Source: Clostridiales bacterium
GTDB lineage: Bacteria > Bacillota > Clostridia > Christensenellales > CAG-138
NCBI GenBank assembly: GCA_012838425.1
Contig: DUPG01000010.1
Location: 68,194 to 132,193, forward strand
Direction of reading: 5' to 3'
Length of the DNA stretch: 64,000 nucleotides
Shown: in pieces, positions 1 to 64,000 of the stretch
Position numbering within the stretch: the stretch's first letter is position 1
Layout of the letters: each line of letters starts with the position of its first letter
Notes under the pieces: model-generated
Database searches by the model: none
What the model was told of the DNA's origin: nothing
Seen by the model: the letters and a program-made list of their open reading frames with translations, nothing else
Translations under genes and position numbers: made by a program

Positions 1-89
1 ATAGGCGATATGGAGAATCCTCTATTCGACAGCAATACATATTACAGGTCAGCAATTACTACACGCGAAAAATTTTCATAGAATACTCG

Positions 90-258
90 TGGCAAATAGG
101 CGATGCGAACATGGATTGCAATGTCAACACCGGCTACGCTGTAAATATCCTCAAAAGAATGTAGGGCAAATCACTCTTGACCCTGTGCAAGCAAAAATGC
201 AAATACGAATCACGACGGTAAGGTAGATACTGGCACGCTGTTGCGGTATTGCGTTATG
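90..258 (+). pseudogene. Decayed type I dockerin remnant, broken by frameshifts/stop
   Basis: Three frames reconstruct a dockerin: 90-161 WQIGDANMDCNVNTGYAVNILKRM(stop); 161-~200 VGQITLDPVQAKMQ; 202-258 NTNHDGKVDTGTLLRYCVM. Compare intact dockerin of the 35307 gene: LGDINNDGKVNTGDAVVVLMYSVGKIQLSEVQLLASDYNRDGKINTGDATSILKALV. Confidence 0.7.
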
Positions 259-279
259 TTGTTTTCACCTATTTTTATA

Positions 280-307
280 TTGCAAAAAACTACAAATAGT
301 GTATAAT
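280..307 (+). promoter_or_regulatory. Putative sigma-A promoter TTGCAA-N16-TATAAT upstream of htrA-like gene
   Basis: Hexamers at 280-285 and 302-307; CDS starts 373 with SD aaagggg. Confidence 0.5.
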
Positions 308-372
308 AGAATAGTCTGATTTTAAGCGGCCTTTTTGCTTAGTTTATTATTGTTTTTGAAAGGGGATAAGTT

Positions 373-1650
373 ATGGGAAAAAATCCTTATGATACAAACA
401 GTACCACTCGCTATTATGTGCACGACGGTGCTTTTGACGACGGCGGCAAGAAAAAGCGCAGCAGCGATGCTGGTTGCGTTTTCATGGTGTTCTTCAGCTT
501 TGTTTTTTTAGCACTTGTTATAGGAATTTTAGCGCAGTTCTTTATGCCTTCTGAGCATGCGCCCTTCCAAACACCTGCTGCAACTATATTTCCAAATCAA
601 ACGCAGGGCAGCATTGTTCCAACTCCTAATCCAACTACGCGTCCTGCTCCTAATTATGATGGCAAGCTGCCTGTTATTTCAGACGCAGGCAATCCGTTCC
701 CCGATATAATTGACGGGGTTAAGGACGGTGTTGTAAGCATATGTAATTACGCAGTCTCAGGCGGAGTATTCGGCAGGAACTCCAAGACATTACAAGGTTC
801 CGGAACTGGATTCTTAATCTCAACCGATGGCTATATTCTTACCAACGCGCATGTTATTGAAAATGCCGGAATGGTTACAATAATGCTTAGCAATAACGAA
901 GAAATCGAAACCGAGGTCATAGGCTACGATTTATCCACGGATATTGCTGTTTTGAAGATAGATAATTCTAAACTTAAGCTTCCTGCGCTTCCGATTGGCA
1001 ATTCCGACAGCGTACGAGTAGGTGAGTTCGTAATAGCTATTGGCGACCCGTCCGGGCGTGAGCTTGCAGGCTCCATTACATTCGGAATTGTCAGCGCAAA
1101 GCAAAGGTCTGTTAATATCAACGGTAAAATCAATAAGTACATTCAAACTGACGCTGCTATGAATCCCGGCAACAGCGGCGGCCCGCTAATCAACGCGAAG
1201 GGCGAAGTAATAGGCGTAAACTCTGCAAAAACCTTAACAGCAAGCTATGACGAGTTCGGCAATGCCATAAACGCAGAGGGCTTAGGCTTTGCTTTGCCGA
1301 TCAACGAGGCTATACGAATTGCAGAACAGCTAATAACATCCGGCTATATACAAAGACCCGGTATTGGCGTTTCAGTTGTTATGTTAGATGAAGATGAGCT
1401 TTCTCAAATGGGGCTGCAAAACGGCATTAAGGTTCATAGCGTTGTTGAAGATGGTCCAGCTGCAAAGGCAGGTTTGAAGGCTGGCGATATTTTAGTAGTT
1501 TGCGAAGGTAAAAATGTTGTTTCTATCGACCAGTTTGGCGAAATAATCAGAAGCTATAAAGTAGGCGACACAATAACAATTCGCTATTGGCGCAATCATG
1601 AATTCTATGACGCGCGAGTTCAAATAGGTGATTTGAACTTAATGGGTTGA
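373..1650 (+). CDS. HtrA/DegP-type trypsin-like serine protease with N-terminal TM and C-terminal PDZ
   Basis: Catalytic motifs TNAHVI, DIAVLKID, GNSGGPL; PDZ GPAAKAGLKAGDIL; one N-terminal TM segment. Confidence 0.93.
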   Translation: MGKNPYDTNSTTRYYVHDGAFDDGGKKKRSSDAGCVFMVFFSFVFLALVIGILAQFFMPSEHAPFQTPAATIFPNQTQGSIVPTPNPTTRPAPNYDGKLPVISDAGNPFPDIIDGVKDGVVSICNYAVSGGVFGRNSKTLQGSGTGFLISTDGYILTNAHVIENAGMVTIMLSNNEEIETEVIGYDLSTDIAVLKIDNSKLKLPALPIGNSDSVRVGEFVIAIGDPSGRELAGSITFGIVSAKQRSVNINGKINKYIQTDAAMNPGNSGGPLINAKGEVIGVNSAKTLTASYDEFGNAINAEGLGFALPINEAIRIAEQLITSGYIQRPGIGVSVVMLDEDELSQMGLQNGIKVHSVVEDGPAAKAGLKAGDILVVCEGKNVVSIDQFGEIIRSYKVGDTITIRYWRNHEFYDARVQIGDLNLMG

Positions 1651-1659
1651 GGTGCAAAA

Positions 1660-2631
1660 GTGAAGATTACTGTAATTGGCTGCGGCAGATGGGGTTCTTT
1701 CGTAGCGTGGTACTTAAACAGCATAGGGCATGATGTTACACTGTATGGGCGTGAGACATCAGAGAAATTCAATAGAATTTTGAGTTCGCGCAGCAACGGT
1801 ATGCTTGATTTTGACAAAAACATGAGGCTTACCTCAGATTTTGCCGCAGCTTGCGAATCGCCCGTAATCGTTATTTCTGTCAATTCGCAGAATCTCCGCG
1901 AACTTATACGCTCAATAGCCGATATGAAGGTCGGTCCGAAGGTGTTTGTGCTCTGCATGAAGGGCATAGAAGCTGACACAAAAATGCGACTAAGCCAAAT
2001 AGTCGAAGAAGAATACATCAAGAATGAACCCGACAGCCGCGTCGCTGTATGGTTAGGGCCGGGTCATGTGCAGGATTTATCGCAAGGCATACCAAGCTGC
2101 ATGGTTATAGACTCTGACGATGATTTCGTTAAGAAAACGCTTGTTGACGAGTTCTCAAGCAAGCTTATTCGCTTCTATTACGGTGGCGACTTAGTAGGCA
2201 ATGAAATCGGTGCTGCTACAAAGAATATAATAGGCATAGCAGCTGGTATGTTAGACGCAATAAACATGTCTGCGCTAAAAGGTGCGTTAACTACACGCGG
2301 CGCATACGAGGTATCGAGGCTTATACACGCTTTGGGCGGCAATCCAATTTCTGCATATGGGCTTTGCCACTTTGGCGATTATGCCGCCACTGTGTTTTCA
2401 AAGCACAGTCAGAACAGGCGTTTTGGTGAAGCTTTCGTTCGCGGCGAAAAATACGATAAGCTCGCTGAAGGGTATTTCACCGTTAAGCCTGTTGTTGAGC
2501 TTGCATATGAATTAGATGTTCAAATGCCTATTTGCCAAGCAGTCTATGATGTTCTATATAATGACATGCTTGTAACAAATGCAATAGAGTCGTTATTTGC
2601 AAGAGATATTAAATCCGAAATTTACACCTGA
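1660..2631 (+). CDS. gpsA: NAD(P)-dependent glycerol-3-phosphate dehydrogenase
   Basis: N-terminal Rossmann ITVIGCGRWGSFVAWYL, WLGPGHVQDL, GNEIGAATKNIIGIAAGMLD; GpsA layout. Confidence 0.85.
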   Translation: MKITVIGCGRWGSFVAWYLNSIGHDVTLYGRETSEKFNRILSSRSNGMLDFDKNMRLTSDFAAACESPVIVISVNSQNLRELIRSIADMKVGPKVFVLCMKGIEADTKMRLSQIVEEEYIKNEPDSRVAVWLGPGHVQDLSQGIPSCMVIDSDDDFVKKTLVDEFSSKLIRFYYGGDLVGNEIGAATKNIIGIAAGMLDAINMSALKGALTTRGAYEVSRLIHALGGNPISAYGLCHFGDYAATVFSKHSQNRRFGEAFVRGEKYDKLAEGYFTVKPVVELAYELDVQMPICQAVYDVLYNDMLVTNAIESLFARDIKSEIYT

Positions 2632-2929
2632 ATATTTGGGGCATTTTTGTGAACTTATTGCCCCAAAATATATATGAATTTTACATTTTCGGTTTCCAAA
2701 TTTCTTCAACTTTTTTAATTTCGTACTATTTTCGTAAGCAATTAGATAGAACGCATTGCCAATGTTTTCGCTGCATTCAAAATATTTGCTTCTGCGTTGA
2801 ATAGCGATATGCAAATAATGTTGTTTAATGTGATATTATCAGAGTATATATGCTGAAAATGTATAAGCTAATTACAACCACAATTTATATTCATAACACA
2901 ATTGTTTACTTTTCAAATTCAAAAGTGAC

Positions 2930-2957
2930 TTGATTACATTCATAGAACCTTTATAAT
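2930..2957 (+). promoter_or_regulatory. Putative sigma-A promoter TTGATT-N16-TATAAT
   Basis: Hexamers at 2930-2935 and 2952-2957 upstream of CDS 3027. Confidence 0.5.
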
Positions 2958-3026
2958 ATATAAGTGGGAGTTATTAGATACTTCTTCAAAACTTTTCATT
3001 ATTAAAAAGAAAGGAACAGAAAGGCG

Positions 3027-5234
3027 ATGAAAAAACACCTCCTCACTTCAAGTAGAAAGCTTGTTGCCTTAGCTTGCTGCTTACTGATGATTATCTCGGT
3101 ATTTGCACCGGGCTTTACGAACATTCAGCAAAAAACGCCAATGACATTGAAAGATCGAATTTTGCAGAGGGCTAAGACTGCCAACTTACAGCCTGCATCG
3201 AAGCTTTCAAAAGAGGTAACCGCGGGGCCTCTCCGCAAAGCCAACGCCGCTATAGAAGATGTCGTAATGAGCAACGGCACCAAGGAATTGCTGCCATATT
3301 GGCTTGGCGATGTCAACCTTGATGGCATGGTCAACACTGGCGATGCTACTTTGATTCTCAGATATCATGTAGGCTTGGTTAAGCTAAGCCGTGCTCAGTT
3401 GTTGCTTCTTGACGCGAACAACGACGGCAAAACCAACTCGGGCGACGCTGTTAGAGTGCTCTTAATAGTTGTTGACAAGGCTCAACCCATACAAGTTCAG
3501 TTGGACTTGGATGAACTGCAAGATTACACGGTTCAGTATGACGACGGTATAGCAGAGGCTGATATACCTGTTCCTAAGACAGATTATGTGCCTGCTAATC
3601 AGTCATACACAATCCCGCAATTCACAATGACTTATCAAGATTACAGGTTCTTGGGTTGGGAATCAAGCCTCGATAATACTATTTATCATGCCGGCGATTC
3701 ATTCATAGTTACCAACAACGTAACTTTGACGGCAAAATGGTCAACAGCTTCTGGCACATATTCTATCACTTACTCGGCCGGCACTGACCAACAGGTAAAC
3801 GGAATGCCCGAAAATGTACTCGAAATCCCGGCTGGTCAAGAGTATATAATTCCTTCAACCGTGCCCACAAGGCCTGACGGTTATTCATTCCAAGGCTGGA
3901 AGTCCAACATCAACTCTATTACATTCCAACCCGGAAGCTCATTTGTAATGCCTGAGTTTGATGTCATATTGACTGCAAAATGGAGCGATTCACCTGCTCA
4001 TAGGTGCGATGTTACCATTAAGCTGTTCGATGATTTGAATGAGGAAAATGTAGGCGAAATAAAGGTAACTCTTTATCAGACTACTACCTTCCATATGGGC
4101 AATATCCAACTGCCCGAAGGCTATAAGCTAAGCGACGAAATGCAGTCGATCACTGTAAATGTGTTCCAAGGCGGTCCTACATCGGTAACCATTACATTCA
4201 ATGTATTTGAATGTATAACAATCGAAGGCGTTGATTTCCGCGCTATATCCACAGCTATGGGCGTTAACAATGTCCGCAAGGGCTTGGATAAGAACTACAT
4301 ACTGAAGAACGATATTACGCTTCCCAGCAACAACTTCATACCGATTGGTTGGAAGCAAGGTAACGATTTCGATTCGTTCACAGGTATTTTCGATGGTAAC
4401 GGCTTCATAATTGAGAACCTGCTCTGCGACTATTGGGATTCGGGTTCCTCCGTATCGAATGTAGGTCTTTTCTCATCGAACGACGGTATCATCAGAAACC
4501 TTGGCGTCATGACCAACTTAGGAACAACCGGCTCCTCTTGGGGCGTATATGGCTTCCGCAATGTTGGCGCAGTCTGCGGTAGAAATGAAGATAACGGCGT
4601 CCTAATGAATTGTCAGGCATTGGGCTATGTCGGCTCAAGCGAAACTTTTGATAATGGCGAGCAAGCAGGCGGCGCAGCCGGTGGTATAGTAGGCAGCAGC
4701 AGCGGCTTAGTATCATGCTGCGGCTTCTATGGCTACATTGAAGGCTCGTTCTGGTTAGGCGGTCTTTGCGGCAAGAACTTCAATAAGATTGAATACTGCT
4801 GGGCTGCACCCGGCATCAACTCAGCTTATGACGCGGAAACCGTTTATTACTACTCATTCCGCTACATTGGCGGTTTGGTAGGCGGCTCACAGGGCAGCAT
4901 CAATGATTGCTACATAATACTGATTGACTATATTGTCGGCGATATGGCTGTAGGCGGCTTCCTGGGCTGGGTAAGCGGTGGTTCAATACACAATGGCTAC
5001 ATCTATAACGCTGCGGGCGGAATACTTTATGTTTCCGGACCTGCCGGTATATTAGCCGGATATGTTGCTGGCGAAGAACCCGCATATTCAGGCTTGTATA
5101 TGTACGAGCAGCATTCTCCCGATAATGAAATGCCTGAGGAGTTCAGCCCTGATGTATGGGACTTCGGTTCAACTGAGGAATTCAATGAGTTCCCGTACTT
5201 GCCGGATTTGATTAAGAATCGTCGCTTCTTCTAA
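3027..5234 (+). CDS. Secreted dockerin protein with InlB-type B-repeats and GLUG-like repeats
   Basis: Signal peptide; dockerin duplicates GDVNLDGMVNTGDATLILRYHVG and DANNDGKTNSGDAVRVLLIVV (~3300-3480) near the N-terminus; InlB-like YRFLGWESSL..LTAKW and YSFQGWKSNI..LTAKW; GLUG-like NVGAVCGRN, GGIVGSSSG, GGLCGKN, GGLVGGSQG. Confidence 0.8.
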   Translation: MKKHLLTSSRKLVALACCLLMIISVFAPGFTNIQQKTPMTLKDRILQRAKTANLQPASKLSKEVTAGPLRKANAAIEDVVMSNGTKELLPYWLGDVNLDGMVNTGDATLILRYHVGLVKLSRAQLLLLDANNDGKTNSGDAVRVLLIVVDKAQPIQVQLDLDELQDYTVQYDDGIAEADIPVPKTDYVPANQSYTIPQFTMTYQDYRFLGWESSLDNTIYHAGDSFIVTNNVTLTAKWSTASGTYSITYSAGTDQQVNGMPENVLEIPAGQEYIIPSTVPTRPDGYSFQGWKSNINSITFQPGSSFVMPEFDVILTAKWSDSPAHRCDVTIKLFDDLNEENVGEIKVTLYQTTTFHMGNIQLPEGYKLSDEMQSITVNVFQGGPTSVTITFNVFECITIEGVDFRAISTAMGVNNVRKGLDKNYILKNDITLPSNNFIPIGWKQGNDFDSFTGIFDGNGFIIENLLCDYWDSGSSVSNVGLFSSNDGIIRNLGVMTNLGTTGSSWGVYGFRNVGAVCGRNEDNGVLMNCQALGYVGSSETFDNGEQAGGAAGGIVGSSSGLVSCCGFYGYIEGSFWLGGLCGKNFNKIEYCWAAPGINSAYDAETVYYYSFRYIGGLVGGSQGSINDCYIILIDYIVGDMAVGGFLGWVSGGSIHNGYIYNAAGGILYVSGPAGILAGYVAGEEPAYSGLYMYEQHSPDNEMPEEFSPDVWDFGSTEEFNEFPYLPDLIKNRRFF

Positions 5235-5252
5235 GAAGTATCTAAAAAGCTT

Positions 5253-5282
5253 ACGACCCTGCAAACGCAGGGTCGTTTTTTT
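5253..5282 (+). terminator. Rho-independent terminator
   Basis: Perfect 10-bp stem ACGACCCTGC-AAAC-GCAGGGTCGT followed by a T tract. Confidence 0.92.
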
Positions 5283-5296
5283 CGGAGGCAAAACAA

Positions 5297-5479
5297 TTAT
5301 GATTTATCCTTGCTCTTTGTGTAGCTATGACAGCTTTCTTTATAAGCACAGCCGCTGCAGCCAGCACAGCCGCCGCTTTTGGCGTTTTTAATATAACGCC
5401 TTAAAGAAAAATATAAAACAGCTATCACACCTGCTCCGATTATCAGGGTTGCTGCATTATTTTTTAGCCATTCTAACAT
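5297..5479 (-). CDS. FeoB-associated Cys-rich membrane protein family
   Basis: 60 aa; one TM helix then GGCAGCSGCAYKESC Cys cluster; SD GGAGG upstream. Confidence 0.7.
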   Translation of the reverse strand: MLEWLKNNAATLIIGAGVIAVLYFSLRRYIKNAKSGGCAGCSGCAYKESCHSYTKSKDKS

Positions 5480-5502
5480 ATTTACCCCTCCAATCTATTT
5501 AG

Positions 5503-5532
5503 ATTATACATCTAATTTTTTTACTTATGCAA
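5503..5532 (-). promoter_or_regulatory. Putative promoter TTGCAT-N18-TATAAT for the Cys-rich peptide gene, overlapped by a palindrome
   Basis: On the - strand, -35 = complement of 5527-5532, -10 = complement of 5503-5508; TTAGAT-N5-ATCTAA dyad at 5499-5515 covers the -10. Confidence 0.4.
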
Positions 5533-5587
5533 TGTAATAAAGTAACACAATGACTCATACAATCTCATAGGAAAGGAGGACAGGCAA

Positions 5588-6520
5588 TTGCTAAACACAA
5601 GTCCGCTAATTAAAGATAATGGCTTAGCGTTTTACTTTCCTAATAGATTGAAGCAGGCTATTTCATTTGCTTGCTCAAATCCAAGAATTGAAGAAATACG
5701 CATTCGCGCAAATGCTCCTATACAGGTGATAACATCAGCAGGCGAATACATACTTAGAGGCGAAAGCGCAATGCAATATATAATCACGCCAGAGGACTGC
5801 ATGAACATTTACATGGCGTTATGTGAGCAATCGCTTTACGCCTGCGAAGAAGATACGCGACAGGGCTTCTTGACAATTCCGGGTGGCTATCGAGTAGGTA
5901 TATGCGGCAAAGTGTTATTAGAAAATGGCACAATAAAGAGGTTCACTGCAGTAAATGCGCTAAATATTCGAATTTCAAAGCAATGCATTGGCTGTGCGGA
6001 TACTGTTATGCCTAATATTTATACGCAGCATGGGGTTAAATCAATTCTGATAATTTCCGCACCAGCTATAGGTAAAACCACATTGCTGCGCGATATAGCA
6101 AGGCAATTATCGCAGATATCACAGAATCCACCAATAAAGGTATGCATAGTCGATGAACGCTCTGAAATTGCGGGCTGCTATAACGGAATACCGCAAAATA
6201 CAATGGGTATGCGCTGTGATTGCTTAGACAACTGCCCGAAAGCCATAGGAATCACTATGGCGATACGCTCATTATCTCCGTCAGTGCTAATAACAGACGA
6301 AATCGGTAAGCCCGAGGACGCAAAGGCCATACTTGACGCAAGAACCTGCGGCATTTCGGTAATAGCCTCAGCGCATGCAGGCAGTATATCCGACGCAGTA
6401 AAGCGACCTGTCATCAGCGAGCTAATCCGACAAAGAGTTTTCGACGGTATTGTGCATATAAGCATACACAAGAGTGTAAGGAAGTATAGTTACTTCGATA
6501 TAAGCGAGGTGCAGTTATGA
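5588..6520 (+). CDS. spoIIIAA: Stage III sporulation protein AA (ATPase)
   Basis: EEIRIRANAPIQV, GYRVGICGK, Walker A-like APAIGKTTLLRD, VDERSEIAG, followed by spoIIIAB-AH. TTG start with SD AAAGGAGG. Confidence 0.95.
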   Translation: MLNTSPLIKDNGLAFYFPNRLKQAISFACSNPRIEEIRIRANAPIQVITSAGEYILRGESAMQYIITPEDCMNIYMALCEQSLYACEEDTRQGFLTIPGGYRVGICGKVLLENGTIKRFTAVNALNIRISKQCIGCADTVMPNIYTQHGVKSILIISAPAIGKTTLLRDIARQLSQISQNPPIKVCIVDERSEIAGCYNGIPQNTMGMRCDCLDNCPKAIGITMAIRSLSPSVLITDEIGKPEDAKAILDARTCGISVIASAHAGSISDAVKRPVISELIRQRVFDGIVHISIHKSVRKYSYFDISEVQL

Positions 6521-7020
6521 AATGGCTTGCCGCAATAGTAGCATTTTCGCTGTGTACGCTTATTGGCTATATAAGGTCTAGTAAAATAGGTGCAAGGAGT
6601 GAAGTGCTGTCTCTAATTCTGCACGATTTACGCCAAATAACAGCGCAGTTGGAATACACATCCCTACCAATAGGTGAATTGCTTAAGAAAATTGACTTGT
6701 CATTGCCCGAGTTATGGGAAAAGCTCTCTGATAGGCTTTCACAGGGCAAGAGTTTGGTTGAAGCTTGGCAAGAGGTATTAGAAGAAAGAAGCGAAACACC
6801 TATATCGGCACTAGAAAATGATGAAATTGCGGTGTTGAATAATTTCTTTTCTACATTCGGTACAAGCGATAAGGAAACGCAAAAGCAAAACATAAAGAAT
6901 GCGTGCAAGCAATTAGAAAGCATACTCAATGAGGTAGATAAAGAATCAAAGAGCAAGCAAAAAGCGTTTTTCACCGTGGGAGTGCTAACTGGACTTGCGC
7001 TTGCAATACTCATGCTATAA
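6517..7020 (+). CDS. spoIIIAB: Stage III sporulation protein AB
   Basis: N- and C-terminal TMs, LGTSDKETQ-like FGTSDKETQKQNI motif, operon position. Confidence 0.9.
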   Translation: MKWLAAIVAFSLCTLIGYIRSSKIGARSEVLSLILHDLRQITAQLEYTSLPIGELLKKIDLSLPELWEKLSDRLSQGKSLVEAWQEVLEERSETPISALENDEIAVLNNFFSTFGTSDKETQKQNIKNACKQLESILNEVDKESKSKQKAFFTVGVLTGLALAILML

Positions 7021-7041
7021 CGAGTGAAAGGGGAATATTGA

Positions 7042-7239
7042 GTGGAAATAGGGCTAATTTTCAAAATTGCTGCTATAGGAGTTTTGGTTGCTGTAATAAC
7101 AATGCTATTAAAGCAATCCGGGCGCGATGATATGGCTATGATTGCAGCATTGGCAGGGCTGATCATCGCAATCACACTGATAATAAATGTAATCGCGGAT
7201 TTATTTGATAGTCTAAGAAGGGTGTTCAATCTATTCTGA
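7042..7239 (+). CDS. spoIIIAC: Stage III sporulation protein AC
   Basis: 65 aa, two TMs, IGLIFKIAAIGVLV..LLKQSGRDD; operon position. Confidence 0.93.
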   Translation: MEIGLIFKIAAIGVLVAVITMLLKQSGRDDMAMIAALAGLIIAITLIINVIADLFDSLRRVFNLF

Positions 7240-7640
7240 TGGGAATTATTAAAATCGCTTTGTTGGGAATAGTAGCGGCGGTTATTGCCTTAACAGTAAA
7301 GAGCTTTAAGCCCGAAATGGGTATGTTCGTATCGATTGCAGCAGGCATTATATTCATGCTGTATATAGTCGCTGAGCTCAGCGGCCTGATAGAAACCATT
7401 AACAAGGCAATAGCAAACTACGGACTTAACCCTGATTATGTAGGAGTGATAATCAAGGCGTTGGGCATAGCATATACAACACAATTTGCCGCAGATATTT
7501 GCAAGGATTCGGGCGAAACGGCATTAGGTACACGCATAGAGCTGTTCGGCCGCATTATGATTATCGCAAGTGCCTTGCCGCTTATATTTTCAATATTAGA
7601 TATGGTACTAAACATGTTTGAGTTAGCATTGGTGGTTTAG
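7239..7640 (+). CDS. spoIIIAD: Stage III sporulation protein AD
   Basis: 133 aa, KALGIAYTTQFAADICKDSGETALGTRIELFGR motif. Confidence 0.93.
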   Translation: MGIIKIALLGIVAAVIALTVKSFKPEMGMFVSIAAGIIFMLYIVAELSGLIETINKAIANYGLNPDYVGVIIKALGIAYTTQFAADICKDSGETALGTRIELFGRIMIIASALPLIFSILDMVLNMFELALVV

Positions 7641-8786
7641 ATGAAAAAAGTTATTGCAATTGCATTTGTTTTATTGTTGCTCATACCGGCAAGTGCTTTT
7701 GCTGTTTCAGAATCGCCCAAGCCCTTAGACGACGATATATTAGAAGAATTGCACCACGAGTTCGGCAAGTATGATTTTTCAAGCTGGGAAGCACATGTTA
7801 ACAACGATTTATTCAGCAATTTTAGCGTAAAGGATATGATAGACAGCTTTTTGAGCGGCAATCCTGACTTAGCCGCCGACAATATGCTTGATAAGCTATC
7901 TGGAATATTAAAAATCACAATGAAGCAGAGTGCGGGCTTTATGTTTGCAATGTTGGCTATATCGCTTGTAACAGGGCTGTGTAATGCCATGATACCCGAT
8001 GAGAAGAGCTCTCTGCGCGAGGTTGCCGGCTTCATACTAAGTGCAATGAGTTTAGGGTTGGTAATTGCTATATTCTCGTCAGCAGTTAACATCGCGGCTA
8101 AGAACATTCAAGCCGTATCAGCATTCGCAGAAGCAGCTATGCCCGTAACATCAGTGTTGCTTATTGCATCAGGCGCTAATATGACCTCTGGCGTAGTATC
8201 TCCCTTAATGACTATATTGAGCACAACAGTTGTAGGCATCATAAAGACTGTGATATTTCCTTTAATACTTATTGGGTGTGTACTGTCTGTTGTATCGTCT
8301 ATTTCGCCTAAATCTCAGCTGAAACAGCTGCTTTCACTTGTAAAAAACCTTACTAAGTGGTCGATAGGCATATTAGCCACCATTTATACAGGCTTAATCG
8401 TTCTAAAAGGACTTGCAGCGGCTAATTATGACGGGTTGAGTATCAAGACAACTAAGTATTTAATAGACAAGACTGTGCCTGTCGCCGGGGGATTCTTTTC
8501 AGGAACTATCGACACAACGCTTGTTTGCGCACAAATGGTCAAAAGCGTTGCGGGCTTAGCGGCAATAGTCGCAGTGATAATCATAATTTCAAAAACACTT
8601 CTGTCAATATTCTGCACGAATATGACATTCAGATTGACTGCGGCAATGTGCGAGCCTATATCCGATGAGCGTATTCCTAAGCTGCTCACGGGTGTTGCGG
8701 ATATGATGTCTTTCCTGTTTGCTGCTGTAATGGTGTGCGGATTGATGTTCATAATCCTGTTTGGAATAGTAGTTACTTGCGTATAG
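7641..8786 (+). CDS. spoIIIAE: Stage III sporulation protein AE
   Basis: Signal peptide, multi-TM, AMPVTSVLLIASGANMTSGVVSPLM; operon position. Confidence 0.93.
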   Translation: MKKVIAIAFVLLLLIPASAFAVSESPKPLDDDILEELHHEFGKYDFSSWEAHVNNDLFSNFSVKDMIDSFLSGNPDLAADNMLDKLSGILKITMKQSAGFMFAMLAISLVTGLCNAMIPDEKSSLREVAGFILSAMSLGLVIAIFSSAVNIAAKNIQAVSAFAEAAMPVTSVLLIASGANMTSGVVSPLMTILSTTVVGIIKTVIFPLILIGCVLSVVSSISPKSQLKQLLSLVKNLTKWSIGILATIYTGLIVLKGLAAANYDGLSIKTTKYLIDKTVPVAGGFFSGTIDTTLVCAQMVKSVAGLAAIVAVIIIISKTLLSIFCTNMTFRLTAAMCEPISDERIPKLLTGVADMMSFLFAAVMVCGLMFIILFGIVVTCV

Positions 8787-8797
8787 GGGGGTGCTGT

Positions 8798-8965
8798 ATG
8801 AATGAAATCGTGAACATTGTACGCGTTGCAGTAATTATGGGTGTAATATGTATGATTTTTGAGTCTGTGTTGCCTGAGGGAAGCCAGAAAAACTCTCTTA
8901 AAACAATTATAGGAATAGTTTTTCTTATATCAATAGCCGAGCAAATTGTTAAAGCGCTCACTTAA
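8798..8965 (+). CDS. spoIIIAF: Very short SpoIIIAF-like protein (55 aa, membrane segment only)
   Basis: ATG at 8798; MNEIVNIVRVAVIMGVICMIFESVLPEGSQKNSLKTIIGIVFLISIAEQIVKALT matches the two-TM N-terminus of SpoIIIAF; lies between spoIIIAE and spoIIIAG. Confidence 0.75.
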   Translation: MNEIVNIVRVAVIMGVICMIFESVLPEGSQKNSLKTIIGIVFLISIAEQIVKALT

Positions 8966-8976
8966 AGGAGGTAGAT

Positions 8977-9567
8977 ATGGATAAGAAATCAAAGCAAGGC
9001 ATGCTTGCGGCTTTTACTGAAAAGCTTAAGAAAAACAAGAAGCTTGAACTCACCGTATATGTTGTATTAGGGGCATTTGTGCTGCTGATTTACCTCAGCT
9101 CATTAAACACTCCTGCGAAAAACAGCGATTACCAAAGCCAGACAGCGCAGGTAACAATGCAGAGCACACAGGATTCTGTAAAAGAAATAGAAGAAAGACT
9201 TGAGAAAACGCTCATGCAGATACGCGGTGCGGGTAATGTAACCGTAATGATAACCTACGAAACGAGCAAGGAGATAGTGCCTGCGCTAAGCGTTACGAGC
9301 CAAAGCAGCTCACAGGTGGGCGATTCAAGTACGAATCACAGCCAAAACGATACCAAATCGCCGGCAACTGTTTCTCAGGGCGGTGATGAAGCGCCTATAG
9401 TTCTAACAGAGATTCAGCCGAAAGTCCGGGGGGTAATAGTGATAGCAGAGGGTGCAGCGGACTTAACTGTAAGGATGAATCTAATGCACGCCGTACAAAC
9501 TGTTTTGGGCGTTGATGCAGCAAATATTGAGGTATTCGAAATGGGTGTTTCGAATATAAATGACTAA
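8977..9567 (+). CDS. spoIIIAG: Stage III sporulation protein AG
   Basis: One TM, EERLEKTLMQIRGAGNVTVMITYETSKEIVPA, PKVRGVIVIAEGA, operon position. Confidence 0.93.
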   Translation: MDKKSKQGMLAAFTEKLKKNKKLELTVYVVLGAFVLLIYLSSLNTPAKNSDYQSQTAQVTMQSTQDSVKEIEERLEKTLMQIRGAGNVTVMITYETSKEIVPALSVTSQSSSQVGDSSTNHSQNDTKSPATVSQGGDEAPIVLTEIQPKVRGVIVIAEGAADLTVRMNLMHAVQTVLGVDAANIEVFEMGVSNIND

Positions 9568-9590
9568 TAGAAAATAAGGAGGGTAAGATC

Positions 9591-10127
9591 ATGAAAAAAA
9601 TCAATATGAGATGGCTCAGCAAAAGCACGGGGATAATTGTAATTACGGCAATTCTGTTCATCTGCGCTGTATATCTGAATATTCAGGGCAGTAAAAAAGC
9701 ATCAGAGGTTGCAAATAACAATAATCCTTCATACAATGAAAGTAACGATACAGCAACCACAGTAAACGCAGGCAATTACTTTACTGCTTTCAGGCAGAAC
9801 AGAGAAAACTCACGCGCGAAGCAGATTGAGCAGTTAGACGCTATAATTGCTCACAGCAACACCGATGAAGAAACGCTGAAAGAGGCGCAGGAGCTGAAGC
9901 TCGCTTTGATTTCAAGCATGGAATTAGAGTTTACGCTTGAAAGCATGATAAAGGCGAAGGGCTTTAACGATTGCGCAGTTACATTCCACAAGGGTTCTGT
10001 GAATGTTGTAGTAAATGCGCAGCAGCTTACAAAGGAGGAGGTAGCGCGCATACTTGAAATAGTAGTGCGGGAAACAGGCGAAGACCCTATAAACATTAAG
10101 GTAAGCACTGCTACATCTCAAAAATGA
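9591..10127 (+). CDS. spoIIIAH: Stage III sporulation protein AH
   Basis: One TM, YFTAFRQNRENSRAKQIEQLDAI, KGFNDCAVTFHKGSVNVVV; operon position. Confidence 0.93.
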   Translation: MKKINMRWLSKSTGIIVITAILFICAVYLNIQGSKKASEVANNNNPSYNESNDTATTVNAGNYFTAFRQNRENSRAKQIEQLDAIIAHSNTDEETLKEAQELKLALISSMELEFTLESMIKAKGFNDCAVTFHKGSVNVVVNAQQLTKEEVARILEIVVRETGEDPINIKVSTATSQK

Positions 10128-10177
10128 GGTAGCAAGGCTTCAAAAAGCATCAAAACTGAAAAAAAGTGCATTTGGGG

Positions 10178-10206
10178 TTTTCAAACTTAGAAACATTTGA
10201 TATAAT
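10178..10206 (+). promoter_or_regulatory. Putative sigma-A promoter TTTTCA-N17-TATAAT for the Asp23/AmaP cluster
   Basis: Hexamers at 10178-10183 and 10201-10206; no closer good promoter before 10273. Confidence 0.45.
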
Positions 10207-10272
10207 TTCTTGTAGGATTTGACATCACCGAATGCACTTTATGCTGATATATTGACGGTAGTCAAATAATAA

Positions 10273-10713
10273 TTGTTTGGAGGTTCCAAAATGGCAGATA
10301 TTTTGGAAGGCAAAGGGGTTGGAGCGACAATGGCAAACGATGGCAGCATAATTTTTTCACCTGATGTTGTTGCGACTATTGCTGGTGTAGCAGCAACTTC
10401 CGTCGAAGGCGTCGCTGGAATGAGCGGCGGCATTGTTGACGGTATTGTTGATATTCTCGGCATGAAGAATTTCAAAAAGGGCGTTAAAGTTGAGCTTGGC
10501 ACTGAAGAAACGATTATAAACGCTAATATAGTTATTAAGTATGGCTATAAACTGAACGAGGTTTGCTTAGAGGTTCAGAAAAAGATTAAGAACGCAGTTG
10601 AAACTATGACGGGCTTGCGTGTTGTGTCGGTCGATGTTTCTGTATTAGGAATCAGCTTTGATGACGATACTAAGAAGAAGCAGGCTCAGCCCGAGTCATC
10701 AAAGCTAAAGTGA
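10273..10713 (+). CDS. Asp23/Gls24 family envelope stress response protein
   Basis: VVATIAGVAATSVEGVAGMSGG, KGVKVELGTEETIINANIVIKYGYKLNEVCLEVQKKIKNAVETMTGL. Translation may start at a downstream in-frame ATG. Confidence 0.9.
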   Translation: MFGGSKMADILEGKGVGATMANDGSIIFSPDVVATIAGVAATSVEGVAGMSGGIVDGIVDILGMKNFKKGVKVELGTEETIINANIVIKYGYKLNEVCLEVQKKIKNAVETMTGLRVVSVDVSVLGISFDDDTKKKQAQPESSKLK

Positions 10714-10716
10714 GGA

Positions 10717-11292
10717 GTGCGTATGAAGGTAATAGATAGGATACTGCTTGCGATATTGCTGTTTGCACTTATTTGCGCAAGCATTATGACAATCATATTG
10801 GAATTCGACATATTGCAGTTTGAGCCTTTAAGTCGTGTTTTTGGAATGGACAAGCATATGCACAAGCTGCTTGCTTCATTGATTTTAGGTGCGTCTGCGC
10901 TAATACTATTATTTGTTTGCGTTAGGTTGTTCTTCGCAGTATTATCCCCTCAGAAAAAAGCAGAGAATGATATAAAGCGTACACAAATAGCTGCAAATGA
11001 TTTAGGCATAGCTTATATTACGATAGATGCACTAAAGAACATAGCTCATAGGATATGCTCACTACATAAGTTCGTTTGTGATTGCTCCGCTTCCGTAACT
11101 GTTGTTAATGACGGTATAGTGGTATCAATCAAAGTAACGCCTTATGCTGATACAAAGCTTCCCGAAAGCATTGCTCAATTGCAGACAAGCATTAAGCACG
11201 GCTTAGAAGAACAGGCGGGAATAAATGTTGTTGAGGTTCCGATACTCATACTCCCGCCGGCAGTCAAAAAAGGTACTACAACATTAAAATAA
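10717..11292 (+). CDS. amaP: Alkaline shock response membrane anchor protein AmaP-like
   Basis: Two N-terminal TMs then an Asp23-like soluble domain; next to Asp23 and DUF2273 genes. Confidence 0.75.
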   Translation: MRMKVIDRILLAILLFALICASIMTIILEFDILQFEPLSRVFGMDKHMHKLLASLILGASALILLFVCVRLFFAVLSPQKKAENDIKRTQIAANDLGIAYITIDALKNIAHRICSLHKFVCDCSASVTVVNDGIVVSIKVTPYADTKLPESIAQLQTSIKHGLEEQAGINVVEVPILILPPAVKKGTTTLK

Positions 11293-11309
11293 ATTATACG
11301 AGGTGAAAA

Positions 11310-11519
11310 ATGGAAGGATTAGTTGAATTCTTTAAGAAGTTCAAATGGAGAATAATACTTATTGCTGCGGGCATTGTGTTTTCAATATTAGTGTTTACAA
11401 TTAACTTTTGGCGTACACTGCTATTGGTTGTTGTAATATTTGTTTGCTACTTCATTGGTGCAAACATAGATAAAAAGGGCAGTATTAAACGGATGTTTGA
11501 TTACGACACAAGAGACTAA
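11310..11519 (+). CDS. DUF2273 family small membrane protein
   Basis: 69 aa, two TMs, FVCYFIGANIDKKG; position after amaP. Confidence 0.75.
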   Translation: MEGLVEFFKKFKWRIILIAAGIVFSILVFTINFWRTLLLVVVIFVCYFIGANIDKKGSIKRMFDYDTRD

Positions 11520-11531
11520 TAGGTGTAGCAT

Positions 11532-11939
11532 ATGAGCAGAAAGACCGCACGAGAGGTCGCAATGAAAATTAGCTTCGCTCGTCTTTTAGGCGGCGACGCT
11601 GCTTATAAGGATGTATTAGAAAAATCAGAATTGAGTAAAACGCCAACAGAAGATGATATTGCGTTCGCGGACAATATCGTTTCCGGCATTGAGGCGCATT
11701 GTCAGGAATTAGACGCGCTTATAAATGATTATGCTAAGAATTGGACTGCTGAGCGTTTGCCGAAAGTCGATTTGGTAATATTGCGTATCGCTTTTTATGA
11801 GCTATTATATAGCGACAACCCTTCGGGAGCTGTAATAAACGAAGCGGTAGCATTAGCAAAGCGCTATTGCGACGATAAGTCCTATCAGTATATAAACGGA
11901 ATATTAGGCTCTTATGTTAGGAAAGAGGGCAAGGTGTAA
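11532..11939 (+). CDS. nusB: Transcription antitermination factor NusB
   Basis: SRKTAREVAMKISFARL; NWTAERLPKVDLVILRIAFYELLY; INEAVALAKRYCDDKSYQYINGILG. Confidence 0.95.
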   Translation: MSRKTAREVAMKISFARLLGGDAAYKDVLEKSELSKTPTEDDIAFADNIVSGIEAHCQELDALINDYAKNWTAERLPKVDLVILRIAFYELLYSDNPSGAVINEAVALAKRYCDDKSYQYINGILGSYVRKEGKV

Positions 11940-11948
11940 GTATTTGAA

Positions 11949-13154
11949 TTGGACAACATAGTTATATCTGTATCACAATTAAATGAGTATGTAGAGGCTG
12001 TTATATCTCAAGACCCTTTGCTTTCCGACATATATGTTGAGGGCGAAATAAGCGGATTCAAACGCTATGGTTCAGGACATTGCTATTTTTCTTTGAAAGA
12101 CGCCGACGCTGTTGTGCGTTGCGTATACTTCAAGCATTACAATCAATACCTACGATTTCAACCTAAGGACGGAATGCGCGTAATTGTGCGCGGCTCCGCC
12201 TCTTTTTATGCTAAAGACGGCAACTTCCAAATAACAGTTATATCTATGAAGGAAGTAGGTGAGGGCGAGCTATATAGGCGTTTTATTGAGCTAAAAGCTA
12301 AATTAGAAAGCGAAGGCATGTTTGACGAACAGTATAAAAAGCCTATACCGTTTTTGCCGCGCTGCGTAGGCGTAGCGACTTCAAACACCGGCGCTGTTTT
12401 TCATGATATTGTAAAGGTGATTTCGCGCAGGTTTCCGAAAATGAATATCCTTTTGTGCCATTGCTCCGTTCAGGGCGTTGACGCCCCGCGTGAAATAATC
12501 TCTGCAATTCAGCACTTAGACAGTATAGACTTTGTAGATGTGATAATTGTAGGTCGAGGCGGCGGAAGCTATGAGGACTTAATAGCTTTTAACGACGAAG
12601 GAGTAGCAAGGGCAATTTTTGAATGTGAAACACCTATTATTTCCGCTGTCGGTCATGAAACCGACTACACTATCGCCGATTTCGTTGCCGATATGCGCGC
12701 GCCTACACCTTCCGCAGCCGCTGAGCTTGCCGTTCCTGTTCTGAGTGAGCTACTGTCAGATTTGAACGACGAAAGAAACTCATTATACGAGTATTCGATT
12801 TCATTTATAAGTGATTTGCGCAGCGAAATTGAGAGCTTAGCACAATCAAGCTCTTTTGCAGTTGCCCACAGCAAGTTAGATCTATTAAAAGCTGAAGTCG
12901 CTGAGATTGAATCTAAGCTTTTTTCTGCCGCTGAAAAGCAGCTGTTAGAGTATAAGTACGACTATAAATCAATATTAAAGGAATTATCCTCATTATCGCC
13001 TAAGGCTGTTTTGAAGCGCGGCTATGCCATTGTTAAGAACAATAGGGGCAAAATAGTATCAAGCGCGGCTGAATTAAACCAAGCACTTGACATTTCAAAT
13101 TCTGCGACTATTGAGTTTCACGACGATTCTGTAAAGGTACAAAGAGTAGAATAA
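11949..13154 (+). CDS. xseA: Exodeoxyribonuclease VII large subunit
   Basis: VSQLNEYV, YVEGEISGFKRYGSGHCYFSLKD, VIIVGRGGGSYEDLIAFNDE, HETDYTIADFVADMRAPTPSAAAELA. Confidence 0.96.
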   Translation: MDNIVISVSQLNEYVEAVISQDPLLSDIYVEGEISGFKRYGSGHCYFSLKDADAVVRCVYFKHYNQYLRFQPKDGMRVIVRGSASFYAKDGNFQITVISMKEVGEGELYRRFIELKAKLESEGMFDEQYKKPIPFLPRCVGVATSNTGAVFHDIVKVISRRFPKMNILLCHCSVQGVDAPREIISAIQHLDSIDFVDVIIVGRGGGSYEDLIAFNDEGVARAIFECETPIISAVGHETDYTIADFVADMRAPTPSAAAELAVPVLSELLSDLNDERNSLYEYSISFISDLRSEIESLAQSSSFAVAHSKLDLLKAEVAEIESKLFSAAEKQLLEYKYDYKSILKELSSLSPKAVLKRGYAIVKNNRGKIVSSAAELNQALDISNSATIEFHDDSVKVQRVE

Positions 13155-13182
13155 CTCATCTCCTTGTAATGCAATGTAATGC

Positions 13183-13206
13183 AATCGGTCAATCGACTGA
13201 TTTTTT
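13183..13206 (+). terminator. Rho-independent terminator after xseA
   Basis: Stem AATCGGTC-AATC-GACTGATT (one G-U) followed by a T tract. Confidence 0.75.
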
Positions 13207-13315
13207 GTCGCAAAATTTCTAAGGATTTCGTTTGTTGTCGAATTCGGAATGATAAGTATATCTATGTATTTAATGGCAATAATAGACAACATCACAACAA
13301 GGAGGTAATTATTGA

Positions 13316-14224
13316 ATGAATATGAATTTGCAAAAACAAACACATTCCGGTTGGAGCGAAGCCGAAGAAAAGCTGTTATTCGATGAGGTTAAGGCGGTAA
13401 GACAAACTGGAAAGCCGTTAAAATCAGCATTTGAAAGAGTAGCTGAGCTAACCGGCAGACAACCCAACAGCATACGCAACTATTATTATGTACGCATAAA
13501 GAGCTTAGATGAATCAGACGAACTTTTTATGGGGGCAACCGCATTTGTGCCTTTCACAGAATCAGAGGTTAGAGAGCTGCTGAAAACTATACTTGTAAAT
13601 CAGGCAAAGGGTATGTCGGTTAGAGCCTGCACAATGATGATGGGAAAGAACGACACTTCAAAAATGCTTAGGTATCAAAACAAGTATAGGGCAGTTATTA
13701 AGAATAACCCCGAATTAGTAAAAAGTGTTCTTGAGGAATTGAAGGCAGAAGGTATTGAAGCACATAATCCCTACGCTCTAATGAAAAAAACGCGACAGAG
13801 AGCAAGCAATGTAGAGCTTCTTGACGCGGTGTCTTCCGCTGTTGCCGGGCTGTCAAATGTTGAGGGCTTAGATGTGCATGCGTTTTTTGAAGCGTTGGGC
13901 GCATTGGCTAACAGTGCAAGTCGCGGCGCAGTAGCATTGCAGCGTATAGCCGAAACAGAGAAAAATTCAGACAGCGATATGGCTCAGATCTATGACGAAC
14001 TGCGTGAGCTGCGCGAAACTGTAGCTGTTCGTGAAGCGGAGCTTTCTACGCAGAAAGAAAGATTCGCGCTGCTGTTAACGCTATACAGGAAACTCTTAAA
14101 TGTAAATCGCAGTTTTTTGGAGAAAACAAGCGTTTTGAAGGTTAAGGTATTAGGCTCATATGTCAAGGAGTTAGCAAAAAGCATATCCGATTGCGATAAA
14201 GCATTGAACGAGCATGTTATATAA
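13316..14224 (+). CDS. SANT/Myb-like DNA-binding protein, possibly RsfA-like, with coiled-coil C-terminus
   Basis: N-terminal GWSEAEEKLLFDEVKAVRQTGKPLKSAFERVAELTGRQPNSIRNYYYVRIKSL resembles a tryptophan-repeat helix-turn-helix. Confidence 0.55.
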   Translation: MNMNLQKQTHSGWSEAEEKLLFDEVKAVRQTGKPLKSAFERVAELTGRQPNSIRNYYYVRIKSLDESDELFMGATAFVPFTESEVRELLKTILVNQAKGMSVRACTMMMGKNDTSKMLRYQNKYRAVIKNNPELVKSVLEELKAEGIEAHNPYALMKKTRQRASNVELLDAVSSAVAGLSNVEGLDVHAFFEALGALANSASRGAVALQRIAETEKNSDSDMAQIYDELRELRETVAVREAELSTQKERFALLLTLYRKLLNVNRSFLEKTSVLKVKVLGSYVKELAKSISDCDKALNEHVI

Positions 14225-14238
14225 TCGTTTTTCCTTCG

Positions 14239-14265
14239 AGCCGCAGGCATATGCTTGCGGCTTTT
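14239..14265 (+). terminator. Rho-independent terminator
   Basis: AGCCGCAGGCAT-ATGCTTGCGGCT (one G-T wobble) followed by TTT. Confidence 0.75.
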
Positions 14266-14268
14266 AGT

Positions 14269-14297
14269 TTGATTCGGTATTAAATATGTGATATTAT
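14269..14297 (+). promoter_or_regulatory. Putative promoter TTGATT-N17-TATTAT for dxs
   Basis: Hexamers at 14269-14274 and 14292-14297; dxs ATG at 14328. Confidence 0.5.
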
Positions 14298-14327
14298 ACC
14301 TTTGCATTGAGTAACGGAGGAGAAAAG

Positions 14328-16166
14328 ATGAGTCAAATGCTATTAGATAGTATTCGCAGTCCACAAGATGTAAAAAAGCTATATAACACTAATCCGAAAA
14401 AACTCGTTGCTCTTTCGAAGGAAATCCGCGAAGTATTGGTTCAAACAGTTTCTAAGAATGGCGGACATCTTTCGCCCAACTTAGGCGTTGTTGAGCTTAC
14501 TTTAGCTATACATATCGCATTCGATATTCCGAAGGACTCTATTGTATTCGATGTTGGTCATCAATCCTATGTTCACAAGCTGCTTACAGGCAGAGCGGAC
14601 AGTATAGGCACTTTGCGCACGCTTGGCGGTCTATCGGGCTTTCCCAAACGCAGTGAAAGCGAATATGATTTCTTCAACACAGGGCACTCAAGCACATCTG
14701 TTTCAGCGGCTTTAGGTATAGCACGCGCAAAAAAGCTTAATAGTGACGAATCATATTCAATAGCATTGGTTGGCGACGGCGCGTGCTCCGGCGGCATGAT
14801 ATTCGAAGCTATAAACGATGCCGGGCATTCGGAGCTACCGCTTATAATCATACTTAATGACAACTCAATGTCTATATCGAACACTGTCGGCGCTATTAGA
14901 ACACACCTTACGAAGATTCGCGCAAGCCGGCCGTATATTTCTTTCAAGCGTTCTACGCGCAATATTTTGTCAAAAACTAAATTTGGCAAGTACTGTGCAG
15001 TTAGGCTTGAAAACTTAAAAAATAAGCTTAAATACTTCCTTTTGCCTAACGTATATTTTGAATCATTGGGCTTGTCGTATATAGGGCCTGTTGACGGTCA
15101 TGATATACCTGACTTGCTCAACGCATTCAATATAGCTAAGAAGCTGAAACGCCCAGTTGTTGTTCATGTTGTAACGCAAAAGGGCAGGGGATACAAGCCC
15201 GCAGAGGATAACCCCGAAATGTTTCATGGCATTGGCGCCTTTGACGCTGATAACCCATATTGTGCAAATAAGCTGTCTAACTCGCAGGTGTTTGGCGATG
15301 CTCTATTAGAGCTTGCAAAGAGTGATGATAAAATAATCGCAATAACAGCAGCTATGCCGTTGAGCACAGGACTTACTCCATTTGAACACGCTTTCCCCGA
15401 GCGTTTCTTCGATGTGGGAATCGCCGAACAGCACGCTATCACGATGGCGGCAGGCGCAAGCGTTGGCGGCTTGAAGCCCGTTGCCGTAATATACTCAACA
15501 TTTTTGCAAAGAGCATATGACCAATTACTGCACGATGTCTGCTTGCAGAACCTACCTGTCGTAATTGGTGTTGACAGAGCCGGTTTAGTAGGCGAGGACG
15601 GCGAAACTCATCAGGGCGTTTACGATATTAGCTACTTGCTCGCTATGCCCAATATGTGTCTTTTTTCACCTGCAAGCATTTCAGAGTTAAAGGAAATGTT
15701 AAAGCTGGCTTTGAACATAAATAAACCTGTTGCGATACGCTATAATCGCGGCTTGCTGCCTGATTTTGAGCTGAAAACCCCCGTAGAGCTTGGCGTGTGG
15801 GAGGAAATCAAGCCCATACAAGAGGTAAACATAATCGCAAGCGGCAGATTAGTTGAAACCGCATTAAAAGCTTCATCTGAATTGAATGTAGGTGTAATAA
15901 ATGCAAGATTCCTATGCCCTATGGACTATGAAATGCTAAAACGCTTAAAGCAAGAATCAAAAGCGATTATTACGCTTGAGGACGGTTTGGCAGAGGGCGG
16001 ATTCGGCTCGCGCGTTGCGAAATTCATGTGTAGGGATATAAGCGTTTACAACTTAGGCGTTCCGAACAGAATCATACCCCATGCCAAAGTAGAGCAGCAG
16101 GACGCACTATGCGGGATTGATACAGCTTCTGTTCGCAGAAAAATACTAAATGTATTAGGTGAATAA
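14328..16166 (+). CDS. dxs: 1-deoxy-D-xylulose-5-phosphate synthase
   Basis: GGHLSPNLGVVELTLAIH, DVGHQSYVHKLLTGR, ALVGDGACSGGMIFEAINDAG, DVGIAEQHAITMAAG, GEDGETHQGVYDISYL. Confidence 0.97.
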   Translation: MSQMLLDSIRSPQDVKKLYNTNPKKLVALSKEIREVLVQTVSKNGGHLSPNLGVVELTLAIHIAFDIPKDSIVFDVGHQSYVHKLLTGRADSIGTLRTLGGLSGFPKRSESEYDFFNTGHSSTSVSAALGIARAKKLNSDESYSIALVGDGACSGGMIFEAINDAGHSELPLIIILNDNSMSISNTVGAIRTHLTKIRASRPYISFKRSTRNILSKTKFGKYCAVRLENLKNKLKYFLLPNVYFESLGLSYIGPVDGHDIPDLLNAFNIAKKLKRPVVVHVVTQKGRGYKPAEDNPEMFHGIGAFDADNPYCANKLSNSQVFGDALLELAKSDDKIIAITAAMPLSTGLTPFEHAFPERFFDVGIAEQHAITMAAGASVGGLKPVAVIYSTFLQRAYDQLLHDVCLQNLPVVIGVDRAGLVGEDGETHQGVYDISYLLAMPNMCLFSPASISELKEMLKLALNINKPVAIRYNRGLLPDFELKTPVELGVWEEIKPIQEVNIIASGRLVETALKASSELNVGVINARFLCPMDYEMLKRLKQESKAIITLEDGLAEGGFGSRVAKFMCRDISVYNLGVPNRIIPHAKVEQQDALCGIDTASVRRKILNVLGE

Positions 16167-16973
16167 ATGTCGCAGATACGCGCTGATATAAAACTGTTTA
16201 ATGACGGCTTGGCAAAATCGCGTGAAAAGGCGCGCTCCTTAATAATGGCGGGCGCAGTATATTGCAACGGCAGGCGCATAGATAAGGCGGGCGAACTGGT
16301 TTCTGCCGATGCGGTGCTTGAAATCAAGCAAGACCCCGTTCCCTATGTCAGCCGCGGCGGATTAAAGCTGAAAAAGGCATTAGATTGCTTACCCGTAAGT
16401 GTTGAAAACAAGGTGTGCGCTGATATTGGCGCGTCATCAGGCGGATTTACCGATTGTATGCTTCAACATAACGCAAAAAAGGTATATGCAATAGATGTTG
16501 GCTATGGTCAGCTTGATTGGAAGCTGCGTAATGACCATAGAGTAGTCGTTATGGAGCGCACCAACGCAAGATATATGGAGGAAGCTTGGTTCTCTGAAAG
16601 CATAGAATTTGCTTCTATTGATGTTTCTTTCATTTCTATAAAGCTGATACTCAAGCCGCTATACAACATTATAAAAGAAGGCGGCGAGGTTGTTGCGTTA
16701 ATAAAGCCGCAGTTCGAGGCAGGGCGTGAAAAGGTTGGCAAAAACGGTGTTGTGAGAGAAGCCGCAACACATATTGAGGTATTATCCGAAGCGATTTGCT
16801 TTGCTCAGCAATTAGGCTTTGAAATTATTGGCATTGACTATTCGCCCATAACAGGTCCAAAGGGTAATATCGAGTTTTTGCTTGCATTGAGAAAAGCTAA
16901 CGAGCAAACAGCAACAGATTATTCATCTGAAATCAATAATATTGTCGAAAAAGCGCATATGAGCTTAGATTGA
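16167..16973 (+). CDS. tlyA: TlyA family rRNA (cytidine-2'-O)-methyltransferase
   Basis: S4 domain, YVSRGGLKLKKAL, DIGASSGGFTDCMLQ, VYAIDVGYGQLDWKLRND, LIKPQFEAGR. Confidence 0.95.
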   Translation: MSQIRADIKLFNDGLAKSREKARSLIMAGAVYCNGRRIDKAGELVSADAVLEIKQDPVPYVSRGGLKLKKALDCLPVSVENKVCADIGASSGGFTDCMLQHNAKKVYAIDVGYGQLDWKLRNDHRVVVMERTNARYMEEAWFSESIEFASIDVSFISIKLILKPLYNIIKEGGEVVALIKPQFEAGREKVGKNGVVREAATHIEVLSEAICFAQQLGFEIIGIDYSPITGPKGNIEFLLALRKANEQTATDYSSEINNIVEKAHMSLD

Positions 16974-17045
16974 AATGTACAGCCGATTCTGTGTAATCAT
17001 ATCACGCTCAAAGAGTAAATTATGGAATTTAATTCGAAAAAGGTA

Positions 17046-17074
17046 TTGACAATTTAACTTAATAGGTGTATTCT
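17046..17074 (+). promoter_or_regulatory. sigma-A promoter TTGACA-N17-TATTCT of the hrcA-dnaK operon
   Basis: Hexamers at 17046-17051 and 17069-17074, just upstream of CIRCE. Confidence 0.75.
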
Positions 17075-17084
17075 TGCATTAGTG

Positions 17085-17111
17085 TTAGCACTCTATTGTG
17101 TTGAGTGCTAA
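17085..17111 (+). promoter_or_regulatory. CIRCE element (HrcA operator)
   Basis: Perfect TTAGCACTC-N9-GAGTGCTAA. Confidence 0.97.
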
Positions 17112-17132
17112 TAATATGAAAGGAGAAGGGCT

Positions 17133-18179
17133 ATGAGTTTGGATTTGCGCAAGCTTAAGATATTAGAAGCAATCATTAACGATTATATAATGACTGCTGT
17201 GCCTGTAGGCTCTCGGACCGTATCCAAGCGCTCAGGGCTTAACCTTTCATCTGCCACAATCCGCAACGAAATGTTCGACCTGAAAGAACTGGGGTTGTTA
17301 GAACAGCCGCATACATCTTCGGGCAGTATGCCTTCCGAAAAGGCATATAGATTGTATGTGAACAGACTTATGCGGAAATCCAGCCTTACTCCCGAAGAAG
17401 CAGAGTACATATCACAGCATTTTTCAACAAAGATAGACGACGTTGAGGATGTAATAAAGCAAACGGCATTAGTGCTGTCGCAATTGACAAGCTATATGTC
17501 GATGGTTATATCGCCGCAGCTTTATGAAGCCGAGCTGCGCAGAATTCAGATAATACCTATTACTGATGAAAAGGCATTACTTGTGGTTGCTTCTGATGTT
17601 GGCCTTGTTAGGGACGCGGTAATTAGAATTCCCGCAAGTATCAGCGATTATGAGCTGAACCGGATTTCAGAAATGCTTACTAACTCATTAGCAGGTATGA
17701 AGCTGAATGAGATTTCTGACAGCTGTATGCCCGATGTATTCAAAGGTCTTGGCGAACGCCGCGAATACTTAGAGATAATAAAGCGGCTTGCTGACAGCCT
17801 TCGCAACGCGTCAAGGAATCCCAAGCAAGAGCTTGAAACCTATGGCGTTATGAACCTTTTAAGCTTTCCCGAATACTCGGATATTGAGGCTGCAAGAAAC
17901 CTGTTAGAAGCCATTGAGCATACTGATGTTATTTACTCAATACTCGCAAATGCAAAAGAGTTTGAGTTCACTATAAAGATAGGCAGCGAAATTGAAGACC
18001 CGAAGCTATCGAATTGCAGCATAGTTACGGCAACATACAGCATTGACGGTAAGCCTTTGGGTTCAATGGGTGTGCTTGGCCCAACGCGCATGAATTATTC
18101 GCGTGTTTTGGCAATACTAACCCATATAGGTAAGTCCATAAGTGAAATACTAACACAAATGTACTTAGATGCAGATTGA
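17133..18179 (+). CDS. hrcA: Heat-inducible transcription repressor HrcA
   Basis: LDLRKLKILEAIINDYIMTAVPVGSRTVSKRSGLNLSSATIRNEM; downstream of CIRCE. Confidence 0.97.
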   Translation: MSLDLRKLKILEAIINDYIMTAVPVGSRTVSKRSGLNLSSATIRNEMFDLKELGLLEQPHTSSGSMPSEKAYRLYVNRLMRKSSLTPEEAEYISQHFSTKIDDVEDVIKQTALVLSQLTSYMSMVISPQLYEAELRRIQIIPITDEKALLVVASDVGLVRDAVIRIPASISDYELNRISEMLTNSLAGMKLNEISDSCMPDVFKGLGERREYLEIIKRLADSLRNASRNPKQELETYGVMNLLSFPEYSDIEAARNLLEAIEHTDVIYSILANAKEFEFTIKIGSEIEDPKLSNCSIVTATYSIDGKPLGSMGVLGPTRMNYSRVLAILTHIGKSISEILTQMYLDAD

Positions 18180-18193
18180 TTAAGGAGGTAAAA

Positions 18194-18850
18194 ATGGCAA
18201 GCAAAAAGCGTTCGGCAAATGCTACTGTTGAAACCAAAACGCTAAGTTCGCAACCCGAGCTTGAGCAAGAAACTCTGCAAGAGGAAGTGGCACATACTGA
18301 GCAGGCGGAAATAGAAGCAGGACAAACAGCCGAATCGGCAGAAAACGACATAGCAGAAGCCGAACAAGCAGAGAGCATAGACTATCAAGCTGAAATAGAC
18401 GAATTAACAAAAAAACTTGCAGAAACAGAAGCTATAAGAGATCAGGCAATAAGCATAGCGCAACGCTTGCAAGCTGATTTTGACAACTACAAGAAACGCA
18501 ACGCAAAGGCAAGGATAGACGCGCTGCAGGAAGGCACCATAAATGTAATAGCTTCTATACTGCCTGTTATAGATAATTTCGACAGAGCATTCTGCTTTGT
18601 TGATGAAAACAGCGATGACCCATTCGTGCAAGGTATCAGAATGGTTTATACACAGCTAATGGAGATTTTAGCGAAGCATGGTTTAACTGAGATTGACGCA
18701 AGCGGCAAGTTCGACCCATGCTTCCACGAAGCAGTAGCGCAGGACGATTCATCTGAATTAGAGGCTGGCATGATTACAGAAGTCCTGCAAAAGGGCTATA
18801 TGGTATGCGACCGTGTCATTCGCCATAGCATGGTGAAAGTAACGGTGTAA
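18194..18850 (+). CDS. grpE: Nucleotide exchange factor GrpE
   Basis: ADFDNYKKRNAKA, VIASILPVIDNFDRAF, FDPCFHEAVAQ, VLQKGYMVCDRVIRHSMVKV. Confidence 0.95.
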   Translation: MASKKRSANATVETKTLSSQPELEQETLQEEVAHTEQAEIEAGQTAESAENDIAEAEQAESIDYQAEIDELTKKLAETEAIRDQAISIAQRLQADFDNYKKRNAKARIDALQEGTINVIASILPVIDNFDRAFCFVDENSDDPFVQGIRMVYTQLMEILAKHGLTEIDASGKFDPCFHEAVAQDDSSELEAGMITEVLQKGYMVCDRVIRHSMVKVTV

Positions 18851-18882
18851 TATAATCTATTTAAGTTTAGGAGGAAAAAGTT

Positions 18883-20724
18883 ATGTCAAAAGTTATAGGT
18901 ATCGATTTAGGAACAACAAACTCATGTGTCGCTGTGCTTGAAGGCGGCGAGCCTGTTGTAATACCGAATGCTGAGGGCGCACGCACTACCCCCTCTGTCG
19001 TTGCATTTTCAAAGGACGGGGAGCGCATGGTAGGTCAAATTGCAAAGCGTCAGGCGATTGCAAACCATGAGCGCACAATTGCTTCAATCAAGCGCGAAAT
19101 GGGTAGTAACTATAAAGTTAAAATAGACGATAAGGAATATACACCGCAAGAGATTTCAGCAATGATACTTCAGAAGCTGAAGCAGGACGCTGAAAGCTAC
19201 TTGGGAGAACCCGTTACTAAGGCTGTAATAACCGTTCCCGCATATTTCTCAGACAGTCAACGCCAAGCGACTAAGGACGCAGGCCGTATTGCAGGGCTTG
19301 AGGTTCTGCGCATAATCAATGAGCCTACCGCGGCGTCGCTTGCTTACGGTATAGACAAAGAAAAGAATCAGAAGATCATGGTTTACGACTTAGGCGGCGG
19401 CACATTTGATGTTTCGATATTAGAGATAGGCGACGGCGTTTTCGAGGTGCTTTCTACAAGCGGAAACAACAGATTGGGCGGCGATGACTTCGACAATCGC
19501 ATTATGGACCATATGATTGCCGAGTTCAAGCGCACCGAGGGCATTGATTTAAGCAAGGACAAGAGCGCAATGCAAAGGTTGAAGGACGCTGCAGAAACAG
19601 CAAAGATTGAACTTTCCTCAACGTCACAAACAAGCATCAATCTGCCATATATTACAGTAGATGCTAACAACACGCCAAGACACTTGCAGCTTACGCTTAC
19701 GCGCGCAAAGTTCAATGAGCTGACGCATGACTTGGTTGAAAAAACGCGCGAGTGTGTAACGCTTGCTATGAAGGACGCCAATGTAAAGGCAGCCGACATT
19801 GATAAAGTTATATTGGTAGGCGGCTCAACGCGTATTCCTGCGGTTCAGGAATTAGTTAAGACAATGACGGGCAAGGAGCCTTTCAAGGGAATTAACCCTG
19901 ACGAATGTGTTGCTATAGGCGCAGCAATTCAGGGCGGTATCCTCTCCGGCGAGGTTCAAGACATAGTTCTGATGGATGTAACGCCCTTGTCATTGGGTAT
20001 TGAAACATTGGGTGGCGTGTTCACAAAGCTGATTGAGAGGAACACGAGCATTCCGACACAGAAGTCGCAGATATTCACTACTGCGGCAGACGGTCAAACC
20101 AGCGTTGATGTTCATGTATTGCAGGGTGAGCGCGAGTTGGCACAGTACAACAAGACATTGGGCAGATTCCAGCTAACAGGCATACCGCCGGCACCGCGCG
20201 GAGTTCCTCAAATAGAGGTTAAGTTCGATATTGACGCAAACGGTATCGTACATGTTTCGGCTAAGGACTTAGCTACCGGCAACCAGCAGAATATTACGAT
20301 TACCGCTTCTACAAACCTGACAGAAGAGGAGATTCAGCGTGCAGTTGACGACGCTAAGAAGTATGCTGAGGAAGATAAAAAGAAGAAGGAAGAGGTAGAT
20401 GCTAAGAACCATGCCGAAAGCCTGATCTATACAACTGAAAAGAATATGAAGGACATGGGCGAGAAGATTTCGGCAGACGACCGTCAGCGCATTGAGACGG
20501 AGATCGCGAATGTTAGATCCGCATTGCAGAACGGTACTGTTGATACTATAAAGAGTGCTTCAGAAAAGCTAACAGAAGTAAGCTATGAGGTATTCGGCAA
20601 GATATATCAGCAGGAAGCGGCACAGGCTCAGCAGGCGAACAGCACAGCATCGAGCGCTAACGCTAACGACGACGCCCCGATAGACGCCGAATACGAGGTT
20701 GTTGACGACGATAAGAATAATTAG
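18883..20724 (+). CDS. dnaK: Chaperone DnaK (Hsp70)
   Basis: [40 protein letters not shown] and full-length Hsp70 motifs. Confidence 0.99.
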
Positions 20725-20736
20725 TAGAATGGTTTT

Positions 20737-20764
20737 CGCAGAAGTGATGCAAATCACTTCTGCG
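20737..20764 (+). other. Perfect 12-bp hairpin with GCAA tetraloop after dnaK
   Basis: CGCAGAAGTGAT-GCAA-ATCACTTCTGCG, 12 nt after the dnaK stop; no T tract. Confidence 0.85.
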
Positions 20765-21007
20765 AGGTTGATTTGCCTAAAACATCAGTTTTTTTGGCAA
20801 ATGCAAGAGGTATCTTTTTCTTACGAAAAAGTTCCGTTTTCGACGCAGATGTCGCCGAAAGCAAATATTGATATTGGGGGACACCCCCATACCCCCTATG
20901 GCATGCTTACTATTACCACAGGGATAGAATGGATTAGTATATTCGGGCGGGGATGTAAAATTCCCCGCTTGCTATGTAACACAAAGTAAAAGAGGTATTA
21001 CTGTAAT

Positions 21008-22141
21008 ATGGCAAAGCGCGATTTCTATGAGGTTTTAGGAGTAAACAAGAACGCCTCACAAGAAGAAATAAAAGCTGCATATAAAAAAGCCGTTAAGATG
21101 TACCATCCGGACTTGAATCCGAACAATAAAGAAGCAGAAGCCAAGATGAAAGAGGTCAACGAGGCCTACGAAATACTGTCTGATCCGGATAAGCGTTCTA
21201 AATACGATATGATGGGTCACGCGGCGTTCGACCCCACAGCGCAGTCGAGCGGCTTCGGCGGATTCTCAGGGTTTGGCGGCGTCGAAGATATATTCGAAAG
21301 CTTTTTTAGCGGTTTTTCAGGCTTTGGCAGCACAAGGCAAAGGCATAATCCCAATGCACCCACAAGAGGGCGCAGCTTGCGCTTTGGCTTGACTATTTCA
21401 TTTGAAGAAGCAGTTTTCGGCACAAGCAAGCAAATAAATATTACGCGTGAGGAAAACTGTGAAAAGTGCGGCGGCTCAGGCGCAAAGGAAGGCACAGAGC
21501 CTATTACCTGCACACGCTGCAACGGAAGAGGTACTATTTCTATTCAACAGAGGACCATACTCGGTGTTATGACATCTACCCAGACTTGCGACCTTTGCGG
21601 CGGTAAGGGTAAAATAGTTAAGGAGCCTTGTACAAGCTGCAGGGGTGTCGGCAGAATTAAAAGAAAAGCAAGCATTAGGGTTGATATCCCAGCAGGTATA
21701 GATTCCGGTCAAGTTATTATTTTACATGGTCAGGGCGAGGCAGGCTACAATGGCGGCAGTCCCGGCGATTTGCATATTGAAATAAATGTATTGCCGCACA
21801 AGAGCTTCAAGCGTGATGGGTATCATCTCTACTTGGATATTACAATACCTTTTTCTGTTGCGGCATTGGGCGGCGAAGTTGAAGTGCCTACATTGGAGAA
21901 GCCTATTAAATACAAAATCCCCGAAGGTACTCAGGCTAACACAACATTTAGGCTAAAAGACCAAGGCGTGCCAATGAGAGCTGGCGCACGCGGCGACCTG
22001 TATGTGCGCATAAAGGCAATTGAAGTGCCCAAGAACTTGACCGACGAGCAGAAAGACTTGATTAGACAGCTTGGCGAAAGTCTAAACGAAAGTGTTTCCG
22101 CAAATTCGAATAAGAAGGGCAGAAAACGCAGAAAGCTTTAG
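21008..22141 (+). CDS. dnaJ: Chaperone DnaJ
   Basis: J domain with HPD, Gly/Phe region, four CxxCxGxG-type zinc motifs. Confidence 0.98.
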
Positions 22142-22148
22142 GTGAGAT

Positions 22149-23135
22149 ATGAAATGGATTGAATTAAAAGTACAAACTACAATGTTGGGAACCGAGCTGT
22201 TGAGCGCAATATTCTATTCTGAGGGCATAAACGGGCTTAGAATAGACTATGACGAGGAGAGCGCGCGCGAGGCTTTGTTAGAAACCAAATCCTCATGGGA
22301 TTATGCCGACGGAGAGTTGACCCCAAACAGCTCTCCTTCTATAACCGCATATATTGCCTCCGTAGAAGAGAACTCAGGCTTAATTGAAAAGCTGAAAAAA
22401 AAGTTATATGAGTTTCAAAAATCGAATCCTGACTTAGACTTGGGCAGTTTAGAAATCACAACAACGTTTGTTGACGATACAGAATGGCTGAACACTTGGA
22501 AGCAGTATTACAAAACATTCGAGGTGGGTGAAAAGCTCATAATCACTCCCGCTTGGGAAGAAGCACCTGAGGCTGATGACAGGATTATAGTCAAGCTCAA
22601 TATTGGCATGGCATTTGGCTCCGGCACGCACGAAACGACAAAGATGTGCCTTGAATTGCTTGAAGATAATATGAAGCTGGGCGATGATGTGCTCGACTTA
22701 GGCTGCGGAAGCGGCATTTTGTCAGTCGCGGCAAAGCTGTTGGGTGCAGAAAGCGTAACCGCCGTTGACTTCGACCCCGTAAGCGTAAAAGCTACAACAG
22801 AAAACGCCGCTATAAACGATGTAAAAATCAATGCGGTATTGGGCGATGTGCTGAATGACGCTAATCTGTTCAATTCTATTAAGCTTAGTGATGACAAACG
22901 CTATGATATTGTTTTAGCAAATATAGTCGCTGATGTGCTTATAAGCATTGCTCCAAAGGTGCGCGATCTGATTAGCCGCTGCGGCTACTTCATATCATCT
23001 GGCATTATTAACGATAGGCTGTTTGATGTACTAAACGCATATACCGACGCCGGCTTTACAATATTAGAGGTTGAGCGTATGGGCGAATGGTGCGCTATAT
23101 TAGCGACTCAACAGCCATTTATTTGCAATGAGTAG
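22149..23135 (+). CDS. prmA: Ribosomal protein L11 methyltransferase
   Basis: WLNTWKQYYKTFEVGEKLIITPAWE, IGMAFGSGTHETTKMCLELLE, VLDLGCGSGILSVAAKLLGA. Confidence 0.95.
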   Translation: MKWIELKVQTTMLGTELLSAIFYSEGINGLRIDYDEESAREALLETKSSWDYADGELTPNSSPSITAYIASVEENSGLIEKLKKKLYEFQKSNPDLDLGSLEITTTFVDDTEWLNTWKQYYKTFEVGEKLIITPAWEEAPEADDRIIVKLNIGMAFGSGTHETTKMCLELLEDNMKLGDDVLDLGCGSGILSVAAKLLGAESVTAVDFDPVSVKATTENAAINDVKINAVLGDVLNDANLFNSIKLSDDKRYDIVLANIVADVLISIAPKVRDLISRCGYFISSGIINDRLFDVLNAYTDAGFTILEVERMGEWCAILATQQPFICNE

Positions 23136-23862
23136 ATTTTTTGTTGACAAAAACACTATTTCAAATAACAGAGTATACTTGAGCGCAGAGGATTCTCAGC
23201 ACGCAATCAAGGTGTTAAGGCTTGCAGAAAACGACATCGTAACAGTTTGCGACGGTGCAGGCTTTGAATATGACGCACGAATCATAAAGGCTGACAAATC
23301 AGGCGTTAAAGTCGAGCTATTCAATCAACGCAAAGCCGATACCGAGCCTGCGGTAAGAGTTACTCTTATTCAATGCTTGCCTAAAGCAGGAAAAATGGAA
23401 GTAATAATTCAAAAATGCGTTGAGCTGGGCGTACATGACATTATACCTGTCGAGTCTGAAAGAAGCGTCGTGAAAATAAGCGGTTCTACGCAAAATAAGA
23501 TTGAGCGTTACAATCGCATAGCATACGAAGCCGCAAAGCAATCGGGCCGCGGTATTATCCCAAAGGTCAGGAACTTTACTAAGCTCAACGATATTGACTA
23601 TTCTGAGTTTGATTTTCTGCTTGTACCGTATGAAGAAGAACACGAGTTAACCTTAAAGCATTACATAGAAAGCAGCAATTTACTAAAGTCTGCTTCAAAT
23701 GTAGCAATCGTAATAGGCCCTGAGGGTGGAATCGACCAAAAGGAAATCGAATTCCTGCGTTCGAAGGGTGGCATAACACTAACATTGGGCAAGCGTATAT
23801 TGCGTACTGAAACAGCAGGAATGGCTACCTTGGCTATGCTGTTTTGCTTATTAGAGGGATAA
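23128..23862 (+). CDS. rsmE: 16S rRNA (uracil1498-N3)-methyltransferase
   Basis: HAIKVLRL, LIQCLPKAGKMEVIIQKCVELGV, ERYNRIAYEAAKQSGR, VIGPEGGIDQKEIEF, LGKRILRTETA. Confidence 0.95.
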   Translation: MSRFFVDKNTISNNRVYLSAEDSQHAIKVLRLAENDIVTVCDGAGFEYDARIIKADKSGVKVELFNQRKADTEPAVRVTLIQCLPKAGKMEVIIQKCVELGVHDIIPVESERSVVKISGSTQNKIERYNRIAYEAAKQSGRGIIPKVRNFTKLNDIDYSEFDFLLVPYEEEHELTLKHYIESSNLLKSASNVAIVIGPEGGIDQKEIEFLRSKGGITLTLGKRILRTETAGMATLAMLFCLLEG

Positions 23863-23880
23863 GAGGGTTAAGGGGATACG

Positions 23881-25170
23881 ATGAAAAAGCTTAAGGTTGG
23901 CTATTATACGCTTGGCTGCAAGGTAAATCAATATGACACCGACTCTATGCGTTCACTTATGGAAGCTAACGGCTTTGAAACTAAAGATTTTAGTGAAGAA
24001 TGCGACATATACATTATAAACACCTGCACAGTAACCAATACGAGCGATAAAAAATCCCGTCAGATAATCAGCCGAGCGCATAAAAAGAACCCCGACGCAA
24101 TCATAGTTGTATGCGGCTGCTACGCGAGAATGTCTAAAGAAGAAGTCCAATCACTTGCAGGCGTCGATATTGTTTTAGGCACAAACGACAGGCGCAACAT
24201 TGTTGATATTATCAAGAACTATCTTAATGAAAAAGAAGAACAGAGCAACACCGACGACGCTTTCGAAGAGATTGCGGCTGTTCACTCTGATAAAACACGC
24301 GCATACCTAAAAATTCAAGACGGTTGTAACAGCTTTTGTTCCTACTGCATTATTCCGTATGCACGCGGTAGAGTACGCAGCCGCAAATTAGAAAATGTGC
24401 TGTATGAAATTAAGCGCCTTGACAGCGAGGGTTTTAAGGAAATCGTATTGACAGGCATTCACCTTTTATCGTATGGATCAGATTTCGAGGAAATAACTGA
24501 TATTTGCGATGTGCTTGTTCGATTAGATGGCTTAAAGAGCATAAAAAGAATTCGGCTTGGCTCGCTTGACCCCGACTATATAGACGAAAGGTTTATATCT
24601 ACCGTTAAGAACTGTCCTTATGTATGCAGGCATTTTCACCTGTCGCTTCAAAGCGGCTCGGATAGCGTACTCAAACGCATGAATAGGAAGTACACGACAG
24701 AAGAATTCTATGCTTGTGTGCAAGCTTTGCGTCAGTCTATGCCAGATTGCGCTATAACTACGGATATTATCGCAGGCTTCCCCGGAGAAACGCGTGAAGA
24801 ACATATGGAAACACTTGAATTCATAAAAAAAGTTGGTTTCTCACGCCTGCATGTTTTCCCATACTCGCAAAGAAAAGGGACAGTAGCCGCCAAAATGCCT
24901 AACCAAATTCCAAAGGCCGAGAAGGAGCGCAGGGCAGGGGAAGTAATCGCATTAGGTGATGAAATGCAATACAAATTTCACGAAAATTATGTCGGCAAAA
25001 CCGTTTCAGTGCTTTTTGAGGAAGTAGTCGGTGGCTTTATTCGCGGATACACTGAAGACTATGTTGATGTTCATGTAAAAAACGAAGGTCATGTGCACTT
25101 AATAAACCGCTTTGCAGATGTGAATATAATTCAGGCTTGTCCAAAGCACCTAATGGGTACTATAATATAG
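23881..25170 (+). CDS. mtaB: tRNA threonylcarbamoyladenosine methylthiotransferase MtaB
   Basis: YTLGCKVNQYDT, INTCTVTNTSDKKSRQ, radical SAM QDGCNSFCSYCIIPYARG, LQSGSDSVLKRMNRKYT. Confidence 0.93.
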   Translation: MKKLKVGYYTLGCKVNQYDTDSMRSLMEANGFETKDFSEECDIYIINTCTVTNTSDKKSRQIISRAHKKNPDAIIVVCGCYARMSKEEVQSLAGVDIVLGTNDRRNIVDIIKNYLNEKEEQSNTDDAFEEIAAVHSDKTRAYLKIQDGCNSFCSYCIIPYARGRVRSRKLENVLYEIKRLDSEGFKEIVLTGIHLLSYGSDFEEITDICDVLVRLDGLKSIKRIRLGSLDPDYIDERFISTVKNCPYVCRHFHLSLQSGSDSVLKRMNRKYTTEEFYACVQALRQSMPDCAITTDIIAGFPGETREEHMETLEFIKKVGFSRLHVFPYSQRKGTVAAKMPNQIPKAEKERRAGEVIALGDEMQYKFHENYVGKTVSVLFEEVVGGFIRGYTEDYVDVHVKNEGHVHLINRFADVNIIQACPKHLMGTII

Positions 25171-25195
25171 AAAATATTGCTTAGGAGGAAGTAAA

Positions 25196-25534
25196 ATGGA
25201 ATGTATCTTCTGCAAAATAGTAAATGAAGAAATACCTTCGAAAGCTGTGTATAAAGATGATTTTGTATATGCTTTTTACGATATAGCGCCAAAAGCACCG
25301 GTACATATTCTAATAGTTCCGAAAAAGCATATAGTAAGCATTGACGAGTTCAAAGAAGAAGACAATGCCCTGCTACTACGAATGTTTGATGTTGCAAGGC
25401 AGATTGCAAAGCGCAAAGGCATAAACGAAACAGGCTACCGCTTAGTACTTAATACCGGAAAAGACGCGGGTCAAACCGTATTCCATGCGCATATGCACAT
25501 ATTAGGCGGCGATACGCTGACGGATTTAGGTTAA
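25196..25534 (+). CDS. HIT family protein (HinT-like)
   Basis: CIFCKIVNEEIPSKAVY; AGQTVFHAHMHILGG histidine triad. Confidence 0.95.
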   Translation: MECIFCKIVNEEIPSKAVYKDDFVYAFYDIAPKAPVHILIVPKKHIVSIDEFKEEDNALLLRMFDVARQIAKRKGINETGYRLVLNTGKDAGQTVFHAHMHILGGDTLTDLG

Positions 25535-25987
25535 ATGACGGTAAAAAAAGAGGTTCAAATATATACAGACGGCGCATGCTCAGGCAATCCCGGTCCGGGT
25601 GGCTGGGCTGCTATTTTGTTGTATAAAGACGCAAAAAAAGAGATATACGGAGCAGAAAAGGATACAACAAACAACAGAATGGAGCTAATGGCGGCAATTC
25701 AGGGTCTGAATGCCTTGAAGCAAGCCTGCAAGGTTGAGCTATTTACCGACAGCGCGTACCTGCATAACGCATTTTCAAAGGGCTGGCTCGAATCATGGCA
25801 GCAGCGTAACTGGATAAAATCCGACAAAAAGCCTGTGTTGAATCGGGACTTGTGGCAGGAGCTATTAAGGCTTGCTTCAATACACGAAATCACTTGGCGC
25901 AAGGTGAAGGGACATTCTGACAACAAGTATAACAATGAGTGCGATGAGTTAGCACGCAAAGCAATCGAGGAGTTGGAGTCTGATTGA
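25535..25987 (+). CDS. rnhA: Ribonuclease H (type HI)
   Basis: IYTDGACSGNPGPGGWAAIL, TTNNRMELMAAIQGL, FTDSAYL, WRKVKGHSDNKYNNECDELARKA. Confidence 0.96.
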   Translation: MTVKKEVQIYTDGACSGNPGPGGWAAILLYKDAKKEIYGAEKDTTNNRMELMAAIQGLNALKQACKVELFTDSAYLHNAFSKGWLESWQQRNWIKSDKKPVLNRDLWQELLRLASIHEITWRKVKGHSDNKYNNECDELARKAIEELESD

Positions 25988-26030
25988 AAAATACGTGAAA
26001 ACCTGATAGAATATAAGCTCGGAGGGGTTT

Positions 26031-26507
26031 ATGGCAATACGAAAAATATTTACAGATGACGCGCCTTGCTTAACCAAGGTTGCAAAGCCTGTTGAAAAAT
26101 TTGATAAGAAGCTGCATGAGCTGCTTGACGATATGGCAGAAACCATGTATGACGCTGAAGGGGTAGGGCTTGCCGCTCCGCAGATAGGCATATTGCGCCG
26201 CGTCGCTGTTATAGATGTCGGTGACGGTATTGTAGAGCTGATAAACCCCAAGATAATATCATGCTCAGGAAATGTAGGCGCTATCGAAGGTTGCTTGTCA
26301 TTTCCGGGGAAGTCGGGGTATGTTGTTCGCCCGCAAAAAATTATAGTTCAGGCGTTTGACCGAAACGGTGTATTGAAGGAGTATGAAGCAGAAGACCTGT
26401 TCGCACGCGCTGTTGCTCACGAATGTGACCATTTAGACGGAAAGGTATTTTTACGACTTGTCACCGAACCGCCAGAGGATTTCGATCAATTTGAGGAGGA
26501 CGAATGA
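26031..26507 (+). CDS. def: Peptide deformylase
   Basis: GVGLAAPQIG, EGCLSFPGK, HECDHLDGKVF. Confidence 0.97.
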   Translation: MAIRKIFTDDAPCLTKVAKPVEKFDKKLHELLDDMAETMYDAEGVGLAAPQIGILRRVAVIDVGDGIVELINPKIISCSGNVGAIEGCLSFPGKSGYVVRPQKIIVQAFDRNGVLKEYEAEDLFARAVAHECDHLDGKVFLRLVTEPPEDFDQFEEDE

Positions 26508-27433
26508 GGATAGCTTTTTTAGGAACTCCCGAGTTCGCAGTTCCTTCATTAAAAATGCTTTGCGAAAGCTCACACGAGCTTTTTGTTATTTCACAGCCCG
26601 ATAAAGCGAAGGGTAGGGGATATAAATGCTGTTCGCCGGCAGTAATATGCGAGGCAAGGGAAGCGGGTTTACACACACTTCAAACAGACAATATAAGCAA
26701 TGGCGATTCCCTTCAAGCATTAAAGGACTTTAAGCCCGACCTTATGATTACGGCCGCGTTCGGACAAATACTCACTCAAGAGGTGTTGGATATACCAAAG
26801 TATGGCTGCATAAATGTTCATGCAAGCCTTTTGCCGAAATACAGAGGCGCATCTCCCATTCAAGCCGCTATAATATATGGCGAAACAGTAACGGGCATTA
26901 CAACTATGTTAACAGATATAGGGCTTGATACCGGAGATATTCTATTGCAGCGCGAAATAGAGATTCAGCCTGATGAAACCGCAGGCGAGCTAACTCAAAG
27001 ATTAGCTGTATTGGGCAGCGAAGTATTAAAGGATACGATAATAGCGCTTGAGAACGGCACATTAAAGCGCATTCCGCAAGACCATTCTACAGCAACTAAG
27101 TGCCGAACAATCAAGAAGAGCATGGCGAAGATGGATTTCACGAAGTCCGCAAAGCAGCTGCACGATTTCGTTCGCGGAATGAATCCATCGCCCATAGCGT
27201 ATGCAAGCCTCAACGATGTCGCAGTCAAATTCTACAAAACAAGGCCGCATATGGATATGCATTCAGACGAACGCCCGGGAACAGTAATAATAGCAAGCCC
27301 CAAGCAAGGTTTGTTCATAGCTGCTGGCGAAGGCGTTTTAGAAGTATTAGAAATGCAATATCCTAACAGCAGATGCATGGAAGCTAAATGCGTGCTCAAC
27401 AGCAAACGCCTGCTTGGAGAGGTATTTAGTTGA
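26504..27433 (+). CDS. fmt: Methionyl-tRNA formyltransferase
   Basis: IAFLGTPEFAVPSL, INVHASLLPKYRGASPIQAAI, GLDTGDILLQ. Confidence 0.97.
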   Translation: MRIAFLGTPEFAVPSLKMLCESSHELFVISQPDKAKGRGYKCCSPAVICEAREAGLHTLQTDNISNGDSLQALKDFKPDLMITAAFGQILTQEVLDIPKYGCINVHASLLPKYRGASPIQAAIIYGETVTGITTMLTDIGLDTGDILLQREIEIQPDETAGELTQRLAVLGSEVLKDTIIALENGTLKRIPQDHSTATKCRTIKKSMAKMDFTKSAKQLHDFVRGMNPSPIAYASLNDVAVKFYKTRPHMDMHSDERPGTVIIASPKQGLFIAAGEGVLEVLEMQYPNSRCMEAKCVLNSKRLLGEVFS

Positions 27434-28764
27434 ATAGCAACATATTAGCGTTGAATATACTTACTAAAATTGTTGACGAGGGCGCATATGCGAACCTCGT
27501 TTTGAAAGACGCGCTAAATGAACTCGACAGAAACGCCTTAGGCAATGATGTTCAGCAATATAAAAGGGAAATAACTGCAACAGTTTACACAATTCTTGAA
27601 AACATAGGCTATATAGACTATATTATTGCTCATTATGCAAGGGGCAGACTGCACAAAAAGATAAAGAACATACTCAGATTAGGCGTCGCCAAGCTAATGT
27701 ATATGAACACGCCTGCATATGCTGTTTGCAATGATTGTGTAAACCTTGCTGTAACCTTCGGCAAACAACAGCTGAAAGGCTTTGTGAATGGCGTACTCCG
27801 CAGTATTGCGCGTGATATTGATGATGAATCTCTGCCTGTGCTTCCAAATGACGAAGTAACGAGATTGAGCATTCAATACAGCTATCCTGAATGGGTGGTG
27901 CGAGAATACATAAGTACTTACGGAATAGAATCTACAAAGCAATTGCTTTCAACAAAACTGGACTATACCAGCCTAAGACCTCAATACCCGTTCACCTCTA
28001 ACGAGATAGAAGATTATTTGCGTGCAAACAACCTCAAATATGAGCGCGGCAGAATCGTGTCAGATATTTTTAAGCTTGAGAAAGGAATAAGCATTGCTGA
28101 CAATGAGCTGTTTAAGCAAGGCAAAATAACAATCCAAAGCGAAAGCGCTGCGCTTGTATGCAAGGTATGCGATGTGAAGCCGAATATGAGCGTATTAGAT
28201 GCTTGCGCCGCCCCTGGTGGGAAAACTGCATATTTAGCCGACCTTATGAAGTATCAGGGCGAAATTACCGCGTTAGAGCTGCACGAGCATAGGGTTGAGT
28301 TAATCAAGCATACTCTAAAACGCTTAAATGTGCCTAATGTAAGTGTTATGCAGGCTGATTCTTCAAAGGATATAAGCGAGTTTCGCAATAAATTCGATGT
28401 TGTTTTAGTCGATGCGCCTTGCTCGGGCTTGGGTGTGTTAAGCAAACCAGACATAAAGCTCCATAAAAGCGAAGAGGAAGCAATATCGCTTTCAAAACTG
28501 CAATACAGCATTCTTTCCGCTTGCGCAAGCTATGTGAAGGCTGGAGGAACGCTTGTGTATTCTACCTGCACGCTTTCAAAACGCGAAAATGAGCAGGTTA
28601 TTCAAAGGTTTTTAGAGAGTCATGCAGAGTTTTCACCATGCGATTTTGAAACCGAAAATGCTGAGCTAAACCGCAGAATAAATAACGGCATGCTGACGAT
28701 ACTGCCGCATATAGATAACACAGACGGCTTTTTCATAGCCAAGCTGAAACGCACTGTTTTATGA
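27430..28764 (+). CDS. rsmB: 16S rRNA (cytosine967-C5)-methyltransferase
   Basis: NusB-like N-terminus; VLDACAAPGGKTAYLADLM, VLVDAPCSGLGVLSKPDIK, LVYSTCTLSKRENE. Confidence 0.95.
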   Translation: MNSNILALNILTKIVDEGAYANLVLKDALNELDRNALGNDVQQYKREITATVYTILENIGYIDYIIAHYARGRLHKKIKNILRLGVAKLMYMNTPAYAVCNDCVNLAVTFGKQQLKGFVNGVLRSIARDIDDESLPVLPNDEVTRLSIQYSYPEWVVREYISTYGIESTKQLLSTKLDYTSLRPQYPFTSNEIEDYLRANNLKYERGRIVSDIFKLEKGISIADNELFKQGKITIQSESAALVCKVCDVKPNMSVLDACAAPGGKTAYLADLMKYQGEITALELHEHRVELIKHTLKRLNVPNVSVMQADSSKDISEFRNKFDVVLVDAPCSGLGVLSKPDIKLHKSEEEAISLSKLQYSILSACASYVKAGGTLVYSTCTLSKRENEQVIQRFLESHAEFSPCDFETENAELNRRINNGMLTILPHIDNTDGFFIAKLKRTVL

Positions 28765-29825
28765 TAGACACGAAAAAAACATTGACTTCATACTCATTAG
28801 ACGACGCAAAGGCTCTCATGCAGGAGCTTGGTCAGCCTGCTTTCAGAGCTGAACAGCTGTTTAGCTGGATTCACAAGGGTGCGACTGTCGATGAAATGAC
28901 CAATCTCCCAAAGGATTTGCGCGAAAAGCTTAAGCTGATTCCTTTCGGTGGTGTAGAAATAATAACAAGGCTTACATCAAAGAAGGACGGTACTGTTAAG
29001 TATCTATATAAGCTTGAGGACGGGAACATAATCGAGGGCGTACTAATGCAGTATTCATACGGGAGAACCATTTGCATATCAACACAAGTTGGCTGCAATA
29101 TGGGCTGTGCTTTTTGCGCGTCAACCTTAGAAGGCTGCGTTAGAAATTTAACGCCGGGCGAAATGCTGTACGAAATATTATCGGTGGAGCGTGAGCTTCA
29201 AAAAGAGGATAAGCAAGATAGAGCCATAACCAATGTAGTGCTTATGGGAAGCGGTGAGCCGCTTGATAACTACGACAATACAATAGCTTTTTTAAAGCTT
29301 GTAAGCCATCCGAAAGGAATAAACATAAGCCCGCGCAACATTTCTTTATCGACCTGCGGGATCCCAAGCAAAATAATACGCTTGATTGAAGAAGCGCCTC
29401 ATGTTACACTTTCTATATCACTGCATGCACCTTTTAACAATATGCGTTCAGAGCTTATGCCTATAAACCGCGTATATCCCTTAAACGATGTATTAGAAGC
29501 GGCAAAGCTATACGCAGAAAAAACAGGCAGGCGAGTAATATTCGAGTATGCCTTGATTAGCGGCGTCAACGATACTAAGGAGTGCGCAACTCAGCTAAGC
29601 AGGATCACACGCGGCATAAACTGCCATGTGAACTTGATACCACTAAACACCGTTAAGGAACGCAACCTAATAGGCGCCACGCGAAAGAAAGCGAATGAAT
29701 TTTTAGTAATGCTGAAGAATTTGGGCGTATCTGCCACGATTCGCAGAGAGATGGGCAGCGATATAGAGGGTGCGTGCGGTCAATTGCGCAGACGAGTAAT
29801 AAAAGAAGGGGAGTTTTTGGATTAG
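28761..29825 (+). CDS. rlmN: 23S rRNA (adenine2503-C2)-methyltransferase
   Basis: QPAFRAEQLFSWIHKG, TICISTQVGCNMGCAFCASTLEG, GSGEPLDNYDNT, RREMGSDIEGACGQLRR. Confidence 0.96.
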   Translation: MIDTKKTLTSYSLDDAKALMQELGQPAFRAEQLFSWIHKGATVDEMTNLPKDLREKLKLIPFGGVEIITRLTSKKDGTVKYLYKLEDGNIIEGVLMQYSYGRTICISTQVGCNMGCAFCASTLEGCVRNLTPGEMLYEILSVERELQKEDKQDRAITNVVLMGSGEPLDNYDNTIAFLKLVSHPKGINISPRNISLSTCGIPSKIIRLIEEAPHVTLSISLHAPFNNMRSELMPINRVYPLNDVLEAAKLYAEKTGRRVIFEYALISGVNDTKECATQLSRITRGINCHVNLIPLNTVKERNLIGATRKKANEFLVMLKNLGVSATIRREMGSDIEGACGQLRRRVIKEGEFLD

Positions 29826-30560
29826 ATGAAGTTTGCATACTCAACCGACATAGGCAAGCGCGCTGCAAACGAAGATAGCTTATATGTACCGCAAACTGAA
29901 TATGCAAAACCTCTCTTTTTGGTTGCCGACGGCATGGGCGGTCATAAGGCGGGCGCTATTGCGAGTCGCTTAGCAGCCGAAACCGTTGCAGACTATATTC
30001 AGAACTACGATTCATTTGATTTAGAAACCATGGTGAAGGTAGCTTCCGCCTACGCAAACGCTCAGGTTTATAAAAAGGCTATGTCTAATAAGGCACTGGC
30101 AGGCATGGGAACTACTCTGTCATTTGTATATATCGACGGCAACAGATATGTAGCCGCCAATGTTGGCGATAGCCGCATATATCACTTCAACGGAACAACA
30201 TTGACTCAAATTACAAAGGACCATTCATATGTTGCGGCACTATTATTAGCAGGCGAAATCACCGCCGAAGAAGCAAATTCACATCCCAACCGCAACTTAA
30301 TAACTCGCGCAATTGGAATTCAGCCGAAAGAACAAGCCGATGTATTTGAAAACGAATGGCGCGTTGATGATATTCTACTGCTCTGCACTGACGGGCTGTG
30401 CAGGGGATTGACTGACGACGAAATAAAGCATGTTCTTAAAACCACCTATGATTTAGACGCGGCTTGCGAGCAATTGATTCATATGGCGCGAAGGAACGGG
30501 GCAAGCGACAATATTACTCTGATATTAGTAAAAAACGAGGGTGAACAGCAAAATGATTGA
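29826..30560 (+). CDS. prpC: PP2C-family Ser/Thr phosphatase (PrpC/Stp)
   Basis: TDIGKRAANEDSLYV, VADGMGGHKAGAIAS, NVGDSRIYHFNG, LLCTDGLCRGLTDDE. Confidence 0.95.
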   Translation: MKFAYSTDIGKRAANEDSLYVPQTEYAKPLFLVADGMGGHKAGAIASRLAAETVADYIQNYDSFDLETMVKVASAYANAQVYKKAMSNKALAGMGTTLSFVYIDGNRYVAANVGDSRIYHFNGTTLTQITKDHSYVAALLLAGEITAEEANSHPNRNLITRAIGIQPKEQADVFENEWRVDDILLLCTDGLCRGLTDDEIKHVLKTTYDLDAACEQLIHMARRNGASDNITLILVKNEGEQQND

Positions 30561-32394
30561 AGCCGGAACCATAATAAAGGATAAGTACGAAATAGACGAA
30601 ATGTTAGGTGTTGGCGGTATGGCAAATGTGTATCGCGCACACGATTTGAACACTAATACAGTCGTAGCAATAAAGGTTTTGAAGGATGAATACCGAAACA
30701 ACGCCGAGTTTAAGCTTAGATTCGAAAGAGAAGCGCGCGCCGGCTTGACATTGTCACACAGAAATATAGTAAAGCCCTTAGACTACGGCGATTTTGAAGG
30801 CGCAAAATACATAGTATTCGAGTATATAGACGGCTATACATTGAAGGATCTAATCAAGCAAAGCGCTCCGTTACAGCCAAAAACTGCTATAAACATTATT
30901 CAGCAGGTATTGTTTGCATTAGAGCATGCGCACGAAAAAGGCATAATACACCGTGATATAAAGCCGCAAAATGTTATGATAACCTCCGACGGAATTGTGA
31001 AGCTTGCCGATTTTGGCATAGCGAGAGTATCCGCGGCTTCCACAAAAACATTCGGCGGCTCAAACATTATGGGTTCTGTTCACTACATTTCTCCGGAGCA
31101 GGTTAGGGGAGATGAAGTAACAGAGAAAAGCGACCTGTATTCTGTTGGCATAATGCTATATGAGATGCTTACAGGAACTGTGCCTTTTGACAGCGACAAT
31201 CAGATTTCGGTAGCTGTTAAGCACTTAAATACGCCCATTAAGCCGCCTATGGAGATTAACCCCAAATTATCTACCGCGCTTAATGATGTAATACTAAAAG
31301 CAACAGTAAAGAATCCTAAGTTCCGCTATGATTCGGTTGCTGATTTGCGCTATGACCTTGAACGCGCATTGCGTGAGCCTACAGGCGAGTTTGCAAGGCT
31401 GAACATTCCTATTGAAGAAACACAGTATAAGGCAAGCAAGGTTAATAAGGGTGTTAAAAATGTAGCAATTATTCTTTCAGCCGTTTTGGCATTTTGCATT
31501 GTGCTGTTTATTATTGTTTCAGTTACATACAATGCAAAGCATTTATTCGTGCCAAACCTTATAGGCAAGTCATATAATGAAGCGGTTGAAATTGTGGGCG
31601 ACGACTTTAAGCTTTTGATAGTAAACAGCGAAGAAAGCAACGAATACCCCTCCGGTTCAATCATATCGCAGCAGCCTTCTTGGAAAACGCGTGCTTTGGC
31701 TGGCAGTACCATTGAGGTTACACTCAGCCTTGACAGTGAGATGACTATAGTTCCCGATTTATTCGGTATGAGCCTGCTTGAAGCGAGCAACGCGCTTTCG
31801 AACGCTGGGCTTTTAATTGAAAAGGTAATCTACAATGCCGAAAGTCAAATAGCTGACGGCAAGGTTTGCGACCAATCACCGCAGATTAACGAACAGGTTA
31901 AGCGAAACTCAAAGGTAACCATATACATAAGCGGCACACCCGAAGAAACCGCCGATATGCCAGTTGTTATGAACAAGGATTTTACCACAGCTATTTCAAC
32001 CCTTAATAGCTTTGGATTTACGAATATTCGCGTTAGATACACCACTACGGGCAATGGAAAAGAAGGTCATGTTACCTATCAAAACATAAGCGGTGGATTG
32101 AATATCGATAAAAGCACCTTGATAGAATTAGAGGTATATGGCAACAGAATTGGCGCATATGCAGTTGACAAGGCGTTCAACCTATCTATTGCAGAAAAGG
32201 ATACACCTGTATTGATTACTGTTAAGATGAGCGAAGGATACGAGGTGGTCGTGTTTGAGTCCAAGCTGCCTTCGGGCACTCAGGTTGCATCATTTACCGC
32301 GTACTCTGATGTTGAGGGCGTATTTGACTGTATAGTATATGTGAATGGCGTTGAGCAGAAAAAGGAGCAGATTACATTCAAACGAAGTCAATGA
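30553..32394 (+). CDS. prkC: Ser/Thr protein kinase with PASTA domains
   Basis: LGVGGMANVYRAHD, IIHRDIKPQNVMI, ADFGIARV, TM, then PASTA units (VPNLIGKSYNEAVEIV, VPDLFGMSLLEASNALSNAGL); ATG at 30553. Confidence 0.95.
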   Translation: MIEAGTIIKDKYEIDEMLGVGGMANVYRAHDLNTNTVVAIKVLKDEYRNNAEFKLRFEREARAGLTLSHRNIVKPLDYGDFEGAKYIVFEYIDGYTLKDLIKQSAPLQPKTAINIIQQVLFALEHAHEKGIIHRDIKPQNVMITSDGIVKLADFGIARVSAASTKTFGGSNIMGSVHYISPEQVRGDEVTEKSDLYSVGIMLYEMLTGTVPFDSDNQISVAVKHLNTPIKPPMEINPKLSTALNDVILKATVKNPKFRYDSVADLRYDLERALREPTGEFARLNIPIEETQYKASKVNKGVKNVAIILSAVLAFCIVLFIIVSVTYNAKHLFVPNLIGKSYNEAVEIVGDDFKLLIVNSEESNEYPSGSIISQQPSWKTRALAGSTIEVTLSLDSEMTIVPDLFGMSLLEASNALSNAGLLIEKVIYNAESQIADGKVCDQSPQINEQVKRNSKVTIYISGTPEETADMPVVMNKDFTTAISTLNSFGFTNIRVRYTTTGNGKEGHVTYQNISGGLNIDKSTLIELEVYGNRIGAYAVDKAFNLSIAEKDTPVLITVKMSEGYEVVVFESKLPSGTQVASFTAYSDVEGVFDCIVYVNGVEQKKEQITFKRSQ

Positions 32395-33278
32395 AGTATA
32401 AAGACGGCTTAATATTAAAGGGAATAGGCGGGTTCTATACCGTCAGCACAGATGATGATTGCATATACACCTGCAAAGCGCGCGGCAGGTTTAGAATTGA
32501 CAGAGTTACGCCGATAGTAGGAGATAGAGTAAAAATTCAGTGCGATGATACTGACTGCTCGGGGAGCATACTCGAAATCTATCCAAGAAAGAGCGAGCTT
32601 GTACGCCCTCCCGTCGCTAACATTGATAAGCTGCTCATCGTCGTATCAGCTTCGTCACCCAAGCCCGATATGCTCCTGCTTGACAAGCTGCTTATAACAT
32701 GCGAAATATTAGGAATCATTCCTATAATCATACTAAATAAAATTGATGAAGCAAAAACCGATACGCACGAAATAGTGCTTGAATATGCGCCTGCGGGATA
32801 TAAGATTCTGCCTGTGTCGGCGACTAACGGTACTAACATAGATTTGCTGATAAATGAGCTTGAAAACAGCGTGTGCTGCTTGACAGGGCAATCCGCTGTG
32901 GGCAAAACATCTATTGTAAATAGGATATTTCCAGATCTTAACCTTGAAGTCGGCAGTCTTTCTCAAAAAACTTATAGAGGAAAGCATACGACACGCAATG
33001 TTGAGCTATGGAAAACTTATAACGGCGGCGCGATATTAGACACGCCCGGCTTCAGCGCTTTTGAAGGATTTAATATCGCCCCCCACGAGCTGCACAAATT
33101 CTATCCTGAAATGCGAGAGAGCAACAGCTGCAAATTTCTTGATTGTTTGCATATCAACGAGCCTGACTGTTCAATTAAGCACCTAATAAAAGCTAACAAG
33201 CTATCATTTGGGCGTTATGAAAGATACAAAAGGCTATACTCAGAGCTATTAGAGGCATATAAGCGAAGATTTGACTAA
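32391..33278 (+). CDS. rsgA: Small ribosomal subunit biogenesis GTPase RsgA
   Basis: ILNKIDEA, GQSAVGKTSIVNRIFP, TTRNVELW, LDTPGFSAF, circularly permuted G motifs, C-terminal zinc CxH/C. Confidence 0.95.
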   Translation: MKYKDGLILKGIGGFYTVSTDDDCIYTCKARGRFRIDRVTPIVGDRVKIQCDDTDCSGSILEIYPRKSELVRPPVANIDKLLIVVSASSPKPDMLLLDKLLITCEILGIIPIIILNKIDEAKTDTHEIVLEYAPAGYKILPVSATNGTNIDLLINELENSVCCLTGQSAVGKTSIVNRIFPDLNLEVGSLSQKTYRGKHTTRNVELWKTYNGGAILDTPGFSAFEGFNIAPHELHKFYPEMRESNSCKFLDCLHINEPDCSIKHLIKANKLSFGRYERYKRLYSELLEAYKRRFD

Positions 33279-33299
33279 ATTCGCACAAGGCGTTATAAT
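33271..33299 (+). promoter_or_regulatory. Putative sigma-A promoter TTGACT-N17-TATAAT for rpe
   Basis: Hexamers at 33271-33276 and 33294-33299, overlapping the rsgA 3' end. Confidence 0.6.
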
Positions 33300-33323
33300 G
33301 CTTACAAGAAAGAGGGGGTAAAT

Positions 33324-33977
33324 ATGGCTTTAATTGCACCATCATTATTGTCGGCTGATTTTGCAGCATTGGGCGAAGCTGTGAGAAATGTTCAGCGTTG
33401 GGAAGCTGATTACATTCATCTTGATATTATGGACGGTTCCTTCGTAAGCAATATTACATTCGGTCATACAATGATAAAAGCGCTGCGAAAGCATTCTTCA
33501 TTGCCCTTCGACGCGCATTTGATGGTTGAGAACCCCGCAAAATGGATACCCACATACAAGGCTGCTGGTGTTGACATATTTACATTTCATATTGAAGCGG
33601 ACAGGCATGCGCACCGCACAATTCAACAAATAAAAAAGTGCGAAATGAAGGCGGGAATTGCGCTTAACCCGAGCACCCCCTTATCCGCAATAGAGTATAT
33701 TCTTGACGACTTGGACTTAGTTTTGATTATGAGCGTAAATCCCGGCGCGCCTGCGCAGAAGTTCATCCCCTCTGCGCTTGATAAGATTCGCAGGCTTAAC
33801 GATATGATTTGCGAGCGCGGATTGAATGTTTTAATCGAGGTTGACGGCGGTATTAACGAAATCACAGCAAAGCACTGCATAGATGCAGGCGCTAACATAT
33901 TAGTTGCAGGAAATGCGGTATTCACAGCACTTGACCCGAAAGTAATGATACGCAGACTGCGCTGTGAAAATTGCTGA
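33324..33977 (+). CDS. rpe: Ribulose-phosphate 3-epimerase
   Basis: IAPSLLSADFAALGEAV, HLDIMDGSFVSNITFG, DAHLMVENP, VNPGAPAQKFIPSALDKI, EVDGGINEITA. Confidence 0.96.
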   Translation: MALIAPSLLSADFAALGEAVRNVQRWEADYIHLDIMDGSFVSNITFGHTMIKALRKHSSLPFDAHLMVENPAKWIPTYKAAGVDIFTFHIEADRHAHRTIQQIKKCEMKAGIALNPSTPLSAIEYILDDLDLVLIMSVNPGAPAQKFIPSALDKIRRLNDMICERGLNVLIEVDGGINEITAKHCIDAGANILVAGNAVFTALDPKVMIRRLRCENC

Positions 33978-33979
33978 GC

Positions 33980-34570
33980 TTAGGTTTCTACGCTTTCAAG
34001 ATATGAGTTTATAGCCTCTAATGTATCGAATGCTATACCGTTTTTTAGCTGTTCAAGCATAGCTTTATCGAAATTGCCCATATTGAACTCAATTTCATAG
34101 ATTACTTCGTTTTCGTATGTCTTGCTGTTCGTTCTAAATACGCACAACAGGTTAGTATCTACATATACAAGCAAGTAGTGGAGAGGGCAGTATTCATCAA
34201 TCTTTACTTGAATTCTTGCGTTTTTTGAATCAAGCTCAAGAACTTTACAGTTTTCTATCTTCTCTTCTAACTCCTCAGCCGTATAGCCGACATAATTTTT
34301 TGCCCCAAAGTCGTAATGCAAATGCTCGCAGTTTGAAAACTCGTATATCCACTCAACATCAGTTGTAGGCAATATGCTATGCTCTCCAACGCGCCCTACA
34401 AGCTGACCGTTATCAAGCTGATTTTTGCTTGACAAGCCGCTAAGATATAAGCCAAGCACACCGCCAATAGCAAATATCAGCGCGAATGAAACCAAATATA
34501 CTGAAATACGCCCGACGCTATTTCCGTAATAAAGCCTATACAGCTTTTTGCTTAACTGCCTTGAGCGCAT
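33980..34570 (-). CDS. Membrane-anchored protein with BofC C-terminal-like domain
   Basis: One TM; C-terminal VIYEIEFNMGNFDKAMLEQLKNGIAFDTLEAINSYLES resembles the BofC C-terminal domain; SD GGAGG before ATG at 34570. Confidence 0.45.
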   Translation of the reverse strand: MRSRQLSKKLYRLYYGNSVGRISVYLVSFALIFAIGGVLGLYLSGLSSKNQLDNGQLVGRVGEHSILPTTDVEWIYEFSNCEHLHYDFGAKNYVGYTAEELEEKIENCKVLELDSKNARIQVKIDEYCPLHYLLVYVDTNLLCVFRTNSKTYENEVIYEIEFNMGNFDKAMLEQLKNGIAFDTLEAINSYLESVET

Positions 34571-34619
34571 TATTACCTCCATACTTTTTTGATTAGTATG
34601 GACAAATTGGCACTAAAAT

Positions 34620-34639
34620 AAACCCTCATATGAGGGTTT
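34620..34639 (-). terminator. Palindromic terminator between the two minus-strand genes
   Basis: Perfect palindrome AAACCCTCATATGAGGGTTT; only a weak T-rich trail. Confidence 0.5.
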
Positions 34640-34662
34640 TGCAGTCAAATAAACTTGAATAA

Positions 34663-35181
34663 TTACGGTTTGAAAACTCTAAAGCGTTTAGGGGGCTTAA
34701 TGTCGTTAACCAAGAACTCTGAAAAATCGCCTAAAAGCGGCATGCGTAATAGCTTCTTTTTATACGCCCTATATGCTGCATAACAGCTGACTATTGTTAA
34801 AGCAATTGCAAATATCGCGCCTATAATCCTTGCGCCTAAGCCGGGGTTGGTAACCTCGCCCCAAAATGCTATGAAGTTCGGGTCAGAGCCGTACATAGCA
34901 ACAGTATGCTTTGCAACCATAGATATACTGTCAAACACTATTGCGATAATCATTCGGATAATTCCTAAGCAAAACGCCTGAGCCGCTGAGAACCTTACGA
35001 AATTGCTGTTTCTCTCTGCTACAAATACATAAAAGGCCATCGCCCAAGCAAAATAACCTACAATCGGAATAAATGCAAAAAGTGCACATGCTAAGTAAAC
35101 TAATGCGGATAGGGTATTAGTAGGTATATTCCATAAGGATGACCTTCTCGGATGTATTTTACCTGAGTTTGTTCTTATCAT
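34663..35181 (-). CDS. DUF4870/Tic20-like multi-pass membrane protein
   Basis: LVYLACALFAFIPIVGYFAWAMAFYVFVAERNSNFVRFSAAQAF; start reset to ATG at 35181, which has SD GGAGGAAG. Confidence 0.5.
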   Translation of the reverse strand: MIRTNSGKIHPRRSSLWNIPTNTLSALVYLACALFAFIPIVGYFAWAMAFYVFVAERNSNFVRFSAAQAFCLGIIRMIIAIVFDSISMVAKHTVAMYGSDPNFIAFWGEVTNPGLGARIIGAIFAIALTIVSCYAAYRAYKKKLLRMPLLGDFSEFLVNDIKPPKRFRVFKP

Positions 35182-35206
35182 ACTTCCTCCGTAAACACTA
35201 CATAAA

Positions 35207-35235
35207 ATTATATTATGTAATCTTTGTAATGTCAA
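35207..35235 (-). promoter_or_regulatory. Putative promoter TTGACA-N17-TATAAT (minus strand)
   Basis: -35 = complement of TGTCAA 35230-35235; -10 = complement of ATTATA 35207-35212. Confidence 0.75.
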
Positions 35236-35243
35236 CCTGCTAT

Positions 35244-35272
35244 TTGACATCAATATGAAAACAATGTATATT
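35244..35272 (+). promoter_or_regulatory. Putative promoter TTGACA-N17-TATATT (plus strand)
   Basis: Hexamers at 35244-35249 and 35267-35272, upstream of CDS 35307. Confidence 0.75.
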
Positions 35273-35306
35273 AAATTTATACGCTTAGTGTATTCGGGAG
35301 GAAAAA

Positions 35307-38300
35307 ATGAAACGATTTACTGCTATACTTATGGCAACGCTAATGGTGCTTGCATTTTTTGCGCCGGCAGCTAATGCTATTGAGAAAAACGAGGTATGGA
35401 ATGGCGAGATTGCTGATTCGTTCGAATCGGGCGATGGTACTTTTGAATCTCCATACATAATTGCAAAACCAAGCCAATTAGCGCTTTTAGCTCAGCTTGT
35501 TAATAATGGCATTGGTGATTTCGCGACACTTTATTATGCAGTTACTAATCAGCTTGTATTAAACGGCGATACAATATCAAATCAATGGATGCCCATTGGA
35601 ACTGCCGAGCAACCATTCAGGGGATACTTTGATGGCGGCGAATATCCTATTATCAAGGCATTTAACGATTCCTGCGCTGATAATTTAGGTATTTTCGGCG
35701 TTGTTGAAAACGCGGCAATCAGCAATGTAAAGGTGCTTTCAGCATATTTTGCGGGCGATGAATATGTAGGCGGTATTGTTGGCTATGCGAAAAACAGCAC
35801 TTTTCATAATTGCGTTCTCCAAGGAGAAGTAAACGGCAATCTATGCGTTGGCGGTATAGCAGGTGCTGCATATAATTCAATTATACATAAGTGCATAACG
35901 CTTTCATCAACAAATGTTTCGGGTTATGTGGCGCATACAGGCGGCATAGCAGGCGACAGTTCATCAGATGTTTTATGGTGTGAAAACAACGCGGCAGTAA
36001 ATGGCGCAGATAATACAGGCGGCATAGTTGGTTTTAATCTATATCAAGGGTTAATTAAGCTATGCACGAATAAGGGTTTAGTCATAGCTAATTCATCCGT
36101 AGGCGGCATTGCAGGCTACAACATGGGCGAAATAATGCACTGCGCAAATTATGCAGCCCCAGTGGGTTTTAATAATATTGGTGGTATTTGCGGCGTAAAC
36201 ATGTTATACGCAGTTGTATCAAGCTGCGAAAACTTTGCAGAAATCTACATACCGGCAGATTATTCTCCGGCTGAAAATGTAGGCGGCATAGTCGGATACA
36301 ATAGATCCGCTGAAATCAGCTTTTCAATCAATAACGGTAATCTGCTGAAAGAGGGCATGGGCGGCAATCTTGGCGGCATTGCTGGTCAGAGCTTCGGAGG
36401 ATATATAAACGGATGTATCAACAAAGCATATGTTACGAACAATTTTGACAGCAATACGAATGTTGCAGGAATAGTTGGAAAAACTGATTACAGCGAAATC
36501 AAACTTTGTGAGAACTCAGGCACAATAAGCGGCAATCCATCAGCCAACACTACATATGTTGGCGGTATAGCAGGTTCAAGCTTCAGTTATATTACAAACT
36601 CATTTAACAGAGGTTTGATATTCGGCGGAAAGTACTTAGGCGGTCTTACAGGCAGAAATAACGGTGTCATCGAAAACAGCTACAATGCCGGTAATATTGA
36701 GGAATTATTAGGAGCTGGCAGCATTACAGGCATAAACGACAGCGAAGGCTTTATATATGACTGCTACTACCTTGATACTACTATAGGTTTTTCACTAAGC
36801 AATTTCGGCACAATGCTGACAGACGCCGAAATGCAAGACCCGACGAATTTCTATGGCTTTTATTTCCCGAATATCTGGATAATGTCCACTGGCGATTATC
36901 TTTATCCAATATTAAACTTTGTCGCAAAAGATGTTGAGATAATTTATCCAACGGATTTCTTATTTGCAGGCGAAGCAATGCTTTTAGATGCAATAGTATC
37001 GCCTATTGTTGCGTATGATAGACAGGTTACATGGTCGGTTGATTCTGATGCCGCAACCATTGACCAAACAGGCTTTTTTACCGCTATAAAAGCTGGTTTT
37101 GTAAGAGTAAAAGCTCAATGCGGGAATGCTTCAGACGAAGTATATATTACGATTTCTCAGAAGTTCACAGTAACTTTCGTTGACGGCTTAACCGATGAAG
37201 TGCTTGGAACAACCCAAGTATTAAACGGCAATGTTATAACAGAGTTCCCCGAGCCGCTTGAGCACGAGCACTATCACTTCATAGGCTGGGATTATGACAA
37301 CACGCCAATTTACAAAGATACAACCATTACGGCGCTATACGAGATTAACAAGTACTCAGTTAAGTTTGTTGACGGTGTTTCAGGTGTCTCTTTCTTCGAT
37401 ACTTATGTAGATGCTGGCACAGTTTTGACAGATTTCCCGGTCCCGCCTTCATACACTGAATATAGATTTACTGGCTGGGACTACGACAACTCACCCATAT
37501 ACGCAAATACTGTAATAACAGCGCTTTATGAGCCTATACCGCATTACAGCGTTACATTCAAAGACGGCTTGACAGATAATACCATTCTTGTTAGAACAGT
37601 ATTGGAAGGCTCGATTATCACCGAATTCCCTGATGCACCGGTACATGACGGCTACAGGTTCAAAGGTTGGGACTATGATGGTTCACCCATTACAGGCAAT
37701 ACCATTATTACCGCGCTTTATGAGCCTATACCCCAATACACAGTAACATTCAAGGACGGTGTTACTAACGAAGATATTCTAACAATATCAGTACTTGAAG
37801 GTACAATTATCACTGAATTCCCGAACGCACCTGAGCATGACGGTTATGAATTCTTGCACTGGGATTACAATAACAAGCCCATTATGAGCGATACTGTCAT
37901 TACAGCAGTATATCGTGAAATTCAATATTACACAGTAACATTCAAGGATGGCGTAACTAACGATACTATCGACACTATTACCGTAAGAGAGGAAACAATT
38001 ATCACTGAGTTCCCGAACGCGCCTGAGCATGACGGCTATGAGTTCGTACGCTGGGATTATAACAACCTGCCCATTACAAGCGATACTGTAATAACAGCTT
38101 TATATCGCGAAATTATCTACTACACAGTAACATTCAAAGACGGTGTAACGAACGATATTATTGACTCCGTTACTGTTAAAGAGAATACCTTTATTACGGA
38201 TTTCCCGAATGCACCTTACCATGAAGGTTATGAATTCTCGCATTGGGATTACGACGGTTCGCCTATCACGAAAAACACTGTTATTACTGCAATATACAAC

Positions 38301-38681
38301 GAGATAGTATATCACAACGTTACATTCGTTGACGGATTGACAGGCGAGGTTATCTCAACTGTTCTTGTTGAGGAAGGGCAAGTCGTTACCGAATTCCCCA
38401 CACCTGTTGAACACATAGGCTATGAATTCGAAAAATGGGACTATGACAATACACCCATTACAAAGGACACTACCATTACAGCGCTTTATAAGCAAACATA
38501 CACGCTTGGCGACATAAACAACGACGGTAAAGTAAACACAGGCGACGCTGTTGTAGTGCTGATGTATTCAGTAGGCAAGATTCAGCTTAGCGAAGTGCAA
38601 TTGCTGGCTAGCGATTACAACCGCGACGGCAAGATAAATACAGGCGACGCGACAAGCATATTGAAGGCATTGGTAGCATAA
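35307..38681 (+). CDS. Large secreted protein: GLUG-type repeats, BIG2-like domain, seven InlB B-repeats, C-terminal dockerin
   Basis: Signal peptide; repeated GGIVGY/GGIAG motifs; VTWSVDSDAATIDQTGFFTAIKAGFVRVKAQ; seven VTFKDGxTN..EFPxxPxHxGYxFxxWDYD units; LGDINNDGKVNTGDAVVVL..DYNRDGKINTGDATSILKALV. Confidence 0.85.
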   Translation: MKRFTAILMATLMVLAFFAPAANAIEKNEVWNGEIADSFESGDGTFESPYIIAKPSQLALLAQLVNNGIGDFATLYYAVTNQLVLNGDTISNQWMPIGTAEQPFRGYFDGGEYPIIKAFNDSCADNLGIFGVVENAAISNVKVLSAYFAGDEYVGGIVGYAKNSTFHNCVLQGEVNGNLCVGGIAGAAYNSIIHKCITLSSTNVSGYVAHTGGIAGDSSSDVLWCENNAAVNGADNTGGIVGFNLYQGLIKLCTNKGLVIANSSVGGIAGYNMGEIMHCANYAAPVGFNNIGGICGVNMLYAVVSSCENFAEIYIPADYSPAENVGGIVGYNRSAEISFSINNGNLLKEGMGGNLGGIAGQSFGGYINGCINKAYVTNNFDSNTNVAGIVGKTDYSEIKLCENSGTISGNPSANTTYVGGIAGSSFSYITNSFNRGLIFGGKYLGGLTGRNNGVIENSYNAGNIEELLGAGSITGINDSEGFIYDCYYLDTTIGFSLSNFGTMLTDAEMQDPTNFYGFYFPNIWIMSTGDYLYPILNFVAKDVEIIYPTDFLFAGEAMLLDAIVSPIVAYDRQVTWSVDSDAATIDQTGFFTAIKAGFVRVKAQCGNASDEVYITISQKFTVTFVDGLTDEVLGTTQVLNGNVITEFPEPLEHEHYHFIGWDYDNTPIYKDTTITALYEINKYSVKFVDGVSGVSFFDTYVDAGTVLTDFPVPPSYTEYRFTGWDYDNSPIYANTVITALYEPIPHYSVTFKDGLTDNTILVRTVLEGSIITEFPDAPVHDGYRFKGWDYDGSPITGNTIITALYEPIPQYTVTFKDGVTNEDILTISVLEGTIITEFPNAPEHDGYEFLHWDYNNKPIMSDTVITAVYREIQYYTVTFKDGVTNDTIDTITVREETIITEFPNAPEHDGYEFVRWDYNNLPITSDTVITALYREIIYYTVTFKDGVTNDIIDSVTVKENTFITDFPNAPYHEGYEFSHWDYDGSPITKNTVITAIYNEIVYHNVTFVDGLTGEVISTVLVEEGQVVTEFPTPVEHIGYEFEKWDYDNTPITKDTTITALYKQTYTLGDINNDGKVNTGDAVVVLMYSVGKIQLSEVQLLASDYNRDGKINTGDATSILKALVA
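37163..38493 (+). repeat. Seven tandem InlB B-repeat units (~190 nt each)
   Basis: Units begin FTVTFVDG, YSVKFVDG, YSVTFKDG, YTVTFKDG, YTVTFKDG, YTVTFKDG, HNVTFVDG; units 4-6 are nearly identical in sequence. Confidence 0.88.
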
Positions 38682-38719
38682 GCCCTTCGTTATTCAATTA
38701 AATTTACATACGCTTAACA

Positions 38720-38758
38720 ATTTAACGGGATTATTGTGGTAAGATAATCCCGTTAAAT
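38720..38758 (+). other. Perfect 15-bp inverted repeat abutting the cwlD Shine-Dalgarno
   Basis: ATTTAACGGGATTAT-N9-ATAATCCCGTTAAAT, then AT and AGGAG (38761-38765), ATG at 38772. Confidence 0.85.
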
Positions 38759-38771
38759 ATAGGAGAATTGC

Positions 38772-39458
38772 ATGAGCGGAATATTGCGCTATTTCATAAA
38801 ACCTTTTGCTTGCGTATTGCTTATATGCTTGGCATTAAGCATATATGGTTGCGCTAATGACACTGCATCACAGCAAAGAGTGCAGAGCTTAAAGGAGTAT
38901 GGAATAGTTATAGACGCTGGACATGGCGGACAAGACCCCGGAGCTGTTTCTGCTGTCAACAGTGCAGTTGAAAGCGAGCTGAACTTGGCAATTGCCAAAG
39001 AGCTTGAAAGCGTATTGACTGAAAAAGGCATTGTATGCACATTGACCCGAAATGACAATAATGCCTTAGCCGACACTAAGGAAGGGGATATGAATAAAAG
39101 ACGCGATATTATTCAGTCTTCGCAAGCTCCGGTAATGGTCAGTATTCATATGAACAGCTTTCCTGATGACCCGAATGTTTGGGGACCGCAGGTGTTTTAT
39201 AGCGATTCAAAATCCAGCAAAGAGTTAGCGGATATTCTGCAATCCTTGCTCAACGCGGCTACGGGCGGCAAACGGAAAAGCGCGTACCTAGACCTTTTTA
39301 TTTTAGACAATAACCCTATGCCCTCGGTTTTGATTGAGTGCGGCTTCTTATCAAATGAAGCTGAAGCGCAAAAATTAACCGACAGCGAATACCAAGCGCT
39401 GATAGCGCAAACTATTGCAGACGGGATTTTCGATTACTGCGGGTATCTGAATCCCTAA
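38772..39458 (+). CDS. cwlD: N-acetylmuramoyl-L-alanine amidase (Amidase_3, CwlD-like)
   Basis: IVIDAGHGGQDPGAVS, SELNLAIAKEL, MVSIHMNSF, PSVLIECGFLSNEAEAQKL; lipoprotein-like N-terminus. Confidence 0.8.
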   Translation: MSGILRYFIKPFACVLLICLALSIYGCANDTASQQRVQSLKEYGIVIDAGHGGQDPGAVSAVNSAVESELNLAIAKELESVLTEKGIVCTLTRNDNNALADTKEGDMNKRRDIIQSSQAPVMVSIHMNSFPDDPNVWGPQVFYSDSKSSKELADILQSLLNAATGGKRKSAYLDLFILDNNPMPSVLIECGFLSNEAEAQKLTDSEYQALIAQTIADGIFDYCGYLNP

Positions 39459-39461
39459 GAG

Positions 39462-40637
39462 GTGAACTTGAATAAGATTAACATAAGCAAATTGAAGCTA
39501 AAGCCTTTAAAAATACTTGACTTTCTCAATAAGCCGTACTCTGCTTTCATAGGTTCGGCAATGTTTATAGTTGTGCTGACAATCGCTGTCGTTGGCTCAT
39601 ACCTGCTTTCATTGGGCTCAACATCGATTGCAGTATCTTCAATACCTATGCGCAATGCTATATCACATATTGATACTCTGATTTGCTATGATGGCGTTGA
39701 AATATCAAAAATCGAATATAAGCAAATGACAGTACAAACAACACTGGTTATCGAAGAAGAACCCAAGCAGCAATTTTTTATGAGCGATTATTCGACGCTA
39801 AGCTATGGCGACAGGAGCGCACGCGTCAATATACTCCAATGCAGGCTTGATGAGCTGGGATTCTTGAATATTGACGAGCTGACCGAATACTTTGGTCCAG
39901 CAACCAAGCAGGCTGTTTTAGCTTTTCAAAGACAGCATGGGTTAAAGCAAACAGGCGTTGCCGATACAGAAACACTGACGCTGATGTTCGATGCGTCTGC
40001 ACAAAAGTATTTCTTAACCGAGGGCACTTCAGGTGAAGATGTTAGGAATCTGCAAGAACAGCTATACGATTTAGCATACATGGATAAGACCACCGGCTAT
40101 TACGGTGAGTTGACGACAGAAGCAATAAAAGAATTCCAGAGAAGAAACTCATTAGAAGTAACGGGCGTTGCCGATTCGAAAACAATCGAATTGCTTTATA
40201 TGCCCGAAGCAGTTCCAAGCGAAAGCTATGCAAAGCAACAGCGCAGAACAGCGCGTATAGAAACCTTTATTGAGGTCGCTCGCAAGCAGCTCGGAAAGCC
40301 TTATTCCATAGGCAGCAAAGGTCCTAACAGGTTTGATTGCTCTGGCTTGGTGTATTATTGCCTGCGCGAAGCGGGGAGCAATCGTCGCAGATTAAGCGCT
40401 AACGGCTATTCACAGGTAAATGATTGGGAGAAAATAACATCAATGAGCAGCCTGCAAAAAGGCGATTTGCTATTCTTCCGCAGCAGCAGGGGTTCAAGCA
40501 GGGTAGGGCATGTAGGTATATACATAGGCAATGGCTATATGATTGACGCTTCGTCCTCTGAAGGTCGCATTGTGAAACGCTCCTGCATGACAAGATATTG
40601 GCGAACCCTATTCGTATATGCGAGGCGCCCATGGTAA
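39462..40637 (+). CDS. Peptidoglycan-binding (x2) NlpC/P60 endopeptidase
   Basis: Two PG_binding_1 units (GDRSARVNILQCRLDELGFL..; GTSGEDVRNLQEQLYDLAYM..); NlpC/P60 GKPYSIGSKGPNRFDCSGLVYYCL, RVGHVGIYIGNGYMIDASS. GTG 39462 or TTG 39468 start. Confidence 0.92.
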   Translation: MNLNKINISKLKLKPLKILDFLNKPYSAFIGSAMFIVVLTIAVVGSYLLSLGSTSIAVSSIPMRNAISHIDTLICYDGVEISKIEYKQMTVQTTLVIEEEPKQQFFMSDYSTLSYGDRSARVNILQCRLDELGFLNIDELTEYFGPATKQAVLAFQRQHGLKQTGVADTETLTLMFDASAQKYFLTEGTSGEDVRNLQEQLYDLAYMDKTTGYYGELTTEAIKEFQRRNSLEVTGVADSKTIELLYMPEAVPSESYAKQQRRTARIETFIEVARKQLGKPYSIGSKGPNRFDCSGLVYYCLREAGSNRRRLSANGYSQVNDWEKITSMSSLQKGDLLFFRSSRGSSRVGHVGIYIGNGYMIDASSSEGRIVKRSCMTRYWRTLFVYARRPW

Positions 40638-41884
40638 GCAAGAGCAGTATTAGAATTCCTGAGCTGTTAGCCCCAGCTGGCAATATGGAGAGACTTGAAG
40701 CGGCATTTCGCTTTGGCGCAGATGCCGTTTATGTTGGCGCAACATCAATGAGCCTTAGGAACTTCGCCGATAACTTCACATATGATGATTTGAAAATAGC
40801 CTGCGACTATGCACACAGCCTGAATAAGAAAGTATACCTTACTGTAAACGCCTTTGCCAAAGATGACGATATAAAAAAGCTTCCCGAAATATTTGAAGCG
40901 GCAAAAAACGCATATGTTGATGCCTTGATTGTAAATGATCCGGGCGTAATATTTAGCGCAAAGCAGCTCATTCCGCATATTCCATTGCATTTGAGCACGC
41001 AAGCCAACACATTGAATTCGCAATCTGCACTGTTCTGGTACGAGCAAGGAATAAGACGCATTATTACTGCGCGCGAGCTCAGCTTAGAACAGGTTTCGTA
41101 TATGCGCAAGGTGCTTCCCAGCGACTTAGAGTTAGAAATCTTCGTGCATGGCGCAATGTGCATTTCATACTCCGGGCGCTGTTTGTTGAGCAATTACTTA
41201 TGCGGGCGCGATTCGAACAAGGGCGAATGCGCACAGCCTTGCAGATGGTCTTATGAGCTTAGAGAACGCGGCAAAGACGGCGAATATTTAACAATCGAGC
41301 AAGACAAATTAGGCACTCATATACTTAACTCACGCGATTTGAAGCTGATTGAATACCTGCCCGAAGTAATCAACTCGGGTGTAGCCTCAATTAAAATTGA
41401 AGGCAGAATGAAGTCTGTTTACTATGTCGCGGCTGTCGTAAACGCTTATAGAATGGCGCTTGACTATTATGTTGAATGCATGAGCAAAGGTGTTAAGTAC
41501 GAGCTTCCTGATGAAATACATCAAGAGTTGTTCAAAGTAAGCCATAGACCGTACACAACAGGCTTTGCGTTTGGCGACCCAAAGGAAAACGGTCAAATGA
41601 CGCACACATCAAAGTATATTTCGGATTATGACATAGTGGCAAATGTGCTTGAATATGATTCAGACACAAAAACAGCATTGATTCGCCAAAGAAACCGCTT
41701 TTTCGTTGGCGATACCTTGGAAATTCTTTCGCCTCAGGATATTAACCGAAAAATCATTGTAAAAAGCATTGTAACACAAGAAGGCGAAAGCATTGATAAC
41801 GCGCCGCACCCGAATCAGATATTAACAATCAACTGTGAAGAGCCTGTAAAACCGGGCGATATACTCAGAAAGGCAAGACTATGA
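40631..41884 (+). CDS. Peptidase U32 family protein
   Basis: ELLAPAGNMERLEAAFRFGADAVYVG, EIFVHGAMCISYSGRCLLSNYL, GECAQPCRWSYEL, SIKIEGRMKSVYYVA. Confidence 0.93.
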   Translation: MVSKSSIRIPELLAPAGNMERLEAAFRFGADAVYVGATSMSLRNFADNFTYDDLKIACDYAHSLNKKVYLTVNAFAKDDDIKKLPEIFEAAKNAYVDALIVNDPGVIFSAKQLIPHIPLHLSTQANTLNSQSALFWYEQGIRRIITARELSLEQVSYMRKVLPSDLELEIFVHGAMCISYSGRCLLSNYLCGRDSNKGECAQPCRWSYELRERGKDGEYLTIEQDKLGTHILNSRDLKLIEYLPEVINSGVASIKIEGRMKSVYYVAAVVNAYRMALDYYVECMSKGVKYELPDEIHQELFKVSHRPYTTGFAFGDPKENGQMTHTSKYISDYDIVANVLEYDSDTKTALIRQRNRFFVGDTLEILSPQDINRKIIVKSIVTQEGESIDNAPHPNQILTINCEEPVKPGDILRKARL

Positions 41885-42624
41885 CAAAAAAAGCTACTTT
41901 GCTTATACTGGCAACTGCTATTATATTAACTGCGGGCTGTGTAAATAATGGCTCCGAGAACGGCAGAATTACGCCTCAACCCATTGAAACGAACAGCACA
42001 GAGCTTGCAACACCGTTAAGCACATTCGGCACAAATATTGATGTTGAGGTAATAGCGCATACATCGTATTATTTTGCGAACGAAACCGGCAATCAGATTT
42101 ACTTTGCCATTGAGTATAAGAATTCGGGCGATTGCCCGTTGATTGTTAACAATGTGTCTGTTAAGTTTCGTGTCAACGATGCCGAATACAGCAAGGACTT
42201 TGAGCCTGTTTCATATAACTACTATGTTGTTTTTCCAAATGAATCCGGCTACATAGCTATATGGACTGATGATTTATACTCGAATGGTGCTGAAAATGTG
42301 AATATTGAAATTATCGATGTATCGTTAGACGCTCTGCCGAAAATACCTGAACGCAATTTAGTTGAAGTCAAAAATGTTAAAATCGTACAGAATTTCGCCG
42401 ATTTTGCAACCGTTACAGGCGATATTGAGCTTGGCAGCACTGATTTTACCGCTTGCACAGTTTTCTGCGCCTTTTATGATGAAGCAAATGCTCTGTTGGG
42501 CGTGTGGTATTTCAGCATATTTGATGATACAGAAAGCTTCACAACTCAGCTTATCAGCTTGCCTATCCCTGAGTTAGCACAAAAGACAAAATCAATTAAA
42601 GCTATTGGTTTCGGTATAGACTGA
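41881..42624 (+). CDS. Lipoprotein of unknown function, FxLYD-like C-terminal part
   Basis: Lipobox TAGC; beta-rich NVKIVQNFADFATVTGDIELGS..FCAFYDEANALLGVW. Confidence 0.55.
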   Translation: MTKKATLLILATAIILTAGCVNNGSENGRITPQPIETNSTELATPLSTFGTNIDVEVIAHTSYYFANETGNQIYFAIEYKNSGDCPLIVNNVSVKFRVNDAEYSKDFEPVSYNYYVVFPNESGYIAIWTDDLYSNGAENVNIEIIDVSLDALPKIPERNLVEVKNVKIVQNFADFATVTGDIELGSTDFTACTVFCAFYDEANALLGVWYFSIFDDTESFTTQLISLPIPELAQKTKSIKAIGFGID

Positions 42625-43925
42625 TGGAATACATTCCTGTTTCGTTACCCGAAATGATGGAGCATAGAGAAAAGCGCAGCAAACGCACTGCGGAATTGCT
42701 TTCCGAGTATAAAAGCACCGTTATATGTATGTCAATGAACTTCATTGGCGAATACAAGGTTCTAAAGCATTCAAGACTGATTTTTAACATTTTCTGTCAT
42801 AAGGTATTAGAAGCTGCAAATATAGTTTTTTTTGAGAAAAAACATAGTCATTGTGGTGACTACGCCCACTTTGTAAGCAACGGCTCCCCTGAATATGTAA
42901 AATCAAAAATGCGTCAAATAGAGGAATCGACCGAAGTAGGGCGGTTGTTTGATATTGATGTGTTCTATGAAATTGAAAATGGTATGCCTATACAAGTTCG
43001 CAGAGACGAACCGCGTAAATGCTTGCTGTGCGACAAAAGCGCTGTCGAATGTGCGCGAAACAGAACTCATGGTATAGAAGCAGTACGCGAGGAAACGACC
43101 AATATTATGCGAAGATACATAGCAAGTCTAATATCCGAATGTGCCTATAACGCACTGATTTCTGAGGTTGAAACCACACCTAAGCCCGGACTGGTCGACA
43201 AAAACAACAACGGTGCTCATACGGATATGAACATTCGTTCGTTTTATGCAAGTTCATTGGCAATCAAGCCTTATTATTATGAAATGGCTATGCAAACCTT
43301 CAAAGGTATTGATGAATCTATGTCCACAAAAGCGCTTATGCAGAGCTTACAAGTTATCGGTCACACGGCTGAAAAAGCCATGTTTGAAGCTACAAAAGGC
43401 GTAAACACGCAGATTGGCGAAATTTATACGATTGGTTTGCTTTCTTGCGGCGCAATATTAGCTTTAGAGAAATTGACAGGCTTCGACACAATATCACAAT
43501 ACGCACAACAACTTGCTTTATCGATAAAAACTGACAATTCGCCGTCATTCGGCGCAAGATATGAGGCTGAGAACGCATTTCCAAACATTATGAACGCTTA
43601 TAAACGAATAGAAGCGCTTTGCAATGAATTCAGCTTCAACGAAGCATGCGTAATTGCTTTGATTGAAACGATGCTGACAGTTGATGACACAAACATATTA
43701 AGACGCGGCGGCGATGACGGATTAAATTTCATGCGGCAACGCGCAAAGCAAATACTTGATTTGAAATCGATTTCAGAAATACTCAAAGCCACATATGAAT
43801 TCGATATGCAGATGATTGAAAGTAATCTGAGCCCCGGCGGCTGCGCAGACATTTTAGCGGCATCGATATTCATGCTGTATATAAAGCAAATGCTGTTTGC
43901 ATATGAGCCTGAAAATCAAATTTGA
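42624..43925 (+). CDS. citXG: Fused CitX (holo-citrate lyase ACP transferase) - CitG (triphosphoribosyl-dephospho-CoA synthase)
   Basis: CitX-type RRDEPRKCLLCDKSAVECARNRTHG; CitG-type SEVETTPKPGLVDKNNNGAHTDMN, GVNTQIGEIYTIGLL, LSPGGCADILAASIF. Confidence 0.88.
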   Translation: MEYIPVSLPEMMEHREKRSKRTAELLSEYKSTVICMSMNFIGEYKVLKHSRLIFNIFCHKVLEAANIVFFEKKHSHCGDYAHFVSNGSPEYVKSKMRQIEESTEVGRLFDIDVFYEIENGMPIQVRRDEPRKCLLCDKSAVECARNRTHGIEAVREETTNIMRRYIASLISECAYNALISEVETTPKPGLVDKNNNGAHTDMNIRSFYASSLAIKPYYYEMAMQTFKGIDESMSTKALMQSLQVIGHTAEKAMFEATKGVNTQIGEIYTIGLLSCGAILALEKLTGFDTISQYAQQLALSIKTDNSPSFGARYEAENAFPNIMNAYKRIEALCNEFSFNEACVIALIETMLTVDDTNILRRGGDDGLNFMRQRAKQILDLKSISEILKATYEFDMQMIESNLSPGGCADILAASIFMLYIKQMLFAYEPENQI

Positions 43926-43933
43926 TGGCAAAT

Positions 43934-43955
43934 ATAAATTTTTCATAAAATTTAT
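43934..43955 (+). other. Perfect 9-bp AT-rich hairpin
   Basis: ATAAATTTT-TCAT-AAAATTTAT, 8 nt after the citXG stop. Confidence 0.7.
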
Positions 43956-43980
43956 TCGTAAAACTTGTCTTTTACGAATA
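43953..43980 (+). promoter_or_regulatory. Perfect 11-6-11 palindrome upstream of xer (dif-like or operator)
   Basis: TATTCGTAAAA-CTTGTC-TTTTACGAATA; overlaps the -35 of the recombinase promoter. Confidence 0.8.
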
Positions 43981-43993
43981 GATATGTTATAAT
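43965..43993 (+). promoter_or_regulatory. Putative promoter TTGTCT-N17-TATAAT for the recombinase
   Basis: Hexamers at 43965-43970 and 43988-43993. Confidence 0.6.
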
Positions 43994-44036
43994 GTAATTG
44001 TACTGAGAAGTACTACCCTTATTATTGGAGCTAAAT

Positions 44037-45146
44037 ATGAATGACGACTATTCAACACAATCGCATAAAAAATACACTCAGCTATTAAGAAAGCTGCAAA
44101 AAGAGCTACCCGATTTTTGCGCAGAGTTTTTCAGAGGTATTGATTCTCGAACTACTGCACTGACGCGTTACGCATATGCAACTGACTTCAACTTGTTTTT
44201 CACATACTTAATCAATGAGCACGAGAAGTTCAAAGATAGAAAATCGACGCGTGATTTTTCGGTACGCGATTTAGATTTGGTGTCCCCTACTGATATTGAG
44301 ATGTACTTAGATTATCTCTCGCTTTACACGCGCGTAATCAACGGAAGCGAAATAGCTACTATGAACAAGGAGCGTGCTAAGGCTCGCAAGCTTGCGTCTT
44401 TGCGTTCGCTATATAAGTATTTTTATAAGAAGGAAAAGATATTCACGAACCCTCCTGCTATGGTTGATATTCCGAAGATTCACGAGCAGCCTATAATTCG
44501 TTTAGACCCCAATGAAATTGTTGACATTCTCAACATTTGCGAAAAGCTTGAAGGGCTTACTCCGCATCAGAAAAAATACAATGAGAACACGCGCATTCGT
44601 GATATAGCGATAATTACTCTGTTTTTGGGAACGGGAATCCGCATAAGCGAGCTTGTTGGCATTGACATTGACGACATTAACTTTATATCAAACGAGTTTG
44701 CAGTGATTCGCAAAGGCGGAAAGCGCGACGTGCTTGTGTTCGGACCCGAAGTGCGCGAGGCATTGCTTGAGTACCTGTTGCTTCGTGAAAGAATGGTTGC
44801 AAAGGAAGGACATGAAAACGCCCTATTCCTGTCTTTGCAGATGAAGCGAATCACGGTTCGCGCCGTTGAGAATATTGTGAAGAAGTTTGCGCGCGCTGCT
44901 GTTCCGCAAAAGCATATAACACCACACAAGCTGAGGAGCACATTCGGCACAATGCTTTATGCTGAAACCGGAGACATTTACTTGGTTGCCGACGTGCTTG
45001 GTCATAAAGACGTAAACACAACAAGGAAACACTATGCGGACATATCACGAGAACGCAGGAGAGTCGCCGCTGAGGTCGTAAGACTTAGGGAGGATTCAAA
45101 ACCCGAACCAAAAACAAAAAACAAGGATAGTGATTCAGTTAGTTGA
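44037..45146 (+). CDS. Tyrosine recombinase, XerS/XerC-like
   Basis: Catalytic motifs GTGIRISELVGIDIDDIN, KGGKRD, HKLRSTFGTMLY, LGHKDVNTTRKHYADI; long XerS-like N-terminal domain. Confidence 0.9.
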   Translation: MNDDYSTQSHKKYTQLLRKLQKELPDFCAEFFRGIDSRTTALTRYAYATDFNLFFTYLINEHEKFKDRKSTRDFSVRDLDLVSPTDIEMYLDYLSLYTRVINGSEIATMNKERAKARKLASLRSLYKYFYKKEKIFTNPPAMVDIPKIHEQPIIRLDPNEIVDILNICEKLEGLTPHQKKYNENTRIRDIAIITLFLGTGIRISELVGIDIDDINFISNEFAVIRKGGKRDVLVFGPEVREALLEYLLLRERMVAKEGHENALFLSLQMKRITVRAVENIVKKFARAAVPQKHITPHKLRSTFGTMLYAETGDIYLVADVLGHKDVNTTRKHYADISRERRRVAAEVVRLREDSKPEPKTKNKDSDSVS

Positions 45147-45150
45147 GAAG

Positions 45151-45188
45151 ATATTTACGCTTGACAATGTAAATATTAGTACTATACT
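45151..45188 (+). promoter_or_regulatory. Putative hydrogenase operon promoter TTGACA-N16-TATACT with overlapping dyad
   Basis: -35 45161-45166, -10 45183-45188; ATATTTAC-N10-GTAAATAT (45151-45176) brackets the -35. Confidence 0.6.
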
Positions 45189-45255
45189 TTATTTGCTCAT
45201 GGAGTTTATTCGCCATATATTATTTAGGGGTAACTGTGGATAGCAGGAGGAACTA

Positions 45256-46668
45256 ATGAAGGAAATACTTATGCTCGCGGCTATTTGCGTTCCTTTGCTG
45301 GGCGCGTTTTTAATTCCCATATTCGGGAAAGCTATCACAAAGCTGCGAAATGCCCTTGCCTTAATATTTGTATTGACCGCTCTTTTATGCTCAATACTAT
45401 TATTGCCATATGCAGTGGCAGATAACGACGCTGTGATTCATATTTACTTGCCGCTTGGGCTAAGCATAGGCTTTCATGCTGATGCATTAGCCGTTTTTAT
45501 GGCTATAACCTCTACGCTTGTAAGCTCTGTAATCGTGCTTTACTCCTTCGGCTATATAAAGGATTACCCTAATCAAAACGAATACTACCTGATGATATGC
45601 CTGTTTATAGGCGCTATGATGGGCTTGGTTTATTCATCAAATCTGATACTGCTTTATATGTTTTGGGAAATAACCTCCTTCTGTTCATGGCGTTTAATTG
45701 GCTTCTATCGCGACAGAACTGCGCTCATACGTGCCAACAAGGCATTTATAACAACCGTATTGGGCGCACTCATTATGCTTATAGGCTTCATAGGGATATA
45801 CGCAGAAACCGGAACATTTGATTTATCCGTCATAAAGGGCTATACCCTACCCTCTTGGATAGTCGCTGTAATATTGGTTGGAATTTTGACGAAATCTGCC
45901 ACGTTCCCATTGCATAACTGGCTGCCTGACGCCGGAGTAGCCCCCTCCCCTGTTACATCGCTATTGCACGCGGCAGTATTGGTGAAAATCGGGTTGTATG
46001 CTTATGTACGACTATTTGTTGTTGAGTTGAACATTGACAAGGTTTTCGAAACCATTGTTCCGGTAATAGCTGCTGTTAGCGCACTGTTAAGCGCAGGTGC
46101 CGCATTAAAAGCGACGGACATAAAGCGCGTAATCGCCTACTCTACTATCAGCCAGATCGCGTTTATACTTCTTGGGCTGTCCTGCGGAGTTGAAGTCGGG
46201 CTTGCGGGAGGCTTGCTATACATATTAGCACATTCAATAGCAAAGGGCGGTTTATTCCTCTGCGCAGGAATTGTCGAGCACGCCCTACACACAAAGGATA
46301 TGAGCAAGATGGGCGGACTTATAAAAACTATGCCTGTTACGGCAATATCTTGCCTTTTCTGCGCATTGTCGGTAATGGGAATACCGCCTTTCGGTGGATT
46401 CTTTGCGAAATTCTTGGTAATTGATGAAATTGTATCCGCAGGGCAAATAACATTAGGAATTATATTTATCATAGGCGCAATTATGACGGTGTTATACTTA
46501 GCCCGTATGTTTTCTCTTGTATTCTTGGGCGAAGAAAAAGCTAAAGCGCACGAAGGCACAAAGGTTATGTTGGCTTCGGTTATTATATTGGCAGTTCTCT
46601 CGCTATTTATGGGCATACTCATAAACTTGCCGACAGAATTAGTTAAAATGGTGGGAGGTTTGCAATGA
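45256..46668 (+). CDS. NuoL/MrpA-type proton-translocating membrane subunit of group 4 hydrogenase
   Basis: SATFPLHNWLPDAGVAPSPVTSLLHAAVLVKIGLYAYVR, KRVIAYSTISQIAFILLGLSCG. Confidence 0.9.
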   Translation: MKEILMLAAICVPLLGAFLIPIFGKAITKLRNALALIFVLTALLCSILLLPYAVADNDAVIHIYLPLGLSIGFHADALAVFMAITSTLVSSVIVLYSFGYIKDYPNQNEYYLMICLFIGAMMGLVYSSNLILLYMFWEITSFCSWRLIGFYRDRTALIRANKAFITTVLGALIMLIGFIGIYAETGTFDLSVIKGYTLPSWIVAVILVGILTKSATFPLHNWLPDAGVAPSPVTSLLHAAVLVKIGLYAYVRLFVVELNIDKVFETIVPVIAAVSALLSAGAALKATDIKRVIAYSTISQIAFILLGLSCGVEVGLAGGLLYILAHSIAKGGLFLCAGIVEHALHTKDMSKMGGLIKTMPVTAISCLFCALSVMGIPPFGGFFAKFLVIDEIVSAGQITLGIIFIIGAIMTVLYLARMFSLVFLGEEKAKAHEGTKVMLASVIILAVLSLFMGILINLPTELVKMVGGLQ

Positions 46669-48527
46669 TAAACGCATTATTCGATATTATCAGCAATAAT
46701 ATGTTACTTATATTTATTTTGCTTCCTGCATTTGTCGGCTTAATTATGCTATTCATAAGAAAGCGCTTTGCAATACAGTTAGCTGTTCTACTGTTATCAT
46801 CAATAATTAACTTAATAGCCGCTTATACGCTGTTTGCGTCTGAAAGCTTTTCGTATGTTATACCCTTTGCGAGCTTCGGGCTTGACATAGTGCTTGTTTC
46901 AAATGAATTATCATCGCTGTTTATAATGCTGGTTGCGGCTATGTTTTTATTTGTGTGCTTATATTCAGCATTCTACTTGAAGCATAAAAAGCAATTTAGT
47001 GTTTTTATGCTTTATATGTATATTAGTCTTGCGATGCTTAACGGCGCAATACTTTCTGATAGCTTAGGAATTATGCTGTTTTTCTGGGAAGGGTTACTAT
47101 GCACTTTGCTCGGAATGCTGCTTATCAACAACACGTCAAAACCGAAAGCGGCTATTAAAGCATTAGTCCTCTCGGGAACCGCGGACTTACTGTTAATGCT
47201 CGGTATTATACTTACCGCGTATCAAGCAAAGACTATGCTTATAAACGAAATAACGCCCATAAAAATTCAAGGTTTTGTGCCGACATTGGGCTTTTTCTGT
47301 ATGCTCTTCGGAGCTATCGGCAAGGCAGGCTCTATGCCCTTCCACAGCTGGATTCCCGAAGCCGCGAACGACGCAACTACTCCTTTCTTGGTTTCTTTCC
47401 CCGGCGCTTTGGAAAAGTTGGCGGGCTTTTATCTTGCAGTAGTTGTAACGACTAAGCTTTACGACCTGCGGCCGCACTCGACGATAAGCAATATAGTTAT
47501 GACAATAGGCGTGCTGTCGCTTCTGTTTGCAGTTTCAATGGCATTGATTCAAAAGGATATGAAGCGGCTTTTATCGTATCACGCAATAAGCCAAGTCGGC
47601 TACATGGTGTTGGGGATTGGCTCAGGATTGCCTATAGGAATCGCAGGTGCTGTATTCCATATGCTTAATAATGCTGTCTTTAAGAGCTGCTTATATATGT
47701 GCGCCGGCTCGATTGAGTCACAAACCAGTACAACCGATTTGAAGAAGTTCAGCGGCGTCGGCAAATGCATGCCCATAACCTCAATCTGCTTTACTATTTG
47801 CGGCTTGGCTATTGCAGGCGTGCCGCCCTTCTGCGGGTTCTTCTCGAAGGAGCTGCTTTTCGACGCCGCGCTTGAGAGCAATATTGTTTTCTATATAGGC
47901 GCATTGATTGGCGCATTTATGACAGCTGTTTCATTCTTAAAAATGGGCAGGGCAGCGTTTTTCGGCAAACTTAAGCTCCCCGAAGAAAAGAAAATTTCAG
48001 AATCAGAGGCGGGAATGCTTGTTCCCATGATTGCATTGTCCATAATCTGCATTATATTCGGCGTATTCAACACACTTCCGCTTGATACGCTTATTAACAA
48101 GGGCTTAATGTTTGAGAAGTCCTTCTCCGGCTGGCCTCATTCGATACTGCTTGTTGTAATTTCGCTTGTTGTATTGTGTATAGCGGTGCTTGACCACCTT
48201 TACGGTTCAAAAAAATCAGGCAGTGCTTTGAATGCCGCCGACCATATCCACTACGCTCCTGTGCTGAAAACGATATACTCTATCGCAGAAAGAGGCTATT
48301 TTGACTTGTATAATCAGATGAACGCTTTGTTTAATGTATTCGCGAAAATCTGCGTTATGTTTGAGCGCGCTGTCAGCTTTACATATGATACAATCGCTGT
48401 AAATGCGGCATTATTGCCCGGAAAGGTTATGCGCAGGTACCACAACGGGTCTTTGGGAAGATACCTGTTCGCCGCACTTTGCGGAGTTGTAATAATAATA
48501 CTGATTTTTATAGCAGTATTGGTGTGA
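46665..48527 (+). CDS. Second NuoL-type antiporter-like subunit with C-terminal extension
   Basis: AGSMPFHSWIPEAANDATTPFLVSFPGALEKLAGFYL, KRLLSYHAISQVGYMVLGIGSG. Confidence 0.9.
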   Translation: MINALFDIISNNMLLIFILLPAFVGLIMLFIRKRFAIQLAVLLLSSIINLIAAYTLFASESFSYVIPFASFGLDIVLVSNELSSLFIMLVAAMFLFVCLYSAFYLKHKKQFSVFMLYMYISLAMLNGAILSDSLGIMLFFWEGLLCTLLGMLLINNTSKPKAAIKALVLSGTADLLLMLGIILTAYQAKTMLINEITPIKIQGFVPTLGFFCMLFGAIGKAGSMPFHSWIPEAANDATTPFLVSFPGALEKLAGFYLAVVVTTKLYDLRPHSTISNIVMTIGVLSLLFAVSMALIQKDMKRLLSYHAISQVGYMVLGIGSGLPIGIAGAVFHMLNNAVFKSCLYMCAGSIESQTSTTDLKKFSGVGKCMPITSICFTICGLAIAGVPPFCGFFSKELLFDAALESNIVFYIGALIGAFMTAVSFLKMGRAAFFGKLKLPEEKKISESEAGMLVPMIALSIICIIFGVFNTLPLDTLINKGLMFEKSFSGWPHSILLVVISLVVLCIAVLDHLYGSKKSGSALNAADHIHYAPVLKTIYSIAERGYFDLYNQMNALFNVFAKICVMFERAVSFTYDTIAVNAALLPGKVMRRYHNGSLGRYLFAALCGVVIIILIFIAVLV

Positions 48528-48539
48528 TGAGGTGCTGAA

Positions 48540-49997
48540 ATGAGAGCTTTGCAATATGTATCAATGTTATTCGTAATAATTCCATTAACAGCACTGATTG
48601 TATGCAGTCTGATAAAGCGTTCAAGACAAAATGCTGCTTTCTACTTATTAAGTGCGTTTGCTGCTGCACAAGTCGGTCTGGCGCTTTACGGGCTTATGCT
48701 GTTTAACAGTCTAAATATAAGCGAGTATTCTTTCGGCTTTCACATTACTCAGGCTGTTGCAGATGTATTCACACTTAAGCCCGCTTCACTTGTAATGCTT
48801 TTGTGCATTGGCTTGGTGTCTTTCACATCATTATTAGTGGCATATAAAACAATGCCTGCGAATAAGAAGCTGTCTTACCTCAGGCTACTGTCGGCGCTGA
48901 TTATCGGCATGAACGGCATTGTGCTTGTAAACGACTTATTCACAATGTATCTGTTCATAGAAATCATAGGCATTTCAAGCTTCGTGCTGATTTCAACCAC
49001 GAAAACGGAAGAAGGGCTTGAAAGCGCATTTATTTATCTTGTTATGTCCTCATTGGCAAGCATAATGCTGCTTACCGGTTTGGCATTTATATTCATGCGT
49101 ACTGGCAGCTTGAAGTTTGAATACCTCATAGCAATCAACAACACTTCAGCAGAAGTCTCTCAGAACGCTTTGACTTACCTCTCATACATTTTAGTGATCT
49201 CAGGGCTGCTTATTAAGACAGGCGCAGTGCCGTTCCATAGCTGGCTCCCCGACGCGCACCAAAGCGCAGACACTTCTGTTTCGGTATTACTGAGCGGCAT
49301 TGTAATAAAAGCCGCAGGTGTATATTGCTTAATGAGAGTAACAGATATTTTCGGAAATCTATACGCGATACGGCTATCGCTTGCCATATTAGGAGTAATC
49401 ACTATAGCAGTAGGCGCAATGTTTGCATTACATCAAAACCACTTTAAGCGAATATTAGCCTATTCGAGTGTAAGCCAAATGGGCTATATGCTGCTTGGTA
49501 TAAGCGCGGGCGGAATACTAGGGTTCATAGGCACTATGCTGCACATTTTCAATCACGCCGTATTCAAAAGCACACTATTCACTAATGCCGCGGCGCTGCA
49601 TGAAGAAGTGCATACACTTGATATTGATAAATTAGGCGGACTGCAAAAGCAAATGCCCATAACAGCGACAACCTCGCTTATTGCGTTTTTATCTACAGCC
49701 GGCATACCTCCCCTATCGGGCTTCTGGAGCAAGCTGCTTATTATAATTGCGTTATGGAAAGCTAACTTCATTGGCTTTGCCGCGGCCGCTTTGGTTTTAA
49801 GCATATTTACCGCCGCATACTTCCTGCGCTTACAGATGAATGTGTTCTGGGGACAAACTCCCGAGCATTTGCAGAGCATAAAAGAAGTAAAAGGCACTAT
49901 TCGTTTTGCTGAAATAATGCTTACTATTATAACTATTGCTGTGGGGTTGGGATTCCCCTTCATACTGCTTTTCTTAGAAGCAAGCGGTATAATATAG
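48540..49997 (+). CDS. NuoN/MrpD-type antiporter-like subunit
   Basis: GAVPFHSWLPDAHQSADTSVSVLLSGIVIKAAGVYCL, KRILAYSSVSQMGYMLLGISAGG. Confidence 0.9.
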   Translation: MRALQYVSMLFVIIPLTALIVCSLIKRSRQNAAFYLLSAFAAAQVGLALYGLMLFNSLNISEYSFGFHITQAVADVFTLKPASLVMLLCIGLVSFTSLLVAYKTMPANKKLSYLRLLSALIIGMNGIVLVNDLFTMYLFIEIIGISSFVLISTTKTEEGLESAFIYLVMSSLASIMLLTGLAFIFMRTGSLKFEYLIAINNTSAEVSQNALTYLSYILVISGLLIKTGAVPFHSWLPDAHQSADTSVSVLLSGIVIKAAGVYCLMRVTDIFGNLYAIRLSLAILGVITIAVGAMFALHQNHFKRILAYSSVSQMGYMLLGISAGGILGFIGTMLHIFNHAVFKSTLFTNAAALHEEVHTLDIDKLGGLQKQMPITATTSLIAFLSTAGIPPLSGFWSKLLIIIALWKANFIGFAAAALVLSIFTAAYFLRLQMNVFWGQTPEHLQSIKEVKGTIRFAEIMLTIITIAVGLGFPFILLFLEASGII

Positions 49998-50007
49998 AGG
50001 TGGAAAC

Positions 50008-50496
50008 ATGGAAGTAATAATAACAATTTGCTTAGGATTTATGCTTGTTTTTGCAATAGTGGCTGTGATGAACAAGAGCCTTCTGAAATCAGCTATTGCG
50101 CTTGCATTGGTAAGCATTTTCCTTGGAGTTATACTGTATCTGCTTACGGCAAAATGGGCGGCTGTGTTTGAGGTTTCGGTTTGCTCGGGACTTGTTACCG
50201 TAATATCCATAAGCGCCATAAGCCTGACGCACGAAGAAAAAGAGCAGCTTCAGAAAAAATACATGGACAAAAGGCGTATGGCTATGCTGCCCTATTTATT
50301 GATACTGTGCGGATTTCTGCTTGTGTTTATTGTGCTCACAGCGAAAATTCAGCTCCCGTATGATCAGTTGGCTGAACCTTCAACTGAAACGCTTAGCGAA
50401 GCCCTATGGGATAACAGACAGGCTGATGTTTGGGGGCAAATAATCATATTGCTTACAGGCGCATTTGCTGTTGTAACATTGTTTAAGGAGGCGTAA
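50008..50496 (+). CDS. Small multi-TM subunit, NuoJ/MbhDE-like position
   Basis: 162 aa, about five TMs: AVFEVSVCSGLVTVISISAISLT; C-terminal VWGQIIILLTGAFAVVTLFKEA. Confidence 0.55.
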   Translation: MEVIITICLGFMLVFAIVAVMNKSLLKSAIALALVSIFLGVILYLLTAKWAAVFEVSVCSGLVTVISISAISLTHEEKEQLQKKYMDKRRMAMLPYLLILCGFLLVFIVLTAKIQLPYDQLAEPSTETLSEALWDNRQADVWGQIIILLTGAFAVVTLFKEA

Positions 50497-50499
50497 CTT

Positions 50500-50808
50500 A
50501 TGAACTTCATAGAGTTAGCTATATTGACTACCGGCTTCTTGCTTATACTGGCAGGCTGTTACTGCCTTATGCGCACATACCATATAATAAAAATTCTCAT
50601 CGGAATTGAAGTGGCTATGAAGGCTGTTACGCTGTTTATAGCGTATGCCGCGCATATTAACGGTAAAATTGGCTTAGCGCAAAGCTTTATAATTACTATA
50701 ATAGTTGTTGAAGTTGTTGTAGCGGTTGTGCTTGCAGGAATAAGCCTTAACCTGTATAAAAAATATCAGAGCATGGACTTGCGAAACATCAGAAAGCTGA
50801 GGGGATAG
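50500..50808 (+). CDS. NuoK/MnhC-like subunit
   Basis: 102 aa, three TMs: IKILIGIEVAMKAVTLFIAYAA..AQSFIITIIVVEVVVAVVLAGISLNLYKKY. Confidence 0.85.
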   Translation: MNFIELAILTTGFLLILAGCYCLMRTYHIIKILIGIEVAMKAVTLFIAYAAHINGKIGLAQSFIITIIVVEVVVAVVLAGISLNLYKKYQSMDLRNIRKLRG

Positions 50809-50809
50809 G

Positions 50810-51151
50810 ATGGAGTTCATACTGTTTGCACCACCGGTTGTTTTTGCAATCTTTATATTGCTTTTACTGCTATTCTCAAGAAAGCTGAGCGAGTATTCGG
50901 CTCATAATGAAGAAAAGCATATATGCGACGACATAGAGGGGAACGCATACGCTTGCGGACAGCAAAATGTAAAGCACTATGTAAACCCCGATTACAGCCA
51001 GTTTTTCCCCTACGCGTTTTTCTTCACTATACTGCATGTGCTTGTGCTTGTGGTTGTAACCGCACCGAAGGAATCGGCAATACTGTCAATAGCATATATA
51101 GTTGCCGGAGCATTGGCTATGTTCGTTTTATTCAAAAAAGATGAAAGTTAG
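50810..51151 (+). CDS. NuoA-like membrane subunit
   Basis: 113 aa, three TMs, NAYACGQQNVKH and FFPYAFFFTILHVLVLVVVTAP matching the NuoA YECG..FY.RFY..A..F..FD..V pattern. Confidence 0.6.
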   Translation: MEFILFAPPVVFAIFILLLLLFSRKLSEYSAHNEEKHICDDIEGNAYACGQQNVKHYVNPDYSQFFPYAFFFTILHVLVLVVVTAPKESAILSIAYIVAGALAMFVLFKKDES

Positions 51152-51673
51152 GTGATTGCTGTGGGAATATTCAAAAAGCTAGTTAGCTGGGGACAAAAGA
51201 AATCGCCTTGGATAATTCACTTTAACGCAGGCGCATGCAATGGCTGCGATATAGAGTTTATCGACTCGCTTACACCCAAATACGATATTGAGCGCATAGG
51301 CATTCTGCAGCATGGCAGCCCACGCCACGCGGATATATTGATTTGCACAGGCGCTGTTACCTTACAAACGCGCGACAGGCTTATTCAGATTTACGAGCAG
51401 ATGGCGTCGCCAAAATATGTTATTGCTGTCGGTACTTGCGCTTGCACAGGTGGTATATTCAACGGCTGCTATTGCGTAATGGGCGGAATAGACACCACAA
51501 TTCCCGTAGATGTGTACTTGCCAGGCTGCGCTGTTCGCCCCGAAGCGGTTATAGACGCGATAGACAAACTGCTTAACTCAAACGACAAAGACAAGACAAA
51601 GAAAAAAGCTAAATCAGACAAGCAAAAAGAAGTCAGCGAAGAATCAAACGAGGAAAAAAGCGATGAACAATGA
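51152..51673 (+). CDS. Group 4 [NiFe]-hydrogenase small subunit (NuoB-like)
   Basis: HFNAGACNGCDIEFIDSLTPKYDIERIG, VGTCACTGGIFNG, YLPGCAVRPEAVIDAI; K/E-rich tail. Start may be the GTG at 51161. Confidence 0.92.
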   Translation: MIAVGIFKKLVSWGQKKSPWIIHFNAGACNGCDIEFIDSLTPKYDIERIGILQHGSPRHADILICTGAVTLQTRDRLIQIYEQMASPKYVIAVGTCACTGGIFNGCYCVMGGIDTTIPVDVYLPGCAVRPEAVIDAIDKLLNSNDKDKTKKKAKSDKQKEVSEESNEEKSDEQ

Positions 51674-52178
51674 AGAAATTATTGTAAGCAAGATATTCGA
51701 TAGGTTTGAGTTCGCGCGTGATAAAATTCATGTTCAAAAGCGTTTGCGCATAATCAGCGACCCGTTTTCGAGGGAAGAATTTGAGCAGATAATCGAATAT
51801 TTGCACGATGAACTGGGCTTCAAAATAGCTCACCATATAGTAGGCATTGACTATGGCGAGGATTTAGGCTTTATATATATGCTTGGCAACGATGAGCACA
51901 TAATATTCGCGCTTAAAGAGAAGGTAAGCAAGGAGAACCCCGAAATAAATTCAATGACTAAATACTATCCTTCGCTTTTAATGCACGAATTAGAGCTTGT
52001 TGACCTTTTCGGCGCGATTGTGAAAGACTTACCCGATGTTCCCTCATATCCCTTGCCGGACGGTTGGCCGAAAGGCAACCACCCCATGCGCAAGGATTGG
52101 AACCCAGCGTATTTCGACCACAAGACAATGACATATAATCCACCTGCCAAGGAAGTAAAGGAGGATGAAAAGCAATGA
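51663..52178 (+). CDS. NuoC-like subunit
   Basis: ELGFKIAHHIVGIDYGEDLGFIYML, LLMHELELVDLFGAIVKDLPDVPSYPLPDGWP; coupled between B- and D-like genes. Confidence 0.85.
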   Translation: MNNEEIIVSKIFDRFEFARDKIHVQKRLRIISDPFSREEFEQIIEYLHDELGFKIAHHIVGIDYGEDLGFIYMLGNDEHIIFALKEKVSKENPEINSMTKYYPSLLMHELELVDLFGAIVKDLPDVPSYPLPDGWPKGNHPMRKDWNPAYFDHKTMTYNPPAKEVKEDEKQ

Positions 52179-53434
52179 GCGATAACAGCAGCAACAGAAT
52201 TGTAATTCCATTAGGTCCTCAACATCCTGCGCTGAAAGAACCCGGCTCCTTCACATTGACGCTTGAAGGCGAGAAGGTTGTTAACGCAGTTATTGGCATT
52301 GGGTATAATCACAGAGGCTTAGAGAAAGCTTTAGAGAGCCGTACATATATCCAAAACCTATACATGATTGAGAGAATATGCGGTATATGCTCTCACACTC
52401 ACAGCGTTGCGTATTGCCAAGCAATTGAGGAGATGTGCGGAGTCGAAATACCCATGCGCGCAAAATACATTCGCGTAATAATAGCCGAGCTTGAAAGGCT
52501 GCACTCGCACTTGCTTTGGCTTGGAGTCGCGGCGCACGAGATTGGCTTCGATACGCTGTTCATGTATGCGTGGCGCGATAGAGAAATGGTATTGGATATG
52601 CTTGCCGAGCTATGCGGTAACCGCGTGAATTACGGCATAAACACGCTTGGCGGAGTACGCAGAGATATTGACGATAACGATGCGCACGAGATTAAGAAAA
52701 TACTTAGAGTACTGCATAATCAAATCAGTTACTATTTAGAATTGGCAACGAATGAGCCTACCTTGATTGCGCGTTTAGCAGATGTTGGCAAGCTGAATCA
52801 TGATGACGCGCTTAAATTCGGCGCGGTAGGCCCTGTTGCGCGCGCGGCAGGTATTGCAAATGATGTGCGTAAAATTGAGCCCTACGCCGCATACGACGAG
52901 GTTCCTGTAAATGTAATAACAGACGACCATGGCGATGTATTGGGCAGAACGCTTGTAAGAGTAAAGGAAATGCTTGAAAGCATAAGCATAATCCGCTATT
53001 GCCTTGACAACCTGCCCGCAGGTGAAATTCTTGCAAAGGTGCCGCGCAAGGTTCCCGCAGGCGAAATGATTTCGCGAACAGAAGCGCCAAGAGGAGAGAA
53101 CATACACTATATTAACTCCGACGGTTCTGACATTCCGTACAGAATAAGGGTTCGCGCACCATCTGAAGCCAACTGGCACGGTATGAAGCATATGTTAGAG
53201 GGCAGCTTTTTGGCTGATGTTCCTATCGCTATTGCTGCTATTGACCCCTGCTATTCCTGCACAGACAGAGCTATTTTTGTAAACTCCGATAACGGCGAAT
53301 CAAGGCTGTACGACTGGAAGGGTTTGCGTGAATACAGCATAAAATGGCATCGCGACAGGGGCTTGAACATAGCCGACATTCAAATACCTATGGCGAAAAA
53401 CTACATTCAGATACAGAGGAAAACGAATGATTGA
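52175..53434 (+). CDS. Group 4 [NiFe]-hydrogenase large (catalytic) subunit
   Basis: N-terminal RICGICSHTHS (52373-) and C-terminal IDPCYSCTDR (53240-53269): both CxxC pairs of the Ni-Fe site. Confidence 0.94.
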   Translation: MSDNSSNRIVIPLGPQHPALKEPGSFTLTLEGEKVVNAVIGIGYNHRGLEKALESRTYIQNLYMIERICGICSHTHSVAYCQAIEEMCGVEIPMRAKYIRVIIAELERLHSHLLWLGVAAHEIGFDTLFMYAWRDREMVLDMLAELCGNRVNYGINTLGGVRRDIDDNDAHEIKKILRVLHNQISYYLELATNEPTLIARLADVGKLNHDDALKFGAVGPVARAAGIANDVRKIEPYAAYDEVPVNVITDDHGDVLGRTLVRVKEMLESISIIRYCLDNLPAGEILAKVPRKVPAGEMISRTEAPRGENIHYINSDGSDIPYRIRVRAPSEANWHGMKHMLEGSFLADVPIAIAAIDPCYSCTDRAIFVNSDNGESRLYDWKGLREYSIKWHRDRGLNIADIQIPMAKNYIQIQRKTND

Positions 53435-54368
53435 AGCTTTGACTGCGTTATTTAAAATACTGATTTTTCCGGGGTTCATGTTCCTCACAACATACGGTAT
53501 GCTTCTGCAATTCTTGGATAGAAAAATCTATGCGCGATTGCAGAACCGCTTCGGACCGCCCTGGTATCAGCCGCTTGCAGATTTCCTAAAGCTTATAGGC
53601 AAGGAAACCATAGTGCCTACATTGGCTAACAAGGGTATGTTTTCTACTCTGCCCGTAGTTTCGTTAGCTGCCGTATCAACCGCTTTTGTATATATACCCA
53701 TTTATAGAATGCAAGCCTCTTTTTCATTTGAAGGCGACTTGATAATTGTGCTTTACTTAATGGCACTACCCTCTATAACCACCTTCCTTGCCGGCTGGTA
53801 TTCACGAAGCGTTTATGCGACAATTGGCTCTGTGCGCACGCTTACGCAGCTATTTGCATATGAAGTGCCTTTATTTGCAGCATTGCTGTCGCCCTCAATT
53901 ATTTCGGGAAGCTGGTCAATCAGCGGAATGGCTGAATTCTACTACCACAACCCTACATTGATACTCGTAAACCTGCCTTCAATGTTTATTGCGTTAATTT
54001 CTATACAAGGCAAGTTGGCAAGAAAGCCATTTGACTCACCAGAAGCGGAAACGGAGATTGTTTCAGGCGCATTCGTTGAATATAGCGGAAGGCTGTTGGC
54101 AATTTTCAAAATGTCCGTTGACTGTGAGCTTGTGCTGCTTATTTCGCTTGCCGCGGCGATATACATTCCTTTATTCACAAACATAATTGTACTTGATATT
54201 CTACTATACTTTGCGAAAACTCTTGTTTTGCTGTTTGCGCTTTCAATTTTCAAAGCGGCAATGGCAAGGCTGAGAATGGATCAGATAATAAACTTTTGCT
54301 GGAAGGTACTGACGCCATTGGCAATGTTCCAGATTATCATAAACCTGATTGTAAGAGGTGCGCTATGA
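53427..54368 (+). CDS. NuoH/HyfC-like membrane subunit
   Basis: MLLQFLDRKIYARLQNRFGPPWYQPLADFLKLIGKE; ARKPFDSPEAETEIVSGAFVEYSG. Confidence 0.93.
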   Translation: MIEALTALFKILIFPGFMFLTTYGMLLQFLDRKIYARLQNRFGPPWYQPLADFLKLIGKETIVPTLANKGMFSTLPVVSLAAVSTAFVYIPIYRMQASFSFEGDLIIVLYLMALPSITTFLAGWYSRSVYATIGSVRTLTQLFAYEVPLFAALLSPSIISGSWSISGMAEFYYHNPTLILVNLPSMFIALISIQGKLARKPFDSPEAETEIVSGAFVEYSGRLLAIFKMSVDCELVLLISLAAAIYIPLFTNIIVLDILLYFAKTLVLLFALSIFKAAMARLRMDQIINFCWKVLTPLAMFQIIINLIVRGAL

Positions 54369-54730
54369 AAATAAGGCTTCCCGGCAGAATTCTTATGAAA
54401 ATGTTGACGACGCTTGTCAGCAAGCCTGCTACCAACACAAACCCGTATGACGCGACAAATATTCCGAGCAAATATCGCGGGCGAATCGTATATGACTCCT
54501 CAACCTGCATCGGCTGCGGTATCTGTATGCGCGACTGCCCAACGAAATCTCTGCGTGTTGAAAACATTGGCACAAAAGAGAATAAGAAATTTATAATGCA
54601 CTATAGCTTGGGAAGGTGCATTTTCTGCTGCCAGTGCGTGGACTCGTGCCCCAAAAAGTCATTGTCGCAGACACGTGATTTCTTGTTAGCCACGACCGAC
54701 AGCTCGGATTTAGAGGAAATAATGCGCTGA
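54365..54730 (+). CDS. NuoI-like 2x[4Fe-4S] ferredoxin subunit
   Basis: STCIGCGICMRDCPTKSL and LGRCIFCCQCVDSCPKKSL; start reset from 54296 to ATG at 54365. Confidence 0.92.
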   Translation: MKIRLPGRILMKMLTTLVSKPATNTNPYDATNIPSKYRGRIVYDSSTCIGCGICMRDCPTKSLRVENIGTKENKKFIMHYSLGRCIFCCQCVDSCPKKSLSQTRDFLLATTDSSDLEEIMR

Positions 54731-55221
54731 TGAGCCTCGATTGCTTAAAAGAAAAAATCAAGCAAGCTGAAAGAATCGCAATTATGGGCATAGGCTCTGA
54801 GTTAAGGTCAGACGACGCCGCGGGTATGCGCCTTATTAACGAACTCAATTGCTTGGGGTTGAGTAACTGCGATAATGTGCGCCTACTCTATGGTTCGACC
54901 GCGCCTGAGAATTTTACAGGTGAAATAAAGGCATTTTCTCCCAATTTGCTAATACTCGTTGACGCAGCAAGCATGGGCTTGCAGGCAGGAGCAATCAAAA
55001 TAATTGAAAGCGATGAAATAATGGGGGTTACTTTTTCGACCCATATGCTTCCACTGCCTATTGTACTGAACTACTTGAAGCAGGAAGCGTCATTTGAAAC
55101 TGTTTTGATTGGCATACAGCCAAAGAGCACAGATTTCGGAATTGAGATTTCGGAAGAAGTGACAAATAGCGTTTCTGAACTTGCGATATTCCTATATGAT
55201 TCGATAATTGCTACTCGCTAA
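54730..55221 (+). CDS. Hydrogenase maturation endopeptidase (HycI/HyaD family)
   Basis: IAIMGIGSELRSDDAAGMRLINEL, LLILVDAASMGLQAGAI, STHMLPLPIVLNYL, VLIGIQPKSTDFG. Confidence 0.9.
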   Translation: MSLDCLKEKIKQAERIAIMGIGSELRSDDAAGMRLINELNCLGLSNCDNVRLLYGSTAPENFTGEIKAFSPNLLILVDAASMGLQAGAIKIIESDEIMGVTFSTHMLPLPIVLNYLKQEASFETVLIGIQPKSTDFGIEISEEVTNSVSELAIFLYDSIIATR

Positions 55222-55265
55222 TCTAATTTATTACAAGAGATACAAGAATCCACTTAATATTTTAA

Positions 55266-55294
55266 TTGTAATTGCACCTCTATAGTGTTATACT
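55266..55294 (+). promoter_or_regulatory. Putative promoter TTGTAA-N17-TATACT
   Basis: Hexamers at 55266-55271 and 55289-55294 upstream of CDS 55321. Confidence 0.45.
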
Positions 55295-55320
55295 TTACAC
55301 ATATGGAGGAAAGCGTGTAA

Positions 55321-56670
55321 ATGAAAGGCATACATTCAGCACTTGCAGTCTGCTTAATTATTATGACCTGCATTTTACTTTGCGCGTGTGAGCCAAACAC
55401 GCTTGCCGAAAACACCAATACTGATAAGAACTACAACTCTAACAACAACGATAACGATATTGCAGATATTTCTATAACAAAAACCCATATAGTTCTAAGC
55501 GGCGAGTACAACAGAGATTTAACTGTTTACGGCTATACATATTATTTGCAAGCGAATAATGGCATAGATATATACGCCTTTACTAATCCAGAGGGCAACA
55601 TTTGCCTTCGCGCAGCTTGCGCTATAAAGATAATTGAAAATGATAACATAGTTAAAGTAATAGAAGGTATTTGCGCTGTAAAGGTTACGGACAACGGTAC
55701 AGCAATGCCCGTTCAATTGATTGAAGATGTTGCTAACGAGAATTTCGGTATGCCGACAATTACAATTCCAGAAAAGCACCAAGTACCAAACGGCTATTTT
55801 GAAGTTAAGGGCGTTGACGGGTGCTTTTACTTCATCAATAAAAACAATGAAAAGGTTTACAGAACATTCGCGGCATATCCCAATACTATGCCTGCGTTCT
55901 ATCCTTCAGACAGCTCAGGCAACATACCTTTAGGCGCATTGAAAGTAGATATTGAAAGGGATACGCTTGATTTTGCAAGCACGCCCTCCCCTACTGCTAC
56001 CCCAGCGCCAACACCTAAACCAACGCCCGAACCGTACTTCATAGGCGACGCGCCATTTGTGCTGGTGCATGATGTCAACCCCGAAACTCTAATCAACATA
56101 AATTTCAGACTAAGCGAGGACTATGTACCTGCTGATTTAGTAAAGGTATCAGACTATATAGACACTTCATTAGTAACTGTTAGCAGTACCGCGAAATATG
56201 CAAACCCAACAGCACTTGAAGCGTTTTCAAATATGATAGCCGCCGCGAAGGAGGACGGCGTTACAGGCTATTACTTAAGAAATGCTTACAGGTCGTATAA
56301 CGAGCAAGTGCGCCTATGGAATTACAGAATATCACAGAACAAGAACTACGGCAGAGTTTTGTACGAGCCCTTGGGAAGCGCATACCCCGGTTCAAGCGAG
56401 CATCAGACAGGATATGCCTTTGATATAACCTGCCTTGCTTCGCCATTAGCGAGCAACGATTTTCGAAATACCGAGAACTTCAAGTGGTTATCGAAAAACG
56501 CGCACAAGTTCGGCTTTATATTAAGATACAACTATGACAAAACAAGGCTTACTGGAATAAAATTCGAGCCATACCATTACAGATATGTAGGCGTTGAATT
56601 AGCAACCTACCTTTATGAGAACAACCTCTGCTTAGAGGAATACTATAACTCACCTGTCATTTGGAAATAA
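55321..56670 (+). CDS. D-alanyl-D-alanine carboxypeptidase (M15B, VanY-like) lipoprotein
   Basis: Lipobox LLCAC; PTPTATPAPTPKPTPEP linker; YRSYNEQVRLW, PGSSEHQTGYAFDI, FGFILRYNYDKTRLTGIKFEPYHYRYVG. Confidence 0.92.
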   Translation: MKGIHSALAVCLIIMTCILLCACEPNTLAENTNTDKNYNSNNNDNDIADISITKTHIVLSGEYNRDLTVYGYTYYLQANNGIDIYAFTNPEGNICLRAACAIKIIENDNIVKVIEGICAVKVTDNGTAMPVQLIEDVANENFGMPTITIPEKHQVPNGYFEVKGVDGCFYFINKNNEKVYRTFAAYPNTMPAFYPSDSSGNIPLGALKVDIERDTLDFASTPSPTATPAPTPKPTPEPYFIGDAPFVLVHDVNPETLININFRLSEDYVPADLVKVSDYIDTSLVTVSSTAKYANPTALEAFSNMIAAAKEDGVTGYYLRNAYRSYNEQVRLWNYRISQNKNYGRVLYEPLGSAYPGSSEHQTGYAFDITCLASPLASNDFRNTENFKWLSKNAHKFGFILRYNYDKTRLTGIKFEPYHYRYVGVELATYLYENNLCLEEYYNSPVIWK

Positions 56671-56673
56671 TAT

Positions 56674-57513
56674 ATGAGAGAAATTTACGCAAAAGCTATT
56701 AAAGATACTGTCAGCCGACTTTGCATTGAAGCGAACTACTACCTGCCTGACGATGTAAAGAATAGGCTTAGCGAAGCACGGGATTCAGAAGCCTTTGAAA
56801 CTGCAAGGTTCATGTTAGATGTGCTTATTCAGAATCACGAAATTGCTTGCAGTGAGCAAACACCCATTTGTCAGGATACCGGTGTGGCTTGCGTTTTCTT
56901 AGAAATTGGACAAGATGTTCATATAGTAGGAAATCTCATAGAAGCGGTAAACGAAGGTGTAAAAGAAGGATATGAAAAGGGCTATTTGCGCAAGTCTGTA
57001 GTGGCTGACCCGTTGAATCGCGTAAACACAAAGGACAACACGCCTGCAATGATATATACCGAAATAGTGCCGGGCGACAGAGTGAAAATAACCGTTGCGC
57101 CAAAGGGCTTTGGAAGCGAAAACATGAGTAAAATCGCAATGCTTACCCCATCCGACGGCGTTGAGGGAGTTAAACGCTTCGTTATTCAAACCGTTGAGAA
57201 CGCAGGCGCAAACCCCTGCCCGCCCATTTTTTTAGGTGTAGGCATAGGCGGTACATTTGATAAAGCCGCATTGCTCGCAAAAAAAGCATTACTGCGCAGC
57301 ACTGATGAGAGAAACGCAAACCCCTATTACGCTGAATTAGAATTAGAGCTTTTGCAATCAATTAACCGTCTTGGAATAGGTGCTCAAGGCTTTGGCGGAA
57401 AGCACACCGCATTAGCTGTAAACATAGAGTATATGCCTACTCACATAGCGGGACTCCCCTGCGCTGTTAATATAAACTGCCACGCCGCAAGACACGCAAC
57501 GGAGGTGCTATGA
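56674..57513 (+). CDS. Class I fumarate hydratase alpha subunit
   Basis: QTPICQDTGVACVFLEIG, FGSENMSKIAMLTPSDG, CPPIFLGVGIGGTFDKAALLAKKAL. Confidence 0.93.
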   Translation: MREIYAKAIKDTVSRLCIEANYYLPDDVKNRLSEARDSEAFETARFMLDVLIQNHEIACSEQTPICQDTGVACVFLEIGQDVHIVGNLIEAVNEGVKEGYEKGYLRKSVVADPLNRVNTKDNTPAMIYTEIVPGDRVKITVAPKGFGSENMSKIAMLTPSDGVEGVKRFVIQTVENAGANPCPPIFLGVGIGGTFDKAALLAKKALLRSTDERNANPYYAELELELLQSINRLGIGAQGFGGKHTALAVNIEYMPTHIAGLPCAVNINCHAARHATEVL

Positions 57514-58064
57514 TGGTTCACTACATTAAAGCTCCGTTAGACAACGAAATTATACGCCAGCTAAAAGCAGGCGATATGGTTTACTTAAGCGGAACAATCT
57601 ACACAGCAAGAGATGCTGCACACAAACGCTTGATTGAGCTAATAAACAGCGGAAAAGACTTGCCTTTCAACATAGAGGGAGCCATAGTTTACTATGTAGG
57701 CCCTACGCCAGCAAAGCCCGATAGAGTCATTGGTTCAGCAGGTCCAACAACCAGCTATCGCATGGACGCATACGCTCCGAGGCTATTAGACTTAGGCTTA
57801 AAGGGTATAATCGGCAAAGGCGATAGAAGCGAAAGCGTTACAGACTCGATCAAAAAGAACAACTGCGTGTATTTTGCCGCAATTGGCGGTGCCGGCGCAT
57901 ACTTAGCCAATTGCATAAAAAGCTCAAAAGTAATCGCCTATGAGGATTTAGGTGCCGAAGCCATATACGAATTAGAGGTTGAAAACTTCCCCGTTATTGT
58001 AGCGATAGATTCAGAGGGCAGAAACTATTATAAGATAGGGCGAAACGAATATCTGAACTCCTAA
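57510..58064 (+). CDS. Class I fumarate hydratase beta subunit
   Basis: LSGTIYTARDAAHKRL, IVYYVGPTPAKPDRVIGSAGPTTSYRMD, IGKGDRS, AYEDLGAEAIYELEVENFPVIVAID. Confidence 0.94.
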   Translation: MMVHYIKAPLDNEIIRQLKAGDMVYLSGTIYTARDAAHKRLIELINSGKDLPFNIEGAIVYYVGPTPAKPDRVIGSAGPTTSYRMDAYAPRLLDLGLKGIIGKGDRSESVTDSIKKNNCVYFAAIGGAGAYLANCIKSSKVIAYEDLGAEAIYELEVENFPVIVAIDSEGRNYYKIGRNEYLNS

Positions 58065-58116
58065 TCTTCATATTTATTTGAAAAGTTACATGAAAATACA
58101 ATTTTCATTTGCTTAT

Positions 58117-58145
58117 TTGACATTTCGATCCTAAAATCATATAAT
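58117..58145 (+). promoter_or_regulatory. sigma-A promoter TTGACA-N17-TATAAT
   Basis: Hexamers at 58117-58122 and 58140-58145 upstream of CDS 58181. Confidence 0.75.
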
Positions 58146-58180
58146 AATTTCAGAAAAATAAATTTGTTGAGGTAAACAAT

Positions 58181-60625
58181 ATGAAAAGGATTATCCGATT
58201 GCTCGCGTTGGCTTCTGCATTGCTTGTTTTCGCTTCTATTCCTATGTCAAGCTATGCTGTGATTAAGTATGATTTATTTTTTGGCAGCAACGAAATTACC
58301 GAAAAAAAGTCGATTGGTACAGCAACTGAAAAAACAAAGTATTCGGGCGATTATTTGATTATCTTCAAACCCGGATACAACACATCAAGCGGTTCATCTA
58401 CCGGTACTTTTTCGCAACAGCCAATCGAAAACAATGTAACAAGCGAAGGCTTGAGCGAGAATGAAAAGCCTGCTCGAATAGACATTCACCCCGAAACACC
58501 CGATTGGATGCATGAGAAGATTCAGGAAAAGATTAAGAACAAAACAAAGGTAACATATAATGAAGGCGACAAAAAAATATTTTATGTTATAGACAATGTG
58601 CAAGGCGTATTGGTTCAATTAGAGTTTAAGCTCACTAAAGTCGGGACATATTGCTATGTATGGTCGCCTACTAACCCGTCATTCGATCCGTTAGAGAGCT
58701 TTAACCCTGCATACCCGACTATGGTCGCAAATGAATTCGACAGTAAGTATCCGCTTATGCTTGACGCGTTTGGCTCATATGTAGATGTTGACGGTTCCGG
58801 CAAAGTGCATCTGGTTTACTATGATATTATCGATGGCAGCTCCGGAGGAAGCTATATTGGCGGCTATTTCTGGTCAGGCGATATGTACTATAACGGCGTA
58901 ACAATGCTAAATATCGACACAAATCCCGCTTTAACATATTATGGCCTTGAAGACACATACAGCACATTTATTCATGAGTTCCAACACCTGATAAACTACT
59001 GTCAAACAGGCGGCGCTACTGAGCTATGGATGAACGAAGCCAGCTCAATGGCCGCTGAGGAGTTAATATATCCGAATAGTGCATTACCCAGCCGCATTAA
59101 CCAATACAACAATAAAAACAGTTATCCTAACTACCATAACGGCAAATCATTGTATAGCTTTGATAACTCTTTAGGAGCATATGGTATTGCCTGCTTATTC
59201 GGGCAGTATTTGAGAGTGCATACGGGCGACTATACCGTATTCAAACGAATTATTAACAATATAGCTGCTGGGCAGTCAACTGCAAACGCTATTAGGAATG
59301 CAGTTCAAGGCTCGCCCTTAGCCGGAATGACGCTTGACGAAATCAACATCAGCTTTAGAGCTGCTTTAGTGGCAAAGGAATCCACCGGCATATACGGTTT
59401 CAAAGGCGAATCCGCATTTAACGCTATTGGCAAGCCGTACATCACATCAAAAACTACTGTTTATTCCGGCGGCGCGGTCGTAATAAGACCTACTAACGGC
59501 GTATATACCGTTCCATCAGACGCCGGTAACGACTTAATATATGTCGGCATCAAGAACAACAAGGTTATACACGACCCCGAGAGTGTTGAAATCACGAATG
59601 GCGACATAGTTATTCAAAAAGACGCTTCACAAGCGCTTGAGGTCGAAATATTGCCCGAAAATTCGCAACAGTATGTAGTTTACACATCAAGTGATAGCAA
59701 TATTGCATTTGTATCAAACGGTGTAATATATGGTATTGAAGTCGGTACAGCAACTATAACAGTAAAAACAGTGAACGGCTTAACCGATTCCATACAGGTA
59801 ATTGTTACAGGCGAGACCATTTACCACACTGTACGATTTATTGACTATGACGACACCATACTTTCCATTCAAGAGGTAGAGCATGGCAAGAGCGCGGTCG
59901 CACCTCCTAACCCGTTTAGAGAAGGCTATACATTTATAGGATGGAGCGTTGACTTCTCCGTAATAGTTGCAGACCTCGATGTATATGCTGTATATACCGA
60001 AAACTATGTGCCTACTATTCGCGTAGAAGGCTTTACAATATATGCCGACAAGCACGCTGATAAGGTCGTAGTGTTCGGCGTTGCTAAGGGTGAATATACG
60101 ACATATGCGGAGATGGTTCAAAACGGTATGGTGTTCGCTTCATCATCAAAGCAGTTCACTGTGTATGAACCGGGTGTATATACTGTTTACCTATTTATGA
60201 CGGATAGCTATGAGTACTTCTTAACAGCTGATATAGCCGCATTGTCTATACCTAATGTTGCAATAAACAACAACATTGTAAGTTTAGAAGGCGATACCTC
60301 AAATGTTGCTCGCATAGGTTATGCGCTCGGTCAATACGACAATCTCATAGATATGATTGCAAATGGCATGTACTTTGCCCCAAGGTACAGCTTCGTAGTA
60401 AAAACTCCGGGTACATATACCGTTTATATACTCTCTGTCGACGGAATGGAGTACTTCGTCGAAATAACCGTAATGTTGGACGCGAATGCGCTTTTACCTA
60501 ACGCAAAGCAACAAACAGAGAGCGACGGTATAGGATTTAAGCCTATTAGAAATGCTGATGTGCCACTTACTGCTTTTACACCTTCAAAGATAAATACATT
60601 ATCAAGCATAAGACATAGGCTGTAA
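58181..60625 (+). CDS. Secreted M30/hyicolysin-like metallopeptidase with BIG2-like and InlB-type domains
   Basis: Signal peptide; zinc motif TFIHEFQHLINY plus ELWMNEASSMAAEELIY; BIG2-like VYTSSDSNIAFVSNGVIYGIEVGTATITVKT; InlB-type VRFIDYDDTILSIQEVEHGKSAVAPPNPFREGYTFIGWS. Confidence 0.8.
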   Translation: MKRIIRLLALASALLVFASIPMSSYAVIKYDLFFGSNEITEKKSIGTATEKTKYSGDYLIIFKPGYNTSSGSSTGTFSQQPIENNVTSEGLSENEKPARIDIHPETPDWMHEKIQEKIKNKTKVTYNEGDKKIFYVIDNVQGVLVQLEFKLTKVGTYCYVWSPTNPSFDPLESFNPAYPTMVANEFDSKYPLMLDAFGSYVDVDGSGKVHLVYYDIIDGSSGGSYIGGYFWSGDMYYNGVTMLNIDTNPALTYYGLEDTYSTFIHEFQHLINYCQTGGATELWMNEASSMAAEELIYPNSALPSRINQYNNKNSYPNYHNGKSLYSFDNSLGAYGIACLFGQYLRVHTGDYTVFKRIINNIAAGQSTANAIRNAVQGSPLAGMTLDEINISFRAALVAKESTGIYGFKGESAFNAIGKPYITSKTTVYSGGAVVIRPTNGVYTVPSDAGNDLIYVGIKNNKVIHDPESVEITNGDIVIQKDASQALEVEILPENSQQYVVYTSSDSNIAFVSNGVIYGIEVGTATITVKTVNGLTDSIQVIVTGETIYHTVRFIDYDDTILSIQEVEHGKSAVAPPNPFREGYTFIGWSVDFSVIVADLDVYAVYTENYVPTIRVEGFTIYADKHADKVVVFGVAKGEYTTYAEMVQNGMVFASSSKQFTVYEPGVYTVYLFMTDSYEYFLTADIAALSIPNVAINNNIVSLEGDTSNVARIGYALGQYDNLIDMIANGMYFAPRYSFVVKTPGTYTVYILSVDGMEYFVEITVMLDANALLPNAKQQTESDGIGFKPIRNADVPLTAFTPSKINTLSSIRHRL

Positions 60626-60642
60626 GCTATCACCCTAAACAC

Positions 60643-60672
60643 AAGCGTGCCGAAACTATGGCACGCTTTTTT
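60643..60672 (+). terminator. Rho-independent terminator
   Basis: AAGCGTGCC-N8-GGCACGCTT followed by TTTT. Confidence 0.9.
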
Positions 60673-60708
60673 CATGCAAAATTTACTCACAACAGCATAT
60701 ATTATCCT

Positions 60709-61857
60709 ATGAAGCTGACAGCATCGAAAAACATATCTAACTCAAGCCAAGCAAACACACTGATTACAAATATGGCGTGCATTATAGTTTGCGCGCTATT
60801 GATTATATACAACAAAACAGCTATGAATGCCGCTATAAAGGCTTTTAATATTTGGTTGACTTCTGTAATGCCCGCGCTGTTCCCTTTCTTCGTATGCACT
60901 TCGATTATGCAGAAGAATGGCGTGTTTGAAACGAGCAAGAGCTCTCCCTTTGCGAGCATATTTGCTGTGTACTTTGCTTCTGCTATATCGGGCGCACCTT
61001 CGGGTGCTAAGCTAATGTCGCAAATAAAGAACCGCTTCGACTTTGACGACAGCTTGGTATCAATACTGAGCGCATTATGCAATTCTGTAAGCCCCATATT
61101 CATAGTTGGAAGTGTAGCAGGCACAATGTTAGGCTCAACCCAGTTTGCCTTGCCCATAATAATCGGTCATTACTTGAGTAGCGCAGTTATGCTGACAGCA
61201 TTTCTACTTATGAATAGAAAAAAGCTCAAATGCAGCAAACCATGCAATAGCCCGATGAGAACTAAACGATTTAACTCGAAAATACTTATAGACTCAATAC
61301 TTGAGGGCGGAGTTTCGCTTCTAAAAATATGCGGAACTATCGTGTTCTTTATGGTTTCTACCGAGGTTATTGAGCAGGCAGGACTTTTCGACTTGCTATT
61401 AAAGCCTTTTTCACTGATTGGGTTACGAATTGATTTCCTTAAATCCTGCATAGTTGGCATGCTTGAAATGGCAAATGGATGCCATTCAGCTTCACAGCTA
61501 AAATATGTATCAAGCGCTAACCTATGCGCACTTATCAGCTTTTTGCTTACTTTCGGAGGATTGTGCATTATGACACAATCAATGTCGTTTGCAAACATAA
61601 AGCATAAGAAATACATATTAACTAAGCTCCTTTGCGCAGGACTTGCGTATATTATTGCATATACAGCAGGTTTACTCATATTTCCCGACAGCGTTACTAC
61701 ATCAGGAATACTGCATAGCGGCTTGGAACAAGTAAAAGCATACGCGCAGAACCTATACACCATAATCGGTATAGTGTTTGCGTCATTATTAGGCATATGG
61801 GCTGTTTATCTATCCTGCATAATAAAAAGCAAAAGGAGATTGGCGCAAAGGCTATGA
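60709..61857 (+). CDS. ylbJ: Sporulation membrane protein YlbJ/SpoVV-like
   Basis: AIKAFNIWLTSVMPALFPFFVCTSIM, SGAPSGAKLMSQI, SPIFIVGSVAGTMLGS, GCHSASQL; start at MKLTASK preferred. Confidence 0.72.
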   Translation: MKLTASKNISNSSQANTLITNMACIIVCALLIIYNKTAMNAAIKAFNIWLTSVMPALFPFFVCTSIMQKNGVFETSKSSPFASIFAVYFASAISGAPSGAKLMSQIKNRFDFDDSLVSILSALCNSVSPIFIVGSVAGTMLGSTQFALPIIIGHYLSSAVMLTAFLLMNRKKLKCSKPCNSPMRTKRFNSKILIDSILEGGVSLLKICGTIVFFMVSTEVIEQAGLFDLLLKPFSLIGLRIDFLKSCIVGMLEMANGCHSASQLKYVSSANLCALISFLLTFGGLCIMTQSMSFANIKHKKYILTKLLCAGLAYIIAYTAGLLIFPDSVTTSGILHSGLEQVKAYAQNLYTIIGIVFASLLGIWAVYLSCIIKSKRRLAQRL

Positions 61858-63017
61858 GAAAAACAGCTGCATTCTTTTCAGTTCTGATAACAATTTGCAT
61901 TATACTTATGCTTATGTTTACACCTGACTACATACTTGCCAATTCAAAGCGAAATATGCTGCACGAATGGCACAACAAGGGTGTTGAAAGCTATGCAGGA
62001 ATAATAAATGTGTGGCATATAATAGGCTTTAAGCCGCATAGTGGAAGCACAAGCATTTGGCTTAATACGCGAGCGGTTGAATACGAAAAAAAGCACAAAA
62101 ACATTTTCATAAACATAGTGCCAATGAGTGTTGAGGAGTATTATACCATGCTTGCTACTGGTGAAAAGCCCGACTTAGTATCATTTCCTCTTGGATTGGA
62201 ATATGCAGATTCGTTTTTGCCTTATGACCTATCATTTCAAGAAAGCATAGAAAGCAACATGAATTCATACCTCAAAGCAGTCGGCATGGTTAATGATACT
62301 GCATATGCCCTGCCCTATTTCTACTCAGGCTATGCCTTAATGCTGAATACCGAACGCATAAACCGTACTCAACTAATATTTGAGGAGGAAATAACTAATG
62401 AGCTTTTGCAGCAAGCGAACGACATGCTATTTGAAGAAGCTACTGGCAAAAAGAAAACAATTTACGGCATTAGCGGAAACCCTAAAGTAGCAGCATTATT
62501 AGGTATGCACTGCACACTTGGCAGCTACGAAAGCTTTCAAAATAACAACGCAGGCATGGCGCTTACCGATTTCAGAGCGGTTGGAGATATGGAAAGACTA
62601 AATAAAAACGGAAAGGGCGTAATATTCGAGGCTAAGCCCATAACCGCATATACGGACTTAGTTCAGTTAATCAGCGTACATTCTGATATAGCCCCCGAAA
62701 AGCTATCTCACGCTTACGAATTTATTGAGTACTTGTTCGATGAAAAAGCGCAGGCGGAATTGTTCAATATGAATTTATATCCCGTTGTGCAGATTGAAAA
62801 TAACGATGAATCATATCTGACTGCTATTGCATTGGACTGCTATGAAATCTACAAAGCGCCTATTGTTCCGAATACATTTCTATACAGGCGATACAACGAT
62901 TCATTGAATGAAGAGGCATTGAGAGCACTTTCAGGCAATGAAGAAGCTGATAAAGCGTTTTTTAACAGAATAAATGAAATGCTAATTCCTTCATTGCGCT
63001 TTGATATTGCTTCATAA
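61854..63017 (+). CDS. Extracellular solute-binding-like protein (family 1-type), no cognate permease nearby
   Basis: N-terminal TM/signal; INVWHIIGFKPHSGSTSIWL, KPDLVSFPLGLEY, AYALPYFYSGYALMLNTERI, AYEFIEYLFDEKAQAEL. Confidence 0.6.
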   Translation: MRKTAAFFSVLITICIILMLMFTPDYILANSKRNMLHEWHNKGVESYAGIINVWHIIGFKPHSGSTSIWLNTRAVEYEKKHKNIFINIVPMSVEEYYTMLATGEKPDLVSFPLGLEYADSFLPYDLSFQESIESNMNSYLKAVGMVNDTAYALPYFYSGYALMLNTERINRTQLIFEEEITNELLQQANDMLFEEATGKKKTIYGISGNPKVAALLGMHCTLGSYESFQNNNAGMALTDFRAVGDMERLNKNGKGVIFEAKPITAYTDLVQLISVHSDIAPEKLSHAYEFIEYLFDEKAQAELFNMNLYPVVQIENNDESYLTAIALDCYEIYKAPIVPNTFLYRRYNDSLNEEALRALSGNEEADKAFFNRINEMLIPSLRFDIAS

Positions 63018-63027
63018 TCTATTGCGG

Positions 63028-63056
63028 TTGCCAATTTCGACTTTAATGTATATAAT
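63028..63056 (+). promoter_or_regulatory. Putative promoter TTGCCA-N17-TATAAT abutting murB
   Basis: Hexamers at 63028-63033 and 63051-63056; ATG at 63063. Confidence 0.65.
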
Positions 63057-63062
63057 GATACT

Positions 63063-63980
63063 ATGGAATGTGCAAAAAAGAACAGTGCTTATGACGATGT
63101 ATTTAATTCACTCATAGAGCTGAAGCCTAAGCGTTTTGAGCCTATGAGCGCTCATACAACCTTTCGTATAGGTGGTTGTGCAGAGGTTTACTTTTCGGTT
63201 GACAGCATTAGCAGCCTAACACAAATTATAGACAAGTGCAACGAATTAGATGTACCCTACTACATCATTGGCAACGGCTCAAACCTTTTGGTTTCAGATA
63301 AAGGTATAGACGCAGTTATTATTCAGCTTTCTGAAAGTGAGCCATGTTTTCATATTGAGGGCGAATATTTTACATGCTCAGCTATGTGCCTGCTTTCACG
63401 AGCGGCAAGGTTTACAGTTGATAATGGGCTTATGGGGCTTGAATGGGCGTATGGGATCCCCGGTTCCGTCGGTGGCGCTGTGGCTATGAATGCAGGCGCA
63501 TACGGCGGCGAAATAAAACAGGTGTTAGACAGCGTCAAAATTCTTAAAGATGGAAAAATCTATACTTTGAAGGTTCAGGAATCTGATTTAGGATATAGAA
63601 AAAGCGAATTTGCTTTCCCTAACTGCATAGTTTTAGAGGCTGTGTTTAAGCTAAGCTATGACGATGGCTTTGCGCGGGAGAGAATGCACGAGTACACCAT
63701 AAAAAGAAATGAAAAGCAGCCGCTCAAATATCCAAGCGCAGGAAGCGTATTTAAGCGTCCTGCAAACAACTTTGCCGGAAAGCTGATAGAAGAAGCAGGG
63801 CTGAAAGGCTATTCAATAGGCGGCGCGCAGGTAAGCACATTGCACGCGAACTTCATTGTAAATACAGGAAACGCAACCGCAAACAATGTAATGGAGTTAA
63901 TACAAACAATCAAGCAAAAAGTATATAATAATAGCGGAATATGGCTTGAGGAAGAGCTCAAGCTGCTTGGAGAATTTTAG
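63063..63980 (+). CDS. murB: UDP-N-acetylenolpyruvoylglucosamine reductase
   Basis: MSAHTTFRIGGCAEVYF, YIIGNGSNLLVSDKGID, GLEWAYGIPGSVGGAVAMNAGAYGGEI, YPSAGSVFKRP, HANFIVNTGNATANNV. Confidence 0.97.
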   Translation: MECAKKNSAYDDVFNSLIELKPKRFEPMSAHTTFRIGGCAEVYFSVDSISSLTQIIDKCNELDVPYYIIGNGSNLLVSDKGIDAVIIQLSESEPCFHIEGEYFTCSAMCLLSRAARFTVDNGLMGLEWAYGIPGSVGGAVAMNAGAYGGEIKQVLDSVKILKDGKIYTLKVQESDLGYRKSEFAFPNCIVLEAVFKLSYDDGFARERMHEYTIKRNEKQPLKYPSAGSVFKRPANNFAGKLIEEAGLKGYSIGGAQVSTLHANFIVNTGNATANNVMELIQTIKQKVYNNSGIWLEEELKLLGEF

Positions 63981-63995
63981 AATGTAGGAGGGAGT

Positions 63996-64000
63996 ATGTA
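63996..64000 (+). CDS. Start of next gene, truncated by the window edge
   Basis: SD GGAGGGAG then ATG at 63996; product unreadable. Confidence 0.4.

Follow-up and report, generated by a model that had tools for sequence, protein, structure and literature searches.

It is still debated how membrane-bound hydrogenases gave rise to respiratory complex I, for which Mbh, Ech, and FHL serve as the usual models; to our knowledge, none of the three possesses a full NuoA-J-K junction. Loh, Herve & Brune (2021, PMC7886697) presented Hfo, an Fpo-like 11-subunit [NiFe] hydrogenase of Bathyarchaeia (HydDB group 4g), as a link to complex I, and Hfo-like clusters were also described in Ca. Methanomethylicus and Pyrodictium delaneyi (PMC7886697). 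In Mbh, the subunit MbhI is treated as the counterpart of ND3 (PMC10396290). Hydrogenases of Endomicrobium and Omnitrophota have been classed as 4g (PMC11257099, PMC8542988), and biochemistry is available for none of the 4g enzymes (PMC7886697, PMC5037454). An earlier note on the DNA described here had argued for novelty on the ground that no group 4 enzyme was known to have a subunit of NuoA type; because NuoA is present in the published Hfo (PMC7886697) and MbhI is regarded as an ND3 counterpart, this argument fails.

The window analysed, a 64,000-nucleotide stretch of a Clostridiales bacterium genome, contains a 12-gene operon (positions 45256-55221) in the order L-L-N-J-K-A-B-C-D-H-I-protease, located on one strand and with mostly overlapping genes (Table 1). 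All twelve ORFs were found where the earlier note had placed them, and the subunit likenesses that it gave were, for all but A (see below), borne out by Pfam, a NuoL profile, and TIGR00142. The operon very probably encodes a ferredoxin-linked, ion-pumping, energy-converting group 4 [NiFe] hydrogenase with the full 11-subunit core set of complex I (A-D and H-N), and its HydDB subgroup is most likely 4g. The candidate promoter matches 11 of 12 consensus positions and is the best among 32 consensus matches in the region, where shuffled sequences yield 24 +/- 5 matches, the evidence being one of consensus only. The most likely start of the I gene is 54362, instead of the longest ORF start at 54296.

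Table 1. Features of the hydrogenase operon and its upstream region (positions in the window)
Feature	Position	Strand	Evidence
Candidate sigma-70-like promoter, TTGACA-16-TATACT	45161..45188	+	Consensus match; 109-base gap 5' of first gene
Ribosome-binding site of first gene (L1), AGGAGG	45245..45250	+	Direct reading
L1, antiporter-like, 470 aa	45256..46668	+	Pfam Proton_antipo_M; groups with NuoL/EchA type
L2, antiporter-like, 620 aa	46665..48527	+	NuoL profile matched end to end
N, NuoN/MrpD-like antiporter subunit, 485 aa	48540..49997	+	Pfam Proton_antipo_M; trees
J, NuoJ-like, 162 aa	50008..50496	+	Pfam Oxidored_q3, 39.7 bits (cut-off 33.2)
K, NuoK-like, 102 aa	50500..50808	+	Pfam Oxidored_q2, 54.9 bits
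A, divergent NuoA/ND3-like, 113 aa	50810..51151	+	PDB profile searches; Pfam on relatives; hhalign; AlphaFold2 model
B, hydrogenase small subunit, NuoB-like, GACNGCD	51152..51673	+	Pfam Oxidored_q6; motif kept in relatives
C, NuoC-like (30 kDa)	51663..52178	+	Pfam Complex1_30kDa, 66.5 bits
D, [NiFe] large catalytic subunit	52175..53434	+	Pfam Complex1_49kDa and NiFeSe_Hases
H, NuoH-like membrane anchor	53427..54368	+	Pfam NADHdh, 235.7 bits
I, NuoI-like, two 4Fe-4S motifs, electron entry	54362..54730	+	Pfam Fer4_7 and related families
HycI-type hydrogenase maturation peptidase	54730..55221	+	TIGR00142, 122.4 bits (cut-off 119.1)

By direct reading, D carries both CxxC pairs (RICGICSHTH and DPCYSCTDR), the second followed by a 54-residue C-terminal tail, and the proximal-cluster CxxC motif of B is GACNGCD, with no tandem CC as in NuoB. 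The [NiFe] cysteine pairs are kept in all full-length D relatives read, and the CxxC motif is kept in every B. Among solved structures, D is nearest to MbhL (E 4.5e-126) and HycE, both of which precede any NuoD chain, and a glycine in D aligns with the quinone-site tyrosine of Nqo4, which we take to be Tyr87. A complete hypABFCDE locus resides on contig C7, separate from the operon; HypD was found by profile, and hypA, B, F, C, and E were recognized by reading the adjacent ORFs. The features of group 4 [NiFe] hydrogenases, i.e. the CxxC motifs, a NuoH-type anchor with antiporter-like subunits, and an endopeptidase with Hyp proteins, are all present, and the D/B combination of quinone-reducing complex I, which is devoid of [NiFe] ligands and has a tandem CC in its B subunit, is not seen. 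On these motifs the locus encodes a hydrogenase and not a quinone-reducing complex, as had been proposed.

In the membrane arm, Glu144/Lys229/Lys399-type pumping residues (E. coli NuoL numbering) were identified in all three antiporter-like subunits of the window and in all 66 aligned family sequences, barring single substitutions, gaps, and unreadable residues. L1 lacks the C-terminal extension of NuoL and retains the Glu/Lys/His/Lys residues. Residues 12-618 of L2 align to positions 3-612 of the 615 in profile NF005141, a match that takes in the region forming the lateral helix HL in NuoL. J also showed a weak match to MbhD, under the Pfam cut-off.

The product of the gene at 50810 (A) contains three transmembrane helices (residues 8-29, 65-84, and 90-112) and a conserved YxCG in its first loop. 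The Pfam search that recognized J and K did not recognize the window's own A, which scored 12.7 bits against Oxidored_q4 (NuoA; cut-off 23.3) and had no Pfam or NCBIfam match over threshold; its NuoA identity was therefore drawn from relatives. Oxidored_q4 was matched at E<=0.1 by 58 of the 66 A family members (best 8.8e-8), one of which, from locus L111, exceeds the cut-off. The low score of the window protein could be taken to indicate an unrelated small membrane protein, and thus a complex with only ten complex I-type subunits, as could the search with its AlphaFold2 model, in which the best Foldseek match, NdhC of a cyanobacterial NDH-1 (6khi_C), reached only E 0.79; besides 6khi_C, three of the first nine matches are small complex I/NDH chains (111-116 aa), which weakly favours a NuoA-type identity, none having E below 0.79. 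However, all PDB matches of the A family profiles up to E 1 are ND3/NuoA/NdhC or MbhI, nearly all of them ND3/NuoA, and the gene is located between K and B in all 72 testable loci. Moreover, hhalign aligned the A family with NuoA (96.0%, E 4.9e-9) over the full length; none of six further subunits of the operon, used as controls, gave an E better than 7e-4. We consider an unrelated protein highly improbable; judged from these profile alignments, 50810 is a real NuoA/ND3 homologue, and the earlier view of it as NuoA-like holds. No NuoA-family match over threshold was found elsewhere in the genome. The NuoA proteins of this hydrogenase family are mostly under the Pfam cut-off, and A is missed by automatic annotation.

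Among fetched loci holding K, B, and D, A was present in 72 of 72 and all twelve genes in 48. The same 12-gene order is found in Bacillota, Omnitrophota, Elusimicrobiota, Planctomycetota, Spirochaetota, Verrucomicrobiota/Kiritimatiellota, Margulisbacteria, and others, about ten bacterial phyla in all, and its conservation is far beyond chance. Among the loci that carry the cluster are the Endomicrobium/Omnitrophota loci L151, L136, and L121. Within the genus, one further genome (86% complete) was searched and lacks the operon, as does most of the family. A second, related hydrogenase type with the gene order J-K-L-M-N-A-B-C-D-H-I was identified in Bacillota. For comparison, when 250 genomes were sampled from the phylum, 82 had a complex I NuoA that scored over the cut-off.

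It was considered whether the 12-gene family and the J-K-L-M-N-A-B-C-D-H-I type are the hydrogenase lineage nearest to complex I, having NuoA and H from a common ancestor, as has been argued for archaeal Hfo (Loh 2021, PMC7886697). Such an intermediate, to which we give somewhat less than an even chance, accords with the full NuoA and with J and K as single genes. The B+D+H tree separates the 12-gene family from Ech/Mbh/Hyf (100/99 and 99/97), and in the H tree its H groups with NuoH, excluding Ech, Mbh-like, and Ehr subunits (99/97), but an alternative uniting all hydrogenase H subunits was not rejected (p-AU 0.23); H appears to lean to NuoH without significance. In the B and D trees, in contrast, one branch (95, 99) sets all hydrogenases apart. 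In the second type, L is sister to NuoL (99), M to NuoM (96), and N, with less support, to NuoN (83), whereas L1, L2, and N of the 12-gene family form their own clades, not nested with NuoL, M, and N. AU tests did not reject N and NuoN as one clade (p-AU 0.74) or one-to-one orthology of L2 and NuoM (p 0.32). A further reservation is that the trees are unrooted and leave out archaeal Hfo and Fpo. The intermediate position suggested in the earlier note is plausible, but B and D go with the other hydrogenases, and L1, L2, and N stand in separate clades.

The same trees could be read as parallel assembly, in which an ordinary group 4 module gained its complex I/Mrp-like membrane arm on a path separate from that of complex I. 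The catalytic subunits group with hydrogenases, the membrane subunits have varied affinities, with L1 close to NuoL/EchA and both L2 and N forming clades by themselves, and group 4g has been described as structurally heterogeneous (Loh 2021, PMC7886697). This chimeric origin seems rather unlikely to us, given that the hydrogenase A is a diverged family rather than one lately copied from the NuoA of complex I, and that an identical 12-gene order occurs over about ten phyla; any assembly must accordingly be old. It is a tentative and somewhat doubtful idea that the hydrogenase ancestor of complex I has its present-day descendants in the 12-gene family and its sister type, and that the membrane arm of complex I, NuoA included, became complete at a stage when the enzyme was still making or using H2. 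The intermediate reading concerns origin rather than function and is compatible with a ferredoxin-linked hydrogenase.

The sequence itself shows what the subunits are, which catalytic and pumping residues they keep, that the maturation machinery is present, and that the cluster is conserved; from there we infer assembly as one complex, the ferredoxin partner, pumping, the direction, and the coupling ion. As earlier described, three antiporter-like subunits, J, and K are accompanied by no NuoEFG, and an electron partner is not encoded among the twelve genes; in the absence of NuoEFG, ferredoxin would be the natural partner. Reduced ferredoxin would donate electrons to I, with its two 4Fe-4S clusters; by way of the proximal cluster of B they would reach the [NiFe] site of D, where H2 would be formed. 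As is the case for Mbh and complex I, energy may be transmitted from the B/D/H/A junction along the J-K axis to the three antiporter-like channels (N, L1, and L2), the arm presumably being braced by the lateral helix of L2. With the enzyme running backwards, H2 could reduce ferredoxin at the expense of an ion gradient. The genome encodes a pyruvate:ferredoxin oxidoreductase and an RnfC; it also has three [FeFe] hydrogenase matches, so that flux may go in either direction.

Compared with known systems, the operon shares the group 4 catalytic core B-C-D-H-I with Ech (4e) and Hyf/Hyc (4a), in which A- and J-like genes were looked for and not found. Ech has a single antiporter-like subunit in a six-subunit set, which the 12-gene operon does not fit; Hyf contains HyfB, D, and F, and HyfE in place of separate J and K. 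Mbh of Pyrococcus furiosus (4d) provides the closest solved relative of D, and the N-terminal half of MbhI (TM1 and loop) is weakly matched by the A profile. However, MbhI departs from the TM2-TM3 arrangement of NuoA after the shared loop (PMC7684303), and Mbh has an extra Na+/H+ module (MbhA-C, F) and one H+-pumping antiporter-like subunit, MbhH (PMC7684303); no match to such an Mrp-type module was found among the twelve genes. Antiporter-like genes adjoining bacterial 4g hydrogenases need not imply an Mrp-linked (Mbh-like) enzyme. With the 11-subunit complex I of anaerobes (Nuo A-D, H-N), the operon shares all 11 subunit kinds, including a NuoA supported by family-level profile and HMM-HMM evidence, and an H that groups with NuoH; it differs in the [NiFe] cysteines, the glycine at the Nqo4 tyrosine, the HycI protease, and its own L1/L2/N clades. 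A bacterial 11-subunit hydrogenase of many phyla would offer a testable system for the coupling junction of complex I before quinone. No paper on this composition in bacteria was found in the open-access literature. Hfo, compared by its description, shares the 11 Fpo/Nuo core subunits (A, J, K, and three of antiporter-like type among them), the [NiFe] motifs, and the lack of an FpoF/NuoEFG module, but is archaeal and has an fpo/nuo-like gene order, to which the Bacillota J-K-L-M-N-A-B-C-D-H-I type is nearer than the bacterial L-L-N-J-K-A-B-C-D-H-I order with HycI. The idea of an 11-subunit hydrogenase is already published for archaea, and what is new is the conserved, widespread bacterial 12-gene type together with the second type of Bacillota.

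The twelve genes occur as mostly overlapping ORFs on one strand, at the positions that the earlier note had given (see table). All subunits but A were directly identified by Pfam and NCBIfam searches of the window proteins. The large subunit D contains RICGICSHTH and DPCYSCTDR and the small subunit B contains GACNGCD; the enzyme is therefore a hydrogenase, as the note had proposed, and of group 4 type. The cluster is real and well conserved, and its reading as a hydrogenase with NuoA is correct.

Features of the window and of other contigs (C7, C25 and C26) of the same genome (G000)
Feature	Position	Remark
CitX-like and CitG/MdcB-like domain fusion	42624-43925	single ORF; citrate lyase prosthetic group synthesis
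XerS-like tyrosine recombinase gene	44025-45146	adjoins operon on upstream side
Near-consensus promoter	45161-45188	ahead of operon
AGGAGG site		ahead of operon's first gene
Operon	45256-55221	+ strand; L1-L2-N-J-K-A-B-C-D-H-I-HycI protease
Gene for A	50810-51151	113 aa
Maturation locus	G000:C7 (L213:3251-8750)	hypA-hypB-hypF-hypC-hypD-hypE, complete
[FeFe] hydrogenase catalytic domain, 3 matches	G000:C25:41258-42124 and G000:C26:12227-14452	beside single [NiFe] enzyme

The window A protein by itself falls under the Pfam NuoA cut-off; its identity was settled through its relatives. A 17-row A profile searched against all PDB chains retrieved, up to E 1, solely ND3/NuoA/NdhC and MbhI (best E 0.0015), and a 66-row profile gave the same outcome (15 matches, E 0.0056 to 0.53). 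The Pfam NuoA family, Oxidored_q4, was matched by 58 of the 66 relatives (best 8.8e-8), one of them over the cut-off. HMM-HMM alignment of A with a NuoA alignment built in this analysis gave 96.0% over 104 columns (E 4.9e-9); six further operon subunits, used as controls, reached no better than 26% and E 7e-4. The AlphaFold2 model, of only moderate confidence because of its mean pLDDT of 79 and pTM of 0.44, shows the NuoA topology, namely a helix, a long loop with a conserved YxCG, and two further helices; the top Foldseek match was a NuoA homologue but was not significant. The A profile matches MbhI across the first 50 residues only, in agreement with the published correspondence of MbhI TM1 and the following loop to Nqo7/ND3 (PMC7684303; PMC10396290). 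The product of 50810 is thus a NuoA homologue, as previously suggested, the PDB, Oxidored_q4 and HMM-HMM evidence all pointing to NuoA/ND3. ND3 Cys39, the loop cysteine that acts as the switch in mitochondrial complex I, corresponds to a nearly invariant cysteine in A of this family of hydrogenases (YACG, residue C49 of the window protein).

In the phylum-wide sample, an A homologue was found in 16 of 399 genomes, including the window's own; among the other 15, the window gene order occurs in 11 (truncated in one where the contig stops), and the remaining four have a different arrangement, the second order, J-K-L-M-N-A-B-C-D-H-I-protease. Scanning 84,980 species yielded at least 579 relatives of D. 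Among the best 80 of these, which were fetched, A is present in all 72 loci holding K, B and D, and all twelve genes in 48. Fetched loci with enough of the cluster on the contig show the window order throughout, the sole exception being L144, of the second type, and a few (e.g. L104 and L132) have no separately recognised L1. Their titles name Bacillota, Omnitrophota, Elusimicrobiota, Planctomycetota, Spirochaetota, Kiritimatiellota/Verrucomicrobiota, Margulisbacteria/WOR-1, Bipolaricaulota, Acidobacteriota, Myxococcota and one Bacteroidota MAG; because most loci come from MAGs, single odd phyla may represent binning errors. Within the window's taxonomic family (G908, G914, G915 and others), 24 other genomes were searched, and one (G914) has the full operon and one (G915) a more distant hydrogenase. 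In the one further genome searched from the genus, which is 86% complete, the operon was not found. This patchy presence may reflect horizontal transfer or repeated loss.

The second-type loci (L068, L069, L070, which shares its contig with L144, and L071) all belong to Bacillota. Their D retains the [NiFe] motifs, and the J part comprises two ORFs in L068, L069 and L071. All trees were unrooted and built without archaeal Hfo (the Fpo-like [NiFe] hydrogenase) and Fpo. In the antiporter-like subunit tree, L1, L2 and N of the window family form three separate clades of their own (100 each), whereas second-type L and M are sisters of NuoL (99) and NuoM (96), also scoring over the NuoL and NuoM subfamily cut-offs; second-type N is placed more weakly, as sister of NuoN plus an Ehr subunit (83). 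The D tree unites the window family (SH-aLRT 90; 93 with the second type added), with a long branch between NuoD and the window family plus other hydrogenases. In the B+D+H tree, the window family and second type group together (100/99), as do Ech, Mbh-like and Hyf enzymes (99/97). A branch in the H-only tree (99/97) separates NuoH, the window family and the second type from the H subunits of Ech, Mbh-like and Ehr enzymes, but the alternative uniting all hydrogenase H subunits was not rejected (p-AU 0.23), and the B-only and D-only trees place every hydrogenase on the same side. The second type appears nearer than the window's family to archaeal Hfo and complex I.

Residues for catalysis (both cysteine pairs in D) and for electron entry (two 4Fe-4S motifs in I) are present, as are the pumping residues Glu/Lys/Lys in all three antiporter-like subunits, L1 also having His254 as in NuoL. 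The match of L2 to NuoL spans the whole length, including the part forming the lateral helix. The genome also encodes pyruvate:ferredoxin oxidoreductase, RnfC and a maturation locus, and gave no NuoA family match over the threshold. Judged from these sequences, the enzyme would best be accounted for as a reversible, ion-pumping ferredoxin:H+ oxidoreductase, its direction and coupling ion being all the less certain because of the three [FeFe] hydrogenase matches in the same genome.

Clusters of this kind were known before. The earlier claim that known group 4 enzymes lack a NuoA-type subunit does not hold, since MbhI TM1 and loop are treated in the literature as an ND3 counterpart and Hfo, an 11-subunit enzyme of Bathyarchaeia in HydDB subgroup 4g, has already been published (Loh, Herve & Brune 2021, PMC7886697). 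The same authors reported that Ca. Methanomethylicus and Pyrodictium have clusters resembling it, considered the link to complex I to be closer for Hfo than for Mbh, and described 4g as heterogeneous and biochemically untested. Enzymes of Endomicrobium (PMC11257099) and of Omnitrophota, the latter described as Mrp-linked (PMC8542988), have also been classed as 4g. No description of the 11-subunit composition in bacteria was found in the open-access literature searched. Whereas Hfo is archaeal, the window type is bacterial; what it adds is a variant distributed over many phyla with its own gene order and antiporter set, together with a sister type in Bacillota in which L, M and N lie near NuoL, NuoM and NuoN.
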